Translations under genes and position numbers: made by a program | Notes under the pieces: generated by a model | Told to the model about the DNA's origin: nothing | Database searches by the model: none | The model's input: only the letters and a program-made list of their open reading frames with translations | Assembly (NCBI RefSeq): GCF_004751985.1 | Contig: NZ_CP038492.1 | Span: 2,108,001-2,172,000, forward strand | Direction of reading: 5' to 3' | Length of the DNA: 64,000 nucleotides | Source: Rhodophyticola sp. CCM32 | GTDB taxonomy: Bacteria > Pseudomonadota > Alphaproteobacteria > Rhodobacterales > Rhodobacteraceae | Shown here: positions 1-64,000 of the stretch, piece after piece | Layout: each line of letters opens with the position of its first letter | Position numbering within the stretch: position 1 is the stretch's first letter

Positions 1-125
1 GTAGCCTTCCATTCCCTAGACAGCTCGCGCTCGGTAGTTCGTTCAATGAATAGGTACAACTCATCATAGCGAGCAGCGCCGCCTAAAACTCTGAGAGCAT
101 GAAGAATTTCATCTCTCCACTGCAT
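1..125 (-). CDS. Winged-helix domain protein, N-terminal fragment (runs off the left edge)
   Basis: Reading leftward from an ATG at 125, an open frame continues to the window edge for 41 codons. It has the pattern W-x-D-E-I-L-x-A-L-x-x-L-G-G-x-A-x-Y-x-E-L-Y and ends near S-x-x-W-K-A. This resembles the winged-helix segment found at the front of several HNH or restriction-like proteins and uncharacterised regulators. An in-frame GTG at 137 is an alternative start. The gene follows pccB on the same strand within a few bases. It uses codons such as AGA, CTT and TTA that are rare in its neighbours, which hints at acquired DNA. The catalytic or effector part lies outside the window, so the function cannot be given. 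Confidence 0.5.
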   Translation of the reverse strand, partial: MQWRDEILHALRVLGGAARYDELYLFIERTTERELSREWKA

Positions 126-139
126 CCCGACACCCACCC

Positions 140-1672
140 TCACAACGGAATATTGTCGTGTTTCTTCCACGGCATTTCGAGCTTCTTGGTCCGAAGCGCG
201 GCAAAGGCCCGGCAGACCCGGCGGCGGGTGCTGCGGGGCTGGATCACCTCGTCGATAAAACCGCGTTCAGCCGCCACAAACGGGTTGGCGAACCGGTCCT
301 CGTAATCCGCGGTGTGTTGCGCAAGTTTCTCAGGGTCACCCAGATCGGCGCGGTGCAGGATCTCTGTTGCGCCCCTGGCCCCCATCACCGCGATTTCCGA
401 GGTTGGCCAGGCATAGTTGATATCGCCCTGCATATGTTTGGACGCCATCACCACATAGGCCCCGCCATAGGCTTTCCGCGTGATCACGGTCACTTTCGGC
501 ACTGTCGCCTCGCCATAGGCAAACAGCAGCTTGGCACCATGTTTGATGACCCCGCCATATTCCTGCCCGGTGCCGGGAAGAAACCCGGGCACATCGACAA
601 AGGTGAGGATCGGAATTTCAAACGCATCGCAGAACCGCACGAAACGTGCCGCCTTGCGGGAACTGTCGATATCCAGCACACCGGCCAGGTTCAGCGGCTG
701 GTTCGCCACCACGCCGATGGTCTGCCCCTCCAGCCGGATGAAACCGGTGATGATGTTTTTCGCAAACTCCTCCTGAAGCTCATAAAAATCGCCCTCATCG
801 GCCACTTTCAGGATCAGTTCCTTCATATCATAGGGCATGTTCGGGTTGTCCGGCACCAGCGTGTCCAGGCTTTCCTCCACCCGGTCGGGGCTGTCATAAA
901 ACGCACGCACGGGCGGTTTTTCGCGATTGGACAGCGGCAGAAAGTCGATCAGGCGGCGGACCTCGGCCAGGGCCTCCACATCATCCTCAAACGCGCCATC
1001 AGCGACCGAGGATTTGCGCGTATGGGTGCTGGCCCCGCCCAGTTCCTCCGCCGTGACCTGTTCATTGGTGACCGTTTTCACCACATCAGGCCCGGTGACA
1101 AACATGTAGGAGCTGTCCTTGACCATAAAGATGAAATCGGTCATCGCCGGTGAATAAACCGCCCCGCCCGCACAAGGGCCCATGATCATCGAGATTTGCG
1201 GCACAACGCCCGAGGCCAGGATGTTGCGTTTGAAAATCTCGCCATAGGCGGCAAGGCTGCTGACACCTTCCTGAATCCGCGCGCCGCCTGAATCATTGAT
1301 GCCGATCACCGGCGCGCCGTTCTGCATGGCCATATCCATGATCTTGCAGATTTTCGCCGCATGGGTTTCAGACACGGACCCACCCAGAACCGTGAAATCC
1401 TGGGAAAACACATAGACCATACGCCCGTTGACCGTGCCCCAGCCGGTGACCACGCCATCGCCCTGGGGTTTGGTTTTCGCCATCCCGAAATCGGTGCAGC
1501 GATGGGTGATGAACATGTCGTATTCTTCGAAAGACCCTTCATCCAGCAAAAGTTCCACCCGTTCGCGCGCGGTCAGTTTGCCCTTGGCGTGCTGGCTGTC
1601 GATGCGGTTCGCGCCGCCGCCAAGACGGGCCTCTTCGCGGCGATGTTCAAGCTCTTGCAGGATATCTTTCAC
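140..1672 (-). CDS. pccB: Propionyl-CoA carboxylase, beta (carboxyltransferase) subunit
   Basis: This subunit transfers the carboxyl group from carboxybiotin to propionyl-CoA to give (S)-methylmalonyl-CoA. It works with the biotinylated PccA subunit, which is not in this window. The sequence shows both crotonase-like carboxyltransferase halves, with S-G-G-A-R near residues 128-132, [17 protein letters not shown] and R-K-A-Y-G-G-A-Y. I place the start at the GTG at 1672 because a perfect GGAGG (1681-1685) lies 8 bases upstream; this gives 510 residues, the usual PccB length. An in-frame ATG at 1696 lies upstream of that ribosome site and is less likely. TTTGCA-type operator repeats at 1756-1803 and pccR 1.6 kb away point to control by PccR. 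Confidence 0.95.
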
Positions 1673-1755
1673 AGGGGGGTCCTCCGATAGGGCCATGGCG
1701 CATTTCAGGAAAGCCTACAGGCGAAAGCCCCGCAAAGACAGGAAGAATTGGAATA

Positions 1756-1803
1756 TTTGCAAATGCACTCGCCACTTATCCTGCAATACTGCAAACCTGC
1801 AAA
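1756..1803 (-). promoter_or_regulatory. PccR-type operator cluster upstream of pccB
   Basis: A perfect TTTGCAAA palindrome lies at 1756-1763. Three more TGCAA(A/T) cores start at 1782, 1790 and 1798. All four cores fall on a strict 8-base period (1758, 1782, 1790, 1798). In Rhodobacter sphaeroides PccR acts through TTTGCAAA-X4-TTTGCAAA upstream of pccB. The half-site is the same here, but the spacing is 8 rather than 12 within the triplet. The cluster lies about 85-130 bases upstream of the pccB GTG. Confidence 0.75.
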
Positions 1804-1942
1804 TTCAGCGACAAGCGGCACGGCGCGCGCACCCCGATCCCGGCCCCATCCGGGCCACCGCTGCCCCGCTATCCGCCGGTGCACACCCCCTTGTGCATCC
1901 CCGCTCATAGACAAGGGGCGGGGGCAGGCGTAGACCACGGGC

Positions 1943-3160
1943 ATGTCTTCTTTTCCCATGGTCCGATTTCTCGACCGCACCACCCCTCCGCATATCTTCA
2001 CACTCATCATGCTGACCGGCATCGGTGCGCTGTCGATGAACCTGTTTTTACCCTCCCTGCCGAATATGTCGCTTTATTTCGGCACCGATTATCAGGTGAT
2101 GCAGCTTTCCGTGGCGGGGTATCTGGGCGTCAATGCGATATTGCAACTGTTTGTCGGGCCGCTCTCGGACCAGTATGGCCGACGGCCGGTGCTGCTCTGG
2201 GGGCTTGGAATCTTCATTCTGGCCTCTCTTGGCTGCATTTTCTCCACCTCGATCGAGGTGTTTCTGCTGTTCCGGATGATCCAGGGCGCGGTTGTGGTGG
2301 GCATGGTTCTGGGCCGCGCGGTGGTGCGCGACATGGTCCCGCAGGAGGAAGCCGCCTCGATGATCGGCTATATCACCATGGGCATGGCCGTGGCGCCGAT
2401 GATTGGCCCGGTCTTTGGCGGCATTCTGGATCAAACCTTTGGCTGGAAGTCGAATTTCCTGGTCCTGGCGGGTCTTGGGATGCTGGTCTGGCTGTTGATC
2501 TGGCGCGATCTGGGAGAGACGGCACCACGCAACGCGGTGAGCTTTCGCGCCCAGTTTGCCGAATATCCCGAACTTCTGACCTCGCGCCGGTTCTGGGGGT
2601 ATTGCGCCGCCGCAGGTTTTGCCGCAGGGGCGTTTTTCGCCTATCTGGGCGGCGCGCCCTATGTCGGGTCCGTGGTGTTTGGCCTGTCACCCGCAAAAGT
2701 CGGCTTCTTCTTTGGCGCCCCGGCCCTGGGGTATTTCTTTGGCAATTTCATCTCGGGCCGGTTTTCCGTCAGGATGGGCATCAACACGATGATCCTGTGG
2801 GGCTGCATCATTACCACCGTCGGTGTGCTGGCCTCGCTTCTGCTGTTTCTGGCCGGGCTGAAAACGGCCGTCGTTTTCTTTGGCTTCATGACCTTTGTGG
2901 GCCTCGGCAACGGTTTGGTCATGCCCAATGCAACCTCGGGCATGTTGTCGGTGCGTCCACATCTGGCGGGCACGGCCTCGGGCATTGGCGGGTCGATCAT
3001 GATCGGTGGCGGCGCCGCCCTGTCGGCGCTGGCAGGCACGCTGCTGACCGTAGGTGAAGGGGCATTCCCGCTGATCTGGATCATGCTGATCACCTCGGTT
3101 CTGGCACTCTTTTCAATCCTCTACACCATCCGGCGGGAACGACAGATCAGCGGTCTCTGA
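1943..3160 (+). CDS. Bcr/CflA-type MFS multidrug efflux transporter
   Basis: A 405-residue inner-membrane protein with twelve predicted hydrophobic segments. It carries the major-facilitator loop signature G-P-L-S-D-Q-Y-G-R-R-P-V near residues 72-83 and an F-L-P-S-L-P-N motif after the first membrane segment, as in Bcr/CflA drug:proton antiporters. By family it should export a toxic small molecule using the proton gradient; the substrate cannot be read from the sequence. ATGs at 1943 and 1958 are both possible starts and neither has a strong ribosome site. It lies between pccB and pccR, transcribed toward pccR, with the pccR operator immediately after its stop. The position may be incidental to propionate metabolism. 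Confidence 0.88.
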   Translation: MSSFPMVRFLDRTTPPHIFTLIMLTGIGALSMNLFLPSLPNMSLYFGTDYQVMQLSVAGYLGVNAILQLFVGPLSDQYGRRPVLLWGLGIFILASLGCIFSTSIEVFLLFRMIQGAVVVGMVLGRAVVRDMVPQEEAASMIGYITMGMAVAPMIGPVFGGILDQTFGWKSNFLVLAGLGMLVWLLIWRDLGETAPRNAVSFRAQFAEYPELLTSRRFWGYCAAAGFAAGAFFAYLGGAPYVGSVVFGLSPAKVGFFFGAPALGYFFGNFISGRFSVRMGINTMILWGCIITTVGVLASLLLFLAGLKTAVVFFGFMTFVGLGNGLVMPNATSGMLSVRPHLAGTASGIGGSIMIGGGAALSALAGTLLTVGEGAFPLIWIMLITSVLALFSILYTIRRERQISGL

Positions 3161-3221
3161 TCCGCAGAATTCAAGAATTGCCTTGCCAAACCCTGCCGGA
3201 CGCCTGTTCTCTGCTGCAGGG

Positions 3222-3250
3222 TTTGCAAACCATTCTGCAAACCCTGCAAA
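3222..3250 (+). promoter_or_regulatory. PccR autoregulatory operator
   Basis: The sequence TTTGCAAA-CCAT-TCTGCAAA at 3222-3241 matches the R. sphaeroides PccR operator TTTGCAAA-X4-TTTGCAAA with one mismatch. A third TGCAAA core lies at 3245-3250. The cluster ends 11 bases before the pccR start codon and abuts its GGAGG ribosome site, a position suited to autorepression. Confidence 0.8.
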
Positions 3251-3261
3251 GTGGAGGATCC

Positions 3262-4659
3262 ATGGCCGTCCAGAAACTCTATGCCGGGGCCAAACTGCGG
3301 GAATTGCGCACACGGCTTGGCCTGACGCAGAAGGATTTTGCCGCCAAGCTTGGCGTGTCCCTGCCCTATCTCAACCAGATGGAAAACAACAATCGCCCGG
3401 TCTCGACCACGGTGGTGCTGGGGCTGGCGCAGGAATTCGGCTTTGACGTGACCGAGTTGAGCACCGGCGATGCGGAACGTCTGGTCAGTGACATGCGCGA
3501 GGCGCTGGCCGATCCGGTGTTCACCGACACCCCGCCCGCGCTGGCCGATCTGAGGCTCGCGGCCTCCAACGCCCCGGCGCTGGCGCGCGCCTTTCTGGAC
3601 CTGCATCGCAGCTATCGGCAAACCCATGAACGGCTGGCCTCGCTGGACGAGGCGCTTGGCCGCGACGGGGCAAGCCCGGCCCCTTCCCCCTGGGAGGAAG
3701 TGCGGGATTTCTTCCATTATTGCGACAATTATATCGACGCGGTGGACCGGGCCGCCGAACGGTTCGCGGCGCAGGCCCGGGGCGATCTGGCCAGCTATAC
3801 GGCCGAACGGTTGCGCGCCCGCGGGATCACCATCCGCCATACCGCCGGTGGCGGGGTCCGCCATTATGATGCGGACAGCAGGCAGCTGACCCTGTCGCCG
3901 CGCGCCGCGCCGGAAACGCAACGCTTTCAGCTGCTGCATCAATACGCCCTGCTGGAACAGGGAAAACTGCTGGAGGCGACGCTGGATCTGGCCCGGTTTC
4001 AAAGCGACACCGCGCGTGCCATTGCCCAGATCGGTATGGCCAATTATTTCGCAGGCGCGGTGCTGATGCCCTATGCCCGCTTTACTGAGGCCGCCGCCGA
4101 AACCCGCCATGATCTGGAACGGATGTCGATCCAGTTCGGGGCCTCGATCGAACAGATCGCCCATCGTCTGTCGACCCTGCAAAGGCCCGGCGCCAAGGGC
4201 GTGCCGTTCTTCTTCACCCGGGTGGATCAGGCTGGCACGATCACCAAACGCCATTCGGCCACACGGCTGCAATTTGCCCGGTTCGGCGGTGCCTGCCCTT
4301 TATGGAACGTGCATCAGGCCTTTGAAACACCGGGGCAATTTCTGCGCCAGCTGGCTGAAACGCCCGATGGGGTGCGGTATGTCATCCTTGCCCGCGATGT
4401 CTCCAAATCCGGCGGCACATGGGGGGCACCGATGCGGCGCTACGCCATTTCGCTGGGCTGCGAGGTGAAACATGCCGGCGCGCTGATCTATGCGGACGGG
4501 CTGGATCTGGACAGTGCAGACAGTTTTCAGCCGATCGGCATTTCCTGCCGGATCTGCGAACGCAGCACCTGTCATCAACGTTCGGTCCCGCCACTGGAAC
4601 GCAAGCTCCGCGTTGATCCCAACCATCGCGGCCCCCTGCCCTATGAGATCGAGCGTTGA
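3262..4659 (+). CDS. pccR: Short-chain acyl-CoA regulator PccR (ScfR family, XRE-type HTH)
   Basis: A 465-residue cytoplasmic transcription factor. Residues about 8-65 form an XRE/HTH_3 domain (L-R-x-L-R-x-x-L-G-L-T-Q-x-x-F-A-x-K-L-G, then a recognition helix ending in Y-L-N-Q-M-E-N). The central region resembles the metallopeptidase-like IrrE/ImmA domain of ScfR proteins. The C-terminal part has a Cys-containing segment (S-C-R-I-C-E-R-S-x-C-H-Q-R) typical of this family. PccR of R. sphaeroides controls pccB in response to propionate or acetate growth. The ATG at 3262 follows GGAGG at 3253-3257. Its TTTGCAAA operators and the neighbouring pccB fix the assignment among ScfR paralogues. Confidence 0.9.
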   Translation: MAVQKLYAGAKLRELRTRLGLTQKDFAAKLGVSLPYLNQMENNNRPVSTTVVLGLAQEFGFDVTELSTGDAERLVSDMREALADPVFTDTPPALADLRLAASNAPALARAFLDLHRSYRQTHERLASLDEALGRDGASPAPSPWEEVRDFFHYCDNYIDAVDRAAERFAAQARGDLASYTAERLRARGITIRHTAGGGVRHYDADSRQLTLSPRAAPETQRFQLLHQYALLEQGKLLEATLDLARFQSDTARAIAQIGMANYFAGAVLMPYARFTEAAAETRHDLERMSIQFGASIEQIAHRLSTLQRPGAKGVPFFFTRVDQAGTITKRHSATRLQFARFGGACPLWNVHQAFETPGQFLRQLAETPDGVRYVILARDVSKSGGTWGAPMRRYAISLGCEVKHAGALIYADGLDLDSADSFQPIGISCRICERSTCHQRSVPPLERKLRVDPNHRGPLPYEIER

Positions 4660-4712
4660 CGCCGCCTTGCTGCCCACTCTACTGCTGAGAAACCGCCAAG
4701 GGGGAGAAGATT

Positions 4713-5180
4713 ATGGAACTGCACGCCACCCGCATCATCGCCGCGGATCGGGCCACGATCTGGGCCGCTCTGAACGACGCAGACACGTTGAAAACCTGCA
4801 TTCCGGGCTGTGAAGACCTGACCGGCTCGCCGGAAGAGGGGTTTTCCGCCGTGGTCAAGCAGAAGGTCGGGCCGGTGAAGGCCACATTCCGGGGCGATGT
4901 GACCCTAAGCGATGTGGTGCCGGAGATCAGCTACACCATCTCGGGCGAGGGCAAGGGCGGTGTGGCCGGGTTTGCCAAAGGCGGGGCGCAGGTGGTGCTG
5001 CGCGATGCGGAAGACGGCGGCACCGAGTTGCAATATGATGTAGAGGCCAAGGTCGGCGGCAAGATCGCACAGCTTGGGTCCCGCCTGATCGACAGTTTTG
5101 CCCGCAAGCTGGCCGACCAGTTCTTTGAGAGTTTTCAGGCCCATGTAGAAGGTACAGACGCCGAAGATACGGCCGGGTAA
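4713..5180 (+). CDS. CoxG-like SRPBCC-fold protein
   Basis: A 155-residue protein of the carbon monoxide dehydrogenase subunit G (CoxG) family, with the START/SRPBCC helix-grip fold. It shows the family opening (I-x-A-D-R-x-x-I-W-A-A-L-N-D), the I-P-G-C-E motif near residue 29, the K-V-G-P-V-K-A-x-F segment and a C-terminal amphipathic helix with F-F-E-S-F. CoxG helps anchor CO dehydrogenase to the membrane, but no coxMSL genes are here, so a role with another molybdo-hydroxylase or a lipid-binding role is equally possible. A ribosome site (GGGGGAGAAG) lies just before the ATG. It follows pccR by about 50 bases on the same strand. Confidence 0.82.
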   Translation: MELHATRIIAADRATIWAALNDADTLKTCIPGCEDLTGSPEEGFSAVVKQKVGPVKATFRGDVTLSDVVPEISYTISGEGKGGVAGFAKGGAQVVLRDAEDGGTELQYDVEAKVGGKIAQLGSRLIDSFARKLADQFFESFQAHVEGTDAEDTAG

Positions 5181-5230
5181 CGGCCTCTTTTGCGGTATGT
5201 TCTGTCTGATCTTTCCAACGCCGATTATGA

Positions 5231-5923
5231 TTATTCCGCCGCAGCCAAAGGCAGGCCACGCCAGGCCTCCAACACCGTTTCCACACGCAGAATAGGGGTC
5301 TGGGTGATCGGGTCGTCAAACTGCGCGTCCTGCGCCAGCAGCCCTGGATACCCAAGACAGGGGATGCCGGCGGCACAGGCCGCCGTCGCGGTGGAGGGCG
5401 TATCGACAATCGCAACGCATTGATCCGGTGTCAGGGTCATCTCGGTCAGGGCCAGCATCATCGCCTCGGGGTCCGGGGCCATGCGGGTCACATCGCCCCG
5501 CAGAACCGCCAGATCAAAGGGAATGCCCGCCCGCCCCCGCGCCGTGGCTTTCAAAAGCGCGCGCACCGGCCCGGTTTCAGACCGGCTGACAAGCGCCAGC
5601 GCCACACCGGCCTTTGCCGCCCATTTCAGCACCTCGCCGACACCGGGGCGCAGCGGAATGCCATCGGTCAGCCGCGCCGCAAAAATCCGCTGATGGGTGG
5701 CATCCAGACGGTCTGCATCAACCACCACACCCAGATGATCGGCAAACCGTGCGGCCAGTTGCCGGTCCCCGCCGGGGCGCATCAGTTCGACATAGACATC
5801 CCAGGACCATTCCCAGGGCACCCCATGAGTGCGAAACGCCGCATTCCAGGCAGCCCGATCCAGATCGGCACATTCCGCAAGGCTGCCAATTCCGCCAAAA
5901 ATAACTGCGTGTGGTTTCATCAA
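5231..5923 (-). CDS. HAD-superfamily fold protein with a degenerate active site
   Basis: A 230-residue protein with the layout of CbbY/beta-phosphoglucomutase-like HAD phosphatases: an N-terminal strand, a helical cap around residues 18-85, then a Rossmann-like core. Motif I, normally D-x-D-G-T, reads G10-G11-I12-G13-S14, so both the nucleophile and the acid/base aspartate are gone. Motif IV keeps a single Asp (A-I-V-D-T) and the usual motif III lysine before P-D-P is not seen. The overall length and cap are intact, which argues against a decaying gene. I recall similar FG-x-IG variants in other Rhodobacterales, so this may be a conserved non-catalytic relative. Start at 5923 or 5920 (adjacent ATGs). 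Confidence 0.8.
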   Translation of the reverse strand: MMKPHAVIFGGIGSLAECADLDRAAWNAAFRTHGVPWEWSWDVYVELMRPGGDRQLAARFADHLGVVVDADRLDATHQRIFAARLTDGIPLRPGVGEVLKWAAKAGVALALVSRSETGPVRALLKATARGRAGIPFDLAVLRGDVTRMAPDPEAMMLALTEMTLTPDQCVAIVDTPSTATAACAAGIPCLGYPGLLAQDAQFDDPITQTPILRVETVLEAWRGLPLAAAE

Positions 5924-5950
5924 ATCCTCCGCCAGATCACGGCAGCCCCC

Positions 5951-6054
5951 TAAAGCGTTTCGACTTTATGTTGAAACGCCTTTTGCTGCCTTTCGCCTTT
6001 GGCTCAAACGCGAAAGCCGTTGTGCTGATTCAATGTAAAGTCAAAACTCTATAG
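5951..6054. repeat. Palindromic intergenic repeat, copy 1 (TAAAGCGTTTCGACTT family)
   Basis: A roughly 100-base imperfect palindrome. One end reads TAAAGCGTTTCGACTT and the other, on the opposite strand, TATAGAGTTTTGACTT; the centre contains TTTGGCTCAAACGCGAAAG. Related copies lie at 26443-26534 and 63405-63510, and a half copy lies at 22323-22352. The remainder of this 339-base gap (6055-6262) shows no open frame or RNA that I can recognise. Confidence 0.8.
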
Positions 6055-6262
6055 CCCGTTCATGGCAGCGGAAACCGGGCCGCACTGGCAAGGGCAATGG
6101 CGCATTTGCCGCGATGCAGCATGGCAGATTGGCGCTGCGATGGGCGATGGTTAAGGGTCATGCCTCAAATTCAAGCGGCATGAAAATGCGAGGGCGCGCA
6201 GGATCGCTCACTGCCGGTCGTGCCGAGCCGCGCCCTTGATCTTTACGAAAGATAACAAAGTG

Positions 6263-7189
6263 TTACCCTTTGGTCTGCGCGACCGCCGGGGTGACGTTAC
6301 GTCGCCGCAGAACAGCCTCGCGCCAGGTCATGAAACTGATCGCCGCAATGATCAGCCCACCGCCGGTGATGACCCAGATATCCGGCGGCTCCCCAAAGGC
6401 GACTGCGCCCAGAAGCGTGGCCCAGACCAGTTGCAGAAAGGTGACCGGCTGGGTCACCGTCAACGGAGCTGCGGCAAAAGCCAGCATCATCGTGTAATGC
6501 CCTGCCGTGGCAAAAACCGCGACCAGAAACAGCCAGCCCACCTGCACCAGCGTCACCGGCACCCAGACCGCATAGGCAAACGGCGCCAGACCAAGGGTGA
6601 CCGTGATCGACAGCATGCCAACCACAACCACCGGCCCGAATTCATCCGTCATCATCTTGGCAATCAGATAGCCGACAGCAAAGGAAATCGCGGTGAACAT
6701 CATCGCCAGATGGCCCAAGTTTAACGCCCGGAACCCGGGGCGCAGGATGATCGCCGCCCCGATCAGCGCCACCACGATAGCCAATATGCGGCGCGCCGCC
6801 AGTTTCTCCCCCAGAAACACCACCGCCAGAAGTGTGACATAGACGGGATTGACGTAATTCATCGCCGTCACCTCGGCGATGGGGATCTGGGTCATGGCGT
6901 AAAACCAGCAAATCACGCCCAGACTATGTGCCACACCCCGGATGCCAAAAAGCTTCAAGGCCCGGGGTGTCAGTTGCGCATTCAGAATCGGGCGGATCAT
7001 CGGGATCAGAAAAACCAGCCCCAGAACATACCGCAGAAATGCCGATTGTGCGGGCGGCACATCATTGCCGACGATTTTCACAATCGCCGTGACGGCCACA
7101 AAGCAGGCCCCGGTGACCAGCATCCAGAAGACCGCCATTAGGGGAGATTTTGCCGCAAACCGGATCATGGTTTTGGGTGGCAGGTTCAC
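6263..7189 (-). CDS. EamA-family (DMT) transporter
   Basis: A 308-residue protein with ten hydrophobic segments arranged as two EamA repeats of five, the usual form of drug/metabolite transporters such as RhaT and YdcZ relatives. The first repeat ends near residue 150 (A-A-I-I-L-R-P-G) and the second near the C-terminus (G-G-G-L-I-I-A). It sits in the inner membrane and probably exports a metabolite; the substrate cannot be inferred. An internal ATG at 7168 (M-I-R-F) is an alternative start. It is 46 bases downstream of argO on the same strand, so the two could share a transcript. Confidence 0.85.
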   Translation of the reverse strand: MNLPPKTMIRFAAKSPLMAVFWMLVTGACFVAVTAIVKIVGNDVPPAQSAFLRYVLGLVFLIPMIRPILNAQLTPRALKLFGIRGVAHSLGVICWFYAMTQIPIAEVTAMNYVNPVYVTLLAVVFLGEKLAARRILAIVVALIGAAIILRPGFRALNLGHLAMMFTAISFAVGYLIAKMMTDEFGPVVVVGMLSITVTLGLAPFAYAVWVPVTLVQVGWLFLVAVFATAGHYTMMLAFAAAPLTVTQPVTFLQLVWATLLGAVAFGEPPDIWVITGGGLIIAAISFMTWREAVLRRRNVTPAVAQTKG

Positions 7190-7235
7190 CCGGCAATGAC
7201 AAGGGTCTCCTCGTGACCCATACGCTGACAGCAGA

Positions 7236-7841
7236 TCACATCAGAAAGATCAGCTTGCCCGCGATGGCCCACATCACAAGGCCCACAAGAATATCAAGCA
7301 TTTGCCAGGCCCGGGGCCGGGCGAAGACCGGGGCCAGCAATTGTGCGCCATAGCCAAGGCCGAAGAAGAACACAAAGCTGGAAGTGACAGCCCCTGCCCC
7401 GAACCAGAGCGCGCGATCCGCATATTGCGTGGACACAGAGCCCAGCAACACCACCGTATCCAGATAGACATGGGGGTTCAGCCAGGTCAGGGCCAGCACG
7501 GTCAGCACCGTGGCGCGCCCTGTGCCGGTGCCGTTTTGCCCGGCGTTCAGGGTTTCATTGCCACGCCAGGCCGCCAGGAAGGCTTTCGCCCCATAGAGGA
7601 TCAGGAAAACAGCCCCGCCATAACGGAAAGCCGGGATCAGCCAGGGCAATAGCTCGGCCACGGCAGAGAATGAACTGACCCCAAGCGTGATGAGAAGCGC
7701 ATCTGACACCGCGCAGGTCAGGCAGACCGCAAACACATGGGATCGTCGCAGCCCCTGACGCAGGACAAAGGCATTTTGTGCCCCGATCGCAAGGATCAGG
7801 CTGAAGCCAAGGGCGAATCCGGGGAAGAAGGCAGCGGTCAT
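7236..7841 (-). CDS. argO: LysE/ArgO-type basic amino acid exporter
   Basis: A 201-residue inner-membrane protein with about six hydrophobic segments. It carries the LysE-family signature I-G-A-Q-N-A-F-V-L-R-Q-G near residues 19-30 and the W-L-N-P-H-V-Y-L-D motif in the middle. The family exports arginine and/or lysine when their pools rise. The ATG at 7841 gives the normal family length; an upstream start at 7862 would add seven residues with no support. It is divergent from an ArgP-type regulator with a 90-base shared promoter region, the classic argO/argP arrangement. Confidence 0.9.
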   Translation of the reverse strand: MTAAFFPGFALGFSLILAIGAQNAFVLRQGLRRSHVFAVCLTCAVSDALLITLGVSSFSAVAELLPWLIPAFRYGGAVFLILYGAKAFLAAWRGNETLNAGQNGTGTGRATVLTVLALTWLNPHVYLDTVVLLGSVSTQYADRALWFGAGAVTSSFVFFFGLGYGAQLLAPVFARPRAWQMLDILVGLVMWAIAGKLIFLM

Positions 7842-7931
7842 TCTGGGGCTTTCTCTTGGCAACCTGCCCCGGTTAGGGCATAGGTCTTCATTAGGCCAGT
7901 TAAGCTTTCTATATCGACATTAGAGTTGCGA

Positions 7932-8822
7932 ATGATTGACACCCATGCCCTGATGGCCCTGTCCGCAGTGCTGCGCAGCGGATCGTTTGAAGGTGCGGCA
8001 GCGCAGCTGAACATCACCCAATCCGCGGTGTCCCAGCGCGTAAAAGCGCTGGAGGAGAGATTGGGCACAGTGCTGATCCGCCGCACCCGCCCTGCCAGCG
8101 CCACCATTGCAGGCTCCCGATTGCTGCGCCATGCCGAAGAGGTGGGGCTGCTGGAGAAGACTCTGGCCGCTGATCTGGAGGGTTTGCTGCCGGATCCGGC
8201 CACGCCGCTGCGACTGGCGGTGAATGCGGACAGTCTGGCAACCTGGACCCTGCCCGCATTGGCCGCCGTACCCGGGTTTCTGTACCATCTGGAGATCGAC
8301 GATCAGGAACATTCAGCCGACTGGCTGAAACGGGGGGAGGTCTCGGCAGCGGTGACAGCGGGACATGTGGCGGTGCCGGGCTGTGACCTGTTCCCGCTTG
8401 GCGCCCTGCGCTATGTGGCGACCTGCGCGCCGGGCTTTCGGCAGACATGGTTTGCCGATGGCGTCACCGCAGAGGCGCTGGACGAGGCCCCGGCGCTGAC
8501 CTTCAACTCCAAGGACCGGCTGCAACAGCAATGGGCCGAACAGGTGACCGGCCGGAAACTGGCCTTGCCGACGCATTTCTTCGCCTCAAGCCACGGGTTT
8601 GTAGAGGCCGCAAAACTGGGCATAGGCTGGGGGCTGAACCCGGAAAGCATGGTGACGCAGGCGCTGGCAGAGGGGTCTTTGGTGGCGCTGGTGCCTGATC
8701 AGGTGTTCGACGTGCCGCTAAGCTGGCAGGTGCCAAGACAGATGGTGAAGGCATTGCGGCCACTGACCCGGGCGATGCGGAAAGCGGCGGCAGAGCGGTT
8801 GCATCCGGTTGACCCGAAATGA
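7932..8822 (+). CDS. argP: LysR-family regulator of the ArgP (IciA) group
   Basis: A 296-residue LysR-type regulator. The N-terminal winged helix (residues 3-60) has G-S-F-E-G-A-A-A-Q-L-N-I-T-Q-S-A-V-S-Q-R; the rest is a periplasmic-binding-like effector domain. ArgP activates argO in response to arginine and is antagonised by lysine. The divergent argO gene on the other side of 7842-7931 supports that assignment. I use the ATG at 7932; a TTG six bases earlier is the only other candidate. Confidence 0.9.
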   Translation: MIDTHALMALSAVLRSGSFEGAAAQLNITQSAVSQRVKALEERLGTVLIRRTRPASATIAGSRLLRHAEEVGLLEKTLAADLEGLLPDPATPLRLAVNADSLATWTLPALAAVPGFLYHLEIDDQEHSADWLKRGEVSAAVTAGHVAVPGCDLFPLGALRYVATCAPGFRQTWFADGVTAEALDEAPALTFNSKDRLQQQWAEQVTGRKLALPTHFFASSHGFVEAAKLGIGWGLNPESMVTQALAEGSLVALVPDQVFDVPLSWQVPRQMVKALRPLTRAMRKAAAERLHPVDPK

Positions 8823-8827
8823 CCCTT

Positions 8828-8915
8828 CCGCCCGGCGGCACCGCCGGGCCGCGCCCGACCCTCCCCCCGGGAGGGCGCTTCGCACCCGCCCAGGCTCGGG
8901 CGCGACCCTCAGCAG
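8828..8915. repeat. GC-rich intergenic repeat, copy 1
   Basis: Begins with the hairpin GCCCGGCGGCACCGCCGGGC followed by GCGCC, a short GC-rich hairpin, GGGCGCTTC and GGCTCGGGCGC. The same order of blocks recurs at 34512-34600. It lies between the convergent ends of argP and yebC and could serve as a two-way terminator. Confidence 0.7.
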
Positions 8916-8928
8916 CGGTTTTCAATCC

Positions 8929-9669
8929 TTAAAGCTGCTCCATGATCTCATCGGAGATGTCGAAATTCGCCGTCACCGTCTGGATGTCGTCATCATCCTC
9001 CAGCGCCTCGATCAGCTTCATCAGCTTCTGCGCGCCATCCATATCAAGCTCGGTCGTCGTGGTGGGCCGCCAGACCAGCTTGGTCGATATACTCTCCCCC
9101 AGTTCCGCCTCAAGCGCGGTCGACACCTCGTTCAGATCCGTGTCAGTACACCAGATCACATGGCCGTCTTCGGCGCTTTCCACATCTTCGGCCCCGGCCT
9201 CGATCGCGGCCATCATCACCGTGTCCGCATCCCCGGCCTCAACCGGATAGCTGACCTGCCCCTTGCGGTCGAACATGAAGGCAACCGATCCGGTCTCCCC
9301 CAGATTTCCGCCATGTTTTCCGAAGGTTGACCGCACGGTAGAGGCGGTTCTGTTGCGATTGTCGGTCATCGCCTCGACAATCACCGCAACACCGCTTGGG
9401 CCATATCCTTCATACCGGATCTCATCATAATTCTCTGCATCGCCGCCAAGCGACTTCTTGATCGCGCGGTCGATCACATCCTTGGGCACCGATTGACCTT
9501 TGGCCTCTTTCACCGCCAGACGCAGACGCGGGTTTTTATCCGGGTCCGGGTCGCCCATCTTGGCAGCCACGGTGATTTCCTTGGCAAGTTTGGAAAACAG
9601 CTTGGAGCGGACCGCATCCTGCCGCCCCTTCCGGTGCTGAATATTCGCCCATTTTGAATGGCCTGCCAT
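8929..9669 (-). CDS. yebC: YebC/PmpR-family translation or transcription factor
   Basis: A 246-residue cytoplasmic protein that begins with the hallmark [14 protein letters not shown] and contains the three YebC domains. Members have been described as transcription regulators, and more recently some as ribosome-associated factors that ease stalling on difficult peptides. The ATG at 9669 sits 6 bases after GGGAG (9676-9680). Another ATG directly before it (9672) is too close to that site. The C-terminal half is strongly acidic (E-D-D-D-D). No partner gene such as ruvC is adjacent. Confidence 0.93.
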
Positions 9670-9819
9670 CATTATCTCCCGCGCAAAATCTTCGGCAGAA
9701 TGTCTATACGGCAGGCATGACCGGCGGGGCAACACGAAAGGCGGCGAAGGCCTGCGGCCCCCTGACGGGCCAAATCAGGGTGGTTTCCCTGCTGCATCGT
9801 TCCGCATACAACAGACCCC

Positions 9820-11594
9820 ATGACCACAGATCAAATCATCCTCTTCGCCCTGTTCGGCACTGTCTTCGGCCTGCTTCTCTGGGGACGGTTCCGCTATGAT
9901 CTGGTGGCGTTTTCAGCGCTGATCGCCGGGGTTCTCCTTGGGGTTGTTCCTTCGGACGCGGCGTTTTCGGGCTTTGGCCACCCGGCCACACTGGTGGTGG
10001 CGCTGGTGCTGGTCGTGTCTGCCGGGCTGGTGCGGTCAGGCGCGGTGTTTCTGATCACCCGCACATTGGTGGATGCATCCCGCTCCCTCGGGGCCCATAT
10101 CGCGATCATGGGCGGTGTCGGCGGTGTCCTGTCGGCCTTTATGAACAATGTGGCGGCCCTGGCTTTGCTGATGCCGGTGGATATCGCAACCGCACGCAAA
10201 GCCGGGCGCAGCCCCGGCGTATCACTGATGCCCCTGTCTTTCGCGACGATCCTGGGCGGCATGGTCACGCTGATCGGCACACCGCCCAATATCATCATCG
10301 CCACAATTCGTGAGGATGCATTGGGCGCCCCGTTCAGGATGTTCGATTTCGCCCCCGTGGGCGGGATCGCGGCCCTTGCAGGTCTGGCGTTTGTGGCGCT
10401 GATCGGCTGGCGGCTGATCCCGCGCGGGACAGCGGCGTGGGCGGCGACCGGATGGCGGAACTGGCCCCGTATATTGCCGAGCTGAGCCTGCCTGCGGACA
10501 GCAAACTGGTGGGCACCCGCCTGCGGGAGCTGCTGGATCCGGCGGAAAAAGCCGATGTGGCCATACTGGGCCTGCTCCGCGATGGCAAACGCCGCTTTGG
10601 CACGGGGCGGAACCTGAAACTGAAAGCCGGTGACCTGCTGGTGCTGGAAGCCACGCCCGAAGCTCTGGATGAATTCCGCACCGCGTTTTCCCTGCCTCTG
10701 GCCCCGTCAGACAACCCTGCGGCAAATGCCCTTGGCGACGGCGTGAGCCTGGTTGAGATGGTGGTGCCGGAAACCGCCAGAATCGCCGGGAAAACCGCCG
10801 AAGGTATCGGATTGTCCTGGCGGAAACGCTCGGTCCTGATGGGGATCGCCCGGCAAGGCAGGCGGATCACCAAACGCCTGCGCAAGACCGTGATTGAACC
10901 CGGTGACATCCTGTTGCTGCTGGTGCCCTCTGACAATGCGGAGGATGTGGTGGATTGGCTGGGCGGTCTGGCTCTGGCCGATCGCGGGCTGAACGTGACC
11001 CGGGACAGCAAGACCTGGCTGGCGATCGGGCTGTTCGGGGGGGCGGTTCTGGCGGCGTCTCTGGGGCTGGTCTATCTGCCGGTTGCGCTTGGGGTTGTGG
11101 TGATTGGCTATGTGCTGACCCATATCCTGCCGATCCAGGATATCTATGATCATATCGAATGGCCGGTTGTGGTGCTTCTGGGCTCGATGATCCCACTGGG
11201 GGCCGCATTGGAAAGCTCGGGCGGGACGGACCTTATCGCGGGCGCCCTGGTAGGCCTGACCGACGGGCTGCCCGCCTGGATGATCCTGACCGTGCTGATG
11301 GTGGTCACAATGACGCTGAGCGATATCCTGAACAACACCGCCACCACGATTGTCGCCGCCCCCGTGGGCATCCAGATGGCCCATACACTGGAAGTGTCCG
11401 CCGACCCGTTTCTGATGGCTGTGGCGATTGCCGCCTCGGCGGCGTTTCTGACCCCTATCGGGCATAAGAACAACACCCTGATCCTGGGGCCCGGAGGTTA
11501 TGGGTTTGGCGATTACTGGCGAATGGGCCTGCCGCTTGAGATCATCATCATCGCGGTTTCGATTCCGTCCATTCTGGTGTTCTGGCCGCTCTGA
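9820..11594 (+). pseudogene. SLC13/DASS-type permease with TrkA-C domain, split by a frameshift
   Basis: Two overlapping open frames together encode one SLC13-type anion/proton or sodium symporter of about 591 residues. The first (9820-10485) holds the N-terminal transport half, with S-A-F-M-N-N-V-A-A and G-T-P-P-N-I-I-I. The second (10437-11594) holds a TrkA-C/RCK_C domain (E-L-S-L-P-A-D-S-K-L-V-G) and the second transport half, with L-N-N-T-A-T-T and T-P-I-G-H-K-N-N. Adding one G to the GGG at 10439-10441 joins them into a smooth frame. The nearby SLC13 gene at 12075-13853 is intact, with 592 codons in the same order of domains. Either a real one-base deletion or a sequencing error would explain this. 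Confidence 0.82.
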
Positions 11595-11666
11595 CCGGCA
11601 CCTCCCGCCGCGCGGGACGCGAGGAAAGTCATAAGACAAGAAGAAGGGACGCCGGGTTTCCGGCAC

Positions 11667-12047
11667 TCAATCCTCAAGCGAAGGCTGGGGAGAGGCGAAG
11701 ACGCGGGTGCGACCTGTGTCATCGGTGATCGTAACGCGGGCCACCGGCGCGATGACATCCGGGTTGCCAAGGGCAGTGAATATCTCTTGCAGAATATAAC
11801 GGACCGGGTTGGTGCCCGGGTCAATCTCGACCGTATAGGCGTAAGGGGTGGGGCAGCCTTGCAAATTGCCCGACCATTGGTTTCCGGCCCCCGGAGAGGC
11901 GGTATCGCGGCAAGTGGTCCCGTTCGACATGGGCACGGTGATATTTGTCTCGGTCAGGGCCACGGAAAGCGGGCGTGCGGGGCCAATGGAACAGGCGGAA
12001 AGCGCGATAAGCGCAGCAGCGGTCAGGATGGTGGGGTGGCGCAGCAT
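11667..12047 (-). CDS. Small lipoprotein of unknown function
   Basis: A 126-residue protein with an N-terminal signal peptide and a lipobox, L-S-A-C at residues 16-19, so it should be lipid-anchored in the cell envelope. The mature part contains two further cysteines (T-C-R-D and Q-G-C-P) that could form a disulfide. I recognise no domain. It lies 27 bases upstream of an SLC13 permease on the same strand but in the order permease-after-lipoprotein, so the two could be co-transcribed. Confidence 0.75.
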   Translation of the reverse strand: MLRHPTILTAAALIALSACSIGPARPLSVALTETNITVPMSNGTTCRDTASPGAGNQWSGNLQGCPTPYAYTVEIDPGTNPVRYILQEIFTALGNPDVIAPVARVTITDDTGRTRVFASPQPSLED

Positions 12048-12074
12048 AAGGGAAATCCTTTGCGGTCAGATGGG

Positions 12075-13853
12075 TCAGAGAGGCCAGAGGAGCGGGATAA
12101 CAGCGCTGACAACAAGCCCCGTGCTCAGCGTCAGTGGAATGCCGATTTTCATGAAATCGGTGAATTTATAGCCGCCGGGCCCATAGACCAGCATATTGGT
12201 CTGATAGCCGATCGGGGTGGCGAAACTGGCCGAGGCGGCAATCATCACGGCAATGACCAGAGGACGGGGATCAACGCCGATGGCCTGGGCCAGCCCGATG
12301 GCGATGGGGGTGACCACCACGGCCACCGCATTGTTCGACACAAGCTCCGTCAGGACCGAGGTGATCAGATAGATCGCCCAGACCAGCAGAAACGGCGGCA
12401 GACCGGCAAGCCAGGGGGCAAACCCGCCCACAACCAGCGCCACAGCGCCCGTGGCCTGCAAGGCAGCGCCAATTGCCAGCATCGAGAAGATCAGCGCCAG
12501 CAGACGGCCATCAATAAAGGAAAACGCCTCATCCGCGTCGATACAGCGGGTCAGAAGCACCAGGGCCACGGCGACAACGGCCAGAAGAAAGATCGGCGCC
12601 GTCGTGAAAGCGGCCAGCAAAACGATCCCCATCATCGCGGCGATGGCAATCGGCGCATGGCTGCGGCGATAGGCCCGGGCCGAGGGTTTGGCGACATCGA
12701 CCAGATCCATATCCGTCGCCAGCCGCTGAATATCCGCCGGATCCCCCTCCAGCAGCAGGGTATCGCCAATACGCACCACCAGATCGTCCAACTGCCGCCC
12801 GATATTCTGGTTCCGCCGATGCACCGCCAGCGGGTAAACCCCATAGCGCCGCCGCAGACGCAGGGCACCAAGCGACCGGCCCACCATGTGGCAGCCCGGC
12901 GTGATCAGCACCTCGACGGTCTGGGTCGCCACCGAGCTGAGCTTGTCGACCGTGCGCAACTGCTTGTTGGCTTGCAGGCCCAGCACCTCGGACATCTCGG
13001 TGCGCAGTACCACCCGGTCGCCCGCTTCCAGCACCACCTCCTCCATCTCCCGGCGCAGCGAGGCATCGCCCCGCAGCACGTCAATCAGGCGCACACCATC
13101 GCGGCGGAAAATATCCACATGCGTGGCGTTCTCGCCGATCAGGTCGCTGTCTTCGGGCAGGGCCAGTTCGGTGAAGAATTTCATCCGGCCGCGATTTGAC
13201 AGCATATCGGCCATCGACCCGCGATCCGGCAACAGGCGGCGGCCGAACAGCCAGAGATAAACCATGCCCCAGACCACCACGACCAGACCGATGGGGGTGA
13301 TCTCGAAAATCGTGAATGGCGCCAAACCCTGGGACCGGGCCACCCCATCCACCAGCAGGTTGGTCGATGTGCCGATCAGGGTCAGCGTGCCACCCATGAT
13401 CGCCCCGTAGCTGAGCGGGATCAGCAGTTTCGAGGCCGGACGCCGAAGCGACCGCGCGATCTGCACGAATACCGGGATCATGACGACCACAACAGGCGTG
13501 TTCGAGACAAAGGCCGACCCCAGCACCACAAAACCCATCAGTGCGCCCAGGGCCATAAGCGGGCGGGATTTGGCATTTGCCTCGGCGATGGCGGTGAACC
13601 GTTCCAGTGACCCGGTGCGCACCAATGCCCCCATCACGATGAACATTGCCGCAATGGTCCAAGGGGCGGGGTTTGACAGCACCGCCAGCGCATCGGCATA
13701 GGGCAGAAGGCCGGTGATCAGCAGCAGCGCCACCCCCGCCAGCGCCACCACCTCGGTCGGGTAGCGTTCGCGGAGGAACATCACGAACATCAGACCAACC
13801 ACCGCGAGGGTCGCGATGGCCTGGGTCTCGGCCGATAGCGTCAGATTGATCAT
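12075..13853 (-). CDS. SLC13/DASS-type permease with central TrkA-C domain
   Basis: A 592-residue inner-membrane transporter of the divalent anion:sodium symporter superfamily. Each transport half has a hairpin signature: S-N-T-P-V-V-V-V with G-T-S-T-N-L-L-V-D-G in the first, and S-N-N-A-V-A-V-V-V-T with T-P-I-G-Y-Q-T-N in the second. One or two TrkA-C/RCK_C domains occupy roughly residues 205-375. Such fusions are common among putative sulfate, citrate or dicarboxylate carriers; the substrate cannot be fixed here. It is a tandem paralogue, on the opposite strand, of the split permease at 9820-11594. Confidence 0.88.
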   Translation of the reverse strand: MINLTLSAETQAIATLAVVGLMFVMFLRERYPTEVVALAGVALLLITGLLPYADALAVLSNPAPWTIAAMFIVMGALVRTGSLERFTAIAEANAKSRPLMALGALMGFVVLGSAFVSNTPVVVVMIPVFVQIARSLRRPASKLLIPLSYGAIMGGTLTLIGTSTNLLVDGVARSQGLAPFTIFEITPIGLVVVVWGMVYLWLFGRRLLPDRGSMADMLSNRGRMKFFTELALPEDSDLIGENATHVDIFRRDGVRLIDVLRGDASLRREMEEVVLEAGDRVVLRTEMSEVLGLQANKQLRTVDKLSSVATQTVEVLITPGCHMVGRSLGALRLRRRYGVYPLAVHRRNQNIGRQLDDLVVRIGDTLLLEGDPADIQRLATDMDLVDVAKPSARAYRRSHAPIAIAAMMGIVLLAAFTTAPIFLLAVVAVALVLLTRCIDADEAFSFIDGRLLALIFSMLAIGAALQATGAVALVVGGFAPWLAGLPPFLLVWAIYLITSVLTELVSNNAVAVVVTPIAIGLAQAIGVDPRPLVIAVMIAASASFATPIGYQTNMLVYGPGGYKFTDFMKIGIPLTLSTGLVVSAVIPLLWPL

Positions 13854-13874
13854 GGATGCCCTTGCGCGTCTGCC

Positions 13875-14801
13875 TCAGCGCGCATCATTCCCCAAGGGGG
13901 CGGCGGCGTCCAGCATCTCTTTCGGGCGGGGCTGAACCAAGAAAAGCCCCGCGAACATCACCGCGATGGCACCCCAGACCCAGGGGCTGTAACTTTCGCC
14001 CAGGATCATCTGCGCCCAGAGAATACCCCAGCCGGTCACCAGATAGCTGACCTGGGCCGCGAACACCGCACCGGCGCGCCCGACCATCCAGACATACCCG
14101 GCATAGGTGACCGCATGCAGACTGCCCGAGGCGAGGATCGCCAGATCCGGCAGGCCGTAAGGCGGCAGGGGTGAAATCCAGTGGCCGGTCAGAAGGGCCA
14201 GCGGAGCGGCAAGCCCCATGCCGATCAGCGATGCGCCCAGCAATACCTGCACCGGATCAAGCCCGGCAGTCCCGTAACGCGACACGACATTGCCCTCCAA
14301 CGCATAGAAGGCCGGGGCAATCAGCGCCATCGGCAGCCACCAGACCATGGCCCGGTCCGGCAGGCTGGTCTCGGGCAGCGCGATCATCACAATAGCCACA
14401 AGACCCAGCAGCAGGCCCAGAAAGCGCAGGCCCGAAAACCGGTCAAGCCCCCAGGCCAGCGCAATGGGGAAGGCCAGCATCGGCACCAGCGAAAGCGTAA
14501 TCGACAGGATACCCGAGGGCAGATGGATGGCGGCGGTATAGCTGGCGGCGTTCGGCAGTAATGTGCCGATCAGCGCGATAACGGTGTAAACGATGATATG
14601 GCGCGACGCCCGGGGCAGCCCCCGCCCCCGGACCCGGGTGATCGCCCCCAGCAGCCCCGCGCCAATGGCGAATTGCCAGAAGATGATGCCGAAATGGCGA
14701 TACCCTTCTGAGACGGCGATTTTCGACAACGGTTGCGTCAGGCCCCAGGCCGCCCCCAGACAGACCAGAAGGGCAAGAAGCCCGGCCGTCTCGCGCTTCA
14801 C
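13875..14801 (-). CDS. EamA-family (DMT) transporter
   Basis: A 308-residue inner-membrane protein with ten hydrophobic segments in two EamA repeats. The first repeat opens with G-A-A-W-G-L-T-Q-P-L-S-K and the second contains E-G-N-V-V-S-R-Y-G. It overlaps the YmdB-type gene by 4 bases (ATGA), so translation is probably coupled. Family members move amino acids, nucleosides or toxic metabolites. The substrate is unknown. Confidence 0.85.
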   Translation of the reverse strand: MKRETAGLLALLVCLGAAWGLTQPLSKIAVSEGYRHFGIIFWQFAIGAGLLGAITRVRGRGLPRASRHIIVYTVIALIGTLLPNAASYTAAIHLPSGILSITLSLVPMLAFPIALAWGLDRFSGLRFLGLLLGLVAIVMIALPETSLPDRAMVWWLPMALIAPAFYALEGNVVSRYGTAGLDPVQVLLGASLIGMGLAAPLALLTGHWISPLPPYGLPDLAILASGSLHAVTYAGYVWMVGRAGAVFAAQVSYLVTGWGILWAQMILGESYSPWVWGAIAVMFAGLFLVQPRPKEMLDAAAPLGNDAR

Positions 14802-15610
14802 GGGGTGGCCTGCTGCAACCGGCCACCGATGCGGATGGGGTGTATTTTGGTGGCTTTGCCGCTCTGGTCATCGGTTTCGATATACACACCCGACAGGGTG
14901 GCCTCACCCGTGGCGGGCGTGAACCGCTCTTTCGGCATGCCGGTGATGAACCGGCGCAGCGGCTCGGCCTTTTCCATCCCGATGACGGAATGATAATCGC
15001 CACACATTCCCGCATCGGTCATATAGCCGGTGCCGCCGGGCAGGATCTGCGCATCGCCCGTGGGCACATGGGTATGGGTGCCGACAACCAGACTGGCGCG
15101 CCCATCGCAGAAATGCCCGATGGCCATTTTCTCCGATGTCGCCTCGGCATGGATATCCACAATCACCATCTGCGCCTGCCCCCCCATCGGATAGGTGGCC
15201 AGCGTGGTCTGCAAGGCCGAAAACGGGTCATCAAAAGGCCGTTTCATGAACACCTGGCCCAGAACCTGCGTGACCAGAACCTTGCGCCCCCCGGTCGCCT
15301 CAAACAGGCGCGCGCCCTTGCCCGGCGCGGATTTTGAGAAATTCACCGGGCGCAGAATACGCGGTTCCTTCTCGATGAATTGCAGCATGTCACGCTGATC
15401 GAACGCGTGATCGCCCAGGGTCAGACAATCGATACCCGCATCCAGCAGGGTTTTCGCATGGCCCGCAGACAACCCCACCCCGGAGGTGGCATTTTCGCCA
15501 TTCACCACAACGAAATCCAGCCGCCACTCGGCGCGCAGCTTTGGCAGATGGGCAATTATCGCCGCTCGGCCCGCACGGCCCATCACATCGCCCAGGAATA
15601 AACATTTCAT
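14798..15610 (-). CDS. YmdB-type metallophosphoesterase (TIGR00282 family)
   Basis: A 270-residue calcineurin-like phosphoesterase. Metal-binding motifs are visible in order: G-D-V-M-G-R near residue 7, V-N-G-E-N-A near residue 37, G-D-H-A-F near residue 66, and near the end D-I-H-A-E-A-T-S-E-K and G-T-H-T-H-V-P-T. Bacillus YmdB hydrolyses 2',3'-cyclic nucleotides and affects biofilm choice; the role in alphaproteobacteria is not settled. The ATG at 15610 gives M-K-C-L-F-L-G-D-V-M-G, the usual family start. It lies just downstream of the 5-formyl-THF cyclo-ligase on the same strand, a frequent neighbour. Confidence 0.9.
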   Translation of the reverse strand: MKCLFLGDVMGRAGRAAIIAHLPKLRAEWRLDFVVVNGENATSGVGLSAGHAKTLLDAGIDCLTLGDHAFDQRDMLQFIEKEPRILRPVNFSKSAPGKGARLFEATGGRKVLVTQVLGQVFMKRPFDDPFSALQTTLATYPMGGQAQMVIVDIHAEATSEKMAIGHFCDGRASLVVGTHTHVPTGDAQILPGGTGYMTDAGMCGDYHSVIGMEKAEPLRRFITGMPKERFTPATGEATLSGVYIETDDQSGKATKIHPIRIGGRLQQATP

Positions 15611-15658
15611 GCCTACCGGCTTAGGACGGGACGCGCCCGGCGGCAAGGGTGCTCAGAC

Positions 15659-16225
15659 CTATGGGACCACGGGCCGGAGAGTGCCCGCCTCAGTCACAAT
15701 CGCATCCAATGGCTGATCGGTGGGCTCCAGCGGCAGCGGCGGCAATTGCTGGGCCGAAAACGCAAACCCGATGGCACATGTGGGCCGCGCCGCACGCAGC
15801 ACGGCAAGCGTCCGGTCATAGAACCCGCCGCCGTAGCCAAGACGGTTGGCCGCCGCATCGAACCCGACCAGCGGGACAATCAGGATATCGGGGGCAACCC
15901 AGTCGCCTTCCACCGGAACCGGCGCCCCGAACGGCCCCGGGATCATCCGCACCCCCGGCGCCCAGACGCGGAATTTGAGAGGCTGACCCTTGGCCTCGAT
16001 CACCGGCACACAAAGCCGGTTTCCCTCCGCAAGCACGGTCATCGCCGGGATCGGGTCAATCTCGGTCCGGATCGGCATGTAGCCAGAGATGATCCTGCCC
16101 CTGACCGGCCCGATCTCGGCCAGAAGCGCGGCGGAGGCAGCAGATACATCCTCCTCCCCAAAGGCACGTTTGCGCGCCTCATACGCCATGCGGCGCAGAG
16201 TGGCTTTCTGTTCGGCAACACTCAT
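15659..16225 (-). CDS. 5-formyltetrahydrofolate cyclo-ligase
   Basis: A 188-residue cytoplasmic enzyme that uses ATP to convert 5-formyl-THF to 5,10-methenyl-THF, returning a storage folate to the one-carbon pool. Visible features are an N-terminal helix with L-R-R-M-A-Y-E-A-R-K-R, the substrate loop I-S-G-Y-M-P-I-R-T-E-I-D-P, and the nucleotide-binding motif R-L-G-Y-G-G-G-F-Y-D-R. The ATG at 16225 (M-S-V-A-E-Q-K) gives the standard length, whereas a longer frame upstream codes for nothing family-like. It heads a likely transcript with the YmdB-type and EamA genes. The 274 bases upstream to 16499 contain a GGGGGCAGCGCCCCC hairpin at 16381-16395 and no gene. Confidence 0.92.
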   Translation of the reverse strand: MSVAEQKATLRRMAYEARKRAFGEEDVSAASAALLAEIGPVRGRIISGYMPIRTEIDPIPAMTVLAEGNRLCVPVIEAKGQPLKFRVWAPGVRMIPGPFGAPVPVEGDWVAPDILIVPLVGFDAAANRLGYGGGFYDRTLAVLRAARPTCAIGFAFSAQQLPPLPLEPTDQPLDAIVTEAGTLRPVVP

Positions 16226-16499
16226 GACAGCGCAGGCTCCGGTCAGGGCAAACAAGACAATCCGACCAAAGATGCTCCGCCCCGCCGACCGGATCAAGCA
16301 CCTATCCGAAAATGCCGCAATCCGCTTACGACCCCCCCATCAATCCCACTATTTGCTTTCAAAATATGGCGGGGGGGTGCGGGGGCAGCGCCCCCAGCGG
16401 ATCGGTGCCGAAGGCGGCGATATCACACACCCTGCCCCTCAGCACTTCCCCAAACCACCCATCCGGGTTACCCATATCCCCGGCTTCAGGAGACCCCGC

Positions 16500-17114
16500 A
16501 TGCTGACCCTTGACCATATCGCCCTTGCCACAACCGACCTGACCAGCGGCACCGCCTGGGTCGAGACCGCCTTTGCCGTGCCCATGGCCCCCGGCGGCCA
16601 GCATAAAGAGATGGGGACGCAAAACCGCCTGCTCTCCCTCGGCCCCAAAGAATATCTGGAACTCATCGCGATCAACCCTGACGCCCCCGGCCCCGCTCAA
16701 CCGCGCTGGTTCGATCTGGACACTTTCACCGGCCCCACGCGCCCCCGGGCATGGATCGCGCAGGTGCCCGATCTGGAGGCCGCCATTGCCGCCGCGCCCG
16801 AGGGGATCGGCGTGCCATGGAGCTTGCAACGCAATGACCTGACATGGAAAATGGCCATCCCCAAAACCGGAAAACTGCCGTTTGACGGCCTGTTCCCGGC
16901 GCTGATCGAATGGCAGGGCCAGACCCACCCCGCCCCGCACCTGCCGGATCAGGGTATCCGGCTGACAAGGCTGCAACTTTCCCACCCCGGGGCAGACGCT
17001 CTGCGCGCGGCCATGACCCCGATCTGTGATGATCCCCGGCTACAAGTGATCAGCGGAGACACAGCCTGCCTGAGCCTCCGCTTCGACACGCCGAACGGGG
17101 TGCTGCACATATGA
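16500..17114 (+). CDS. Glyoxalase-like (VOC) domain protein
   Basis: A 204-residue protein beginning L-T-L-D-H-I-A-L-A-T-T-D-L, the typical opening of a vicinal oxygen chelate domain, with an E-L-I-A-I-N strand near residue 60. It fits the Glyoxalase_3 type of single-chain VOC proteins, whose substrates are mostly unknown. The ATG at 16500 follows CAGGAG. It overlaps the next gene by 4 bases (ATGA), so the two are probably translated together. Confidence 0.8.
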   Translation: MLTLDHIALATTDLTSGTAWVETAFAVPMAPGGQHKEMGTQNRLLSLGPKEYLELIAINPDAPGPAQPRWFDLDTFTGPTRPRAWIAQVPDLEAAIAAAPEGIGVPWSLQRNDLTWKMAIPKTGKLPFDGLFPALIEWQGQTHPAPHLPDQGIRLTRLQLSHPGADALRAAMTPICDDPRLQVISGDTACLSLRFDTPNGVLHI

Positions 17115-17581
17115 TCCGCCCCGGCAGACCGGAAGATGCAAACGCCATTGCCGCGATCTGGAATCCGCTGATCCGCGAGACCACGGTGACCTTCACCACG
17201 CAGGAGAAAACAGCGGGCGATATCGCTGATCTTCTGAAAAGGCAGCCGGTTTTCGTGGCGATACCCAATGATCAGATCGCTGGCTTTGCGACCTATGGCC
17301 CGTTTCGCCCCGGACCCGGTTATGCCCATACGGCGGAACATTCGATCTATCTTGCCGCTCACGCGCGTGGGAACGGGCTGGGCCGGGCGCTGATGGTGCG
17401 GCTGGAAACCCATGCCCGCGATCAGGGTCTCCATGTGATGGTTGCCGGCCTCTCTGGCGACAACAAAGGCGCGATCACATTTCATACCGCGATGGGCTAT
17501 ACCGAAATTGGCCACCTGCCCCGGGTCGGGCGCAAATTCGACCGCTGGCACGATCTTGTGCTGATGCAGAAATGCCTCTGA
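17111..17581 (+). CDS. GNAT acetyltransferase of the phosphinothricin/methionine sulfoximine type
   Basis: A 156-residue GNAT enzyme. It opens with I-R-P-G-R-P-E-D-A-N-A-I-A-A-I-W-N, has the T-V-T-F-T-T segment seen in Pat/MddA proteins, and the acetyl-CoA loop A-R-G-N-G-L-G-R-A-L near residues 85-94. It ends with G-R-K-F-D-R-W-H-D-L-V-L-M-Q, a strong marker of this subgroup. Relatives acetylate methionine sulfoximine, methionine sulfone or phosphinothricin. The natural substrate here is not known. It is coupled to the VOC gene by a 4-base overlap. Confidence 0.87.
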   Translation: MIRPGRPEDANAIAAIWNPLIRETTVTFTTQEKTAGDIADLLKRQPVFVAIPNDQIAGFATYGPFRPGPGYAHTAEHSIYLAAHARGNGLGRALMVRLETHARDQGLHVMVAGLSGDNKGAITFHTAMGYTEIGHLPRVGRKFDRWHDLVLMQKCL

Positions 17582-17614
17582 CATCCGGCCCGGTTTTCGG
17601 CTAAAAACACCCCC

Positions 17615-18298
17615 ATGTCTTTGTGGAGCCGCATAACAGACGCGCTGTCGGCGCTGGCATCGGGCGAAGGGCTGGGCGCGGTCTTTGACCGGCTGCGCAC
17701 GCCGCCGGAACGCTCGGTCGCGTTCACCATCGCGATCATCGCGCTCAGCGCCAAGATGGCCAAGGCCGATGGGCGGGTCACACGGGATGAGGTGACCGCG
17801 TTCCGCGAGGTCTTCCATGTCCCGGCAGAGGATGAACCCGCCGCCGCCCGGGTCTTCAATCTGGCCCGCGAGGATGTGGCCGGGTTCGAGGAATATGCCG
17901 CGCGTATTGCCCGGATGTTCGGCGACAACCCGGCGGTTCTGTCCGACCTGATGGAGGGGCTGTTCCACATCGCCTGCGCCGACGGAACCTATCACCCGAA
18001 TGAAGATCAGTTTCTGGAACGGGTGGCCGGCATCTTCGGGATGGAACCGCGTGCCTTCACCTCGCTCAGGGCGCGCCATGTGCCCGATGCCGCCCCCGAC
18101 CCTTATGTGGTTCTGGGTGTGGACACGGCCATGTCGCTGGAGGAGATCCGCGCGGTCTGGCGCCAGCAGGTGCGCGAAACCCATCCCGATCAGATGCTGG
18201 GCCGGGGCGTGCCGGAAGAGGCGATCCGCCTGGCGGAAAACCGGCTGCAATCGCTGAACACCGCCTGGGAGGAAATCCAGGCCCATCACGGGGGCTGA
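17615..18298 (+). CDS. TerB-DnaJ co-chaperone (DjlA-like)
   Basis: A 227-residue protein with a TerB-like helical domain (residues about 35-150, with A-D-G-R-V-T-R-D-E and C-A-D-G-T-Y-H-P-N-E) followed by a C-terminal J domain whose H-P-D motif lies in E-T-H-P-D-Q-M. It should stimulate DnaK ATPase. Unlike E. coli DjlA there is no clear N-terminal membrane helix, as in many alphaproteobacterial versions. The EEP-family gene follows 10 bases downstream. Confidence 0.88.
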   Translation: MSLWSRITDALSALASGEGLGAVFDRLRTPPERSVAFTIAIIALSAKMAKADGRVTRDEVTAFREVFHVPAEDEPAAARVFNLAREDVAGFEEYAARIARMFGDNPAVLSDLMEGLFHIACADGTYHPNEDQFLERVAGIFGMEPRAFTSLRARHVPDAAPDPYVVLGVDTAMSLEEIRAVWRQQVRETHPDQMLGRGVPEEAIRLAENRLQSLNTAWEEIQAHHGG

Positions 18299-18308
18299 CC
18301 CCGGGGAT

Positions 18309-19355
18309 ATGCGCATCGCCACCTATAATGTGGAATGGTTCAGCAACCTGTTCGATGACCAGAACCGGTTGCGGGAGGATGGCGGCTGGTCCGGGCGCCA
18401 GGATGTGACCCGGGAACAGCAGATCGCGGCGCTTGGGCATGTGTTCGGGCGGCTTGATGCGGATGCGGTGATGATCGTGGAGGCGCCCGACATCTCACGC
18501 CACCGGGACGGGGTGGCGGCGCTGGAAGATTTTGCCGCGCGGTTCGGCCTGCGTGCCCGCAGCGCGCTGGCGGGGTTTGCCAATGACACGCAGCAGGAAC
18601 TGATCTTCCTATACGACCCGGATATGATGGATGCGCGACATGATCCGGTGGGCCCGATAACCGGCAAGAAAGGTCTGGATGCTGCGCCGCGCTTCGATGG
18701 CACCTTTCGGATCGACCTGGATATCGACGCGACCGAGGATCTGGTGCGGTTTTCCAAACCCCCGCTTGAGGCAATACTGGAAACGGCATCCGGGGTGATC
18801 CGCATGATCGGTGTGCATGTGAAATCGAAAGCCCCCCATGGGGCGCGAAATGCGGATGAAACGATGCGGATCGCCATCGCCAACCGCCGCAAGCAACTGG
18901 CGCAATGTATCTGGCTGCGCGCGCGGGTCGATCAGCATCTGGATGCAGGTGACCCATTGCTTGTGCTGGGGGATTTCAATGACGGCCCCGGGCTGGACAC
19001 CTATGAAAAGCTGTTCGGCCGCTCTGGCATCGAGATTGTGCTGGGCAAGGATCTGGCCCCGGACCGACAGCTTTATGACCCCCATGCCCGGCGCGCACTG
19101 CAAAGCCGGATCGCCGCGCAGCCGACCACCGCGCGGTTCTATCTGCGCGACGAAGAGCGGTTCCTGTCGGCGCTGCTGGATTACATCATGGTCAGCCCCG
19201 CCCTGCGCCCGCGCTGCCGCCGCTGGCGTATCTGGCACCCGTTCGATGACCCGGCCTGCTGGCGGGATGAAACCCTGCGCCAGGCATTGCTGACCGCCTC
19301 GGACCATTTCCCGATGGTGCTGGAGGTCACGGAGCAAAGCAAGGTTTCCCCTTAA
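18309..19355 (+). CDS. Endonuclease/exonuclease/phosphatase (EEP) family protein
   Basis: A 348-residue protein with the EEP fold of DNase I and exonuclease III. It starts M-R-I-A-T-Y-N-V-E-W-F, has I-G-V-H-V-K-S-K in the middle, the G-D-F-N-D motif near residue 222, and S-D-H-F-P-M near residue 338, which together form the metal and catalytic site. No signal peptide is seen, so it is probably cytoplasmic. The substrate could be nucleic acid or a phosphoester. It is 10 bases downstream of the DjlA-like gene and likely in its operon. Confidence 0.87.
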   Translation: MRIATYNVEWFSNLFDDQNRLREDGGWSGRQDVTREQQIAALGHVFGRLDADAVMIVEAPDISRHRDGVAALEDFAARFGLRARSALAGFANDTQQELIFLYDPDMMDARHDPVGPITGKKGLDAAPRFDGTFRIDLDIDATEDLVRFSKPPLEAILETASGVIRMIGVHVKSKAPHGARNADETMRIAIANRRKQLAQCIWLRARVDQHLDAGDPLLVLGDFNDGPGLDTYEKLFGRSGIEIVLGKDLAPDRQLYDPHARRALQSRIAAQPTTARFYLRDEERFLSALLDYIMVSPALRPRCRRWRIWHPFDDPACWRDETLRQALLTASDHFPMVLEVTEQSKVSP

Positions 19356-19386
19356 AAAAGGTGATGAAATCGCCTATATTCACCGC

Positions 19387-19740
19387 ATGAAACAGCTTGC
19401 CCCCGCCGTTCTGAGCTTATGTCTTCTGGCCCCGCCGGTGATGGCGAATGACGATGGCCCTCCGGACAGCAATATGCGCGACGGGTTTGATCTGTTCGCC
19501 CGCGGCGCGGAACTGATGCTGGAAGGTCTGCGTGACGAGATGACGCCGATGCTGGAAGACATCCGGCCGTTTCTGGAACATGAGATGCTGCCCTTTATGC
19601 AGGGTCTGGCAGAGGCAATGGACGATCTGACCGCCTATCACCCGCCCGAACGTCTGCCCAATGGCGACATCCTCATCCGCCGCAGGGATGATGCACCGGA
19701 TCTGCCCGAGATCGGTGAGGGTGGCGAGGTGGAACTGTAG
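19387..19740 (+). CDS. Small exported protein conserved in Rhodobacteraceae
   Basis: A 117-residue protein with an N-terminal signal peptide (cleavage probably after V-M-A near residue 20). The mature part is acidic and helical with repeated E-M-x-P-x-L/F patterns and ends in Y-H-P-P-E-R-L-P-N-G-D-I-L-I-R-R. I recall near relatives in Rhodobacteraceae labelled AAA+ family ATPase, but there is no Walker motif, so that label would be wrong. It is probably a periplasmic protein of unknown function. Confidence 0.8.
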   Translation: MKQLAPAVLSLCLLAPPVMANDDGPPDSNMRDGFDLFARGAELMLEGLRDEMTPMLEDIRPFLEHEMLPFMQGLAEAMDDLTAYHPPERLPNGDILIRRRDDAPDLPEIGEGGEVEL

Positions 19741-19778
19741 ACGCTGCCGTCTGCATCCCTCTGCAAGCGCCGGATTAT

Positions 19779-19800
19779 GCGTATTTGGAACAAGAAGAAG
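19779..19800. repeat. Short intergenic motif GCGTATTTG-N3-CAAGAAGAA, copy 1
   Basis: The motif GCGTATTTG, three variable bases and CAAGAAGAA lies downstream of a coding gene. A second copy lies at 48664-48686 just after bhcC, and a weaker one (GACAAGAAGAAG) near 11636-11648. The role is unknown. Confidence 0.5.
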
Positions 19801-19885
19801 ACCGGAACAGGAAGACAGGGGGTTGAGGCCCCGTTGCATGTGGCACATATCAGGGGGAACCAAGATTTAACCCCGAGGTTTTCCG

Positions 19886-21736
19886 ATGATGCTGCCGTTC
19901 CCCGCCCCTCTTTGTGATGCCGCAACCGAAGCCGGAGGCGCACCACTTGGCGATCTGCCGGAATGGGATCTCAGCGATCTCTATCAGTCTCAGGACGCGC
20001 CGGAACTGACCCGCGATCTGGATTGGCTGGAAGGGGAATGCGCCGATTTCGCCGCAACCTATCAGGGGAAGCTGGCAGGGCTGAGCGCCGCTGAGATGCT
20101 GGGTTGTGTGCTGCGCTATGAGAAGATCGACCTGATCGGCGGGCGGATCATGTCATTTGCGGGCCTGCGGTATTACCAGCACACAACGGACCCTGAGCGG
20201 GCCAAATTCATGTCTGACATGCAGGACAAGGTCACCGCCTTCACCACGCCTTTGGTGTTTTTCTCATTGGAATTCAACCGGATCGAAGATGCAGCGCTTG
20301 AGGCGTTGCTGGCGGAGAATACCGGTCTGGCGCGCTACAGGCCGGTCTTTGACCGGATGCGGGCGATGAAGCCCCATCAGTTGAGCGATGAGCTGGAGCA
20401 GTTCCTCCATGATCAATCGACAGTGGGGGCTGCGGCCTGGAACCGGCTGTTTGATGAAACCATCGCCGGGCTGAGTTTTGAGGTCGAGGGCGAAAGCCTG
20501 GGCATCGAGGCCACGCTGAACCTGCTGACCGATCCGGACCGCGCCCGGCGCGAGGCCGGCGCCAGAGCGCTGGTTGCAACCTTCCAGACGCGCCTTGGCC
20601 TTTTTGCGCGGGTGCATAACACGCTGGCGAAGGAAAAAGAGATCGAGGATCGCTGGCGCAAGCTGCCGACACCGCAGGCCGGGCGCCATCTGTCCAATCA
20701 TGTGGAACCCGAGGTGGTGGAGGCCCTGCGCAATGCGGTGGTCGCCGCCTATCCGCGCCTCAGCCATCGGTATTATACGCTGAAGGCGAAATGGCTGGGG
20801 CTGGACACGCTGGAAGTCTGGGACCGCAACGCGCCCCTGCCGATGGAAGATACCGCTCTGGTCAGCTGGGATCAGGCCCGCGCCACAGTCACCCAGGCCT
20901 ATGCCGCATTTGACCCGCGCATGGCCGAACTGGCCGAGCCGTTTTTCACCGATGGCTGGATTGATGCAGGCGTCAAAGAGGGCAAGGCGCCCGGCGCTTT
21001 TGCGCATCCGACCGTGGTTGATGTGCATCCTTACGTGATGCTGAACTATCTGGGAAAACCCCGGGATGTCATGACGCTCGCCCATGAACTGGGGCACGGG
21101 GTGCATCAGCGGCTGGCCGCCGGGCAAGGCGAATTGCTGTCATCGACGCCGCTGACCCTTGCGGAGACAGCCAGCGTGTTCGGGGAGATGCTGACCTTCC
21201 GCAAACTGCTTGACGCGGCAGAAACGCCTGAACAGAAAAAGGTGCTTCTGGCAGGCAAGGTGGAGGATATGATCAACACGGTCATCCGCCAGATCGCGTT
21301 CTACGATTTTGAATGCAAGCTGCATGATGCCCGCCGCAAGGGGGAGCTGACCCCCGGTGATATCAACGCGCTGTGGATGTCGGTGCAGGCGGAAAGCCTG
21401 GGACCGGTGTTCAATTTCATGGATGGATATGAGACCTTCTGGGCCTATATCCCGCATTTCGTGCATTCGCCCTTCTATGTCTACGCCTATGCGTTTGGCG
21501 ACGGGTTGGTGAACGCGCTTTATGCGGCCTATGCCGAGGGCCAGCCGGGCTTTGAAGAGGCCTATTTCGAGATGCTGAAAGCGGGCGGGTCAAAGCACCA
21601 CAAGGAGTTGCTTGCTCCTTTCGGGCTGGACGCAAGCGACCCGGCTTTCTGGGACAAGGGCCTTTCCATGATCGAAGGATTCATTGACGAGTTGGAGGCG
21701 ATGGAGGGGTACTGTAGTCAAGTTACTGCACCGTAG
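19886..21736 (+). CDS. pepF: M3-family oligoendopeptidase F
   Basis: A 616-residue zinc oligopeptidase that trims short peptides in the cytoplasm. The zinc site is H-E-L-G-H at residues 400-404 (A-H-E-L-G-H-G-V-H-Q) with the downstream glutamate in L-A-E-T-A-S-V-F-G-E. The N-terminal helical M3 region is complete. Start codons at 19886 and 19889 are adjacent. The last residues after L-E-A-M-E (G-Y-C-S-Q-V-T-A-P) look foreign to the family and overlap the end of brnA by 14 bases. A nearby insertion may have replaced the original stop and added this tail. Confidence 0.92.
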   Translation: MMLPFPAPLCDAATEAGGAPLGDLPEWDLSDLYQSQDAPELTRDLDWLEGECADFAATYQGKLAGLSAAEMLGCVLRYEKIDLIGGRIMSFAGLRYYQHTTDPERAKFMSDMQDKVTAFTTPLVFFSLEFNRIEDAALEALLAENTGLARYRPVFDRMRAMKPHQLSDELEQFLHDQSTVGAAAWNRLFDETIAGLSFEVEGESLGIEATLNLLTDPDRARREAGARALVATFQTRLGLFARVHNTLAKEKEIEDRWRKLPTPQAGRHLSNHVEPEVVEALRNAVVAAYPRLSHRYYTLKAKWLGLDTLEVWDRNAPLPMEDTALVSWDQARATVTQAYAAFDPRMAELAEPFFTDGWIDAGVKEGKAPGAFAHPTVVDVHPYVMLNYLGKPRDVMTLAHELGHGVHQRLAAGQGELLSSTPLTLAETASVFGEMLTFRKLLDAAETPEQKKVLLAGKVEDMINTVIRQIAFYDFECKLHDARRKGELTPGDINALWMSVQAESLGPVFNFMDGYETFWAYIPHFVHSPFYVYAYAFGDGLVNALYAAYAEGQPGFEEAYFEMLKAGGSKHHKELLAPFGLDASDPAFWDKGLSMIEGFIDELEAMEGYCSQVTAP

Positions 21737-22031
21737 ACTTGCGTAGCACTTCATTAATACGGCTCTGCCAGCCCGGTCCAGTTGCCTTGAATTTGGCAAT
21801 AACATCCTGATCCAGTCGGATCGACACGGGCACCTTTGGAGAGTCCGACTTTGGACGCCCTCCGATGTTCTTACGCATCTTCTGGGCAATCTCAGGGAAA
21901 CCCTCAGAAAAGGGTTTGGCCGAGGCGATCTGGTCATCTGTCAGTTCAGGGCTGTCAGGGTCAGATGCGATCATCTTCTGGATGCGAGCTTCCTCAGCGT
22001 CAGAAATTCCAGTGCGCTTTTTGGCAGTCAT
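21723..22031 (-). CDS. brnA: BrnA-type antitoxin
   Basis: A 102-residue antitoxin. Its C-terminus has the ribbon-helix-helix-like DNA-binding pattern R-P-K-S-D-S-P-K-V-P-V-S-I-R-L-D with G-P-G-W-Q-S-R-I-N-E-V-L-R, characteristic of BrnA. It should neutralise BrnT and repress the operon. The ATG at 22031 overlaps the brnT stop by 4 bases. Gene order is toxin first, as in Brucella brnTA. Its 3' end overlaps the convergent pepF. Confidence 0.88.
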   Translation of the reverse strand: MTAKKRTGISDAEEARIQKMIASDPDSPELTDDQIASAKPFSEGFPEIAQKMRKNIGGRPKSDSPKVPVSIRLDQDVIAKFKATGPGWQSRINEVLRKSTVQ

Positions 22032-22276
22032 AGCAAACTCCTTTCCTTGCGACTTGCAGGACGCATAGAGATCACCGAAACGCCTTCTGTTCCCAGAACA
22101 GCGAAGACAACGGCGATGGTTCCATCGCTCAAGCAACCTATTGCCATGTGACGGCCTTCCTTGGCGGGGACCGTCACAGCATCAAGGAAGAACCATTCGT
22201 CCAGATCAGCAAAATCCAACCCGTGCCGAGACAGGTTGATCTGCCGTTTCGGCTCATCCCAGACTATTGTTATCAT
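22028..22276 (-). CDS. brnT: BrnT-type ribonuclease toxin
   Basis: An 82-residue RelE-fold RNase toxin. It shows W-D-E-P-K-R-Q-I-N-L-S-R-H-G near the start and the closing V-I-S-M-R-P-A-S-R-K-E-R that marks BrnT. The family cleaves mRNA and arrests growth when BrnA is lost. The start codon follows a palindromic promoter with no room for a ribosome binding site, so the transcript may be leaderless. Confidence 0.87.
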   Translation of the reverse strand: MITIVWDEPKRQINLSRHGLDFADLDEWFFLDAVTVPAKEGRHMAIGCLSDGTIAVVFAVLGTEGVSVISMRPASRKERSLL

Positions 22277-22312
22277 GGTTTTTGTATATGCAAAAACCTA
22301 ATAGAAAATCAA
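22277..22312 (-). promoter_or_regulatory. brnTA promoter and palindromic operator abutting the start codon
   Basis: On the minus strand GGTTTTTG-CATATA-CAAAAACC (22298 down to 22277) is a perfect inverted repeat with 8-base arms that ends at the base before the brnT ATG. A candidate -10 TATACA (22283-22288) sits inside it, with a candidate -35 TTGATT (22307-22312) 18 bases further upstream. Binding of BrnA here would block the polymerase. The predicted start of transcription falls on or next to the ATG. Confidence 0.55.
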
Positions 22313-22322
22313 GGTTGGATGC

Positions 22323-22352
22323 GCTATAGCGTTTCGGCTTTATGTTGAAACG
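22323..22352. repeat. Half copy of the TAAAGCGTTTCGACTT palindromic repeat
   Basis: CTATAGCGTTTCGGCTTTA followed by TGTTGAAACG matches one arm of the repeat at 5951-6054. The second arm is absent, so this is a truncated copy. Confidence 0.65.
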
Positions 22353-22354
22353 CA

Positions 22355-22602
22355 CTATTCAAAACCCATTTTTGCAATGTCGAACTGTTCTGCAAACATC
22401 TTCCCAAGCTCTTCCGGGTTTCTGACTGATCAAGGGGCTTGCGAAGGTCGTCTGCCGCCCAGACGGTTCAGGCGCTGCATATGTCACCACAGATCTTGGA
22501 AAAGATCTGTATGATCAACTGGTTCCGCTTGGAGGCTGGGTCTGGGCCGTGGCGATGGCCGAGGCCCCACCAGCCGATACGTCTTCGGACAAGACCGGGT
22601 GA
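22355..22602. other. Probable gene debris between brnTA and the halogenase
   Basis: Two short frames have coding-like composition but no start. On the plus strand, 22426-22602 reads 59 codons without a stop and contains P-D-G-S-G-A-A-Y-V-T-T-D-L-G and L-V-P-L-G-G-W-V-W-A. On the minus strand, 22355-22426 reads about 24 codons with E-E-L-G-K-M-F-A-E-Q-F-D-I-A-K-M-G. I recognise neither family. They meet near 22426, as would be expected of two gene ends brought together by rearrangement. Confidence 0.3.
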
Positions 22603-22648
22603 GTATCTGCAACACCGCTGCAATGCCACCCGACCGGTAGCCCCTTGA

Positions 22649-24304
22649 TCACAGCAGGCTGGCATCTTCCTTTTCCAGTGGCGCAATTTGGGGGGCTTTC
22701 AGCGGCGCAGCGCCCGGCATTGCCACGGTGGGCTGGGCCATGGGGAAAACAGGGGCGGCTCTATCCTCCCCCCTGAGCTGGGTCAGAAGTGTGCGGTGAT
22801 CGGCCATCTCAGACACGCTTTTCCTGATCGCAGTGCGCGCGGCCTGAAGATGCCGCCCCCAGACCTCCTGCCGCAGCGGCAGATTGCGCGTCACCTCCGC
22901 GCTGCCATAGCCGGTCTCATAAACCCGTTTGCCCAGAAGCACCGTCTGATACACGCCCGGAGAGAAAAGGGATGCAAATTCAAGATCATATGGCCCCGGC
23001 AGCGTATGTTTCCAAAGCTCCAGATTTTCGGCCAGGCTGTCGGGCACTTCCAGATTGCGCGCGTCGATCCAGTACGGGTCATCGCTGCGATTTCCAAGCG
23101 CGTAATGCAGGCAGATGAAATCGCGCACCTCGTCATAAAGCGCCGCTGACAGTTTGTTATACCGGTCGCGCAGCGGATCGGCAAAATCCTGATCGGGGAA
23201 ATAGGTGGTCAGCCAGCGCACGGCGGTGTCGATCATATGGATGGCGGTGCTTTCCAGAGGCTCGATAAACCCGCCCGACAGGCCCACGGCAATACAGTTC
23301 TTGACCCAGGCCCGTTCCGTCCGGCCCACCCGCATGGGGATCACCCGGGGTTCGGCGCCTTCGGCCTCCTCCCCCAGATGGGCCATGAATTCATCCATCG
23401 CCTGTTCATCCGTGCGATGCGCGCTGGAAAACACATATCCGGTGCCGATCCGGTGGAACAGCGGCACCCGCCAGACCCAGCCGGCGCCAAGTGCGGTCGA
23501 CTGGGTGACCGATGGCAGTTTTGATGGCTCCCTATGGGGGATCTGCACCGCCAGCGCCCGGTCATTGGCGAGATATCTGGAATAGGACACAAAAGGCTCT
23601 TTCAGGATCTGGTTGATGATCACGCCCCGAAACCCGGTGCAGTCAATCACCAGCTGGACCGGATGGCGACCGCTTTCCTTCAGGTTCAGCGCCGCGATAT
23701 AGCCGCGGTCATCCTGTTCCACATCCACCACATCCTCAAGAATATGGGTCACCCCGCGCGCAATGCAGGTATCGCGCAGCATATGGGCGAATTTGCCCGC
23801 ATCCAGATGATAGGCAAAGCCGACACGCGGGTCGTTTTCCTTGGCGCCCAGCACACGCGGGCCCTTATGGGCGCGGGCCAGATCGACGGCGGCCGAATAG
23901 GTCTGCACGAAATCCAGCGCACCCGCCCCGTGGCGCAGCATGAAATAGCCCGCATCAATACCCTCGACCCGGGGCACGGGGTTGAACGGGTTCACATAAT
24001 CAACCGGCGCCCCGTCATTGTCGACATTCCAGTTGCGGAACAGCACGCCCAGTTTGAAAGAGGTGTTGCAGGTCTTGAAGAACTCGGCCTCGGGAATGCC
24101 GATGTTTTTCAACGTGCGCGGCATGCCGGGCACCGTGGCCTCCCCCACGCCCACGGTGGGCACATTGGGCGATTCCACCAGCGTGATGCGCACATCCTTA
24201 TCCGCCCGGCCCGGGCGCGTCAGAATGCTTTGCAACAGGCTTGCGGTCAGCCAGCCAGCGGTGCCGCCGCCCACAATCGTGATCTCGGTAATCGGTTCAC
24301 CCAT
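22649..24304 (-). CDS. Flavin-dependent tryptophan halogenase family protein
   Basis: A 551-residue FAD-dependent halogenase homologue. The flavin site G-G-G-T-A-G-W is at residues 12-18. The catalytic lysine that forms the chloramine-like intermediate corresponds to K84 (S-F-K-L-G). The family motif W-x-W-x-I-P reads W276-V-W278-R-V-P, and the catalytic glutamate is E351 in E-P-L-E-S-T-A-I-H. All hallmark residues are therefore present. The enzyme needs FADH2 from a separate flavin reductase, which is not adjacent. I choose the ATG at 24304 because the family begins right before the GxGxxG strand. No biosynthetic cluster surrounds it, so the substrate may be free tryptophan, a phenol or a peptide. 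Confidence 0.9.
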   Translation of the reverse strand: MGEPITEITIVGGGTAGWLTASLLQSILTRPGRADKDVRITLVESPNVPTVGVGEATVPGMPRTLKNIGIPEAEFFKTCNTSFKLGVLFRNWNVDNDGAPVDYVNPFNPVPRVEGIDAGYFMLRHGAGALDFVQTYSAAVDLARAHKGPRVLGAKENDPRVGFAYHLDAGKFAHMLRDTCIARGVTHILEDVVDVEQDDRGYIAALNLKESGRHPVQLVIDCTGFRGVIINQILKEPFVSYSRYLANDRALAVQIPHREPSKLPSVTQSTALGAGWVWRVPLFHRIGTGYVFSSAHRTDEQAMDEFMAHLGEEAEGAEPRVIPMRVGRTERAWVKNCIAVGLSGGFIEPLESTAIHMIDTAVRWLTTYFPDQDFADPLRDRYNKLSAALYDEVRDFICLHYALGNRSDDPYWIDARNLEVPDSLAENLELWKHTLPGPYDLEFASLFSPGVYQTVLLGKRVYETGYGSAEVTRNLPLRQEVWGRHLQAARTAIRKSVSEMADHRTLLTQLRGEDRAAPVFPMAQPTVAMPGAAPLKAPQIAPLEKEDASLL

Positions 24305-24434
24305 GGCCGTTTCCCCCGCAGACATGCACAGGCATGCCGTATCCACCCCGATTGTCAGACAGCATGACCAAGTGCCTGAATTCGGGGGCAAGGTAGAGTG
24401 TTTTCAGACCGTCGCAAACCCATGCGAACAGGGA

Positions 24435-24743
24435 TCAGTCAAGTTCGGTCCAGGGCCAGGGTTTGACCTCGCTGGCGGCGGTCTGAAACCGGGCGGCCTT
24501 GGCAATCCAGATGCCCAGATCAGTCCCGAATTCCGACAGGCGCGGGTTGGGTTCTCCGCTATTGATCACCATGATGACGAACTGAATGATCGTCAGAACC
24601 CCCAGAACCGTCTGGGCCAGGCTGATCATGATCGCGATGATCACCATAAAGACCAGACGCATCACCAGACCTTCGCGGCCTGACGGTTCATTCTGTTCCC
24701 CGTTCAGGCGGCCATCAACCTTCTCTTCATCGCTCAGCGGCAT
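24435..24743 (-). CDS. DUF4389-type small membrane protein
   Basis: A 102-residue protein with a polar N-terminus, one or two hydrophobic segments (about residues 28-60, V-M-R-L-V-F-M-V-I-I-A-I) and a soluble tail containing N-P-R-L-S-E-F-G-T-D-L-G-I-W. This matches the DUF4389 pattern, function unknown. The ATG at 24743 follows GGAGATGTAAGG. It lies upstream of the halogenase gene on the same strand, with 130 bases between them. Confidence 0.72.
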   Translation of the reverse strand: MPLSDEEKVDGRLNGEQNEPSGREGLVMRLVFMVIIAIMISLAQTVLGVLTIIQFVIMVINSGEPNPRLSEFGTDLGIWIAKAARFQTAASEVKPWPWTELD

Positions 24744-24868
24744 CCTTACATCTCCTTCATCGCGTTTGGGGGATGATAGACCGGTTCGGGCCCCTTTCGC
24801 CATCGCAAAGACGGCGAAAGCTACCGGGCCTTGATGCTGATCCGGGCCACTGCCTCTCCCGGCGCTCT

Positions 24869-24904
24869 AAAAAAGCCCCCCTGCGTTTGCCGGGGGGCTT
24901 TTTG
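24869..24904. terminator. Bidirectional intrinsic terminator
   Basis: An A-rich run, AAAAGCCCCCC, a 9-base loop and GGGGGGCTTTTT form a stable hairpin with T tracts in both directions. It ends the transcript of the exported protein at 24969-25388 on the minus strand. Confidence 0.85.
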
Positions 24905-24968
24905 TCTGGCCGTATCGGGGGAGGGAGGGCCCCGTCTGGCCGTTCTTGGTATGGTCAGGCGATGTGCC

Positions 24969-25388
24969 TTAGTTATGGCTCAGGTTGAAGGCGCGGGTGT
25001 GGTCGTCATCTTCCTGCAGGTTGCGCAGGATGAAAGCGTCCACCACCGGGTTGCTGCCATAGCTTTGGGTCGAAACCGTCTCGGCGCCGCCGTTGCGGAC
25101 AAAATTGGCGCGGATATGGTCATCGCCTTCTTCCAGAACCCGCAGCGCGAAATCGGACGCCGAGGTGCCGCCGAAAGACTGGGTGGAGATGGTTTCAGAC
25201 CCGCCGCCGTTGCGGATGTAGCGGGCCACGGAATAATCACCGTTTTCCTGTGCGTCGCGCAGCTGGATCAGTTCGGCGACAGTGTAGTCCCCGGCATCGA
25301 CGCCCAGCGAGGCGGCCAGTTGGTCATTTGCAAAAGCAGGTGCGGCAACGGCCAGGGCGAGAGCGGTGGTGAGAGCGAAGCGTTTCAT
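24969..25388 (-). CDS. Small exported protein with an internal repeat
   Basis: A 139-residue protein with a clear signal peptide (cleavage near A-F-A at residues 18-20). The mature chain has two repeats of about 38 residues, each with (I/V)-R-N-G-G-x-E-T-(I/V)-S-T-Q-S-(F/Y)-G followed by L-R-x-L-x-E-x-D-D-H. It contains no cysteine or tryptophan. I do not recognise a family; similar short Rhodobacterales proteins exist to my memory. A ribosome site (GAAAGGACC) precedes the ATG. The strong terminator downstream and the repeated elements upstream suggest a single, regulated gene. Confidence 0.75.
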   Translation of the reverse strand: MKRFALTTALALAVAAPAFANDQLAASLGVDAGDYTVAELIQLRDAQENGDYSVARYIRNGGGSETISTQSFGGTSASDFALRVLEEGDDHIRANFVRNGGAETVSTQSYGSNPVVDAFILRNLQEDDDHTRAFNLSHN

Positions 25389-25490
25389 GGGTATGGTCCT
25401 TTCGGGTGTGTGTGTTTGGTCGTGTGTTGGTGGAAGTCTGTGCTTCCGATGAGATGAATTTAGGGCAGGCGGACCTGTGTTTCACCCCAC

Positions 25491-25650
25491 GAACCCGTGA
25501 TAAATACCGAATAATGGTGCGTATGTGCACATAAACCCTGCACCGGTTGCCCTTGAAACACGGGCCCTCTCGGTTCCGTGAGAAATGGCAACATCCCTCA
25601 CGAAAACAGCCGGTTACCCTCGCAGACCCGTGAGAAATGCAACACAAAGC
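25491..25650 (-). promoter_or_regulatory. Repeated CCGTGA(G/T)AAAT elements upstream of the exported protein
   Basis: The block CCGTGAGAAATG(G)CAACA occurs at 25576-25593 and 25628-25644, and a shorter CCGTGATAAATACC at 25495-25508. An inverted CCCTCACGAAAA lies between them at 25595-25606. They lie 100-260 bases upstream of the start at 25388 and look like binding sites of one factor. The rest of the 537-base gap to 25925 contains no gene I can support. Confidence 0.4.
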
Positions 25651-25925
25651 ACACCCCCGCCGCGCATCAGGCACAACAGGGCGTCCGGTTGATTCGGGAA
25701 AAGGGGGCAATCTCATCACCCGACGCGTACCGAAAACGGTACTTGGTGATCCTGCATCCAATCAGGCACGAATAAGAAAAGGCTTACGCAAAGCCGATAG
25801 CAGCTATACCATGACACTCACCCGACGGCGCGACAGCCTGTGCGGGTCGAGGCGCAATTTGCTCTATGCCTATGCAAAGCGGCCAATTTTCCCAAACTTC
25901 CATCATAACACTGAGGCCATGAAAG

Positions 25926-26423
25926 ATGATTACAGCCGAATATTGCCGTCTCTTCGCACGCTACAACAGCTGGCAAAACACCTCACTCATTGCTGCAGCC
26001 GACGGATTAACCGCATCCGAGCGTTGGCTGGATCGAGGTGCGTTCTTCAGATCCATAGCAGCAACACTGAACCATCTTTATTGGGCCGATGCTCTCATGC
26101 TTGAGCGCATCAAAGGTAATGAAAGACCGCAGGACACGTTCACACATTCACTGACCAGCCCATCAGATTGGTCTGAGTTCAAAGGCTTACGCGCATGGCG
26201 AGATGCAGAAATCGCACAATGGGCTGGCAGCATCACCAACTCAGATCTCAATGGCGTTATCAGGTGGTATCCGCTCGACGGTTCAGACAAGATTGAAATG
26301 TCTAAGGCGATCTGCGTCGTACAGCTATTCAACCACCAGACCCATCACCGGGGACAGATACATGCCATGCTCACAGCTACAGGCGCCGAACCTGAGCCGA
26401 CCGACATTCCGGCGATGCCTTAG
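25926..26423 (+). CDS. DinB-family protein
   Basis: A 165-residue four-helix-bundle protein of the DinB/YfiT metal-binding superfamily. Candidate metal ligands are the histidine in L-N-H-L-Y-W-A-D near residue 49 and the pair in F-N-H-Q-T-H-H-R-G-Q near residues 138-142. It begins I-T-A-E-Y-C-R-L-F-A-R-Y-N-S-W-Q-N, the common family opening. Relatives act in thiol-dependent or stress-related reactions, but most are uncharacterised. Codon use is more AT-rich than its neighbours, and a palindromic repeat follows the stop, so it may be acquired. Confidence 0.87.
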   Translation: MITAEYCRLFARYNSWQNTSLIAAADGLTASERWLDRGAFFRSIAATLNHLYWADALMLERIKGNERPQDTFTHSLTSPSDWSEFKGLRAWRDAEIAQWAGSITNSDLNGVIRWYPLDGSDKIEMSKAICVVQLFNHQTHHRGQIHAMLTATGAEPEPTDIPAMP

Positions 26424-26442
26424 AAAATGCTCTCAATTAGCA

Positions 26443-26534
26443 TATAACGTTTCGACTTTACATTGAAGCAGTACAACGGCTTTCGCGTTTGAGCCAAGGG
26501 CGAAAGGCGTTTCAACATAAAGTCAAACGATTTA
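26443..26534. repeat. Palindromic intergenic repeat, copy 3 (TAAAGCGTTTCGACTT family)
   Basis: Inverted relative to the copy at 5951-6054. One end reads ATAACGTTTCGACTTTAC and the other, on the opposite strand, CTAAATCGTTTGACTTTA. The centre shares GGCTTTCGCGTTTGAGCC and a GGCGTTTCAACATAAAGTC block. It follows the DinB gene. Confidence 0.8.
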
Positions 26535-26560
26535 GGCCAGCGTTGACACTCACCCACATA

Positions 26561-26594
26561 AGAAAAGCCCCGCCGACAGCGGCGGGGCTTTTCT
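26561..26594. terminator. Intrinsic terminator between DinB and rpoH
   Basis: AGAAAAGCCCCGCCG, a short loop and CGGCGGGGCTTTTCT form a strong symmetric hairpin. With T tracts on both strands it can end both convergent transcripts. Confidence 0.85.
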
Positions 26595-26666
26595 ATCATA
26601 TTTCGGATGTGCCGGAGGTATCGGCGTCCAGATCAGGCCGCGAAAGACTGTCCTCTGGCCCCTTGC

Positions 26667-27560
26667 TCAGGCGGGCAGCAGCCCGTCTTCGCGCGCCAGG
26701 TCGCGCATGCGGTTCTGCAATTTCTCGAACGCGCGCACCTCGATCTGGCGAATCCGTTCGCGGCTGACATTATAGACGCCTGAAAGATCCTCCAGCGTGA
26801 CCGGCTGATCCTGCAGGCGGCGTTGGGTCAGAATATCCCGCTCCCGCTCATTGAGAACCTCCATCGCCTGTTTCATCAGCGCCATGCGATGCTGAAACTC
26901 GTTTTTCTCGGCATAGTCTCCGGCCTGATCGGCGTCATCATCCTCCAGCCAGTCCTGCCATTGGGTGGCGCCTTCGCCATCGCTGCCGACAACCGCGTTC
27001 AAAGACGCATCGCCGCCCGACAGCCGCCGGTTCATCGACACAACCTCGGTTTCGGTCACCCCCAGATCATTGGCGATGCGGGCCACGTTTTCGGGGCGCA
27101 GATCGCCTTCTTCCAATGCGCCGATCCGGGCCTTGGCCTTGCGCAGGTTGAAAAACAGTTTCTTCTGCGCCGAGGTGGTGCCCAGTTTCACCATCGACCA
27201 GGACCGCAAGACATATTCCTGAATCGAGGCGCGGATCCACCACATGGCATAGGTTGCCAGACGGAAGCCTTTTTCCGGGTCGAATTTCTTGACCGCCTGC
27301 ATCAGGCCCACATTGGCCTCGCTGATCACCTCGGCCTGGGGCAGCCCGTAGCCGCGATAGCCCATGGCGATCTTGGCCGCCAGACGCAGATGGCTGGTCA
27401 CCATCTGATGGGCGGCATCGGTGTCTTCATGATCGACCCAGCGCTTGGCAAGCATATATTCCTGTTCAGGTTCCAGCATCGGGAATTTGCGGATTTCCTG
27501 AAGGTAACGGTTCAGGCCCTGTTCCGGTGACGGTGCGGGCAGATTTGCATATGTACTCAT
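26667..27560 (-). CDS. rpoH: RNA polymerase sigma-32 factor
   Basis: A 297-residue sigma-70 family factor of the heat-shock group. Region 2 has A-M-W-W-I-R-A-S-I-Q-E-Y-V-L-R-S-W-S-M-V-K. The RpoH box Q-R-R-L-Q-D-Q-P-V-T-L-E-D-L-S lies near residue 245, and region 4.2 has Y-N-V-S-R-E-R-I-R-Q-I-E-V-R-A-F-E-K-L. It directs transcription of chaperone and protease genes; Rhodobacterales often hold two rpoH paralogues, and I cannot say which this is. The upstream stretch to 27741 is AT-rich and includes a CTTGAC promoter-like element near 27648, consistent with its own regulated promoter. Confidence 0.95.
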   Translation of the reverse strand: MSTYANLPAPSPEQGLNRYLQEIRKFPMLEPEQEYMLAKRWVDHEDTDAAHQMVTSHLRLAAKIAMGYRGYGLPQAEVISEANVGLMQAVKKFDPEKGFRLATYAMWWIRASIQEYVLRSWSMVKLGTTSAQKKLFFNLRKAKARIGALEEGDLRPENVARIANDLGVTETEVVSMNRRLSGGDASLNAVVGSDGEGATQWQDWLEDDDADQAGDYAEKNEFQHRMALMKQAMEVLNERERDILTQRRLQDQPVTLEDLSGVYNVSRERIRQIEVRAFEKLQNRMRDLAREDGLLPA

Positions 27561-27741
27561 GATAGCTGACCCTCTCTGTTTGGTTTGCTTGATAATGTAA
27601 AATATATTAACTTTAGATGAACGTGGGTATTCGAAGGCGAGACGTCAAGATGTGGCATCCGCGTTGTTGTGATAAAATTAACCCCCGACTGCGCGCACGG
27701 CAATCCGTGTTACAGGATAATAACGTGCAATTGTGCACAGG

Positions 27742-28770
27742 TTACAGGGCCGCTTCGCGCAGGTTTTCAAGCAAACCCGTCATATCGGCAGGAACAGGCA
27801 CCTGAAATCGCATCACATCCCCCCTCACCGGGTGCGTGAACCCCAGGCTGGCGGCATGCAGCGCCTGTCGCGGAAAACTGTTCAGCGCCCGGGCCAGATC
27901 CTCACCCGCGGTTTTTGCCCCGATCCGGCGCCGCCCGCCATAGGTCTGATCGCCGATCAGCCCGTGCCCCGCATGGGCCATATGCACGCGAATCTGATGG
28001 GTGCGCCCGGTTTCCAGACGGCATTCCACCAGCGCGGCGATGCCAAACCCTTCCCTCACCCTTGCCCGCGTCACCGCATGACGCCCGCCCTGGAACAGCA
28101 CCGCCTGTCTTTGCCGGTCGGTTTTATGCCGGGCCAACTGGGTGGAGATTTTCAGCACGCCACCGGGTTCGAAACGGATGCCTCTGGTCCCGCGCAGGCG
28201 CGGATCGGCGGCATCAGGCACCCCGTGGCACAGCGCCTGATACAGCCGTTCAACCGAGTGATCGGCAAACTGGTCCGCCAGCCCGTGATGCGCCCGGTCA
28301 GATTTCGCAACCACCAGCAGCCCGCTGGTATCCTTGTCGATCCGGTGCACAACGCCCGGGCGCCTTTCGCCCCCCACGCCTGACAGATTGCCGCCAAAAT
28401 GATGCAGCAGCGCGTTGACCAGAGTGCCCGATGGCGTGCCCGGCGCCGGATGCACCACCATCCCCACCGGTTTGTTGATCACGATCAGATCCGCATCCTC
28501 ATATCTGATATCAAGCGGAATATCCTCTGGCCGGATACGGGCCTCGGCCGGGGCCTCCACGGTGATCTCCACCCTGTCCCCCTCCTCCACCCGGGCCTTG
28601 CCATCGGTCACGGTGTCGCCATTGACCCGGATCGCGCCCGCGGCAATCAACCGGGCCAGACGCGACCGGCTAAGCGCGGCGGCCTCTGGCACATCGCGGG
28701 CCAGTGCCTTATCAAGACGCGGGGCCGGGTCCGGGCCGATCAGGACCGTGATGATCTGGGTGGGCGCCAT
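27742..28770 (-). CDS. RluA-family 23S rRNA pseudouridine synthase (RluD-like)
   Basis: A 342-residue enzyme with an N-terminal S4 domain (residues about 18-70) and a pseudouridine synthase domain. The catalytic aspartate is D145 in H-R-I-D-K-D-T-S-G-L-L, and G-R-T-H-Q-I-R-V-H lies further on. The N-terminal S4 domain fits RluC/RluD, which modify 23S rRNA; RluD is the better guess by architecture. The ATG at 28770 begins the conserved part; the longer upstream frame overlaps the divergent gene and is not coding. Its start overlaps the divergent DUF6476 start by 2 bases. Confidence 0.9.
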   Translation of the reverse strand: MAPTQIITVLIGPDPAPRLDKALARDVPEAAALSRSRLARLIAAGAIRVNGDTVTDGKARVEEGDRVEITVEAPAEARIRPEDIPLDIRYEDADLIVINKPVGMVVHPAPGTPSGTLVNALLHHFGGNLSGVGGERRPGVVHRIDKDTSGLLVVAKSDRAHHGLADQFADHSVERLYQALCHGVPDAADPRLRGTRGIRFEPGGVLKISTQLARHKTDRQRQAVLFQGGRHAVTRARVREGFGIAALVECRLETGRTHQIRVHMAHAGHGLIGDQTYGGRRRIGAKTAGEDLARALNSFPRQALHAASLGFTHPVRGDVMRFQVPVPADMTGLLENLREAAL

Positions 28771-29086
28771 GATGGACACTCCGCAGGAAGATAATGCCCC
28801 GCTGCCGGGCCATCTGCGCCTGTTGCGCAATCTGGTGACCGTGCTGACGGTGGTGATGATTTTCGGGGTCATAGCGATCACCGGGCTGCTTGTCATCCGC
28901 CTGTCTGCCCCGCCTGCGCCGGTTCTGGTCTTCCCCGAAGCATTTGCCCTGCCGGCAGGGGTCGCCATGACGGGGTACAGCCAACTGGGCGGGCAGGCCG
29001 TGATTGTCGGCGATGACGGGGTGATCCGCGTCTTTGACATGGAAAGCGGCGAGGTGACCCGCGAGATCGATCTGACCGATGAGTGA
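28769..29086 (+). CDS. DUF6476-type small membrane protein
   Basis: A 105-residue protein with a short cytoplasmic N-terminus, one membrane helix (about residues 24-46, V-T-V-L-T-V-V-M-I-F-G-V) and an outer part ending in V-F-D-M-E-S-G-E-V-T-R-E-I-D. It matches a small Rhodobacterales family often placed divergently from the RluA-type gene beside rpoH. Function unknown. Start codons at 28769 and 28772 are adjacent; the first overlaps the divergent rluD-like start. Confidence 0.8.
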   Translation: MMDTPQEDNAPLPGHLRLLRNLVTVLTVVMIFGVIAITGLLVIRLSAPPAPVLVFPEAFALPAGVAMTGYSQLGGQAVIVGDDGVIRVFDMESGEVTREIDLTDE

Positions 29087-29141
29087 CATCCTTTGGCGAT
29101 GCCCCTGTCAGGCCCGGCAAGTCAGGATATCGGTTAAGGAA

Positions 29142-29218
29142 TGGTACCAGCGCCCCGGCTCGAACGGGGGACCTCCTGATCCACAATCAGGCGCTCTAAC
29201 CTACTGAGCTACGCCGGC
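29142..29218 (-). tRNA. tRNA-His (anticodon GTG)
   Basis: A 77-base cloverleaf reads on the minus strand from G1 at 29218. The acceptor is GCCGGCG paired with CGCTGGT (two G-U pairs). The anticodon arm is CCTGA-TTGTGGA-TCAGG, giving anticodon GTG, and the T loop is TTCGAGC. The discriminator is A73 and CCA is encoded. The base before G1 is T, so no G-1 is encoded, a trait known for alphaproteobacterial tRNA-His. Confidence 0.97.
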
Positions 29219-29302
29219 ACGACAGTCTTGTCTCTTCCAAGTCTCTTTTCCGAGAACTTGCAGGGGATATAGCAACCATCATTGAGCGGATGCAACGCAG
29301 AA

Positions 29303-29332
29303 AAAACCGCGACAACTTGGTCGCGGCTTTTC
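29303..29332. terminator. Hairpin with flanking A and T tracts
   Basis: AAAACCGCGAC, a 6-base loop and GTCGCGGCTTTT. It may terminate transcription at the edge of the polysaccharide island. The remaining bases to 29549 show no gene. Confidence 0.5.
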
Positions 29333-29561
29333 CATGTGACGAAGAACTGCCCCATGGGACGCAGGGAAACGGGGCTCCAGACGCATCATCCGCACATCAC
29401 CCGATCAGAAACGATCAAACATGTCGCAGTGCGTGTCTCAAACGATGGGTTATCCGGAGCCTCCAGAAATCAATAGATCTTGATCCACGCAGGTCTTGAG
29501 AAGCGTCTTGTGACCTGCAGCTATCTGTGGTTGATGCAAACAATACCCAGTGAGGCACCAG

Positions 29562-30773
29562 ATGCAGGCAGCTCGCCAAGTCCGCTCTTTTTATACACTA
29601 AAACTCATACTTGCAGCCGCTCTAGCAAGCACACTTATACTGCCGCCTAAACTGCTGGTTGCGTTCATAGCAGTGGCCGGGCTGCCTGCTTTATATCTGG
29701 GTTGGCTGGAATTTCGAAACAACGGTTATGACCGCATTGTGCTGGTTGTGGCCGGTATGTTTGTCGCCGGAGCAGTCTTTTGTCTTATGGGTACGTTTCC
29801 CATTCAGCAAAAGTCAGACATACAATTTGAGTTCCTCAAGTTTGCGGTCTACGCAACAGCTTTTATGATAGGGTTTGTTGCTCTACGCGAAAAGGAAAGC
29901 TGTTCCGCCTTTACAATCGTTGTCTATTGCACCGCGATTACTTTTTTTGTGTTCGCAGCGCTCGCATCTGGGCCTGTTTTCCGCATTTCGCAGGCTTGGA
30001 TGTTCTACTCGCCCGATCAAAACAACACCGCCTCGATCCTTATTCCATTATTGCCGGCCGTTCTGGCATTACGTCTCGGTAGCCTGCGTGCGATACTATT
30101 GGTCTTGGGCTTCTTGTTTTGCTCGATGATTGAAAGCAGGGTCGGAGTTCTCGTGCTCTGCTGTATCATCATCATCAACATTTTCCTGGATTGGCGCTAT
30201 GGCATTCCAGTTCTTCTTTGTGTGGTACTGATCTGGATGGGCCTGTCCTGGTCCGACACAACGCCACAGGATACTTTAATTCGTCAAATCAAAAACCTAG
30301 CAGGGATGGTGACTGATGGAACCTTTGAACTTGATCGAAACCTCCCGCGACAGGATTTGCTCCAAATTGGAACCTGGTCCGATCGAAGACGCCTCGAGAT
30401 ATTAGCGCAAGCCTTAACTGCTGCCAGGCAGACTTTCCCCAACCTGATAGGCATGGGGGACGCCGCCGCCGTCGTCGCGATCAACACTCCGCCAATTCTG
30501 GACGGTACGGATTTCCAGCACGCACATAATTTCCTTTTGCAGGGATATCTCGCCTACGGTTCTCTGGCCACCTTTTGCCTGTTTCTGGCCTTTGTGACAC
30601 TTCTTGTGGTCTCGGTTAAAAGGAAAAACTGGGTATTGGCCGGAACCCTTGTTATCATTGGCGGCTTTGGGATGATTGAAGCGCTGATTTCAGATGTGAG
30701 GGTGTTGACGGTCTTGCTCTTATTCGTCGGCGGGCAGTTTCGCGCGACAGTCCTAGAAGATAGACGCGCATGA
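29562..30773 (+). CDS. O-antigen ligase/polymerase-like membrane protein
   Basis: A roughly 403-residue polytopic membrane protein with about eleven hydrophobic segments and one large external loop (about residues 225-320). This is the layout of Wzy polymerases and WaaL-type ligases. The loop ends with Q-H-A-H-N-F-L-L-Q-G, resembling the histidine motif of Wzy_C proteins. It should join or polymerise surface glycan repeats. A GTG at 29550 is an alternative start. It overlaps the glycosyltransferase gene by 4 bases. GC content and codons (TTA, ATA, AGA) are unlike the neighbouring chromosome, which suggests transfer. Confidence 0.78.
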   Translation: MQAARQVRSFYTLKLILAAALASTLILPPKLLVAFIAVAGLPALYLGWLEFRNNGYDRIVLVVAGMFVAGAVFCLMGTFPIQQKSDIQFEFLKFAVYATAFMIGFVALREKESCSAFTIVVYCTAITFFVFAALASGPVFRISQAWMFYSPDQNNTASILIPLLPAVLALRLGSLRAILLVLGFLFCSMIESRVGVLVLCCIIIINIFLDWRYGIPVLLCVVLIWMGLSWSDTTPQDTLIRQIKNLAGMVTDGTFELDRNLPRQDLLQIGTWSDRRRLEILAQALTAARQTFPNLIGMGDAAAVVAINTPPILDGTDFQHAHNFLLQGYLAYGSLATFCLFLAFVTLLVVSVKRKNWVLAGTLVIIGGFGMIEALISDVRVLTVLLLFVGGQFRATVLEDRRA

Positions 30774-31843
30774 ACGTATTGCTGATTAGATCAGACGTTC
30801 AGCTTGCGGGACCCGCCAAGCTTATGCATGCGTATGCCCGAGCGCTTCGGATGGCTGGTCATTCCGTTTGTATTGCAAGCGGCGGTGGTGAGTATGCCGA
30901 ACAACTGGTCGCAGACGGCTTTGAGCACCACAAAATACATGGCCTTGCTATCCCGGATCGCAGCCTGCGCGGCACGCCCGGTTGCATTCGAAATATAGCC
31001 ATGCTGATGCGCAGTAAAAAAGTGGCGGTGGTCAACTCCTTTAATTTCCACGCAGGCTTCTACGCAGCATTGGCCGATATTCCACAGCGCCGCATCCACG
31101 TTAACACGGTCCTGGGGACCGGTAGAGAGTGGACGAACCGGATTTTTCCGGGAAAGGTGATTGCCGTTTCAAAAGATGTCCGAAGACGTCTCATTGAAGC
31201 AAAGGTCCCGGAGAAAAAGATATCTGTTGTTTACAACGCGACCCTTGACGATGAATTCTTTGCGCCGGTGCCGGAGATGTCGCAAAATGATGGCAGCCCT
31301 GGTAAGCCTGTCAACTTGATAGGTATCGCGATGTTCACCGGCAACAAAGGCCATGAATTCATCATTCCATTGCTTGGGAAGCTTGTGAACGAACATAGCC
31401 TGGACGCGACACTCACGCTTGTGGGGGACGGTGAATCTCGCGCGTATTGCGAAAAAATGGCCCGCGACCTGGATTTAAGCGATCGTATCCTGTTCACCGG
31501 CGCTTTGACGAACGTTATAGACCCGCTCGACGCCGCCGACATCATGGTTCATCTGCCTCGTTTTGAAACATTTGGAATCGTACTGGCCGAAGCAATGGCC
31601 CGGGGACTTCCGGTCATATCAACACGAGTGGGCGGTATACCAGAGGTCGTCGTGGAGAACGAAACGGCTGTGCTTGTAGACGACCGGGAGCATACCGAGG
31701 AAATCTTGGATGCCCTTGCCCAATTGATCAGTGATCCGACGCATCGACACCGTCTTGGGTCTAACGCTCAAAAGGAAGCAAGAAGACGTTTCCACATCGA
31801 CCAGTTGCAGCAAGATATTCTGGCCACCTATGCTGATGGCTAG
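30770..31843 (+). CDS. GT4-type glycosyltransferase
   Basis: A 357-residue GT-B fold glycosyltransferase. The N-terminal domain begins M-N-V-L-L-I-R-S-D-V-Q-L-A-G-P-A. The C-terminal domain has the nucleotide-sugar motif E-T-F-G-I-V-L-A-E-A-M-A-R-G-L-P-V near residues 263-279, with V-G-G-I-P-E-V after it. It would add a sugar to a surface polysaccharide made with the adjacent ligase-like protein. The start overlaps the upstream gene (ATGA). The TAG stop is also the TA at which a 100-base palindromic element begins. Confidence 0.9.
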   Translation: MNVLLIRSDVQLAGPAKLMHAYARALRMAGHSVCIASGGGEYAEQLVADGFEHHKIHGLAIPDRSLRGTPGCIRNIAMLMRSKKVAVVNSFNFHAGFYAALADIPQRRIHVNTVLGTGREWTNRIFPGKVIAVSKDVRRRLIEAKVPEKKISVVYNATLDDEFFAPVPEMSQNDGSPGKPVNLIGIAMFTGNKGHEFIIPLLGKLVNEHSLDATLTLVGDGESRAYCEKMARDLDLSDRILFTGALTNVIDPLDAADIMVHLPRFETFGIVLAEAMARGLPVISTRVGGIPEVVVENETAVLVDDREHTEEILDALAQLISDPTHRHRLGSNAQKEARRRFHIDQLQQDILATYADG

Positions 31844-31942
31844 AGTACCCTGCCTTAAACCTGAGACATCGCGCATCACAAATACCCTGGGAACGCGAAG
31901 CGTGGCAGGGTATTTGTGATTCAAGTTTAAGGCAGGGTGCTT
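31843..31942 (-). mobile_element. 100-base TA-flanked palindromic element, copy A
   Basis: Exactly 100 bases between TA (31841-31842) and TA (31943-31944). On the minus strand it begins AAGCACCCTGCCTTAAAC and closes with GTTTAAGGCAGGGTACTC, forming an outer stem of about 18 base pairs and an inner stem of 15 (ATCACAAATACCCTG with its complement). Copy B at 63096-63195 is the same length and about 93-95 percent identical by eye. Its ends carry short inverted repeats, and removal with one TA leaves CTAG, the target favoured by IS630-type transposases. It carries no gene of its own. Confidence 0.85.
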
Positions 31943-31947
31943 TAGGG

Positions 31948-32616
31948 TCAGCCCCCCTCTTCCCCCGGATACACCGTCAGCGCCTCCCCCCCTTTCGGGG
32001 TCAGCCTGTATATGCCGGTCTCCACCCGTTCAAACCAGCCATAGTGATCGTCCCGCATCAGGGTCGTGGCGCGCTCCACCCCTGTTGCTGCCTTGACCGC
32101 CGCGCCTTTGCAGGGGCCGTGGGCGGCGAGATGCCGGGCACAGCGCAGGGCATCCTGCCGGTAGGCGGTGACAATCCCGCCACGGGTGCCGCCAGCATTC
32201 GGGTCCCCGACGCGGCGGGCAAATTCCCTGAGCAGCCGGGCTTTGCGCGGTTTCGAGTGGCGCGGCGCATAGGGGCCCGGGTCGCAATGGGCCTCGACAA
32301 ACCCGTCTTTCAGCCGCACGGTCAGCAGGCCCAGACCCAGACGCCGGGCCAGTTTCACATTCTCGGTCAGGGATTTTTGAAACATCCGCCCGCTGCCGCG
32401 CGGGACCGCCAGATAGACCAGATCACTGACGCCCAGCCGGGCAACCCCCTGATGGAACAACGCCAGCGAGAACCGGGTTTTCAGTTCCACGATCACCGGC
32501 TCCTCCGCGCCGCGCTGCGCCACCACATCGGCACCCGCAATCTCGGCCTTCACCTCATAGCCCTGCGCTTCCAGAAACGCCTTCACCGGCGGATACAAAT
32601 CTGTTTCTTTTACCAT
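31948..32616 (-). CDS. DUF2161-type PD-(D/E)XK phosphodiesterase-like protein
   Basis: A 222-residue protein. The N-terminal half has a nuclease-like core, K-A-F-L-E-A-Q-G-Y-E-V-K-A-E followed by G-A-D-V-V-A and E-E-P-V-I-V-E-L-K-T, the D...E-x-K pattern of restriction-type nucleases. The C-terminal half resembles a winged helix (Y-G-W-F-E-R-V-E-T-G-I-Y-R-L-T). This is the DUF2161 layout; the biological role is not established. It is enclosed by two palindromic elements, one 5 bases beyond its stop and another 12 bases before its start, so its native promoter is displaced. Confidence 0.82.
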   Translation of the reverse strand: MVKETDLYPPVKAFLEAQGYEVKAEIAGADVVAQRGAEEPVIVELKTRFSLALFHQGVARLGVSDLVYLAVPRGSGRMFQKSLTENVKLARRLGLGLLTVRLKDGFVEAHCDPGPYAPRHSKPRKARLLREFARRVGDPNAGGTRGGIVTAYRQDALRCARHLAAHGPCKGAAVKAATGVERATTLMRDDHYGWFERVETGIYRLTPKGGEALTVYPGEEGG

Positions 32617-32628
32617 GGGGTCAGATTA

Positions 32629-32891
32629 GGGTCAGGCCCCCTTAAATCCATACCGTCAGCGCCGATTTCACGAAATATCAGTGGTTTGCGGCGCGCCGGC
32701 CATAGGTGTTCTACGGTCAAGCGGCGCACGCCGCTGAGATGATGTGAAATCGGTGCCCTTCGGGTTTGGCGGATGTCCCGCGTGAGCATCGTTGCAGGCC
32801 TTTGAAATAGAACCACTATTCCGGCAGCCCTGCGCCTCGTCACGCGAAAAATCTGCCAAACTGACGGCATGGATTTAAGGGGGCCTGACCC
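32629..32891. mobile_element. 263-base non-coding element with 31-base terminal inverted repeats, TA-flanked
   Basis: The left end GGGTCAGGCCCCCTTAAATC continues to 32659 and pairs with the right end (32861-32891) over 31 bases with one mismatch. TA lies directly outside both ends (32627-32628 and 32892-32893). The interior contains a second inverted arrangement (GATTTCAC with GTGAAATC) and no plausible gene. This is the form of a MITE mobilised by a transposase that duplicates TA. It separates the DUF2161 gene from rpmB. Confidence 0.82.
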
Positions 32892-33042
32892 TAGCCGCGC
32901 AAGCACGGCCTGTCAGGCTGCAAAACCCGCGATTCCACGCTTGACACCCCGCCAGCCTCCTTTTATCCACCGCACAGATTTTCGGGGCGCTGACACGTCG
33001 GTCACGCGCCCCCTTCCGTTTCTAAAATCCGAGGGTAGCCCC

Positions 33043-33330
33043 ATGTCTCGCGTCTGCGAACTGACCGGCAAAGGTCCGATGACTGGCAACAATGTCAGCC
33101 ATGCTAAAAACAGAACCAAGCGCCGCTTCCTGCCGAATCTGAGCGAGGTCACACTTGGCTCCGACACGCTGGATCGACGCTTCAAGCTGCGCATTTCAAA
33201 CGCGGCCCTGCGCACGGTTGATCACCGCGGCGGGCTGGATGCATTTCTGGCGAAAGCCAAGGATGACGAATTGTCACCCAAAGCGCTGAAAATCAAAAAA
33301 GATATCGCCAAGGCCCAGGCCGAAGCCTGA
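33043..33330 (+). CDS. rpmB: 50S ribosomal protein L28
   Basis: A 95-residue ribosomal protein beginning [21 protein letters not shown], followed by the basic [11 protein letters not shown] block. Both are L28 hallmarks. The ATG at 33043 is fixed by these. The longer frame upstream reads through the mobile element's edge. A terminator follows at 33353-33391. Confidence 0.96.
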
Positions 33331-33352
33331 CCCCTATACAGATGTCCAGAAC

Positions 33353-33391
33353 ATGACCCCGCATCCTGACCGCTGCGGGGTCATTATCATT
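33353..33391 (+). terminator. Intrinsic terminator of rpmB
   Basis: ATGACCCCGC, a 12-base loop and GCGGGGTCAT, followed by TATCATTTT. Confidence 0.8.
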
Positions 33392-33435
33392 TTGTCGCTT
33401 TCCAATCCGGCATGCGAGGGCGTAGACCTGTCTGT

Positions 33436-33786
33436 ATGAGCCGGATGATCCGCCCCTTCTGTGCTGTCGGCCTTGCGCTGATTCTGTCGCTGACCAGCGT
33501 CAGCATGGCGCTTGCCCGGGGGAATATGGCCGTGCATGGCACCATGGTCCTGTGTATCGGCAGCGTGCAGGTGACGGTTCCCATCGGCAGCGATGGCGCC
33601 CCGATCCTGCAGGACCATATCTGCCCCGATTGCACTATCGGTCCTCTGGCAACGGGTTCAGATGCACCCCATGCAATACCGATCCTGCTGACCACGCAAG
33701 CGGTGGTCGTCACCCATGTTCAATCAACCCGTCCCGTCCCCGTGCAAGGGGCTCAGGCCCGCGCGCCACCTGCGCATTCCGCCTGA
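33436..33786 (+). CDS. Small exported protein upstream of PCu(A)C (DUF2946-like)
   Basis: A 116-residue protein with an N-terminal signal or membrane segment and the stretch H-I-C-P-D-C near residue 64, preceded by G-T-M-V-L-C-I-G. The paired cysteines and the position 47 bases before a periplasmic copper chaperone fit DUF2946-type proteins, which often accompany copper uptake genes. I cannot exclude another small metal-related family. The ATG at 33436 gives a normal signal sequence. Confidence 0.65.
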   Translation: MSRMIRPFCAVGLALILSLTSVSMALARGNMAVHGTMVLCIGSVQVTVPIGSDGAPILQDHICPDCTIGPLATGSDAPHAIPILLTTQAVVVTHVQSTRPVPVQGAQARAPPAHSA

Positions 33787-33833
33787 TCCCTGACCTGACT
33801 TTTCAAATTATTGCACGAACGGAGGGACATTAC

Positions 33834-34340
33834 ATGTCCATCAAAACGCTGGCGCTTGCCGTCACCACCAGCATCGGTCTGGTTCTGCCCGGGCTGGTTC
33901 AGGCCCATATGATCATCGAGGATGCCTATGCGCGCTCCTCCAGCGCGGTGGCGCAAAGCGGTGCCGCCTTCATGACCATCACCAATCACAGCGATACCGA
34001 TGACCGGGTTGTCGCCGTCACCTCGGATGCGGCCGATCATGTGGAACTGCATACCCATCTGCAGGACAGCAATGGCGTGATGCGGATGATCGAGGTTGAA
34101 GACGGCTTTCCGGTTGCCGCCGGCCAGACAATCGCGCTGATGCGCGGCGGTGATCACATCATGTTCATGGGCCTGACCGATCCTTTCATACAGGGTGAAG
34201 AGCTTGAGGTGACAATCAGCTTTGAACATGCCGAACCGGTCACCCTGATGATCCCGGTTGATCTGGAACGCCAGGATCATGGCGGCATGAATCATGGGGA
34301 AATGGATCACTCCAACATGAATCATGGCAGCGACAGCTAA
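33834..34340 (+). CDS. Periplasmic copper chaperone PCu(A)C
   Basis: A 168-residue exported protein. After a signal peptide (cleaved near V-Q-A-H at residue 23) it shows the copper site of PCu(A)C: histidines in V-E-L-H-T-H, methionines in V-M-R-M, and H-I-M-F-M-G near residue 107. It delivers Cu(I) to cytochrome oxidase assembly. The C-terminus carries an extra His/Met-rich tail (H-G-G-M-N-H-G-E-M-D-H-S-N-M-N-H), a second likely copper-binding site. The upstream exported Cys protein may act in the same pathway. The ribosome site is GGAGGG. Confidence 0.93.
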   Translation: MSIKTLALAVTTSIGLVLPGLVQAHMIIEDAYARSSSAVAQSGAAFMTITNHSDTDDRVVAVTSDAADHVELHTHLQDSNGVMRMIEVEDGFPVAAGQTIALMRGGDHIMFMGLTDPFIQGEELEVTISFEHAEPVTLMIPVDLERQDHGGMNHGEMDHSNMNHGSDS

Positions 34341-34354
34341 GCCTGATGCAGTTT

Positions 34355-34432
34355 CGGTCGCGCGGGCGGTGTCCCTCGCCTTTGGCGACCGAAGGGCGGC
34401 GCGCCTCTTTATTTTAACTCCGAGGACGCGCC
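34355..34432. terminator. Two consecutive hairpins after the copper chaperone gene
   Basis: TTCGGTCGC pairs with GCGACCGAA (34353-34392), and GGCGGCGCGC pairs with GCGCGCCGCC-like sequence ending near 34434, enclosing TTTATTTTAA. They likely end the transcript of the chaperone gene. Confidence 0.5.
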
Positions 34433-34511
34433 GCCACATTTTTGAAGCGTTTCACGAAACCTAAATCGCCTTATAGCTTCGGCCCATAATCCTGAATCAC
34501 CCCACATCACC

Positions 34512-34600
34512 TCCCCGCCCGGCGGCACCGCCGGGCAGCGCCTGAGCCGCCCCCACGGGGCGCGGGCGCTTCTCGCCCATCCCTCGGCTCAGGCGATGCC
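34512..34600. repeat. GC-rich intergenic repeat, copy 2
   Basis: Shares with 8828-8915 the block GCCCGGCGGCACCGCCGGGC, then GCGCC, a GC hairpin, GGGCGCTTCTCGCCC and GGCTCAGGCG. The flanks form a longer stem (GCGCCTGAGCC with GGCTCAGGCG). Confidence 0.7.
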
Positions 34601-34642
34601 CTCTGCGCAATCCATACGCGGTGCAGATCACATGAACGATGC

Positions 34643-35356
34643 TCATATCTGGATTTCACCAGCCAGCATCTTTTCCACCCAAAGCGGCACCACCTCAGAG
34701 GCAGGCCCGGCAATCACCTGATCGAACACGCCTGGCCTTGAGCTCGGCTCCAGATTGATCTCAAGCGTCTCTGCGCGCGCGATCCGCGCCTCCTCCACCA
34801 GGCCTGCGGCGGGGTAGACCTCCCCCGAGGTACCGATGGAGACAAACAGATCGGCCTGGGCCACAGCCTCATAAATCGCCTCCATCCGGTAGGGCATTTC
34901 GCCGAACCAGACGATATCGGGCCGGGTTGCAGAGGCACCGCAACCCGGACAACTATCAGTCACCGTCATGACCCGTGGTGCGGGCCAGCGATGGCCGCAG
35001 GCCGCACAAAGCGCCCCGGTCAGCACTCCATGCATATGGATCAGCCGGGAGGATCCGGCCCGCTCATGCAGATCATCCACGTTCTGGGTGACCAGCAAAA
35101 CCTCACCCGGCCAGCCCTGCTCCAACCGCGCCAGCGCCTCATGGGCGGCGTTTGGTGTCGCATCCAGCGCATTGGCCCGCCGGGCATTGTAGAAGTCATG
35201 AACCAGTGCCGGATTGCGCGCAAAACCCTCGGGCGTGGCGACCTCGGCCAGATCATACTGGTCCCACAGCCCGCCTTTGTCGCGAAACGTACCCAACCCG
35301 CTTTCCGCAGACACCCCCGCCCCGATCAGCAGAACAATCCGGCCCGTCATGTTCAT
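34643..35356 (-). CDS. cobB: Sirtuin NAD-dependent deacylase (class III, CobB-like)
   Basis: A 237-residue sirtuin. The NAD site G-A-G-V-S-A-E-S-G is at residues 12-20, T-Q-N-V-D-D-L-H at 90-97, and the catalytic histidine is H109. Zinc cysteines are C117, C120, C136 and C139. Y56-x-x-R59 (F-Y-N-A-R-R) is the acyl-pocket pair of class III sirtuins such as SIRT5 and E. coli CobB, which can remove succinyl and malonyl groups as well as acetyl. Start codons at 35356 and 35350 are both reasonable. It probably regulates metabolic enzymes, for instance acyl-CoA synthetases. Confidence 0.93.
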   Translation of the reverse strand: MNMTGRIVLLIGAGVSAESGLGTFRDKGGLWDQYDLAEVATPEGFARNPALVHDFYNARRANALDATPNAAHEALARLEQGWPGEVLLVTQNVDDLHERAGSSRLIHMHGVLTGALCAACGHRWPAPRVMTVTDSCPGCGASATRPDIVWFGEMPYRMEAIYEAVAQADLFVSIGTSGEVYPAAGLVEEARIARAETLEINLEPSSRPGVFDQVIAGPASEVVPLWVEKMLAGEIQI

Positions 35357-35471
35357 GAGACCACAAAAGGCGGTTTCAGCCGCCAGTGCCGGCCCGGGCC
35401 TCCCCGCCCCGCTTGACCCTTTGTCCGGGGCAGCCCCATGATGACAGCATTGCCTTTCACCGGAGCCCTCC

Positions 35472-35978
35472 ATGCCCGCCGATCCCACCAGCCTGTCGCG
35501 CAATGCCGCCCCTGTCCAGCGCATCCTCTGCGTCTGCCTTGGCAATATCTGCCGCTCTCCCACCGGGCAGGGCGTGTTGCAGGCCATGCTGCATGGCGTC
35601 GCGGTGGACAGTGCCGGAACCAGCAACTGGCATATCGGTGATGCGCCTTATGCGCCGATGCAAAAGGCCGCCCTGCAACGGGGCTATGACCTGTCAACGC
35701 AACGGGCCCGGCAGGTCTGCCCGGAAGATTTCGACCGGTTTGATCTGATCCTGGCGATGGACCGTCAGAATCTGGCCGATCTGCGCGCGATCCGGCCTGA
35801 AGGATCAAAGGCCGATCTGGCGCTGTTTCTTGCCCATGTGAAAGAGGCGCCCGAAGACGTGCCGGACTCCTATTATACAAGGGATTTCGACGAAACCCTG
35901 GACCTGATCGAACAGGGTGCGCGGGGCTGGGCCGCTCAGCCGCACATCGCTTCGGCGGTTTCCCCGAAAGACCGGTAG
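35472..35978 (+). CDS. Low molecular weight protein-tyrosine phosphatase
   Basis: A 168-residue phosphatase. The P-loop C22-L-G-N-I-C-R28-S provides the nucleophile and phosphate-binding arginine. The general acid aspartate lies in V-P-D-S-Y-Y; the usual form is D-P-Y-Y, so a proline to serine change is visible but the Asp remains. Such enzymes dephosphorylate tyrosine kinases or small substrates. The 3' end overlaps a convergent gene by 43 bases. Confidence 0.9.
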   Translation: MPADPTSLSRNAAPVQRILCVCLGNICRSPTGQGVLQAMLHGVAVDSAGTSNWHIGDAPYAPMQKAALQRGYDLSTQRARQVCPEDFDRFDLILAMDRQNLADLRAIRPEGSKADLALFLAHVKEAPEDVPDSYYTRDFDETLDLIEQGARGWAAQPHIASAVSPKDR

Positions 35979-36247
35979 CGGGTCCAGAATGCCTCATCAC
36001 TGGCGCGGTCGGACATGCGTATATCCTGTGCCCGTTGCGGATCGCTGAAGAACCGTGCGGCCTGACGCTGATCCGTACCGCTGAGCGTCATATCCGCCAC
36101 CAGACCGATACAGCCGCAAAGCTGCCGACTGGCCGCCTGCCTGTTCGACTGGTTGCAGGCGCGTTCAATCGCATTTGCCGATACAGCTGTGCCGATCGGG
36201 GCGCTGCCCAATATCAGCACCACCAAAAGCAAGACGGGTTTCTTCAT
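35936..36247 (-). CDS. Small exported protein conserved in Rhodobacteraceae
   Basis: A 103-residue protein with a signal peptide (K-K-P-V-L-L-L-V-V-L-I-L) and four cysteines, A-C-N-Q-S, L-C-G-C-I and a terminal M-C-G. The motif Q-A-A-S-R-Q-L-C-G-C-I and F-W-x-R-Y-x-x-F-G are typical of this uncharacterised family. The ATG at 36247 gives a normal signal sequence. It converges on the LMW phosphatase gene with a 43-base overlap, so transcription of the two genes may interfere. Confidence 0.8.
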   Translation of the reverse strand: MKKPVLLLVVLILGSAPIGTAVSANAIERACNQSNRQAASRQLCGCIGLVADMTLSGTDQRQAARFFSDPQRAQDIRMSDRASDEAFWTRYRSFGETAEAMCG

Positions 36248-36355
36248 GTGTCCGGCCCCATTCCTAGGCATATACGGCAGATCTGATGCCCGCCCGATAC
36301 CACCGGAACATGCCAGAAACCGGCCCGGTTTTCAACATATCCTGTCTGTTCCGCC

Positions 36356-37405
36356 CTATGCGGCCTCAGCCCCCTGCATCTTGGCGGCCACGATCTCATC
36401 CGCCACACGATCTGGTCCCACGTCGCGTTCGGCGGCATGTTTGAAGATGGTCTCAAGCGTGGCATCCAGCGCCGTCAGCCTGTCGCTGACAAAGCGTCGC
36501 CGGTCCCGGATTTTCAGAATCTCGGTGGCGATATTGATGATCCCGCCTGCATTGGCCACATAATCAGGGGCATAGAGAATACCCCGCGCATGCAATGCCG
36601 CGCCATCCGCCTCAGCCGCCAGCTGGTTGTTGGCCCCGCCCGCCACGGCCTGCACACGCAGTGCCGGGATCGTCTGCGCATTCAGCACCGCGCCGATGGC
36701 ACAGGGCGCCAGAATATCCGCCTCCACCGCCAGAATCCGATCTGGCGCCACTACAACCGCACCAAAGCTCTGCCCGGCCCATTCCGCCCGCTCCGCGTCG
36801 ATATCGGCCACAGTCAGGCGGGCCCCCGCAGCGCGCAGCAATTTGCTCAGATGCCAGCCCACTTGGCCCAGCCCCTGCACCGCCACATGCCGCCCTTCCA
36901 GCAGCGGGCTGCCAAACCGGTATCTGGCCGTGGTGCGGATTGCATGAAAAATGCCCCGCGCAGTAACCGGCGAGGGATCACCGGTGGAAAATGCCCCATC
37001 CGGCAACCCCGCCACATAGGGGGTGACCGAGGCCATGACCGCCATATCCCCCGGGTCGACCCCCATGTCTTCCGCCGTCCAGTACCGCCCCCGCAAGCCG
37101 TCAATGGCCCGGGCGAATGCCACCAGTTGCGCCCTGGTCTTTGCCCTCGCATCACCGATGATCACCGCCTTGCCACCGCCAAGCGGCAGATCGGCGGCGG
37201 CATTCTTGAAGGTCATCCCCCGGCTCAACCGCAACACATCTTCCAGGGCCGCATCCTCGGTGTCATAGGGCCGCATCCGCAACCCGCCTGCCGCCGGTCC
37301 AAGCCGGGTGGAGTGGATGGCGATAAACCCGGTCAGAGCCGATAAGCTGTCTTCGACGCGGATCACCTGTTCATGACCAGGGCAAGCGATGGATGTGATG
37401 TTCAT
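36356..37405 (-). CDS. Glu/Leu/Phe/Val dehydrogenase (leucine dehydrogenase type)
   Basis: A 349-residue NAD-dependent amino acid dehydrogenase. The substrate domain has G-P-A-A-G-G-L-R-M and the catalytic lysine region L-P-L-G-G-G-K-A. The dinucleotide site is V-Q-G-L-G-Q-V-G near residues 177-184. P-D-Y-V-A-N-A-G-G closes the active site. It deaminates branched-chain amino acids to 2-oxo acids, whose breakdown can yield propionyl-CoA. It is divergent from an Lrp-type regulator, which probably controls it. Confidence 0.92.
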   Translation of the reverse strand: MNITSIACPGHEQVIRVEDSLSALTGFIAIHSTRLGPAAGGLRMRPYDTEDAALEDVLRLSRGMTFKNAAADLPLGGGKAVIIGDARAKTRAQLVAFARAIDGLRGRYWTAEDMGVDPGDMAVMASVTPYVAGLPDGAFSTGDPSPVTARGIFHAIRTTARYRFGSPLLEGRHVAVQGLGQVGWHLSKLLRAAGARLTVADIDAERAEWAGQSFGAVVVAPDRILAVEADILAPCAIGAVLNAQTIPALRVQAVAGGANNQLAAEADGAALHARGILYAPDYVANAGGIINIATEILKIRDRRRFVSDRLTALDATLETIFKHAAERDVGPDRVADEIVAAKMQGAEAA

Positions 37406-37484
37406 ACAGACCTCCTGTTTCCCATGAGCCTAGCCCGGAGCGTGGAGCGAATGGCGGCAAATACGGCCTTGGCTGCCTTTGATA

Positions 37485-37501
37485 TTAGAGCTATTCTCTA
37501 A
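37485..37501. promoter_or_regulatory. Palindrome in the dehydrogenase-Lrp intergenic region
   Basis: TTAGAG-CTATT-CTCTAA is a perfect inverted repeat with 6-base arms, located 31 bases before the Lrp start and 80 bases before the dehydrogenase start. It is a fitting place for an Lrp/AsnC-family operator. Confidence 0.55.
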
Positions 37502-37531
37502 AAGAGGATGATTTCAGAAAGATTATCGCCA

Positions 37532-37987
37532 ATGGACAAGATTGACCGCCGCATTATCGCCCATCTGCAGAAAGATGGCCGCATGCCGGTCATCGACCTT
37601 GCAGACCGGGTTGGCCTGACCCCCACCCCCTGCGCCCGCCGGGTCGCGCGGCTGGAGGCCGAGGGCATCATCACCGGCTATTCCGCGCGGGTGGATCAGG
37701 CGAAACTCGGCTATCCCCTGACCGTATTCATCTTTGTGGAACTGGAACGCCAAAGCCATGAAACCCTGTCCGGCTTTGAACGGGCGGTCACCCGGTTTGA
37801 CGAGGTTGTCGAATGCCACCTGATGACCGGCACCCGTGATATCCTGCTGAAGGTCGTCACCCCCGACCTCACCGCCTTTGACCGGTTTCTGGAAACCCAG
37901 CTGGTCCATATCCCCGGCATCCGCGCAACACGGTCAAGTTTTTCGCTGCGCACGATGGTCCAAAGGGATGTGTTGCCGCTGGATTGA
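37532..37987 (+). CDS. Lrp/AsnC-family regulator
   Basis: A 151-residue regulator with an N-terminal helix-turn-helix (residues 2-60, M-D-K-I-D-R-R-I-I-A-H-L-Q-K-D-G-R then A-D-R-V-G-L-T-P-T-P-C) and a C-terminal RAM effector domain (V-V-E-C-H-L-M-T-G-T-R-D). The divergent amino acid dehydrogenase is the likely target, as in Bkd or Ldh systems. The ATG at 37532 starts the family consensus. An upstream ATG at 37508 would add eight residues. Confidence 0.92.
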   Translation: MDKIDRRIIAHLQKDGRMPVIDLADRVGLTPTPCARRVARLEAEGIITGYSARVDQAKLGYPLTVFIFVELERQSHETLSGFERAVTRFDEVVECHLMTGTRDILLKVVTPDLTAFDRFLETQLVHIPGIRATRSSFSLRTMVQRDVLPLD

Positions 37988-38110
37988 TGCGGCGGGAAAG
38001 CCATTTAATCGTCAAAACAGGCCGGATATAGACCAAGCCGCATTGACAAGTGCCGCGATGCCCCCACATGTTCCGCCGCCACTACACCCCCTGACTCGAA
38101 GGTGCTTTCC

Positions 38111-40753
38111 ATGCCCGTTGTTGTTGTCGAATCCCCTGCCAAAGCCAAGACAATCAACAAATATCTGGGAAATGATTACACCGTTCTTGCCTCTTACGGC
38201 CATGTGCGGGATCTGCCCCCGAAAGATGGATCGGTGGATACAGACGCCGGATTCGAGATGCTGTGGGAGATCGGCAGCGACAGCAAAAAACATGTCAAAG
38301 CCATCGCCGATGCGCTGAAAGACGACAATAATCTGATCCTCGCCACCGACCCGGACCGGGAGGGCGAGGCGATCAGCTGGCATCTTGAGGAAGCCCTGCG
38401 CAAGCGCAAGGCGATCAGGAAGGACACGCCGGTCAGCCGGGTGGTGTTCAACGCCATCACCAAATCCGCCGTTACCGACGCGATGGAAAACCCCCGTCAG
38501 GTCGATATGGAACTGGTTGAGGCCTATCTGGCCCGCCGGGCGCTGGATTATCTGGTGGGGTTCAACCTGTCGCCGGTTCTGTGGCGCAAGCTTCCCGGTG
38601 CGAAATCCGCAGGCCGGGTGCAATCGGTCTGCCTGCGCCTGATCGTTGAACGCGAGATGGAGATCGAGGCGTTCAAGCACCGCGAATACTGGTCGGTCCG
38701 GGCAGTGCTGGACACCCCGCGCGGTCAAAGTTTCGAGGCGCGGCTGACGGTGTTGGGCGGCAACAAGCTCGACAAATACGATCTGGACAATGCGGCTGCG
38801 GCCTCGATGGCGGTCAAGGCGGTGTCCTCACGCGATCTGAGCGTGCAGTCGGTCGAGGCGAAACCAGCCAATCGCAACCCTTCGGCCCCGTTCATGACCT
38901 CGACCCTGCAACAGGAAGCCAGCCGCAAATTCGGCATGGGCGCGCGCCAGACGATGAGCACAGCACAGCGGCTCTATGAGGCCGGGCACATCACCTATAT
39001 GCGGACCGACGGGATTGATATGGCGCCCGAGGCCGTCAGCGACGCCCGAAGCGCGATCAAGGACCGGTATGGCGAGGCCTATATCCCCAAATCGCCGCGT
39101 GTTTACAAAAACAAGGCCAAGAACGCGCAGGAGGCCCATGAATGTATCCGGCCAACGGATATGTCGCGCGGGCCGGACGATATCAAACTGTCGGAAGATG
39201 ATCAGCGCAAGCTTTATGACCTGATCTGGAAACGCACGATTGCCAGCCAGATGGAAGGCGCGCGGCTGGAACGCACCAGCGTCGATATCGGCAGTGCGGA
39301 TGGCCAGGTGGTGCTGCGCGCCACCGGTCAGGTTGTGCTGTTTGACGGGTTCCTCAAGGTTTATGAGGAAGGCCGCGATGATGTGGAAACCGATGATGCC
39401 AAACGTCTGCCGCAGATCAGCCAGGGCGAGCCTGTCACCCCGAAACCCGCCGCGCTTGAGGCCGATTTCACCAAAGCCGCCGGTGATGGGGGCGCGGTGA
39501 TCGAAGACGATGCGCCAGGCGATCTGCGCCAGAATGGCGGCGGAGTGCTCAGCAATGACGGGGCCATTCTGGGCCAGCAGCATTTCACCCAGCCCCCGCC
39601 GCGCTATACCGAGGCAACGCTGGTCAAACGGATGGAAGAACTGGGCATCGGGCGGCCCTCCACCTATGCCTCGATCGTCACCACCATTCAGGATCGCGGC
39701 TATGTGGTGAAAGACAAGAACCGGCTGATCCCCGAAGACAAGGGGCGGCTGGTGACGGCTTTCCTCAGCAATTATTTCCGCCGCTATGTGGGCTATGATT
39801 TCACCGCCGATCTGGAAAACCAGCTGGATGAGGTCAGCGCCGGCGACCGCAATTACAAGGACGTGCTTGACCGGTTCTGGCGCGATTTCAAGGCGGCGAT
39901 TGATGAAACCGCCGAATTGCGGATCACCGAGGTGCTGGAAAAGATCAACGAGGTGCTGGAGCCGCATCTGTTTCCGGCCAAGGAAGATGGCAGCGACCCG
40001 CGCCTTTGCCCCAATTGCGGCGCAGGGCGCCTGTCGATGCGCACGGCCCGGTCGGGCGGGGCCTTCATCGGCTGCTCCAACTACCCAGAATGCCGCTATA
40101 CCCGCGCCTTTGCCCCGCCGGGAGAAGGCGATGACACGCAGCCCGAGGAACGGATGCTGGGCGTTGACCCCGATACCTCCCTGCCCGTTTCTCTCAAGAC
40201 CGGGCGGTTCGGGCCGTATGTGCAACTGGGCGAGGTGACCGAGGAAGAGAAGAAGCCGAAACGCGGTTCCCTGCCGAAAACCTGGGACCCGGCGACGATT
40301 GATATCGACAAGGCGCTGATGCTTCTGAACCTGCCGCGCGAGGTTGGCACACATCCCGAAGACGGTGAGATCGTGGAGGCCGCCATCGGTCGCTACGGGC
40401 CTTATGTGAAACACGGGCGGATCTATGCGAACCTGCCCGATGTGGAAGAGGTCTGGACCGTCGGCATGAACCGCGCGGTGGAGCTGATCGCCGAGAAAGC
40501 CGCCAAACGCGGCGGGCGCGGTGCGGCGGTGCCCCCGCTGCACGAGCTGGGCGAACATCCCGAACATGGCGGGCCGGTCAATGTGATGGACGGGCGTTAT
40601 GGGCCTTACGTGAAATGGGAAAAGGTGAATGCCACCATCCCCAAGGGCACCGAACCTGCGGATGTCACCATGGAGATGGCGGTGCAGCTGATCGTTGAAC
40701 GTCAGGCCAAGGGCGGCAAGAAACGCCGGACAACACGTAAAAAGGCCTCATAG
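38111..40753 (+). CDS. topA: DNA topoisomerase I
   Basis: An 880-residue type IA topoisomerase that relaxes negative supercoils. The TOPRIM domain begins V-V-V-E-S-P-A-K-A-K and has D-P-D-R-E-G-E near residue 80. The catalytic tyrosine is Y296 in I-T-Y-M-R-T-D-G. One zinc ribbon with C-P-N-C and C-S-N-Y-P-E-C lies at about residues 632-660, followed by repeated R-(F/Y)-G-P-Y-V topoisomerase-C repeats and a basic tail (K-K-R-R-T-T-R-K-K). The ATG at 38111 starts M-P-V-V-V-V-E-S. dprA, a common neighbour, is not here. Confidence 0.97.
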   Translation: MPVVVVESPAKAKTINKYLGNDYTVLASYGHVRDLPPKDGSVDTDAGFEMLWEIGSDSKKHVKAIADALKDDNNLILATDPDREGEAISWHLEEALRKRKAIRKDTPVSRVVFNAITKSAVTDAMENPRQVDMELVEAYLARRALDYLVGFNLSPVLWRKLPGAKSAGRVQSVCLRLIVEREMEIEAFKHREYWSVRAVLDTPRGQSFEARLTVLGGNKLDKYDLDNAAAASMAVKAVSSRDLSVQSVEAKPANRNPSAPFMTSTLQQEASRKFGMGARQTMSTAQRLYEAGHITYMRTDGIDMAPEAVSDARSAIKDRYGEAYIPKSPRVYKNKAKNAQEAHECIRPTDMSRGPDDIKLSEDDQRKLYDLIWKRTIASQMEGARLERTSVDIGSADGQVVLRATGQVVLFDGFLKVYEEGRDDVETDDAKRLPQISQGEPVTPKPAALEADFTKAAGDGGAVIEDDAPGDLRQNGGGVLSNDGAILGQQHFTQPPPRYTEATLVKRMEELGIGRPSTYASIVTTIQDRGYVVKDKNRLIPEDKGRLVTAFLSNYFRRYVGYDFTADLENQLDEVSAGDRNYKDVLDRFWRDFKAAIDETAELRITEVLEKINEVLEPHLFPAKEDGSDPRLCPNCGAGRLSMRTARSGGAFIGCSNYPECRYTRAFAPPGEGDDTQPEERMLGVDPDTSLPVSLKTGRFGPYVQLGEVTEEEKKPKRGSLPKTWDPATIDIDKALMLLNLPREVGTHPEDGEIVEAAIGRYGPYVKHGRIYANLPDVEEVWTVGMNRAVELIAEKAAKRGGRGAAVPPLHELGEHPEHGGPVNVMDGRYGPYVKWEKVNATIPKGTEPADVTMEMAVQLIVERQAKGGKKRRTTRKKAS

Positions 40754-40898
40754 GGCGGCCGGGGGTTGGCATCTCACGGGGCGCGTGCAGATGCCGGGAA
40801 AGTATTGGTGCATATTCGGTGGTGACAGGGGTTGATCTGCGCCCGGCGTCCCCCAATGTTAAACTACATAACATCCCAAAACCCGGCGCGGAGCCCCG

Positions 40899-41603
40899 AT
40901 GATCCTTTCCGACTTCCTCAAAGCCGTCAGCCAGTTGTCAGACCGCCGGTTTCTGGGCGTTCTCGGGCTTGGCATCGGCCTGACAACCGCGCTGCTGGCC
41001 GCGTTCTATGCCGGTTTCGTCATTCTGATCGGCTGGCTTCTGCCCGACAGTTTTTCGCTGCCCTGGATTGGCGAGGTCACCTGGCTCGACAATGCGCTGA
41101 CCCTCGCGGGCATCCCGCTGATGCTGATCCTCTCGGTCTTTCTGATGATCCCCGTCGCCTCGGCCTTTACCGGGCTTTTCCTGGACCGGATCGCCGATGC
41201 GGTCGAGGCGGAACATTACCCGCATCTGCCCCCGGCCCGGCAGATCGGCTTTGTCGAGGGTCTGGGCGACGGGATGCGGTTTCTGGGGGTGATCATCGCA
41301 GTAAACCTCTGCGCGCTGATCCTCTATCTCAGCTTCGCGCCGCTGGCCCCGATCCTGTTCTGGGTCGTCAATGGCGTGCTTCTGGGCCGGGAATATGCGC
41401 AGATGGTGGCGCTGCGCCGTCAGGACGCCCCTGGGACCGCATCCTTTCGCAGGTCGAACCGGGTCGCCATCTTTGCCGCAGGCGTGTTGATGGCCGTGCC
41501 CCTGACCATCCCGGTGGTGAACCTGCTGGTGCCGGTTCTGGGCGCGGCCACCTTCACCCATCTTTATCACCGGCTTAACGCTGACCCATCCCGAAGCGGT
41601 TGA
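40899..41603 (+). CDS. EI24 domain (CysZ-like) membrane protein
   Basis: A 234-residue inner-membrane protein with about four to five hydrophobic segments and the soluble loop F-L-D-R-I-A-D-A-V-E-A-E-H-Y-P-H-L. The EI24/CysZ fold includes sulfate permeases, but alphaproteobacterial members are generally uncharacterised. Its end overlaps the convergent DUF1467 gene by 29 bases. The 145 bases upstream hold no gene. Confidence 0.82.
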   Translation: MILSDFLKAVSQLSDRRFLGVLGLGIGLTTALLAAFYAGFVILIGWLLPDSFSLPWIGEVTWLDNALTLAGIPLMLILSVFLMIPVASAFTGLFLDRIADAVEAEHYPHLPPARQIGFVEGLGDGMRFLGVIIAVNLCALILYLSFAPLAPILFWVVNGVLLGREYAQMVALRRQDAPGTASFRRSNRVAIFAAGVLMAVPLTIPVVNLLVPVLGAATFTHLYHRLNADPSRSG

Positions 41604-41853
41604 ACAGGTCGATATCCTCCAGCGTCACCACATCCGACAGGATCAGCCAGGCCGCAATCCCCCAGACCACCGCCGCGGCCAGCGTGGTCACCAGAAACCG
41701 GCGTTTCATGGCGGGTCTATGGGGTGCCGAGGCATGGGTGCCCGGGGCAACATCCCCCGCTTCGCCCTGCGATGTCATGCGGATCGGCAAGACCACGAAC
41801 AAGGTCATGAACCAGATGATGGCATACAGCACGATACCGGTGACAATCGACAT
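41575..41853 (-). CDS. DUF1467 small membrane protein
   Basis: A 92-residue protein with two membrane helices (residues about 4-24 and 52-74), separated by the loop P-I-R-M-T-S-Q-G-E-A, a hallmark of DUF1467. In Rhodobacterales it commonly follows the methylmalonyl-CoA epimerase gene, as here, with the two coding regions sharing one base (TGATG). Function unknown. Confidence 0.9.
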   Translation of the reverse strand: MSIVTGIVLYAIIWFMTLFVVLPIRMTSQGEAGDVAPGTHASAPHRPAMKRRFLVTTLAAAVVWGIAAWLILSDVVTLEDIDLFNRFGMGQR

Positions 41854-42257
41854 CAGACCTGCTCCAATTCCACAAGGACCCCGGTGAAATCCTTGGGATG
41901 CAGGAACAATACCGGTTTGCCATGGGCGCCGGTTTTCGGCTCCCCCGTGCCCAGAACCCGTGCGCCCGCCGCCTGCAACCGGTCACGGGCGGCCAGAATA
42001 TCCGCCACCTCATAGCAGATATGGTGGATGCCGCCCGCCGGATTCTTCTCAAGAAACCCGGCAATCGGGCTGTTCTCGCCAAGCGGATAGAGCAGTTCGA
42101 TCTTGGTGTTCGGCAAGGTGATGAACACCACCGTGACCCCGTGATCGGGTTCATCCTGCGGCGCGCCGACCTCTGCCCCGAGTGTCCCGCGATATTGCGC
42201 CATGGCGGCCTGAAGATCAGGCACGGCGATGGCAACATGGTTCAGGCGTCCGATCAT
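41853..42257 (-). CDS. mce: Methylmalonyl-CoA epimerase
   Basis: A 134-residue vicinal oxygen chelate enzyme that interconverts (S)- and (R)-methylmalonyl-CoA, the step between propionyl-CoA carboxylase and methylmalonyl-CoA mutase. Metal ligands are visible: H7 in L-N-H-V-A-I-A, H-H-I-C near residue 77 and the final glutamate in V-E-L-E. The motif L-Y-P-L-G-E-N-S-P-I is typical. Together with pccB and pccR this window holds two enzymes and the regulator of propionyl-CoA assimilation. No TTTGCAAA operator was seen upstream of this gene. Confidence 0.94.
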   Translation of the reverse strand: MIGRLNHVAIAVPDLQAAMAQYRGTLGAEVGAPQDEPDHGVTVVFITLPNTKIELLYPLGENSPIAGFLEKNPAGGIHHICYEVADILAARDRLQAAGARVLGTGEPKTGAHGKPVLFLHPKDFTGVLVELEQV

Positions 42258-42408
42258 GGGCCCCTCCTTGGCTGATCCCTGACCGTTGATATGGCCCGCA
42301 TCCGGGCAATTGCCAAGAGCGCCATCGCCGCGTCTGCCCGTTTACACCTTGTCAACCTTACCCCGCTCTAATCGGGTCGGGAATCGCCGCAACCGGGGAC
42401 AACAAAAA

Positions 42409-43113
42409 ATGGATGACCGTGTTACAGATCTCGACTTTCGACCGAAACCAACGGCGGCGCGCCCCTTGCTGGGCCTGACCGTTCTGGTGGTGGAAGACAG
42501 CCGCTTCGCGTCTGAGGCGCTCAGGCTGCTCTGCCTGCGGTCCGGGGCGCGGATCCGCAGGGCCGATTGCCTGACCTCCGCGCGGCGGCATCTTGCGGTT
42601 TACCGCCCCTCTGTGGCCATCATTGATCTGGGCCTGCCCGATGGCTCCGGGCTTGATCTGATAGCGGAAATCGCCACCAGCCAGCCGAAAGTGCCCGCGA
42701 TCCTGGCAACCTCCGGGGCCGAGCGGGAGGCCGCAGCCACGGCCGCGACAGCCGCAGGTGCCGACGGGTTTCTGCCGAAACCCATGGAAACCATCGCCTT
42801 TTTCCAGTCTGAGATATTGCGCCACCTGCCCGAGGATTTGCGCCCCAACGGCCCCCGCCCGTCGGTCAGTGACCGGGTGCAGCCCGACACGCTCGCCTAT
42901 CGGGAGGATCTGACCCATGCGATGGACCTGCTGGAGCTGGACACACCCCCCATGGCCTATCTGAGACCTTTCCTTTTGGGTGTGGCCCGCGCCGCCCATG
43001 ACAAAGGGCTGGAGGATATCGTGACCCGCGCCACAGCACCGCTGGCCCAAAGTGACCGCAGCAACCTGCGCGCGCTTCTGTCAGATCGCATTCAGCATGT
43101 GGCGGCTGTTTAA
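42409..43113 (+). CDS. Single-domain response regulator with a C-terminal extension
   Basis: A 234-residue protein. Residues about 22-140 form a receiver domain with acidic pair E29-D30, phosphoacceptor D73 (A-I-I-D-L-G-L-P-D-G-S-G), and K in L-P-K-P-M. The 95-residue C-terminal part is helical with no recognised DNA-binding domain, so it may act through protein contacts. The ATG at 42409 is preceded by a weak GGGGAC ribosome site. No histidine kinase lies nearby. Its TAA stop is the first TA of the palindromic element at 43111. Confidence 0.87.
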   Translation: MDDRVTDLDFRPKPTAARPLLGLTVLVVEDSRFASEALRLLCLRSGARIRRADCLTSARRHLAVYRPSVAIIDLGLPDGSGLDLIAEIATSQPKVPAILATSGAEREAAATAATAAGADGFLPKPMETIAFFQSEILRHLPEDLRPNGPRPSVSDRVQPDTLAYREDLTHAMDLLELDTPPMAYLRPFLLGVARAAHDKGLEDIVTRATAPLAQSDRSNLRALLSDRIQHVAAV

Positions 43114-43215
43114 AGCGGTTTGCGTTTTATAGGAGGCAACCCCATCGAAAACCGCGTTCGACCCGAAGGGGAGAGGCAGCGGTTTTCGATACAGATCAAA
43201 CGCAAACCGCTATAG
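43111..43215. repeat. Double-stem palindromic element beginning on a stop codon
   Basis: The outer stem AGCGGTTTGCGTTT (43114-43127) pairs perfectly with 43198-43211. The inner stem ATCGAAAACCGC (43144-43155) pairs perfectly with 43179-43190. The ends read TAAAGCGG and, on the other strand, TATAGCGG, closely matching the tips of the 5951 repeat family though the interior differs. The element starts on the TAA stop of the response regulator. Confidence 0.8.
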
Positions 43216-43291
43216 CACGTCTCGAAACGCAACAGGGTTTAAACCCCTCTGCCTCTGCATCAATCCGATGGATGCAAGCCCGGGGCGCGCG

Positions 43292-44014
43292 TCAACGGCC
43301 CGATAGCGCGGGGTCAGAACTGACCCGAACCAACCGGGTCAGATCGGCAAGGCGTTCTTTCTGCTGCCCCCCGGCATCGAAATTGCCCGGGGCCAGCCAG
43401 GCCTGAAACGCTTCTTTCAATGCAGGCCATTCCGCGTCGATACAGGCAAACCAGGCTGTGTCACGATTGCGGCCCTTGACGATGGCAGCCTGGCGAAACA
43501 CACCTTCATAGGAAAACCCCAACCGCTCTGCCGCCCGGCGTGAGCCAAGATTTCGGGCGTTGCATTTCCATTCATAACGGCGATACCCGGCCTCGAACGC
43601 CCAGGCCATCATCAGATACATCGCCTCTGTCGCAGCGCGGCTGCGTTGAAGCTCGGGCGCGAAATTGATATGGCCCACCTCGATCGTGCCCATCTCCGGG
43701 GTAATCCTGAGATAACTGGCCACCCCGCTTAACTGGCCGGTTTCCAGATTCTCGATCGCATAGAAAATCGGGTCCGGCCCGGCCTCCATCTCGCGCACCC
43801 ACCGGTGATAGGCCGCGGCTGAAGAGAACGGACCATAGGGCAGATAGTCCCAGATCGCATCGCTGACGGAATTGGCCCGATGCAGATCAGCGGCATGATC
43901 ATCGGCCCGCAACCGGACCAGGCGCGCATAACGCCCGGCCAGCGACGCCCCATCCGGCACGGGCGGCGGCTGAAAACCGGTGACCAATGGCCCCGCTGAA
44001 TCCTGACCTGCCAT
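43292..44014 (-). CDS. GNAT acetyltransferase (RimJ/RimL type)
   Basis: A 240-residue N-acetyltransferase with the extended N-terminus of the RimJ/RimL group. Features include D-Y-L-P-Y-G-P-F, I-E-V-G-H-I-N-F-A-P, the acetyl-CoA region R-S-R-A-A-T-E-A-M-Y and R-R-A-A-E-R-L-G-F. Homologues modify protein N-termini or small molecules. The gene is isolated from its neighbours by more than 70 bases on either side. The 134 bases before the start hold nothing recognisable. Confidence 0.85.
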   Translation of the reverse strand: MAGQDSAGPLVTGFQPPPVPDGASLAGRYARLVRLRADDHAADLHRANSVSDAIWDYLPYGPFSSAAAYHRWVREMEAGPDPIFYAIENLETGQLSGVASYLRITPEMGTIEVGHINFAPELQRSRAATEAMYLMMAWAFEAGYRRYEWKCNARNLGSRRAAERLGFSYEGVFRQAAIVKGRNRDTAWFACIDAEWPALKEAFQAWLAPGNFDAGGQQKERLADLTRLVRVSSDPALSGR

Positions 44015-44148
44015 TTACATCACCCCAGCAATCAAACACATCTTACATCAGAAAACGGGAAAAGCGCCGCAATAGCAAGCGATTGGCGGTCGCAGACGGC
44101 ATCGCACAGGATAGGCATGTAGAAACCTGAAAGGGTCAGGCCCCTGCT

Positions 44149-44967
44149 TCAAGCCGGTATTCCCCCGATCCCTTGGGTGATCTCAGCCGCAGCTTCGGCA
44201 ACGCGGGTGCCGAACATATCCATCCGGCGATCCGCGAACCGGGTGCTGGGCCCGGAGATCGACACGCCCGCGACCACCTCCCCCCGGGCGTCATAAATCG
44301 CCGCCCCGATGCAGGACATGCCCGCATGGCGTTCCTCCTGATCGAAAGACCAGCCGCGCCGGCGCGTCTCCTCCAGATCGGCCCGAAGCGCGGTTTCGCT
44401 GGCCAATGTCTGGCTGGTGAAACCGGTCAGTTCGGCCCGCGCCAGCACTCGGGCCAGATGCGCCTCGGGCAGGTTGGCCAAAATCGCCTTGCCCGTGCCC
44501 GAGGCATGCATCGGTGTGCGGGTGCCCGCGGCAAAAAACGCGCGGATCGGGTTTTGGGTTTCAACCTGACCGATAAACACCACCTCTGCCCCGTCGGGCA
44601 CCGCCAGATTGGCGGTTTCCCCCGTGGCCAGCATCAGCGCCCGCATCACCGGGCGGGCCACATCCATCAGCGTGGTGCGGTTGAGATAGGCCGAACCGGT
44701 GCGATACGCCTCGATCCCCACAGCCCAGGTCTGGCTTGCCTCGTCCAGTTCTGCATAGCCGTTTTGCTGCAATGTGGCGAGGATACGGTGGGTGGTGGCG
44801 GTCGGAATGTTGAGCCTTTCCGACAGGTCGGTCAGCGAGGCATGATCCTGCTTTGCAAGCGCGCTGAGCACCACCAGCGCCCGGTCAAGCGCCTGAATGG
44901 TGCTGCCGCCGGGCTCGGTAAACGGTGATTTGGGGCGCCCGCGCGCTTTGCGATGTATCTCTGCCAT
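44149..44967 (-). CDS. bhcR: IclR-family regulator of the beta-hydroxyaspartate cycle
   Basis: A 272-residue regulator. The N-terminal winged helix (residues about 23-85, I-Q-A-L-D-R-A-L-V-V-L-S then L-N-I-P-T-A-T-T-H-R-I-L) is followed by an IclR effector domain with S-G-T-G-K-A-I-L-A and A-A-I-Y-D-A-R-G. In Paracoccus denitrificans BhcR controls the bhc operon and responds to glyoxylate. The gene is divergent from bhcA across 215 bases that carry two operator-like palindromes. The ATG at 44967 begins the family consensus. The frame open further upstream is AT-rich non-coding DNA. Confidence 0.92.
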   Translation of the reverse strand: MAEIHRKARGRPKSPFTEPGGSTIQALDRALVVLSALAKQDHASLTDLSERLNIPTATTHRILATLQQNGYAELDEASQTWAVGIEAYRTGSAYLNRTTLMDVARPVMRALMLATGETANLAVPDGAEVVFIGQVETQNPIRAFFAAGTRTPMHASGTGKAILANLPEAHLARVLARAELTGFTSQTLASETALRADLEETRRRGWSFDQEERHAGMSCIGAAIYDARGEVVAGVSISGPSTRFADRRMDMFGTRVAEAAAEITQGIGGIPA

Positions 44968-45015
44968 CCTGACCGCCTGTGTGATGGGTTGGGTCTGTTC
45001 TCGCAAAGTAAGTAC

Positions 45016-45121
45016 ATGAAAAATATTTTCAATAAAATAAGAAACCGACATCCTGAAAAATAATTCATCACTATATAACAATGTTATATGAGATATTTCT
45101 ATTTATGAAAAATATTTTCGA
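45016..45121. promoter_or_regulatory. bhcR-bhcA control region with IclR-like operators
   Basis: TGAAAAATATTTTCA at 45017-45031 and TGAAAAATATTTTCG at 45106-45120 are near-identical palindromes with centres 89 bases apart. They match the E. coli IclR consensus TGGAAATNATTTCCA at most positions. Between them lie TGAAAAATAATTCA (45054-45067) and a perfect dyad ATATAAC-AAT-GTTATAT (45073-45089). The whole stretch is AT-rich against a GC-rich genome. Confidence 0.75.
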
Positions 45122-45182
45122 AAAAATTGCGCGCTGTTCTGAAACTGGTAAAACACCCTCACCACCACGGAGGAGACCTGCC

Positions 45183-46373
45183 ATGTCAGACCAGAACCCG
45201 CTGTTCATTCCCGGCCCCACCAATATGCCCGACCGCCTGCGTCAGGCGATGATGGTGCAGACCCGGGACCATCGCGCGCCGGATTTTGCGGACACGCTGC
45301 TGCCCGTGCTGGACGGGTGCAAAAAGGTTTTCGGCACCAAAGAAGGGCATGCCCTCACCTTCCCCGCCTCGGGCACCGGCGGGTGGGAGGCGGCGATTAC
45401 CAACACGCTCAGCCCCGGTGATACGGTTCTGATCGCGCGTTATGGCATGTTCAGCCACCGCTGGATCGACATGTGCGACCGCCACGGGCTGGATCTGCGG
45501 ATCATTGAATGTGACTGGGGTGCAGGCGCGCCGGCAGATGCGTTTCAGAAGGCCCTGACCGAGGATGGCAGCCATGCGATCAAAGCCGTGCTGGTCACCC
45601 ATAATGAAACCGCCACCGGCGTGGTGTCGGATATCGCCGCAGTGCGCCGGGCGATGGAGGCAGCGGATCACCCCGGCCTGTTGCTGGTCGATTGCGTCAG
45701 TTCGCTGGCCTCGATGCCGTTCAAAATGGATGACTGGGGTGTCGATATTGCGGTCAGCGGCAGCCAGAAGGGCTTTATGCTGGCCACCGGCATGGCAATC
45801 CTGGCTGTCAGCCCGAAAGCACTGGCAGCGATGGAGCGGGCCAAGCTGCCCCGCAGCTTCTTTGATTTCCGCGACATGCTGCAGGCCAACCGCAATGGCG
45901 GCTATCCCTATACACCGCCCCTGCAACTGATCCACGGGTTGCGCGAAAGCCTGACCATGCTGGAGGAAGAGGGGCTTGAGACTGTCTATGCCCGCCATCA
46001 CCGCCTGGCTGAAGGCGTGCGCCGCGCGGTTGCGGCCTGGGGGCTGAAACTCGTCGCGCAATCGCCCGATCTCTATTCCGATACGGTCAGCGCGATCTAT
46101 GTGCCCGAAGGCTTCGATTCGAATACTCTCACCGACCATGCGTTCAACGCCTATGATGTCAGCTTTGGCGTCGGGCTGGGGCAGATGAGTGGCAAAGCCT
46201 TTCGGATCGGGCATCTGGGCGCCCTGACCGAGGTCATGGTTCTTGCAGGTCTGGCCACGATCGAAATGGCGATGGCCGATCTGGAATATCCGGTCCGGCT
46301 TGGCTCTGGCGTTGCGGCGGCACAGGAATATTTCCGCATGTCCCGCAGCCACAGCCTGCAATCCGCAGCCTGA
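45183..46373 (+). CDS. bhcA: Aspartate-glyoxylate aminotransferase
   Basis: A 396-residue PLP enzyme that aminates glyoxylate with aspartate, giving glycine and oxaloacetate, the first and last link of the cycle. It has the class V fold of serine-glyoxylate aminotransferases, with F-I-P-G-P-T-N at the start, S-G-T-G-G-W-E-A-A for cofactor binding, and the Schiff-base lysine K196 in S-G-S-Q-K-G-F-M. The ATG at 45183 follows GGAGGAG. Gene order bhcA-B-C-D is the same as in Paracoccus. By homology alone it could be called serine-glyoxylate aminotransferase; context decides. Confidence 0.93.
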   Translation: MSDQNPLFIPGPTNMPDRLRQAMMVQTRDHRAPDFADTLLPVLDGCKKVFGTKEGHALTFPASGTGGWEAAITNTLSPGDTVLIARYGMFSHRWIDMCDRHGLDLRIIECDWGAGAPADAFQKALTEDGSHAIKAVLVTHNETATGVVSDIAAVRRAMEAADHPGLLLVDCVSSLASMPFKMDDWGVDIAVSGSQKGFMLATGMAILAVSPKALAAMERAKLPRSFFDFRDMLQANRNGGYPYTPPLQLIHGLRESLTMLEEEGLETVYARHHRLAEGVRRAVAAWGLKLVAQSPDLYSDTVSAIYVPEGFDSNTLTDHAFNAYDVSFGVGLGQMSGKAFRIGHLGALTEVMVLAGLATIEMAMADLEYPVRLGSGVAAAQEYFRMSRSHSLQSAA

Positions 46374-46395
46374 AAAGCACAGGAAAGTGAAAGAT

Positions 46396-47382
46396 ATGAC
46401 CGATCCCCGCCCCCTGCCCATATTTGAGGATGTGATCGCGGCCCATACCCGTATCGCGCCCCATATCCACCGCACGCCGGTTCTGACCTCAGGCTTCCTT
46501 AACGAGATGACCGGGGCGGATCTGTTCTTCAAATGCGAAAACTTCCAGAAAGCGGGCGCCTTCAAGGTGCGCGGGGCCTCGAACGCGGTGTTCGGCCTGT
46601 CCGACAGCATGGCCGCCAAGGGGGTTGCCACCCATTCCTCGGGCAATCACGCATTGTCTTTGTCTTATGCCGCCGGGCGGCGGGGCATTCCCTGTACCGT
46701 GGTGATGCCGCACACCGCGCCCGAGGCCAAGAAAGCCGCCGTGCGCGGATATGGCGGGCGGATCGTGGAATGTGAGCCCTCGACCACAAGCCGCGAGGCG
46801 GTGTTTGCCCGGGTGCAGGCGGAAACCGGCGCCGATTTCGTGCATCCCTATAACGACCCGCGGGTGATTGCCGGGCAAGGCACCTGTTCGCGCGAATTGC
46901 TGGATCAGGTTGCCGGTCTGGATGCGGTCATCGCCCCCATCGGCGGCGGCGGCATGATCTCGGGCTGCTGTCTGACCCTGTCGGCGCTGGCCCCGGATAT
47001 GCAGATTTATGCAGCCGAACCGGAACAGGCCGATGACGCCTGCCGCAGTTTCAAGGCCGGTCACATCATCGCCGATGATGCGCCCGTGACCATCGCCGAC
47101 GGGCTGAAAGTGCCGCTGAAAGAGAATACCTGGCATTTCGTTTCAACTTATGTGACCGACATTCTGACCGCCTCGGAAACAGAGATTATCGAGGCGATGA
47201 AACTCACCTGGCAGCGGATGAAAATCGTGATCGAACCAAGCTGCGCCGTGCCTCTGGCGACGATCCTGAAAAACCCGCAGGTGTTTCGGGGCAAACGGAT
47301 CGGGGTGATCATCACCGGCGGCAATGTGGATATGGACAAACTGCCCTGGATGGCAGGCGAGAGCAGAAATCGTTTAATCTGA
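46396..47382 (+). CDS. bhcB: erythro-beta-hydroxyaspartate dehydratase
   Basis: A 328-residue fold-type II PLP enzyme related to threonine dehydratase and serine racemase. The cofactor lysine is K57 in G-A-F-K-V-R-G-A, the substrate loop is S-S-G-N-H-A, and the phosphate loop is G-G-G-G-M. It removes water from beta-hydroxyaspartate to give iminosuccinate. The ATG at 46396 lies 23 bases after bhcA, so the two are likely cotranscribed. Confidence 0.93.
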   Translation: MTDPRPLPIFEDVIAAHTRIAPHIHRTPVLTSGFLNEMTGADLFFKCENFQKAGAFKVRGASNAVFGLSDSMAAKGVATHSSGNHALSLSYAAGRRGIPCTVVMPHTAPEAKKAAVRGYGGRIVECEPSTTSREAVFARVQAETGADFVHPYNDPRVIAGQGTCSRELLDQVAGLDAVIAPIGGGGMISGCCLTLSALAPDMQIYAAEPEQADDACRSFKAGHIIADDAPVTIADGLKVPLKENTWHFVSTYVTDILTASETEIIEAMKLTWQRMKIVIEPSCAVPLATILKNPQVFRGKRIGVIITGGNVDMDKLPWMAGESRNRLI

Positions 47383-47419
47383 ATCGAAACTCTCTGCCTC
47401 CGGGTCAGCAAGCTGCTGA

Positions 47420-47440
47420 TATCGAACGAAAATTTCGATA
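47420..47440. promoter_or_regulatory. Palindrome between bhcB and bhcC
   Basis: TATCGAA-CGAAAAT-TTCGATA has perfect 7-base arms, in the 104-base gap before bhcC. It may be a second operator or an mRNA hairpin. The ribosome site AAGGAGGG follows near 47473. Confidence 0.5.
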
Positions 47441-47486
47441 AGCGGTGGTGCAGAATAAAACGATTTCGCTATAAGGAGGGTTTCCC

Positions 47487-48650
47487 ATGAATGCGAATGT
47501 GAAGATCGACGATCTGGAGGTCGGCTATGACATCCCCGCCAGGCTCGGCATGGATGAGGCGGAGATACAGACACCAAGCCTTGTGCTCGACCTGGATGCG
47601 CTGGAACGCAATATCCGGAAGATGGGTGATTACGCCAAGGCCCATGGCATGCGCCACCGGGTGCATGGCAAGATGCATAAATCCGTCGATGTGGCGCAGA
47701 TGCAGGTCGATCTGGGGGGAGCCTGCGGTGTCTGTTGTCAGAAGGTTTCAGAGGCCGAGGTCTTCGCCCGTGGCGGTATCCGCGATGTGCTGGTGTCGAA
47801 CCAGGTGCGTGACCCGGCGAAAATCGACCGGCTTGCCCGTCTGCCGAAACTGGGCGCGCGCACCCTTTGCTGCGTTGATGATCTGGCCAATGTGGCGGAG
47901 CTTTCGGCGGCGGCCACGCGGCATGGCACGCAGATCGAATGTCTGGTGGAAATCGACTGTGGCGCGGGCCGCTGCGGTGTGACGAGCACACCGGCAGTGG
48001 TGGAGATCGCCCGGGCCGTCGAGGCCGCAGACAGCCTGAAATTTGCGGGCATTCAGGCCTATCAGGGCGCGATGCAGCATCTGGACAGCTATGCCGACCG
48101 GAAGGCCGCGATCGACATCGCGGTGGCGCAGGTGAAAGACGCGGTCGACACGCTGGCCGCAGGTGGCATCGCCTGTGACATCGTCGGCGGCGGCGGCACC
48201 GGCAGCTATTATTTCGAAAGCACATCAGGGGTTTACAATGAATTGCAATGCGGAAGCTATGCGTTCATGGATGCGGATTACGGGCGCATTCTGGATGAAC
48301 ATGGCCAGCGGATTGATCAGGGCGAATGGGAAAATGCGCTGTTCATCCTGACCTCGGTGATGTCTCACACCAAGGCCGACAAGGCGATTGTCGATGCGGG
48401 CCTGAAAGCCCAATCGGTGGATAGTGGCCTGCCGGTCATCTTCGGGCGCGCGGATGTGGAATATGTCAAATGCTCTGACGAACATGGCGTGGTGGCCGAC
48501 CCGGGCGGCGTGCTGGCGGTGAATGACAAGCTGAAACTGGTGCCGGGGCATTGTGACCCGACCTGCAATACCCATGACTGGTATGTGGGCGTGCGGAACG
48601 GCAGGGTTGAAACGCTCTGGCCTGTCTCCGCACGCGGCAAGGCCTATTGA
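47487..48650 (+). CDS. bhcC: beta-hydroxyaspartate aldolase
   Basis: A 387-residue PLP enzyme with the alanine racemase-like barrel of D-threonine aldolases. The cofactor lysine is K62 in R-V-H-G-K-M-H-K. The metal site of the family shows as G-H-C-D-P-T-C-N-T-H-D near the C-terminus. It condenses glycine with glyoxylate to form beta-hydroxyaspartate. The start is fixed by AAGGAGGG upstream. Confidence 0.93.
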   Translation: MNANVKIDDLEVGYDIPARLGMDEAEIQTPSLVLDLDALERNIRKMGDYAKAHGMRHRVHGKMHKSVDVAQMQVDLGGACGVCCQKVSEAEVFARGGIRDVLVSNQVRDPAKIDRLARLPKLGARTLCCVDDLANVAELSAAATRHGTQIECLVEIDCGAGRCGVTSTPAVVEIARAVEAADSLKFAGIQAYQGAMQHLDSYADRKAAIDIAVAQVKDAVDTLAAGGIACDIVGGGGTGSYYFESTSGVYNELQCGSYAFMDADYGRILDEHGQRIDQGEWENALFILTSVMSHTKADKAIVDAGLKAQSVDSGLPVIFGRADVEYVKCSDEHGVVADPGGVLAVNDKLKLVPGHCDPTCNTHDWYVGVRNGRVETLWPVSARGKAY

Positions 48651-48663
48651 ACCGGCAGAATTT

Positions 48664-48686
48664 GCGTATTTGACACAAGAAGAAAG
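48664..48686. repeat. Short intergenic motif GCGTATTTG-N3-CAAGAAGAA, copy 2
   Basis: GCGTATTTG-ACA-CAAGAAGAA lies between bhcC and bhcD and ends next to the bhcD ribosome site (GGGGGAG). It matches the copy at 19779-19800 apart from the three variable bases. Confidence 0.5.
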
Positions 48687-48703
48687 CAGGGGGAGTGGTG
48701 GCC

Positions 48704-49699
48704 ATGGACGGGGATATGGATATGACAAACGGTCTGGTGATTGTGTCCGAAGAGGTCTGCCAGCAGGTTGTGGGCCGGGGCGATGCCTTCACCGCGGTGG
48801 AGCAGGTCTTTGCCGCCATGGCGCGGGGGGATGCGTATAATTTCCCGGTGATCCGCGAGGCGATTGGCCATGCGGATGCGCTTTACGGGTTCAAATCGGG
48901 CTTTGACCGCGCCGGGCTGGCATTGGGCCTGAAATCGGGCGGGTATTGGCCGGGCAATGCCGACAAGGGGCTGACCAATCACCAGTCGACTGTGTGTCTG
49001 TTTGACCCCGATAGCGGCAGGCTGAAGGCGCTGGTGGGCGGCAATTACCTGACCGCCCTGCGGACGGCGGCGGCCTCCTCGGTTTCCATCGCCCATCTGG
49101 CGCGCCGGGATGCGAAGGTTCTGGGCATGGTGGGCGCGGGCCATCAATCCACCTTCCAGTTGCGCGCGGCCGCCGAACAGCGCGCATTCGAGAAGGTCAT
49201 CGCCTGGAACCCCCATCCCGAGATGCTGCCGAAACTGGGAGCGGTCGCGGCAGAGCTTGGCCTGCCATTTCAGGCGGTGGAGCGCGAGGCACTTGGCGCA
49301 GAGGCCGATGTGATCATCACCATCACCTCGGCCTTTGAGCCGCTTTTGATGGCCGACTGGATCAAACCGGGCGCCCATATCGCCTGCATGGGCACCGATA
49401 CCGTCGGCAAGCAGGAGCTTGACCCGGCGCTGCTGGCCACAGCCAGCCTGTTCACCGATGAGGTCGCCCAGTCGGTGAACCTGGGTGAGGCCCAGCATGC
49501 CATCAAATCCGGCCTGATCGTCGATGCGGATATCACCCCCATCGGCGAAGTGATCAATGGCGCACATCCCGGGCGGCGCAGCGCCGATGAAATCACCATA
49601 TTCGACGGCACCGGCGTGGGGTTGCAGGATCTCGCAATCGCCTCCGTCGCGGCGGATCTGGCGGCGAAGCGCGGGGCGGCGACACTGGTGGCCCTGTAG
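48704..49699 (+). CDS. bhcD: Iminosuccinate reductase
   Basis: A 331-residue NAD(P)H enzyme of the ornithine cyclodeaminase/mu-crystallin family. It has the catalytic lysine K64 (G-F-K-S-G), the substrate segment G-G-N-Y-L-T-A-L-R-T, and the dinucleotide loop G-M-V-G-A-G-H-Q-S at residues 141-149. It reduces iminosuccinate to aspartate and closes the cycle. The ATG at 48704 is 9 bases after GGGGGAG; GTG codons at 48695 and 48698 are alternatives. The 3' end is followed by the convergent aspS. Confidence 0.92.
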   Translation: MDGDMDMTNGLVIVSEEVCQQVVGRGDAFTAVEQVFAAMARGDAYNFPVIREAIGHADALYGFKSGFDRAGLALGLKSGGYWPGNADKGLTNHQSTVCLFDPDSGRLKALVGGNYLTALRTAAASSVSIAHLARRDAKVLGMVGAGHQSTFQLRAAAEQRAFEKVIAWNPHPEMLPKLGAVAAELGLPFQAVEREALGAEADVIITITSAFEPLLMADWIKPGAHIACMGTDTVGKQELDPALLATASLFTDEVAQSVNLGEAQHAIKSGLIVDADITPIGEVINGAHPGRRSADEITIFDGTGVGLQDLAIASVAADLAAKRGAATLVAL

Positions 49700-49711
49700 G
49701 GCCCGGCCCCG

Positions 49712-51562
49712 TCAATCCTGCGGGATCACCCGCAGGCCCAGTTCCATCAACTGATCACTGGTGGGCTCGGACGGTGCATTCATCATCAGATCTTCGGCGC
49801 GCTGGTTCATCGGGAACAGGATGACCTCGCGGATATTCGCCTCATCGGCCAGCAGCATCACGATCCGGTCGATCCCGGCGGCACAGCCCCCATGGGGCGG
49901 CGCGCCGTATTGGAACGCGTTGACCATGCCGCCGAAGCGTTTGCGCACCTCATCCGCGCCATAACCGGCGATCTCAAACGCCTTGAACATGATCTCGGGC
50001 CGGTGGTTTCGGATCGCGCCCGAGACCAGTTCATACCCGTTGCAGGCCAGATCATACTGATAGCCCAGAACCTCCAGCGGGTCGCCCTCCAGCGCCGCCA
50101 TCCCACCCTGGGGCATGGAGAACGGGTTATGTTCGAAATCGACCCTGCCGGTTTCTTCATCCCGTTCATAGATCGGGAAATCCACGATCCAGGCAAAGGC
50201 AAACCGGTTCTTGTCGGTCAGCCCAAGCTCCTCACCGATTACAGTGCGGGCGCGCCCGGCGACGGCCTCGAAATCCTTGGGTTTCCCGCCAAGGAAAAAA
50301 GCCGCATCGCCCAGACCCAGCCCAAGCTGCTGACGGATCGCCTCGGTCCGTTCCGGGCCGATATTCTTGGCCAAGGGGCCTGCGGCTTCCATCCCGCCTG
50401 CCACCTCGCCCGCTTTCATCCTGGCCTGCGCCTCTTTGACGGTGATGCCCATCTCCTGCGCGACCGCATCCGCGGTTTTTTCGCGCCAGAAGATGTACCC
50501 CATCCCCGGCAGCCCCTCTTTCTGGGCAAAGGCATTCATCCGGTCACAAAACTTCCGGCTGCCGCCCCCCGGCGCGGGGATCGCGCGCACCTGCGTGCCC
50601 TCCTGCTCCAGCAGCTTGGCGAAAATCGCAAAGCCGGAACCCGCGAAATGCTCATTGACCACCTGCATTTTAATCGGGTTGCGCAAATCCGGCTTGTCCG
50701 TGCCATACCAAAGCGCCGCATCGCGATAGGAAATCTGCGGCCAGTCCTGGTCAACCACGGCGCCCTTGCCGAATTCCTCGAACACGCCCGCGATCACCGG
50801 TTCGACCGTATCGAACACATCCTGCTGCTCGACAAAGCTCATCTCCAGATCAAGCTGGTAGAAATCCGTGGGCGAGCGGTCGGCGCGCGGGTCTTCATCG
50901 CGGAAACACGGCGCGATCTGGAAATATTTGTCAAAGCCCGAGACCATCAGCAATTGCTTGAACTGCTGCGGCGCCTGCGGCAGCGCATAGAACCGGCCCG
51001 GATGCAGGCGCGAGGGCACCAGAAAATCGCGCGCGCCCTCGGGCGAGGAGGCGGTGATGATCGGCGTCTGATATTCGCGGAACCCGATATCCCACATCCG
51101 CCGCCGCATCGAGGCCACAACGTCAGAGCGCAGCTTCATATTCTCCTGCATCTTCTCGCGCCGCAGGTCCAGATAACGATAGCTCAGGCGGGTTTCCTCG
51201 GGGTATTCCTGATCGCCGAACACCATCAGCGGCAATTCCCCCGCCGCGCCCAGAACCTCCAGATCGCGCACAAACACCTCGATCTCGCCGGTCGGGATTT
51301 TCGGGTTCACCAGTTCAGCATCGCGGGCCTTCACCACACCGTCAATCCGAATGCACCATTCAGACCGGACCTCTTCCATCTGTGCGAAAACCGGACTGTC
51401 CGGGTCGCACAGCACCTGGGTCATCCCGTAATGGTCGCGCAGGTCGATAAACAAAATCCCGCCATGGTCCCGCACCCGGTGGACCCAACCGGCCAGACGC
51501 ACGGTCTGACCCACATGGGCGGTGTTCAACTCGGCGCAGGTCTGGCTGCGATAGGCGTGCAT
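49712..51562 (-). CDS. aspS: Aspartate-tRNA ligase (probably non-discriminating)
   Basis: A 616-residue class II aminoacyl-tRNA synthetase with an N-terminal OB-fold ([15 protein letters not shown]), motif 2 [10 protein letters not shown] and motif 3 [13 protein letters not shown] insert lies in the middle. Since gatC and gatA are in this window, Asp-tRNA(Asn) may be made here and amidated by GatCAB. The start M-H-A-Y-R at 51562 is the usual family start. It converges on bhcD with 12 bases between stop codons. Confidence 0.95.
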
Positions 51563-51721
51563 CTGGGGCGTCCTCGGATGGAAAAAGCGGTTCGCGCCGA
51601 TACACCTTGGCAGACAGGCGAAGTCAACCCCGGCAAAGCCGATCTGTCCGCCCCGCCCCTGCTTCTCTATCTTCGAAATACTTCCGCCGGAGGCATCCGG
51701 CAGATGCGCCACACGCAGCGC

Positions 51722-52515
51722 TCAGCGGCGGCAGGCCAGCACATCCCCCATCGCTGGCCGCGTGAAATCCGCCACCGCATGGGCATTCAACCCACCCTCC
51801 GCATCCAGCCTGGTCACCATGACCTGCGTCCAGTCGGCATCTGCGGTCACAATCTCGGGCCCGGCGCCGCAATCGCGTATCCCGCCCGAGATAAAAGCCT
51901 CCCCGATCCGGTGATTGGTCAGGCCCGAAATGGCGGCAACCTGTTCCAGTCGGCCCCGGTCATAGCGCCAGACCCGCAGGGTCCGCGCCAGATGCGGGCG
52001 GTCGATATAGGCGATCTCGACCCGGCCATCCCCATCCAGATCGGCCGCGCCGATGGGTGCCAGCCAGCGCCGGGTCCGGCCGATATAGGGCGTGGCCGCC
52101 AGCAGTCGCAGATCGGCGCCGTTGCCCGCATCGCCGTAAATTGCCAGTTGCGCGCCACGATCCACATGGGTGCGCACCACAATCACCTCGGCGGCACCAT
52201 CCCCGTCCAGATCCTGCAGGCGGGGGGCCAGATCCTCGAACACATGATCCGCGTCCAGACGGATATTCAGCGTCGCGCAGGAATTGGCGGAACCGGGCGA
52301 TTCCGCCCAAAGTTCCGTCGCCTCGACCGCATCGCCCAGAACCCCATGGGTATAATGCGTGGTCGGCCCGTCAAACCAGGCGCGGTAAATCCCCGACCCG
52401 TCATGCTGCACCACGGTCTCCGGCATATCGGTCATGCTGTGGGCGGGGATGATACAGGCCGATGCGGCCAGCGGCAAAACCGCCAGTGCAAAACCGGCCA
52501 GCCCCGCCCGGAACA

Positions 52516-52516
<1 letters not shown>
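51722..52516 (-). CDS. Exported FG-GAP/VCBS-repeat protein
   Basis: A 264-residue exported protein with a signal sequence and an A-S-A-C at residues 18-21 that could be a lipobox. Two calcium-binding-like repeats, L-Q-D-L-D-G-D-G-A-A-E-V and A-A-D-L-D-G-D-G-R-V-E-I, show the FG-GAP/VCBS pattern of a beta-propeller. Four further cysteines are present. It overlaps the ferredoxin gene by one base. Relatives in Rhodobacterales are of unknown function. Confidence 0.85.
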
Positions 52517-53013
<497 letters not shown>

Positions 53014-53039
53014 TCAACCGGGCAGGACAAGACAGAGCA

Positions 53040-53590
53040 GTGACCCTTCGTTTCTTCCTTCCGGGCCTTTTGGTCCTTTGTGCCTGTGACACGACGGCTC
53101 CGCCCGATATCAGCGGGCTGATCGCGCCCAACACGGTCGAGGTCAGCCGCGGCATGGGGCCACCGGGCGCGGACCCGAATGCCTGCTACGGGCGCGAAAC
53201 CACCCCTGCGGTGATCGAAACGGTGACCGATCAGATCATGCTGCAACCGCCACAGATCAGCAGTGCCGGTCATGTTCAGGAACCGGCCATCTTTGTCACC
53301 GAAACCCGGCAGCAGATTGTCAGGGAACGCCGCGAATTGTGGTTCGAGACCCCGTGTCAGGCCGAGATCGGCGATCCGGCATTCCTGTCTGACCTGCAAC
53401 GGGCCCTGGCCGCACGCGACCTGTATCGCGGACGGATCACCGGGGTGATGGATGGGCGCACAAGGCGCGCCATTCGCGCCTTTCAGGCCCCCAGGGTCTG
53501 GACAGCCCGATCCTGTCGCTGGCCGCAGCCCGGCAGTTGGGCATCTCGGTCTGGAACCCGGAGGCCGCCGCCGGCCCGCAAGAGAGCTGA
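53040..53590 (+). pseudogene. Peptidoglycan-binding-domain lipoprotein, frameshifted near the C-terminus
   Basis: The frame begins at a GTG at 53040 with a lipobox-like L-C-A-C. A peptidoglycan-binding repeat follows (L-Q-R-A-L-A-A-R-D-L-Y-R-G-R-I-T-G-V-M-D-G). After F-Q-A-P the frame becomes nonsense-like and runs on to 53660 over the next gene. Adding one C to the run at 53488-53492 restores Q-G-L-D-S-P-I-L-S-L-A-A-A-R-Q-L-G-I and a TGA at 53588-53590, giving about 183 residues. The cause may be real loss or a base-calling error. Confidence 0.78.
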
Positions 53591-53597
53591 CCTTCAT

Positions 53598-54452
53598 TCA
53601 GATCGAGCCAAAGGCCTGATGCACCAGATCGGTCAGCGCGTTGGTCGGTTCATCGCCTGAAATATCCGCGCCATACATGTTGATCTTGACCGAAGGCAGA
53701 TCGGGCAGCGCGCCCTGATGGGCGATACGTTCCACATAGGGCGGCTCGGTCCCCTCAATACAGGCATGTATCGCCAGATCGGCGCTGACCGAGGCCTCGA
53801 TCGTCCGGGTGGAATCGCTTTCCACCGCCATTTCCCAGCTGATGCCGTCTGAATCCAGCGCCGTCTGGACGCTTTTGCGGAAAATGCAGTTATGCTCGAA
53901 AGCCAGCCTCAGCGGGCGTTGCTTCCAGACCTGGCCCTCTGTCGCCCCGACCCAGATCAGGGGCCGCTCGCGCAGGGTCTCGCCTCCGGGGTCAAGGCTG
54001 TTTTCGGTGGTCAGGATCACGTCGATCTCCCCCCGGCCGAACATCTGTTTCAGCCGCGACGTGTAAGACGACATAAGCTGCACCTTCATCCGCGGATAGG
54101 CCGCGTTGAACCGCTGCAACACCTGCGGGATCGCCGGATAGACAATATCATGGGGCACGCCCAGGGTCAGTTCACCCTCATAATCCTTGGAGGTCAGACG
54201 GCCCAGAACCTCATCATTCAGCTCCAGCATCCGCCGGGCATATCCCAGCATCTGTTCTCCCGCGCCGGTCAGGGACAGACGCCGCGCCGTGCGGTCCAGC
54301 AGCGAAACGCCGATATTCTCTTCCAGCCGCTTCAACTGCATGGAAACCGCCGACTGGGTCAGGTTGAGAAACCCGCTGGCCTTGGTGACACCGCCTGCAT
54401 CGGCAACGGTGACAAAAGAGCGAAGTGCGGTCATATCGAGATTTCTCGGCAT
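53598..54452 (-). CDS. LysR-family regulator
   Basis: A 284-residue regulator with a winged helix (M-T-A-L-R-S-F-V-T-V-A-D then F-L-N-L-T-Q-S-A-V-S-M-Q-L-K-R-L-E) and a LysR substrate domain (L-T-L-G-V-P-H-D-I-V). The ligand is unknown. It is divergent from the DUF1127 gene across 120 AT-rich bases, a recurrent Rhodobacterales arrangement, so that gene is the probable target. The ATG at 54452 starts the family consensus. Confidence 0.9.
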   Translation of the reverse strand: MPRNLDMTALRSFVTVADAGGVTKASGFLNLTQSAVSMQLKRLEENIGVSLLDRTARRLSLTGAGEQMLGYARRMLELNDEVLGRLTSKDYEGELTLGVPHDIVYPAIPQVLQRFNAAYPRMKVQLMSSYTSRLKQMFGRGEIDVILTTENSLDPGGETLRERPLIWVGATEGQVWKQRPLRLAFEHNCIFRKSVQTALDSDGISWEMAVESDSTRTIEASVSADLAIHACIEGTEPPYVERIAHQGALPDLPSVKINMYGADISGDEPTNALTDLVHQAFGSI

Positions 54453-54572
54453 ATCAATCTCCGTGATATTGATGTTCAGAAACATTCGTTTTCAAAATGC
54501 ATCATACTATACCATATATCAAGCATCAGAATATGAAACTGCCATTGCATAACGAAATCGAAAGGACTTATC

Positions 54573-54785
54573 ATGGCCCACACACTTACTCAACGCCACG
54601 TCACGCATGCCCGCCGAACTGGCCTGAACGCCCTTATTCTTAACGCTTTTGCCGTGTGGCGCCAACGCCGCGCCCTGGCCGCGCTGGACGCCCATGCCCG
54701 CCGCGATCTGGGGTTGAGCGACCGCCAGATTTCCATCGAATCCGCGCGACCGATCTGGGATGTTCCGCAAAACTGGCGCCTGTAA
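54573..54785 (+). CDS. DUF1127 small protein
   Basis: A 70-residue basic protein containing the DUF1127 block W-R-Q-R-R-A-L-A-A-L-D-A-H-A-R-R-D-L-G-L-S-D near residues 29-49. DUF1127 proteins in related bacteria have been tied to RNA binding, stress and phosphate or carbon balance. A ribosome site (GAAAGGA) precedes the ATG. It is divergent from a LysR regulator. Confidence 0.9.
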   Translation: MAHTLTQRHVTHARRTGLNALILNAFAVWRQRRALAALDAHARRDLGLSDRQISIESARPIWDVPQNWRL

Positions 54786-54840
54786 GCGCTGAACGCTGCG
54801 TGATTCCGCCCATTTCCAGGGCTGATACAGCTTGAAAATC

Positions 54841-54883
54841 CGCCCGTTCTCGCCATATTTATCGGCAAGGACGGGCGTTTTTT
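54841..54883 (+). terminator. Intrinsic terminator after the DUF1127 gene
   Basis: CGCCCGT, a 23-base loop and ACGGGCG followed by TTTTTT. Confidence 0.8.
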
Positions 54884-54920
54884 GTATTCTGCCCGTTTCA
54901 ATCACCTTTTGGAGGATGAC

Positions 54921-55700
54921 ATGGCAGAATTCGACACGATCCGGAGCCGCGGCGCTGCCATTGGCCAGGCCGAGATCGACCAGGGCCTTCGCGCCCATAT
55001 GAACAAAGTCTACGGCACAATGTCCGTGGGCATGCTGATCACCGCGCTGGCCGCGTTCGCGATCAGCGGGCTGACCACCACAACCGACCCCGCACTGGCG
55101 GCGGGCAGCATCGGCAATGGCATCTTGCTGACGAATTTCGGCGCGCTTCTGTATACGTCGGCCCTGCGTTGGGTGGTGATGTTCCTGCCGCTGGTGCTGG
55201 TCTTTGCGTTCAGCGCCTCGATCAACCGTCTGTCGGCGGCGGCGGCACAGTTGTTCTTCTACGTGTTCGCGGCCACGATGGGCGTGTCGATCAGCTGGAT
55301 ATTCATCGCTTTCACCTCATACTCGATTGTGCAGGTCTTTCTGGTGACAGCCATCGCCTTTGCGGGCCTGTCGCTTTGGGGCTACACCACCAAACGGGAC
55401 ATCTCTGGCTGGGGCAGCTTCCTGATCATGGGGGTGATCGGCCTGGTTGTGGCGATGATCATCAACATCTTCCTGCAATCGCCGATCATGATGTACGCGA
55501 TCTCGTCAATCGGGGTGCTGATCTTTGCAGGTCTCACCGCCTATGACACCCAGAAGATCAAAACCACCTATCTGGCCCATGCCTCTCATGGGGATCAGGA
55601 ATGGCTGGGCAAAGCCGCGATCATGGGGGCGCTGAACCTCTATCTCGACTTCATCAATATGTTCATGTTCCTGTTGCAGCTTCTGGGCAACCGCAACTGA
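54921..55700 (+). CDS. Bax inhibitor-1/YccA family membrane protein
   Basis: A 259-residue protein with seven hydrophobic segments of the BI-1 (TMBIM) superfamily. It has M-N-K-V-Y-G-T-M-S-V-G-M at the start, a Y-D-T-Q-K-I pattern and L-N-L-Y-L-D-F-I-N-M-F near the C-terminus. YbhL/YccA relatives interact with FtsH or leak calcium or protons. The ATG at 54921 follows GGAGG. Confidence 0.92.
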   Translation: MAEFDTIRSRGAAIGQAEIDQGLRAHMNKVYGTMSVGMLITALAAFAISGLTTTTDPALAAGSIGNGILLTNFGALLYTSALRWVVMFLPLVLVFAFSASINRLSAAAAQLFFYVFAATMGVSISWIFIAFTSYSIVQVFLVTAIAFAGLSLWGYTTKRDISGWGSFLIMGVIGLVVAMIINIFLQSPIMMYAISSIGVLIFAGLTAYDTQKIKTTYLAHASHGDQEWLGKAAIMGALNLYLDFINMFMFLLQLLGNRN

Positions 55701-55725
55701 ACGCTGAACGCAAGAACCGTGTAAC

Positions 55726-55758
55726 AGGGCCGGTCCGATGGGCTGGCCCTTTTCTTTT
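55726..55758 (+). terminator. Intrinsic terminator after the BI-1 gene
   Basis: AGGGCCGG, a loop and TGGCCCT followed by TTTCTTTT. Confidence 0.75.
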
Positions 55759-55789
55759 GAGCGGTCTCAGAGACTGCGCACCCTTCCTG

Positions 55790-56179
55790 CTACAAAGAGT
55801 GGGAATATTTCCTGAAGTGCCCGGCGGCATCCTCGCGGCTGATGTTACCTTGCCCGAGCTGTTCCATCATTTCCGCATGTTCGTGCCCTTTAGCGCGATT
55901 CAGGTTGTGTCCGTTTTCGGCAAGGAAAATATCTGCTGTCGCAAACGCGGTGCGCTTGTTTCCGTCAACAAACGGGTGATTGCGGGCAATGCCTTCGGCG
56001 TAGCTGGCCGCTAGTTGGAAATGATCGTTTTCACCATAGGCATGTAAATTTTGAGGCCGTGCCAGGGCAGATTCCAAAAGGTCGGCGTCCCGCAAACCAT
56101 ACATTCCGCCGCCTATATCGACCATCGTTTCGTGGATCGCTTCAACATCCTCCCGCGACATCCACTTTGGCTCACTCAC
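55790..56179 (-). CDS. doc: Doc-type toxin (Fic fold, death on curing)
   Basis: A 129-residue Fic-fold toxin with the motif H68-P-F-V-D-G-N-K-R76. The variant position after D is glycine, as in Doc kinases that phosphorylate EF-Tu rather than AMPylate. It starts M-S-E-P-K-W-M-S-R-E-D-V. It overlaps its antitoxin by 4 bases. Confidence 0.92.
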   Translation of the reverse strand: MSEPKWMSREDVEAIHETMVDIGGGMYGLRDADLLESALARPQNLHAYGENDHFQLAASYAEGIARNHPFVDGNKRTAFATADIFLAENGHNLNRAKGHEHAEMMEQLGQGNISREDAAGHFRKYSHSL

Positions 56180-56415
56180 CGGTTAGCTAATTCGATGATG
56201 GTATCGCGATGATAGTCCGCTCTTTCGCGGATCAGACGTTTGCGATCTTCGCTTACGCCCCTGGATATGCCGTCAGTCAAACGGCGATACTCATCCGCAG
56301 AGAGGAGTACGAGCCGGTCACGCTGATGGCTCGTAATGATGACTGGCTCTTGCATTGCAGCATCGCTGAATGCGCCAATGTTGTTCTTGAATTCTGTTGC
56401 TGTGACGCGTGTCAT
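56176..56415 (-). CDS. phd: Phd/YefM-type antitoxin
   Basis: A 79-residue antitoxin beginning T-R-V-T-A-T-E-F-K-N-N-I-G, the DNA-binding part of Phd, followed by a neutralising C-terminal helix rich in charges. The ATG at 56415 has AAGGAGG before it. On the minus strand, TGGACA (-35) and TATTAT (-10) with an 18-base spacer and a direct repeat ATGGACA lie 30-60 bases upstream, consistent with an autoregulated promoter. Confidence 0.88.
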   Translation of the reverse strand: MTRVTATEFKNNIGAFSDAAMQEPVIITSHQRDRLVLLSADEYRRLTDGISRGVSEDRKRLIRERADYHRDTIIELANR

Positions 56416-56524
56416 GACAGCCTCCTTTTTATGCAACCATAATATAGCCAAAATGTCCATTTTGTCCATAAGGCAATATTCCTATTTGTACAGGCATAGG
56501 GAGGGCGTGATTGGTTGAGCAGTC

Positions 56525-57031
56525 TCAGAGGCTGCGCACCATCTGCATGGCGGGAAAGCTGATCCCCGGGCGCAGCGTGATCTCGATCTCGCCCTGCCTC
56601 TCAAACCCCATGGCGGTGTAAAACGGCACTGCGGTGCAGGAGCTTTGGCAGATCAGCCGGGTGATCCCGGCTTCGGCGGCTGTCTTCAGACTATGACGCA
56701 TGATCGCGCGGGCCAGGCCTTTGCGCGTGGCGTCCGGGTCGGTGGCGAACAGGCGGATATGCCCCAGATCCCTTGGCCCGACCCCGCCCTGCGGGCCCTG
56801 ATGGGTCCACCCGCCTGCCGACACCAATGCGCCCTCTGCCGAGACCGCCACGTAATAACTGCCCGAGGTCAGAAGCCGGGGTTGCGCGCGTGCAATCAGC
56901 GGCAGGGCCGTGACCAGAATCGAGGGCGGATAATCCCGTTTCATCAATATGCCATAGCTGCGGGCGACAAGCGCATCCAGCGCCGGCAGATCGGCGGCAT
57001 TGCTGGGACGTATGGTAAATGTCTCGGTCAT
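56525..57031 (-). CDS. GNAT acetyltransferase
   Basis: A 168-residue N-acetyltransferase. It opens F-T-I-R-P-S-N-A-A-D-L-P-A-L and has D-P-D-A-T-R-K-G-L-A-R-A-I in the acetyl-CoA region near residues 97-109, then V-P-F-Y-T-A-M-G-F-E. The substrate is unknown. It is separated from the phd gene by about 110 bases. Confidence 0.87.
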   Translation of the reverse strand: MTETFTIRPSNAADLPALDALVARSYGILMKRDYPPSILVTALPLIARAQPRLLTSGSYYVAVSAEGALVSAGGWTHQGPQGGVGPRDLGHIRLFATDPDATRKGLARAIMRHSLKTAAEAGITRLICQSSCTAVPFYTAMGFERQGEIEITLRPGISFPAMQMVRSL

Positions 57032-57067
57032 GATGCTGGCCCTGATACGGCACCCATTTCAGGCAAT

Positions 57068-57101
57068 AAAAAAGGGCCGCGTAGCTGATGCTGCGCGGCC
57101 C
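57068..57101 (-). terminator. Intrinsic terminator of rpmG
   Basis: On the minus strand GGGCCGCG, a loop and CGCGGCCC are followed by TTTTTT, located 23 bases beyond the rpmG stop codon. Confidence 0.85.
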
Positions 57102-57124
57102 CGTTCAGTCGAAATGTGGAAGAC

Positions 57125-57292
57125 TTATTTGATCTTGCCTTCCTTATATTCCACATGCTTGCGCGCAACCGGATCATACTTTCGTACAATCATCTTCTCG
57201 GTCATTGTGCGTGCGTTTTTCTTGGTCACATAGAAGTGGCCGGTGCCTGCGCTGGAATTCAGGCGGATCTTGATGGTGGTCGGTTTCGCCAT
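57125..57292 (-). CDS. rpmG: 50S ribosomal protein L33
   Basis: A 55-residue ribosomal protein. It reads [15 protein letters not shown], then Y-V-T-K-K-N-A-R, and ends in K-E-G-K-I-K. The zinc-binding cysteines of some L33 forms are absent, as is normal for the C-minus type. The start at 57292 and stop at 57125-57127 are unambiguous. It has its own terminator. Confidence 0.97.
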
Positions 57293-57396
57293 AACGCGGG
57301 CTCCTTAGAACGGTCGGGCCGGGGCGCGGCTTTGCGCGCACGGGTGAATCTCTTAGCTGAGCGCGCTTTTTATCCGCAGGGCCCGAGGTGTCAACC

Positions 57397-58707
57397 TCAA
57401 ATCCCCGTCATCAACAGATGAAGCGCGATACCGGGCAAAAGCATCAGCCCGATCACCTTCAAAAGGTCCAGCCGCAACCAGAGCAGCAACACCGCCGCCA
57501 GACCGGACAGGGCCACCGCCGCGACCGACAGGGTGCCGGGCGCAGGCAGCCAAAGCTGCACCGGCCCGAATGTCGCGCGACTGACCTCGCCAAAGAACAC
57601 ATTCAGCGCAAACCACAGCGACAGGTTGAGGATCACCCCCACAACCGCAGCGGTGATCGCGGTCAGGGCGCCGGTCAGGCGGGGCTGGTGGCTGATCCAT
57701 TCGACATAGGGCGCACCGGCAAAAATCCACAGGAAACAGGGGGCGAATGTCACCCAAAGCGTGACCAGAACCGCCGCAACCCCATAACCCGGACCACCGG
57801 CCTGCGCACCCGCAAGATAGCCCACGAACTCGGTCACCAGTATCAGCGGCCCGGGTGTGGTTTCCGCCAGCCCAAGCGCATCCATCATCTGCCCCGTGGT
57901 CAGCCAGCCGAAATCACCCACCACCTGCTGCACCATATAGGCCAGCACCGCATAGGCCCCGCCAAAGGTCACCACCGCCAGCTTTGCAAAGAACAGACCA
58001 AGCTGGGTCAGCACCGTGTCTGGCGCGCTCAACCAAAGCGCCAGCACGGGCAAGAGCCAGATCATCAGCCAAAGCGCGATGGTTCTGAAAGTCTGCCCGG
58101 GACTGACCGGCGGCGGCAGCGGGGCGTCAGGGCGGTCCCCGGTCATGAACAGCGCGCCGATCAGTGCCGCCCCAAGGATGATCAGCGGAAAGGGAATATG
58201 CAGAAAGAAAATCCCGATAAAGGCCGCCCCAGCAAGCCCATATGCCAGGGCCGAGATCAGGGCCTTGCGGCTGACCTTGATCAGCGCCTGGATCACGATA
58301 ATGATCACCGTCGCCTTGATGCCCAGAAACATGGCCGCGGCAAGCGGCACCTGCCCGAACGCGCCGTACAGCATCGCCAGCCCCAGGATCAGCACTGCAC
58401 CGGGCAGCACGAACAGCCCGCCCGCGATCAGCCCGCCCCGTGTGCCCGCAATGCGCCAGCCCGCATAGGTCGCCAGTTGCATCGCCTCGGGGCCCGGCAG
58501 CAACATGCAGAAACTGAGCGCATTCAGGAATTGCCGTTCGCTCAGCCAGTCGCGGTCTTCGACCAGTTCCTTGTGCATCAACGCGATCTGCGCCGCAGGC
58601 CCGCCAAAACTCAACAGGCCGATACGGGCAAAAACCCGGATCAGATGGGCCAGATCGGGCATCGGCGAGGTCCGGGTCATCTTTTCTCGCTCCATCAGAT
58701 CAGACAT
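57397..58707 (-). CDS. chrA: Chromate transporter (long-chain CHR family)
   Basis: A 436-residue membrane protein made of two homologous CHR domains. The first has F-A-R-I-G-L-L-S-F-G-G-P-A-A-Q and L-P-G-P-E-A-M-Q-L-A; the second has F-A-K-L-A-V-V-T-F-G-G-A-Y-A-V and T-T-P-G-P-L-I. It would export chromate, conferring resistance. An ATG at 58680 (M-T-R-T-S-P) is an alternative start. chrB is not adjacent. Confidence 0.92.
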   Translation of the reverse strand: MSDLMEREKMTRTSPMPDLAHLIRVFARIGLLSFGGPAAQIALMHKELVEDRDWLSERQFLNALSFCMLLPGPEAMQLATYAGWRIAGTRGGLIAGGLFVLPGAVLILGLAMLYGAFGQVPLAAAMFLGIKATVIIIVIQALIKVSRKALISALAYGLAGAAFIGIFFLHIPFPLIILGAALIGALFMTGDRPDAPLPPPVSPGQTFRTIALWLMIWLLPVLALWLSAPDTVLTQLGLFFAKLAVVTFGGAYAVLAYMVQQVVGDFGWLTTGQMMDALGLAETTPGPLILVTEFVGYLAGAQAGGPGYGVAAVLVTLWVTFAPCFLWIFAGAPYVEWISHQPRLTGALTAITAAVVGVILNLSLWFALNVFFGEVSRATFGPVQLWLPAPGTLSVAAVALSGLAAVLLLWLRLDLLKVIGLMLLPGIALHLLMTGI

Positions 58708-58775
58708 ATCGGGCGGTGATATTCGCGCTCACCCTCACCATGCGTGCGCCCATCATGTCAATCACGATCCGGCGC

Positions 58776-58815
58776 GGAATTCTCAAGAATTCCACCGGGA
58801 AAACGCGCGTTTTCC
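58776..58815. repeat. Two adjacent palindromes upstream of gatC and chrA
   Basis: GGAATTCTCAAGAATTCC (58776-58793) and GGAAAACGCGCGTTTTCC (58798-58815) are separated by four bases; the second is a perfect 18-base palindrome. They lie in the 285-base gap between divergent chrA and gatC. The remainder of the gap holds no gene that I can support. Confidence 0.65.
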
Positions 58816-58992
58816 GCACCCTCTCATGGTTTGCATTCTTTCCAGACCGCCCTGATGGCGATGACGGGGGTCAGACCCGCCGTCCCAACGGCCCTGATCC
58901 GCACCGGTTGATCCGCATTTCCTGCCTCCACCGGCTTGCGGCGCAGGCAGGCCGGGGCTAAACCCCGTTCTGGCACAAGCTATGGAGCACCC

Positions 58993-59280
58993 ATGTCCAT
59001 CGACAAAGACACCGCCGCGAAAGTGGCGAAACTGGCCCGGATCAAGGTTGAGGACAGCGAGCTTGACGCGCTGGCCGGAGAGTTCAATGCGATCCTCGGC
59101 TTTATCGAACAGCTGAACGAGCTGGATGTCGACGATGTGGAGCCGATGACCAGCGTGACACCCATGCGCCTGAAACGACGCGAGGATGTGGTGACCGATG
59201 GGGATCAGCAACACAAGGTGCTGCAAAATGCCCCCGATACCCGCGAGGGGTTTTTCGCCGTGCCGAAGGTGGTTGAGTGA
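58993..59280 (+). CDS. gatC: Glutamyl/aspartyl-tRNA amidotransferase subunit C
   Basis: A 95-residue GatC that wraps GatA and GatB in the amidotransferase complex. It reads [16 protein letters not shown], with [14 protein letters not shown] and [13 protein letters not shown] at the end, all typical. It overlaps gatA by one base (TGATG). gatB is outside the window or elsewhere. Confidence 0.95.
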
Positions 59281-60764
59281 TGTCTGATCTGACCAAATTG
59301 ACCATCGCCGGGGCGCGGGACGCGCTGCGCAAGGGCGAAACCACATCGGTGGAGCTGACCGAGGCCTGCCTCGGTGCCATCGACGCCGCCGATGCCCTTG
59401 GCGCTGTTGTGCATAAAACACCCGACCTTGCGCTGGAACGTGCCAAAGCGGCAGATGCGCGGATCAAGGCCGGTGACGCCCCGGATATGTGCGGCATCCC
59501 GGTGGGTATCAAAGACCTGTTCTGCACCGAAGGCGTGCCATCGCAGGCGGCATCGAAAATCCTCAAAGGGTTCCTGCCGCCATATGAATCCACCGTTTCG
59601 GGCCGGTTGAAAGACGCAGGCGCGGTGATGCTGGGCAAGCTGAACATGGATGAATTCGCCATGGGCTCCAGCAATGAAACATCGGTCTATGGCAATGCGG
59701 TCAACCCCTGGCGCGCGGGCAATTCCGATGCGGCGCTGACACCGGGCGGCTCCTCCGGCGGCTCTGCCAGCGCTGTGGCCGCCGATCTCTGCCTTGCGGC
59801 CACGGGCACCGATACCGGAGGGTCGATCCGCCAGCCCGCCGCCCTGACCGGGATTGTCGGCATGAAACCCACCTATGGGCGCTGTTCGCGTTGGGGCATC
59901 ATCGCCTTTGCATCCTCCCTCGATCAGGCGGGCCCGATGACCAAAACCGTCCGCGATGCCGCGATCATGGGCGCCGCGATGATGGGCCATGACCCGAAAG
60001 ACAGCACCTCGGCCGATCTGCCGGTGCCGGATTTCGAGGCGATGCTGACCGGCGATATCAAGGGCAAAGTGATTGGTATTCCGAAAGAATATCGCATGGA
60101 CGGGATGCCGGACGAGATTGAAACGCTGTGGGCCGAGGGCGCCGCGATGCTGAAAGACGCAGGCGCAGAACTGCGCGACATTACCCTGCCGCACACCAAA
60201 TACGCGCTTCCCGCCTATTACGTGGTCGCCCCGGCCGAGGCCTCCTCGAACCTCGCGCGCTATGATGGTGTGCGCTATGGCTATCGCGCGGACCTGTCCC
60301 AGGGGGATGGCATCACCGAGATGTATGAGAAAACCCGCGCCGAAGGCTTCGGAGCCGAGGTCAAACGCCGGGTGATGATCGGCACCTATGTCCTGTCCGC
60401 AGGGTTTTACGACGCTTATTACAATCGCGCCCGCAAGGTGCGCGCGCTGATCAAACGCGATTTTGAAACCGTGTTTGACGCAGGCATTGACGCGATCCTG
60501 ACACCAGCCACCCCATCGGCGGCCTTTGAACTGGGCCAGGAAGTTTCAGACCCGGTTGCGATGTATCTCAACGATATTTTCACCGTCACCGTGAACCTGG
60601 CCGGACTGCCCGGTATCGCCGTGCCTGCGGGCCTTGACCGTCAGGGCCTGCCTCTTGGCCTGCAACTGATCGGGCGGCCCTGGGAAGAGGGTGATCTGCT
60701 CAACACCGCCTATGCGCTGGAGCAGGCGGCGGGTTTTGTGGCGAAACCGGCCCAATGGTGGTAA
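59280..60764 (+). CDS. gatA: Glutamyl/aspartyl-tRNA amidotransferase subunit A
   Basis: A 494-residue amidase-signature enzyme that releases ammonia from glutamine for the amidation of Glu-tRNA(Gln) or Asp-tRNA(Asn). The catalytic triad is K78 (G-I-K-D-L), S158 (P-G-G-S-S-G-G-S) and S182 (T-G-G-S-I-R-Q). The start overlaps the gatC stop. The window also holds aspS, consistent with tRNA-dependent asparagine synthesis. Confidence 0.97.
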
Positions 60765-60797
60765 ATACGGCGCCAAAGCGTAAAACGAGGTTGAGCA

Positions 60798-61514
60798 ATG
60801 GGTAAACTGAGCCTGGCCCTGGCCTGTCTGCTGGTCGCAGCGGCCTGCAACAGCAGACCGCCGAATGATGTCAGCGAAGGCGTCGGTTTCAACGATTACG
60901 GCAGCTATTCCGCGGAACGCGCCGCCCGGCAGGCGCAATTGCGGGGGGAGCCGCCGCAATCCCTGCGCGCGCCTGACGCAGACACAAGCGCCAGTGCCGC
61001 AGTGCCAACAGCCGCCGGGACCGACAGTGTGACCGCCCGGGCCGCCGCCGCGATTGCCGAGGCCGAAACCGGCCCGACAGAGACCGCCACGGCACAGATC
61101 GACACCAACAACCCGGATATCTCGGACGAGCAGAATTTTGAGGCCGTCGCCGCCCGCGAAAGCATCGAAAGCGATGCGGAACGCCGCGAACAGATGCAGG
61201 AGCAGCTGGTGATTGTCCAACCCACTGCCCTGCCCGACCGCCCCGGCAGCACCGGCCCCAATATCATCGAATATGCGCTTTCCACCTCGCATCCCGTGGG
61301 CGAGGCGCGCCATTCCCGCTCTCCCTTCCGTCAGGGGCGTCACGAGGCCAATTGCCTGGCCTATCGCTCGGATGATCTTGCGCAGGAGGCGTTTTTGTCC
61401 CTTGGCGGCCCTGAGCGGGACCGGCAGGCGCTGGACCCGGATGGCGATGGCTATGCCTGCGGATGGAACCCGACAGTCTATCGCAACGCCGCCCAGGCTG
61501 CGCGCGGGAACTGA
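60798..61514 (+). CDS. Lipoprotein with an excalibur-like C-terminus
   Basis: A 238-residue lipoprotein with L-V-A-A-A-C-N at the lipobox near residue 17. An Ala/Glu-rich, probably disordered middle is followed by a C-terminal D-P-D-G-D-G-Y-A-C-G-W, the excalibur calcium-binding pattern. It follows gatA by 34 bases and overlaps the amidase gene by one base, so the lipoprotein and amidase are probably cotranscribed. Confidence 0.85.
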   Translation: MGKLSLALACLLVAAACNSRPPNDVSEGVGFNDYGSYSAERAARQAQLRGEPPQSLRAPDADTSASAAVPTAAGTDSVTARAAAAIAEAETGPTETATAQIDTNNPDISDEQNFEAVAARESIESDAERREQMQEQLVIVQPTALPDRPGSTGPNIIEYALSTSHPVGEARHSRSPFRQGRHEANCLAYRSDDLAQEAFLSLGGPERDRQALDPDGDGYACGWNPTVYRNAAQAARGN

Positions 61515-62191
61515 TGCGCTCTCCCAATTTCGGGGCGCGGCGCGACGGGCTGACCCCGGTGCTTGTCGTGCTCCACTATACCGCGATGGCAAGCTGTGAG
61601 GCAGCACTGCGCGCGCTCTGTGATCCGGAGCGTGCGGTTTCCGCCCATTATCTGATTTCCGAAACCGGGCAGGTGCTGGCGCTGGTCGATGAAGACAAAC
61701 GCGCCTGGCATGCGGGCGCGGGCCAATGGGCCGGTGCGGGCGATGTGAATTCCCGCTCAATCGGGATTGAGCTTGCCAATAACGGCGCCACCCCGTTTTC
61801 CGCGCCGCAAATGGATGCGCTTGAAGGGCTGTTGGCAGAGATCCTGCCGCGCTGGCACATCCCGCCCCAGGGTGTCATCGCCCATTCCGACATGGCTCCG
61901 GGCCGCAAGATCGACCCGGGACCCCGGTTCGACTGGCGGCGGCTGGCAGCGGCCGGGCTTTCGGTCTGGCCCGGGTCCGACACCGGCCCGGGCATATCCC
62001 CTGACCCCGCTGCCTTTGCGGTGCAGACCACGCGCTTCGGCTATCCCGATTGCCCCGAGGATCTGTTGCTCGACACCATGCGCCTGCGGTTTCGCCCTTG
62101 GGCCCGTGGGCCGCTGGATGGCACCGATATGGCCCTGATCACCGATCTTGCCACCCGCTACGGCGTTGACCGGGGCGCCACAACCGCGTAG
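61514..62191 (+). CDS. N-acetylmuramoyl-L-alanine amidase (AmiD/AmpD fold)
   Basis: A 225-residue zinc amidase. It begins R-S-P-N-F-G-A-R-R-D-G and has zinc-type residues in V-V-L-H-Y-T-A-M near residue 22, A-W-H-A-G-A-G, G-I-E-L-A-N and A-H-S-D-M-A-P-G-R-K-I-D-P-G-P-R-F-D-W. It cuts the amide bond between glycan and peptide in recycled or cell-wall peptidoglycan. The upstream lipoprotein may be a partner. Confidence 0.92.
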   Translation: MRSPNFGARRDGLTPVLVVLHYTAMASCEAALRALCDPERAVSAHYLISETGQVLALVDEDKRAWHAGAGQWAGAGDVNSRSIGIELANNGATPFSAPQMDALEGLLAEILPRWHIPPQGVIAHSDMAPGRKIDPGPRFDWRRLAAAGLSVWPGSDTGPGISPDPAAFAVQTTRFGYPDCPEDLLLDTMRLRFRPWARGPLDGTDMALITDLATRYGVDRGATTA

Positions 62192-62200
62192 AGCCGCCGG

Positions 62201-62597
62201 GCGCGGAGGGTCGGATGGCCGCGAGCCCGTAAAGGTTCGAGGAAAGTCCGGACTCCCTGAAGCAACGGTGCCGGGTAACGCCCGGGCGGAGCAATCCGAC
62301 GGAAAGCGCCACAGAAAACAGACCGCCTTCGGGCTGCCCGGGGTCACCCCGGGTGTGCAGCGGAGGTCAGGGTGAAACGGTGGGGTAAGAGCCCACCGCG
62401 CCGCTGGCAACAGCGGCGGCATGGCAAGCCCCACCGGGAGCAATGCCAAATAGGGATCTCGCGGGCCTGTCCCAGGGCCGCTTCAGCCCGAGAGATCCGG
62501 GTTGGCAGCTAAAGCCGGCGGGCAATCGCCGGTATAGAGGAATGGTCATCAAGGGCGGCAACGCCTGAACAAAATCCGGCTTACAGACCCTCCGCGC
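62201..62597 (+). ncRNA. rnpB: RNase P RNA (class A)
   Basis: The 5' and 3' ends pair perfectly (GCGCGGAGGGTC with GACCCTCCGCGC). Universally conserved blocks appear in order: GAGGAAAGTCCGGACTCC near 62230, ACAGAAAACAGACCGCC near 62310, GGTAAGAGCCCACCG near 62382, AGAGGAATGGTCATC near 62537, and ACAAAATCCGGCTTACAGACC near 62568. It processes the 5' ends of tRNAs with the RnpA protein. It starts just after the amidase gene. Confidence 0.97.
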
Positions 62598-62738
62598 ATT
62601 TCTGTTGACCCAACCGGTTTCCACAAGGAAACCGTGTGGCATTCATGCGAATGCCAAACCCGCAGCCAAAGCGACGGCCTGATCTGCAGGAGCCTCCGGC
62701 GGCCATATTTATAAAGCAAAGAGGAGATATGGTGCGCC

Positions 62739-63410
62739 TTGCCATGTCCATTGGACAAGGTGACCCTGCGGTTCCCTGCGCCAGCGCCAAACGTGCTGTG
62801 GGTCAGCGATTTTACCTATGTCACGACATGGCAAGGGCTTGTCTATGTCGCCTTTGTCATCGATGTCTTTGCTCGCCGTATCGTTGGGTGGCGTGTCAGT
62901 CGCACGGCCACTGCCGGATTTGTCCTCGATGCTTTGGAGCAGGCCATTCATCAACGCAGGCCTGCACAGGACCAACTGGTGCATCACTCGGATCGCGGGT
63001 CGCAATATCTGTCGATTAAATACACTGAACGATTGTCTGAGGCGAAGATCGCTCCGCCCGTCGGCAGCGTCGGGGATTCCTATGACAATGCCCTAAAGCA
63101 CCCTGCCTTAAACTTGAATCACAAATACCCTGCCACGCTTCGCGTTCTCGGGACATTTGTGATGCGCGATGTCTCAGGTTTAAGGCAGCATGCTGTAGCA
63201 GAAACGATCAACGGTCTCTTCAAAGCAGAGGTCATTCACCGGCGGGGGCCCTGGCGCAGCTTTGAGGCCGTCGAATACGCCACCCTCGAATGGGTAGATT
63301 GGTTCAATAACCGGCGACTGCTGGAGCCGATCGGGAACATCCCACCAGCCGAAGCCGAGGCGAACTTCTACGCCGCACTGGAAAGATCAGACTTGGCCGC
63401 TCAACTATAG
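62739..63410 (+). pseudogene. IS3-family transposase, 5'-truncated and interrupted
   Basis: The C-terminal integrase core of an IS3-type OrfB. The first catalytic aspartate lies in V-S-D-F-T-Y-V and the second in H-H-S-D-R-G-S-Q-Y; the third residue, the glutamate, is in A-E-T-I-N-G-L-F. OrfA and the first third of OrfB are missing, as the frame starts at an internal point 140 bases after rnpB. A 102-base insertion (the element plus one TA copy) separates D-N-A-L from A-E-T-I-N-G without breaking the frame. It adds 34 residues between the second aspartate and the glutamate, so the protein cannot be an active transposase. Confidence 0.88.
63096..63195 (+). mobile_element. 100-base TA-flanked palindromic element, copy B (in frame in transposase)
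   Basis: Exactly 100 bases, flanked by TA at 63094-63095 and 63196-63197. It is nearly identical to copy A at 31843-31942 (opposite orientation) except for a few bases near the loop and the right end (CAGCATGCTG against CAGGGTACTC). Excision with one TA leaves GCC-CTA-GCA-GAA-ACG, encoding A-L-A-E-T, the expected transposase sequence; the uninterrupted site reads CTAG. Confidence 0.88.
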
Positions 63411-63510
63411 CGTTTCGACTTTATATTGAGACAGTGTAACGGCTTTCGCGTTTGAGCCAAAGACGAAAGCCAGCGAAAGGCGTTTCAACAGTAAGTCGAA
63501 ACTCTTTAAG
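63405..63510. repeat. Palindromic intergenic repeat, copy 4 (TAAAGCGTTTCGACTT family)
   Basis: Begins CTATAGCGTTTCGACTTTA at the transposase stop (TAG at 63408-63410) and closes with GTAAGTCGAAACTCTTTAA. The interior shares GGCTTTCGCGTTTGAGCC with copies 1 and 3. The 286 bases from 63511 to 63796 show no gene that I recognise. Confidence 0.8.
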
Positions 63511-63796
63511 GCAAATCAGCCTCCAGAAAACCCGGCGCGGTTCAGACAGCGAACACCGCCTGTGCCTTCATGCCGGTGATAAAGCTGGTCAAATCCCCGG
63601 GCCTCTGTCATCGGGCAGTCCATCCTGTCATGGCATTCGCGCTGATCTGCAATCCAATGCTCCTGAGCTGAGGTTGCAATCGTTTACATGTCGATTTCAG
63701 AATAAGCGAGACAGCAGGTATCAGGTTATGAAAACGACTACATACCCGATCTGTCATCAGATTCGTGTCAACCCAAGTTATGCAGAAAGCCCCTGA

Positions 63797-64000
63797 GAGA
63801 GCAGGGCATCCAAACCCGCAACGATTCAGGATGTGGCCCGGACCGCGGGTGTCTCCACCGCGAAGGTCAGCCGGGCGCTCGGCAACCCGGACCTGTTGAC
63901 CGACCGCACCTGGAACGCGGTGTTCGATGCGATCCGCCGCACCGGTTACCGGGTCAATCAGGCGGTCCGCAATCTCAGGATGCAGCGCGCAGGCGCGGTG
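63797..64000 (+). CDS. LacI-family regulator, N-terminal part, no start codon seen (runs off the right edge)
   Basis: An in-frame stop ends at 63796. From there the frame is open to the window edge and reads A-S-K-P-A-T-I-Q-D-V-A-R-T-A-G-V-S-T-A-K-V-S-R-A-L-G, the LacI helix-turn-helix, with R-R-T-G-Y-R-V-N-Q-A after it. No ATG, GTG or TTG precedes the HTH in this frame; the codon where the initiator is expected reads AGG (63803-63805) before GCA-TCC. The upstream DNA is probably non-native, so the gene may have lost its start and promoter. Confidence 0.8.

Follow-up and report, generated by a model that had tools for sequence, protein, structure and literature searches.

A TA-flanked 100-bp palindromic element in frame within an IS3 transposase remnant of Rhodophyticola, and its relatives in Rhodobacterales

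Correia and RUP elements are MITEs flanked by TA, and IS630 itself prefers CTAG as its target. The excerpted text of PMC2170065 states that IS630-family transposition duplicates TA. Palindromic elements of 100–150 bp that can sit within open reading frames (ORFs) in a frame-neutral manner are described for Rickettsia (RPE) and Wolbachia (WPE) in excerpts of PMC10969869 and PMC3767692; the former presents RPEs as in-frame MITE fusions of unusually high frequency, and considers similar protein evolution elsewhere in prokaryotes conceivable. REP sequences, which are associated with RAYT transposases, are shorter palindromes (20–40 bp) with a GTAG or CGTC tag (PMC3733652, in the part consulted).

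The window analysed here, a 64,000-nt stretch of the genome of Rhodophyticola sp. CCM32, carries a 100-bp palindromic element (MITE) at 63096–63195 on the forward strand, within an IS3-type transposase ORF of the same strand (62739–63410; Pfam rve). TA target duplications adjoin it at 63094–63095 and 63196–63197. The original prediction of an in-frame palindrome with these bounds proved exact: the ORF remains open through the element, the TA supplies codon positions 2–3 of a CTA (Leu) codon, and the element plus one TA adds 34 stop-free codons. The element has terminal inverted repeats and no transposase gene, and the arms of the quasi-palindrome are 84% complementary over 25 nt. Folded as DNA, the element strand reaches −26.1 kcal/mol against a shuffle mean of −11.1 (z −6.75; none of 200 shuffles was as good), and the two strands folded as RNA give z-values of −6.74 and −6.26 against shuffles. 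A second copy (31843–31942, reverse strand), 93% identical over 109 bases, also has TA on both sides. This copy had been described as non-coding; its existence is confirmed, but the insertion falls within a predicted gene's stop codon.

The ORF carrying the element is itself incomplete. A close IS3 homologue from a Rhodobacteraceae plasmid aligns with window positions 62740–63094, 63192–63407 and 63507–63545 only, and no window counterpart was found for the first 700 bases of the homologue slice, so the host ORF is a 5′-truncated remnant. At the insertion site, two IS3 homologues (L282 and L283) read CTG-GCC and CTG-GCG where the window reads CTA-element-TAGCA, and the 34-residue segment, predicted to be foreign to IS3 transposases, is absent from both. 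The ORF matched 660 plasmid records, and the 12 listed align in two pieces covering 76–80% of the query, as expected of genes without the insert. The element lies just upstream of an Ala-Glu pair that presumably holds the catalytic Glu of the DDE triad. An insertion into the DDE core of an IS3 transposase had been proposed, and the rve ORF is indeed confirmed, although what received the element, as it now stands, is a remnant.

The stop region of this remnant is occupied by a different TA-flanked palindromic element (63408–63506, forward strand; TA at 63406–63407 and 63507–63508), which lies at the stop codon and whose sequence matches about 40 places in the genome (50 rows over the two strands, with 40 of the 71 candidates scored). 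The remnant itself lies directly behind a class A RNase P RNA gene (62203–62599). That gene and one tRNA are the only window matches above the Rfam cut-off, and identity of the element with a known Rfam RNA was rejected.

A search with a 34-base piece, allowing up to three mismatches, located at least 92 copies of the element in the CCM32 genome (3.86 Mb, one contig) and none in the reversed control; the number is a lower bound, as a protein search picks up two or three additional places of greater divergence. When all 92 were aligned with 3 kb of flank on each side, TA was present at both ends in 86, while the left TA was missing in three and the right TA in three. Copies outside the window thus keep their TA flanks, in agreement with the predicted mobility by TA duplication. 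One copy (at 3184155) is a hybrid, its left half coming from something other than the element. The targets of the 86 copies were CTAG (35), CTAA (16), TTAA (11), ATAG (10), TTAG (8), CTAT (5) and ATAT (1), a preference for YTAR with CTAG the commonest. Flanks mostly differ between copies; the few that recur do so because the element sits within repeated IS.

The 100-bp unit and its TA together make 102 bp, so that insertion preserves the reading frame. Because a TAG or TAA with its TA at codon positions 1–2 is already a stop, four of the six frames are usable at YTAR sites, two per strand. The consensus contains 5, 0 and 0 stops in the frames of one strand and 3, 1 and 0 in those of the other, and three of the four usable frames are open, which goes further than the predicted frame neutrality with stop-free reading. 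Of the two usable plus frames, one is open in 83 of the 86 copies and the other in 58; for the minus frames the counts are 71 and 0. The pattern is less clean outside the CCM32 genome, where 15 elements (100 bp, both TAs) gave 11, 6, 7 and 9 open copies in the four usable frames.

A tally of genic against intergenic copies, suggested as a check on the original prediction, yields 3 genic copies out of 92 by a coding model, all in frame and all in integrase-core (IS3-type) transposase genes, a sample too small for a test of frame bias. Genic copies were defined by at least 30 open codons and a coding signal on both sides under a two-codon model, used since the single-codon frame score was too weak; gene calls are predicted and uncurated. 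Long open frames alone are a misleading sign of coding: eight copies have at least 60 open codons on both sides, and a coding signal accompanies them in three. Under the same model, 17 gene ends stop exactly at the TA, in 16 of the 92 copies, and the original TAG or TAA gives way to a new stop, immediately in 14 of the 17 and 5 codons later in the other 3. Genes running into the element in the other two frames number eight together, and the remaining copies are intergenic or without clear assignment. Given open usable frames and stops that are rebuilt so promptly, the element is nearly harmless both inside codons and at stop codons. With so few genic copies, all in transposase genes, and 16 rebuilding stop codons, its in-frame position in the window looks like tolerance rather than selection. 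The anticipated capacity to persist in protein genes stands as far as the geometry leaves the frame open; the 5′-truncated host and the IS3-type nature of all genic copies lend no support to a useful or selected segment.

The CCM32 genome contains 17 matches to DDE_3 transposases. One IS630 type with the end TAGAGCGTTTTGCGTTTAAT shares 12–13 of 20 positions with the element ends, a likeness reached by 0.5–1.1% of the TA 20-mers of the window, and its other end shares only 9–10 of 20. No autonomous IS bounded by the same ends as the element was found in the genome among the matches listed; the end search (up to two mismatches) gave 200 matches, of which the 92 copies would account for 184, and the control gave 12. 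PF13358 matches in two other host genomes likewise showed no ends matching the element.

The element is very probably a non-autonomous, hairpin-forming MITE of the IS630/Tc1-mariner type whose insertions keep the frame by geometry, the window copy being neutral in a dead IS3 gene. A transposase acting in trans, whose kind and identity we infer, would excise the element and insert it at TA, preferably within YTAR and best of all CTAG, duplicating the TA. The element would have landed in the IS3 gene, now truncated, with the frame staying open through geometry and not through selection on the protein. The same geometry may have allowed a Rhodobacterales relative to reach fixation within the reading frame of a conserved plasmid gene. 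Like MITEs of this type, the element is short, lacks a transposase gene, has terminal inverted repeats and a TA duplication, and is present in many, mostly intergenic copies; unlike them, it has an exact 100-bp unit, a CTAG/YTAR preference with insertions into stop codons, a core found across Rhodobacterales with exchanged arms, and no matching partner IS that could be found. In the excerpted text of PMC11578231, MITEPye1 of Paracoccus yeei, of the same order, is also an intergenic stem-loop MITE, but it has IS1182-family ends and 1–3 copies per chromosome. The CIR of Caulobacter, another alphaproteobacterial intergenic palindromic repeat, is set apart by its description in the excerpts of PMC10969869, where it is reported as strictly intergenic. 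Identity with REP/RAYT was rejected, as the element is 100 bp long with a TA duplication and its ends start with neither the GTAG nor the CGTC tag.

Relatives of the element occur well beyond CCM32. A BLAST search of 41 genomes (its own and 40 relatives) matched four: its own, a same-genus genome with nine places, and two with single places. The relatives resemble the element more in the inner hairpin than in the arms, and the family trait is a common 38-bp core between arms that are diverse yet complementary. A search for the exact core pattern was positive in 10 of 248 family genomes, that of CCM32 included, and gave 79 matches in 78 stretches of named genomes, belonging to Rhodobacterales, Nitratireductor alexandrii and one Alphaproteobacteria MAG. 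A phage origin was rejected, with no match in phages and no exact core pattern in viral contigs. Of the 79 core-pattern elements, 78 were measured (L237 was left out); 52 are exactly 100 bp, and TA is found at both ends in 23, at one end in 40 and at neither in 15. As the scan of named genomes required the core, its conservation there follows from the choice of data, which does not apply to the diversity of the arms. Across 29 elements, 86.3% of cells pair, a figure favoured by taking the pairing structure from the window copy, and two-sided changes number 123, compared with 53.0 ± 5.7 when shuffled and no more than 57 when slid. Common flanks surround a family element in the same-genus genome (G003) and in Rhodophyticola sp. 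IP29b_bin.114. A coding-like frame was seen in 12 of the 78 elements; 11 of these are in a regulator gene, and the twelfth (L193) was left out of the genic count, as the genes beside it lie on the other strand. One of the 17 rows from a regular-expression search (L162) is a virB9-side locus. While the kind of element, an IS630-type MITE, is already known, no description of this Rhodobacterales family was found in the open-licence PMC literature searched, including the excerpted texts of PMC10969869, PMC2170065, PMC11578231, PMC3281130 and PMC3767692; most subscription papers lie outside that search.

The in-frame relatives were found by plasmid BLAST within CDSs labelled 'regulator' or hypothetical, adjoining ParB. 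In an alignment of 22 sequences (the query and 21 others) hand-picked from 113 homologous regulator proteins, a 33-residue segment is inserted in frame at one site in 8 and absent in 14; proteins without it are often 197 aa long and most of those with it 230–236 aa. Among the 60 listed of 203 plasmid records matching the regulator, 45 have the long form (660–692 nt) and 15 are 591 nt, though long forms are favoured here because the query carried the insert, and 38 of the 45 are from Pseudosulfitobacter pseudonitzschiae, many of them near-identical. At the DNA level, four empty sites lack the 99 nt found in eight filled ones. No TA is left at this site, so the target duplication is not demonstrable there. 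Of the eight filled copies, one (CP069021) no longer keeps the frame, and the products of two are 220 aa long.

A plasmid type designated L249 carries different arms, again complementary, at the same regulator site. Compared with its relatives, the core differs at 1–2 of 38 bases and the arms at 31–34 of 61 (Fisher p ≤ 7e-7 against each of five related sequences, which is one contrast seen five times and not five contrasts). Since the four-fold sites of the host gene differ by only 0.20–0.33, two separate insertions at the one site are likelier than drift.

Other plasmid copies lie at operon junctions. The core region matched 85 plasmid records; among the 60 listed, a CDS underlies the match in 25 (regulator, VirB2, VirB9 or hypothetical) and none in 35. 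At the loci read in plasmid type IV secretion operons (L177, L284–L289), family elements lie between virB8 and virB9 (PF04335, PF03524) and between a lytic transglycosylase gene and virB2, where the annotated virB2 start is overlapped in three of four cases. The element ahead of virB9 reads in frame with the gene, although its translation is only putative. A further position is the gap separating the regulator from the gene that follows it (a DUF6927 gene in L193), and two plasmids of Pontibrevibacter nitratireducens ALG8 (L250, L251) differ by an element at such a junction.

A rival reading is that the element is a functional DNA or RNA hairpin, and that selection keeps its core either because it serves mobility or because it has a regulatory role at such junctions. 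The near-identity of the L249 core beside replaced arms, in a host gene with appreciable four-fold divergence, is consistent with such selection, as are the recurrent junction positions at virB8-virB9, virB2 and regulator-DUF6927 and the two-sided changes that preserve pairs. However, the L249 case is a single contrast repeated against related sequences, orientation relative to the genes varies from one junction to another, with copies in both, the right side of the core is changed in 22–23 of the 92 CCM32 copies, and the named-genome scan, having required the core, is no proof of its conservation. A functional hairpin is accordingly possible but doubtful. More tentative still is a broader proposal, that the palindromes form an order-wide Rhodobacterales family whose construction spares reading frames (a unit of 100 bp to which TA is added, stops concentrated in the frames unusable at YTAR, and ends that rebuild stops), with a core under nucleotide selection even within an ORF. 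On conjugative plasmids, copies would have been co-opted in operons for replication and transfer, either as segments read in frame or as hairpins at operon junctions; the family would be an independent counterpart of the RPEs. The family is a tractable case in free-living bacteria, offering clear TA duplication, filled and empty alleles of one plasmid gene, and two arm types at one site. The core differs less than the silent sites of its host gene, and whether elements of this sort are tolerated or used becomes directly testable.

An RPE-like role, in which functional genes take up the element in frame and keep the extra peptide as a modification of the protein, appears improbable. It draws on the 33 residues inserted in frame into the conserved plasmid protein and on the empty and filled DNA of that gene, with the proviso that the 8 in 22 come from a selection out of 113. 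In CCM32, by contrast, the genic copies are confined to transposase genes, and the plasmid insert evolves without regard to its translation. For five full filled plasmid genes, obtained by protein search and not by the core pattern, the regulator before the insert has pN 0.008 and pS 0.259, against pN 0.176 and pS 0.156 for the insert (0.069 and 0.047 without L249) and pN 0.046 and pS 0.070 for its core. A wider set of ten CDSs gave pS 0.230 and pN 0.009 before the insert and pS 0.073 and pN 0.056 within it; most of these were picked via the core pattern, and core rates were therefore taken from the set of five. The host protein is strongly constrained, whereas the insert, as protein, is unconstrained. 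With the RPE and WPE, as far as the excerpts of their descriptions go, the element shares palindromy, compatibility with ORFs, orthologous insertion sites and one site with different arms; it differs in its low genic fraction (3 of 92, all transposase genes), its free-living Rhodobacterales hosts and its clear TA duplication. Frequent in-frame insertion into functional genes is not seen in CCM32, and relatives provide one orthologous in-frame site; the named loci are not from Rickettsia or Wolbachia, but from Rhodobacterales, one Nitratireductor and one alphaproteobacterium. By distribution the 100-bp element is not an RPE, and the two are set side by side by description. The likeness to Rickettsia palindromic elements that had been pointed out is supported by the relative in the conserved plasmid gene, and not by the window copy.

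A native origin of the segment, as a variable region of IS3 transposases, might be suggested by the open ORF but is ruled out for practical purposes by its absence from L282 and L283 and by the presence of the element at 91 other places.

Several features of the CCM32 copies bear on how the MITE has changed and spread. Among the copies (L051–L129), the right side of the core is altered at element positions 55–59 in the 22–23 mentioned above, and the right end at positions 94–100 in 13–16 of the 92. Both changes bring the sequence closer to perfect complementarity with the left side, as though the quasi-palindrome had been corrected. In five copies (1255693, 1273453, 1505950, 1889305 and 3757547) the left flank is that of one copy and the right flank that of another, as would result if flanks had been exchanged through recombination among copies or through nested insertions. 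Five copies of the IS630 type with the TAGAGCGTTTTGCGTTTAAT end (L132, L133, L134, L135 and L139/L145) all have the element inserted at exactly the same position, indicating that it was present before that IS last spread and was copied with it.
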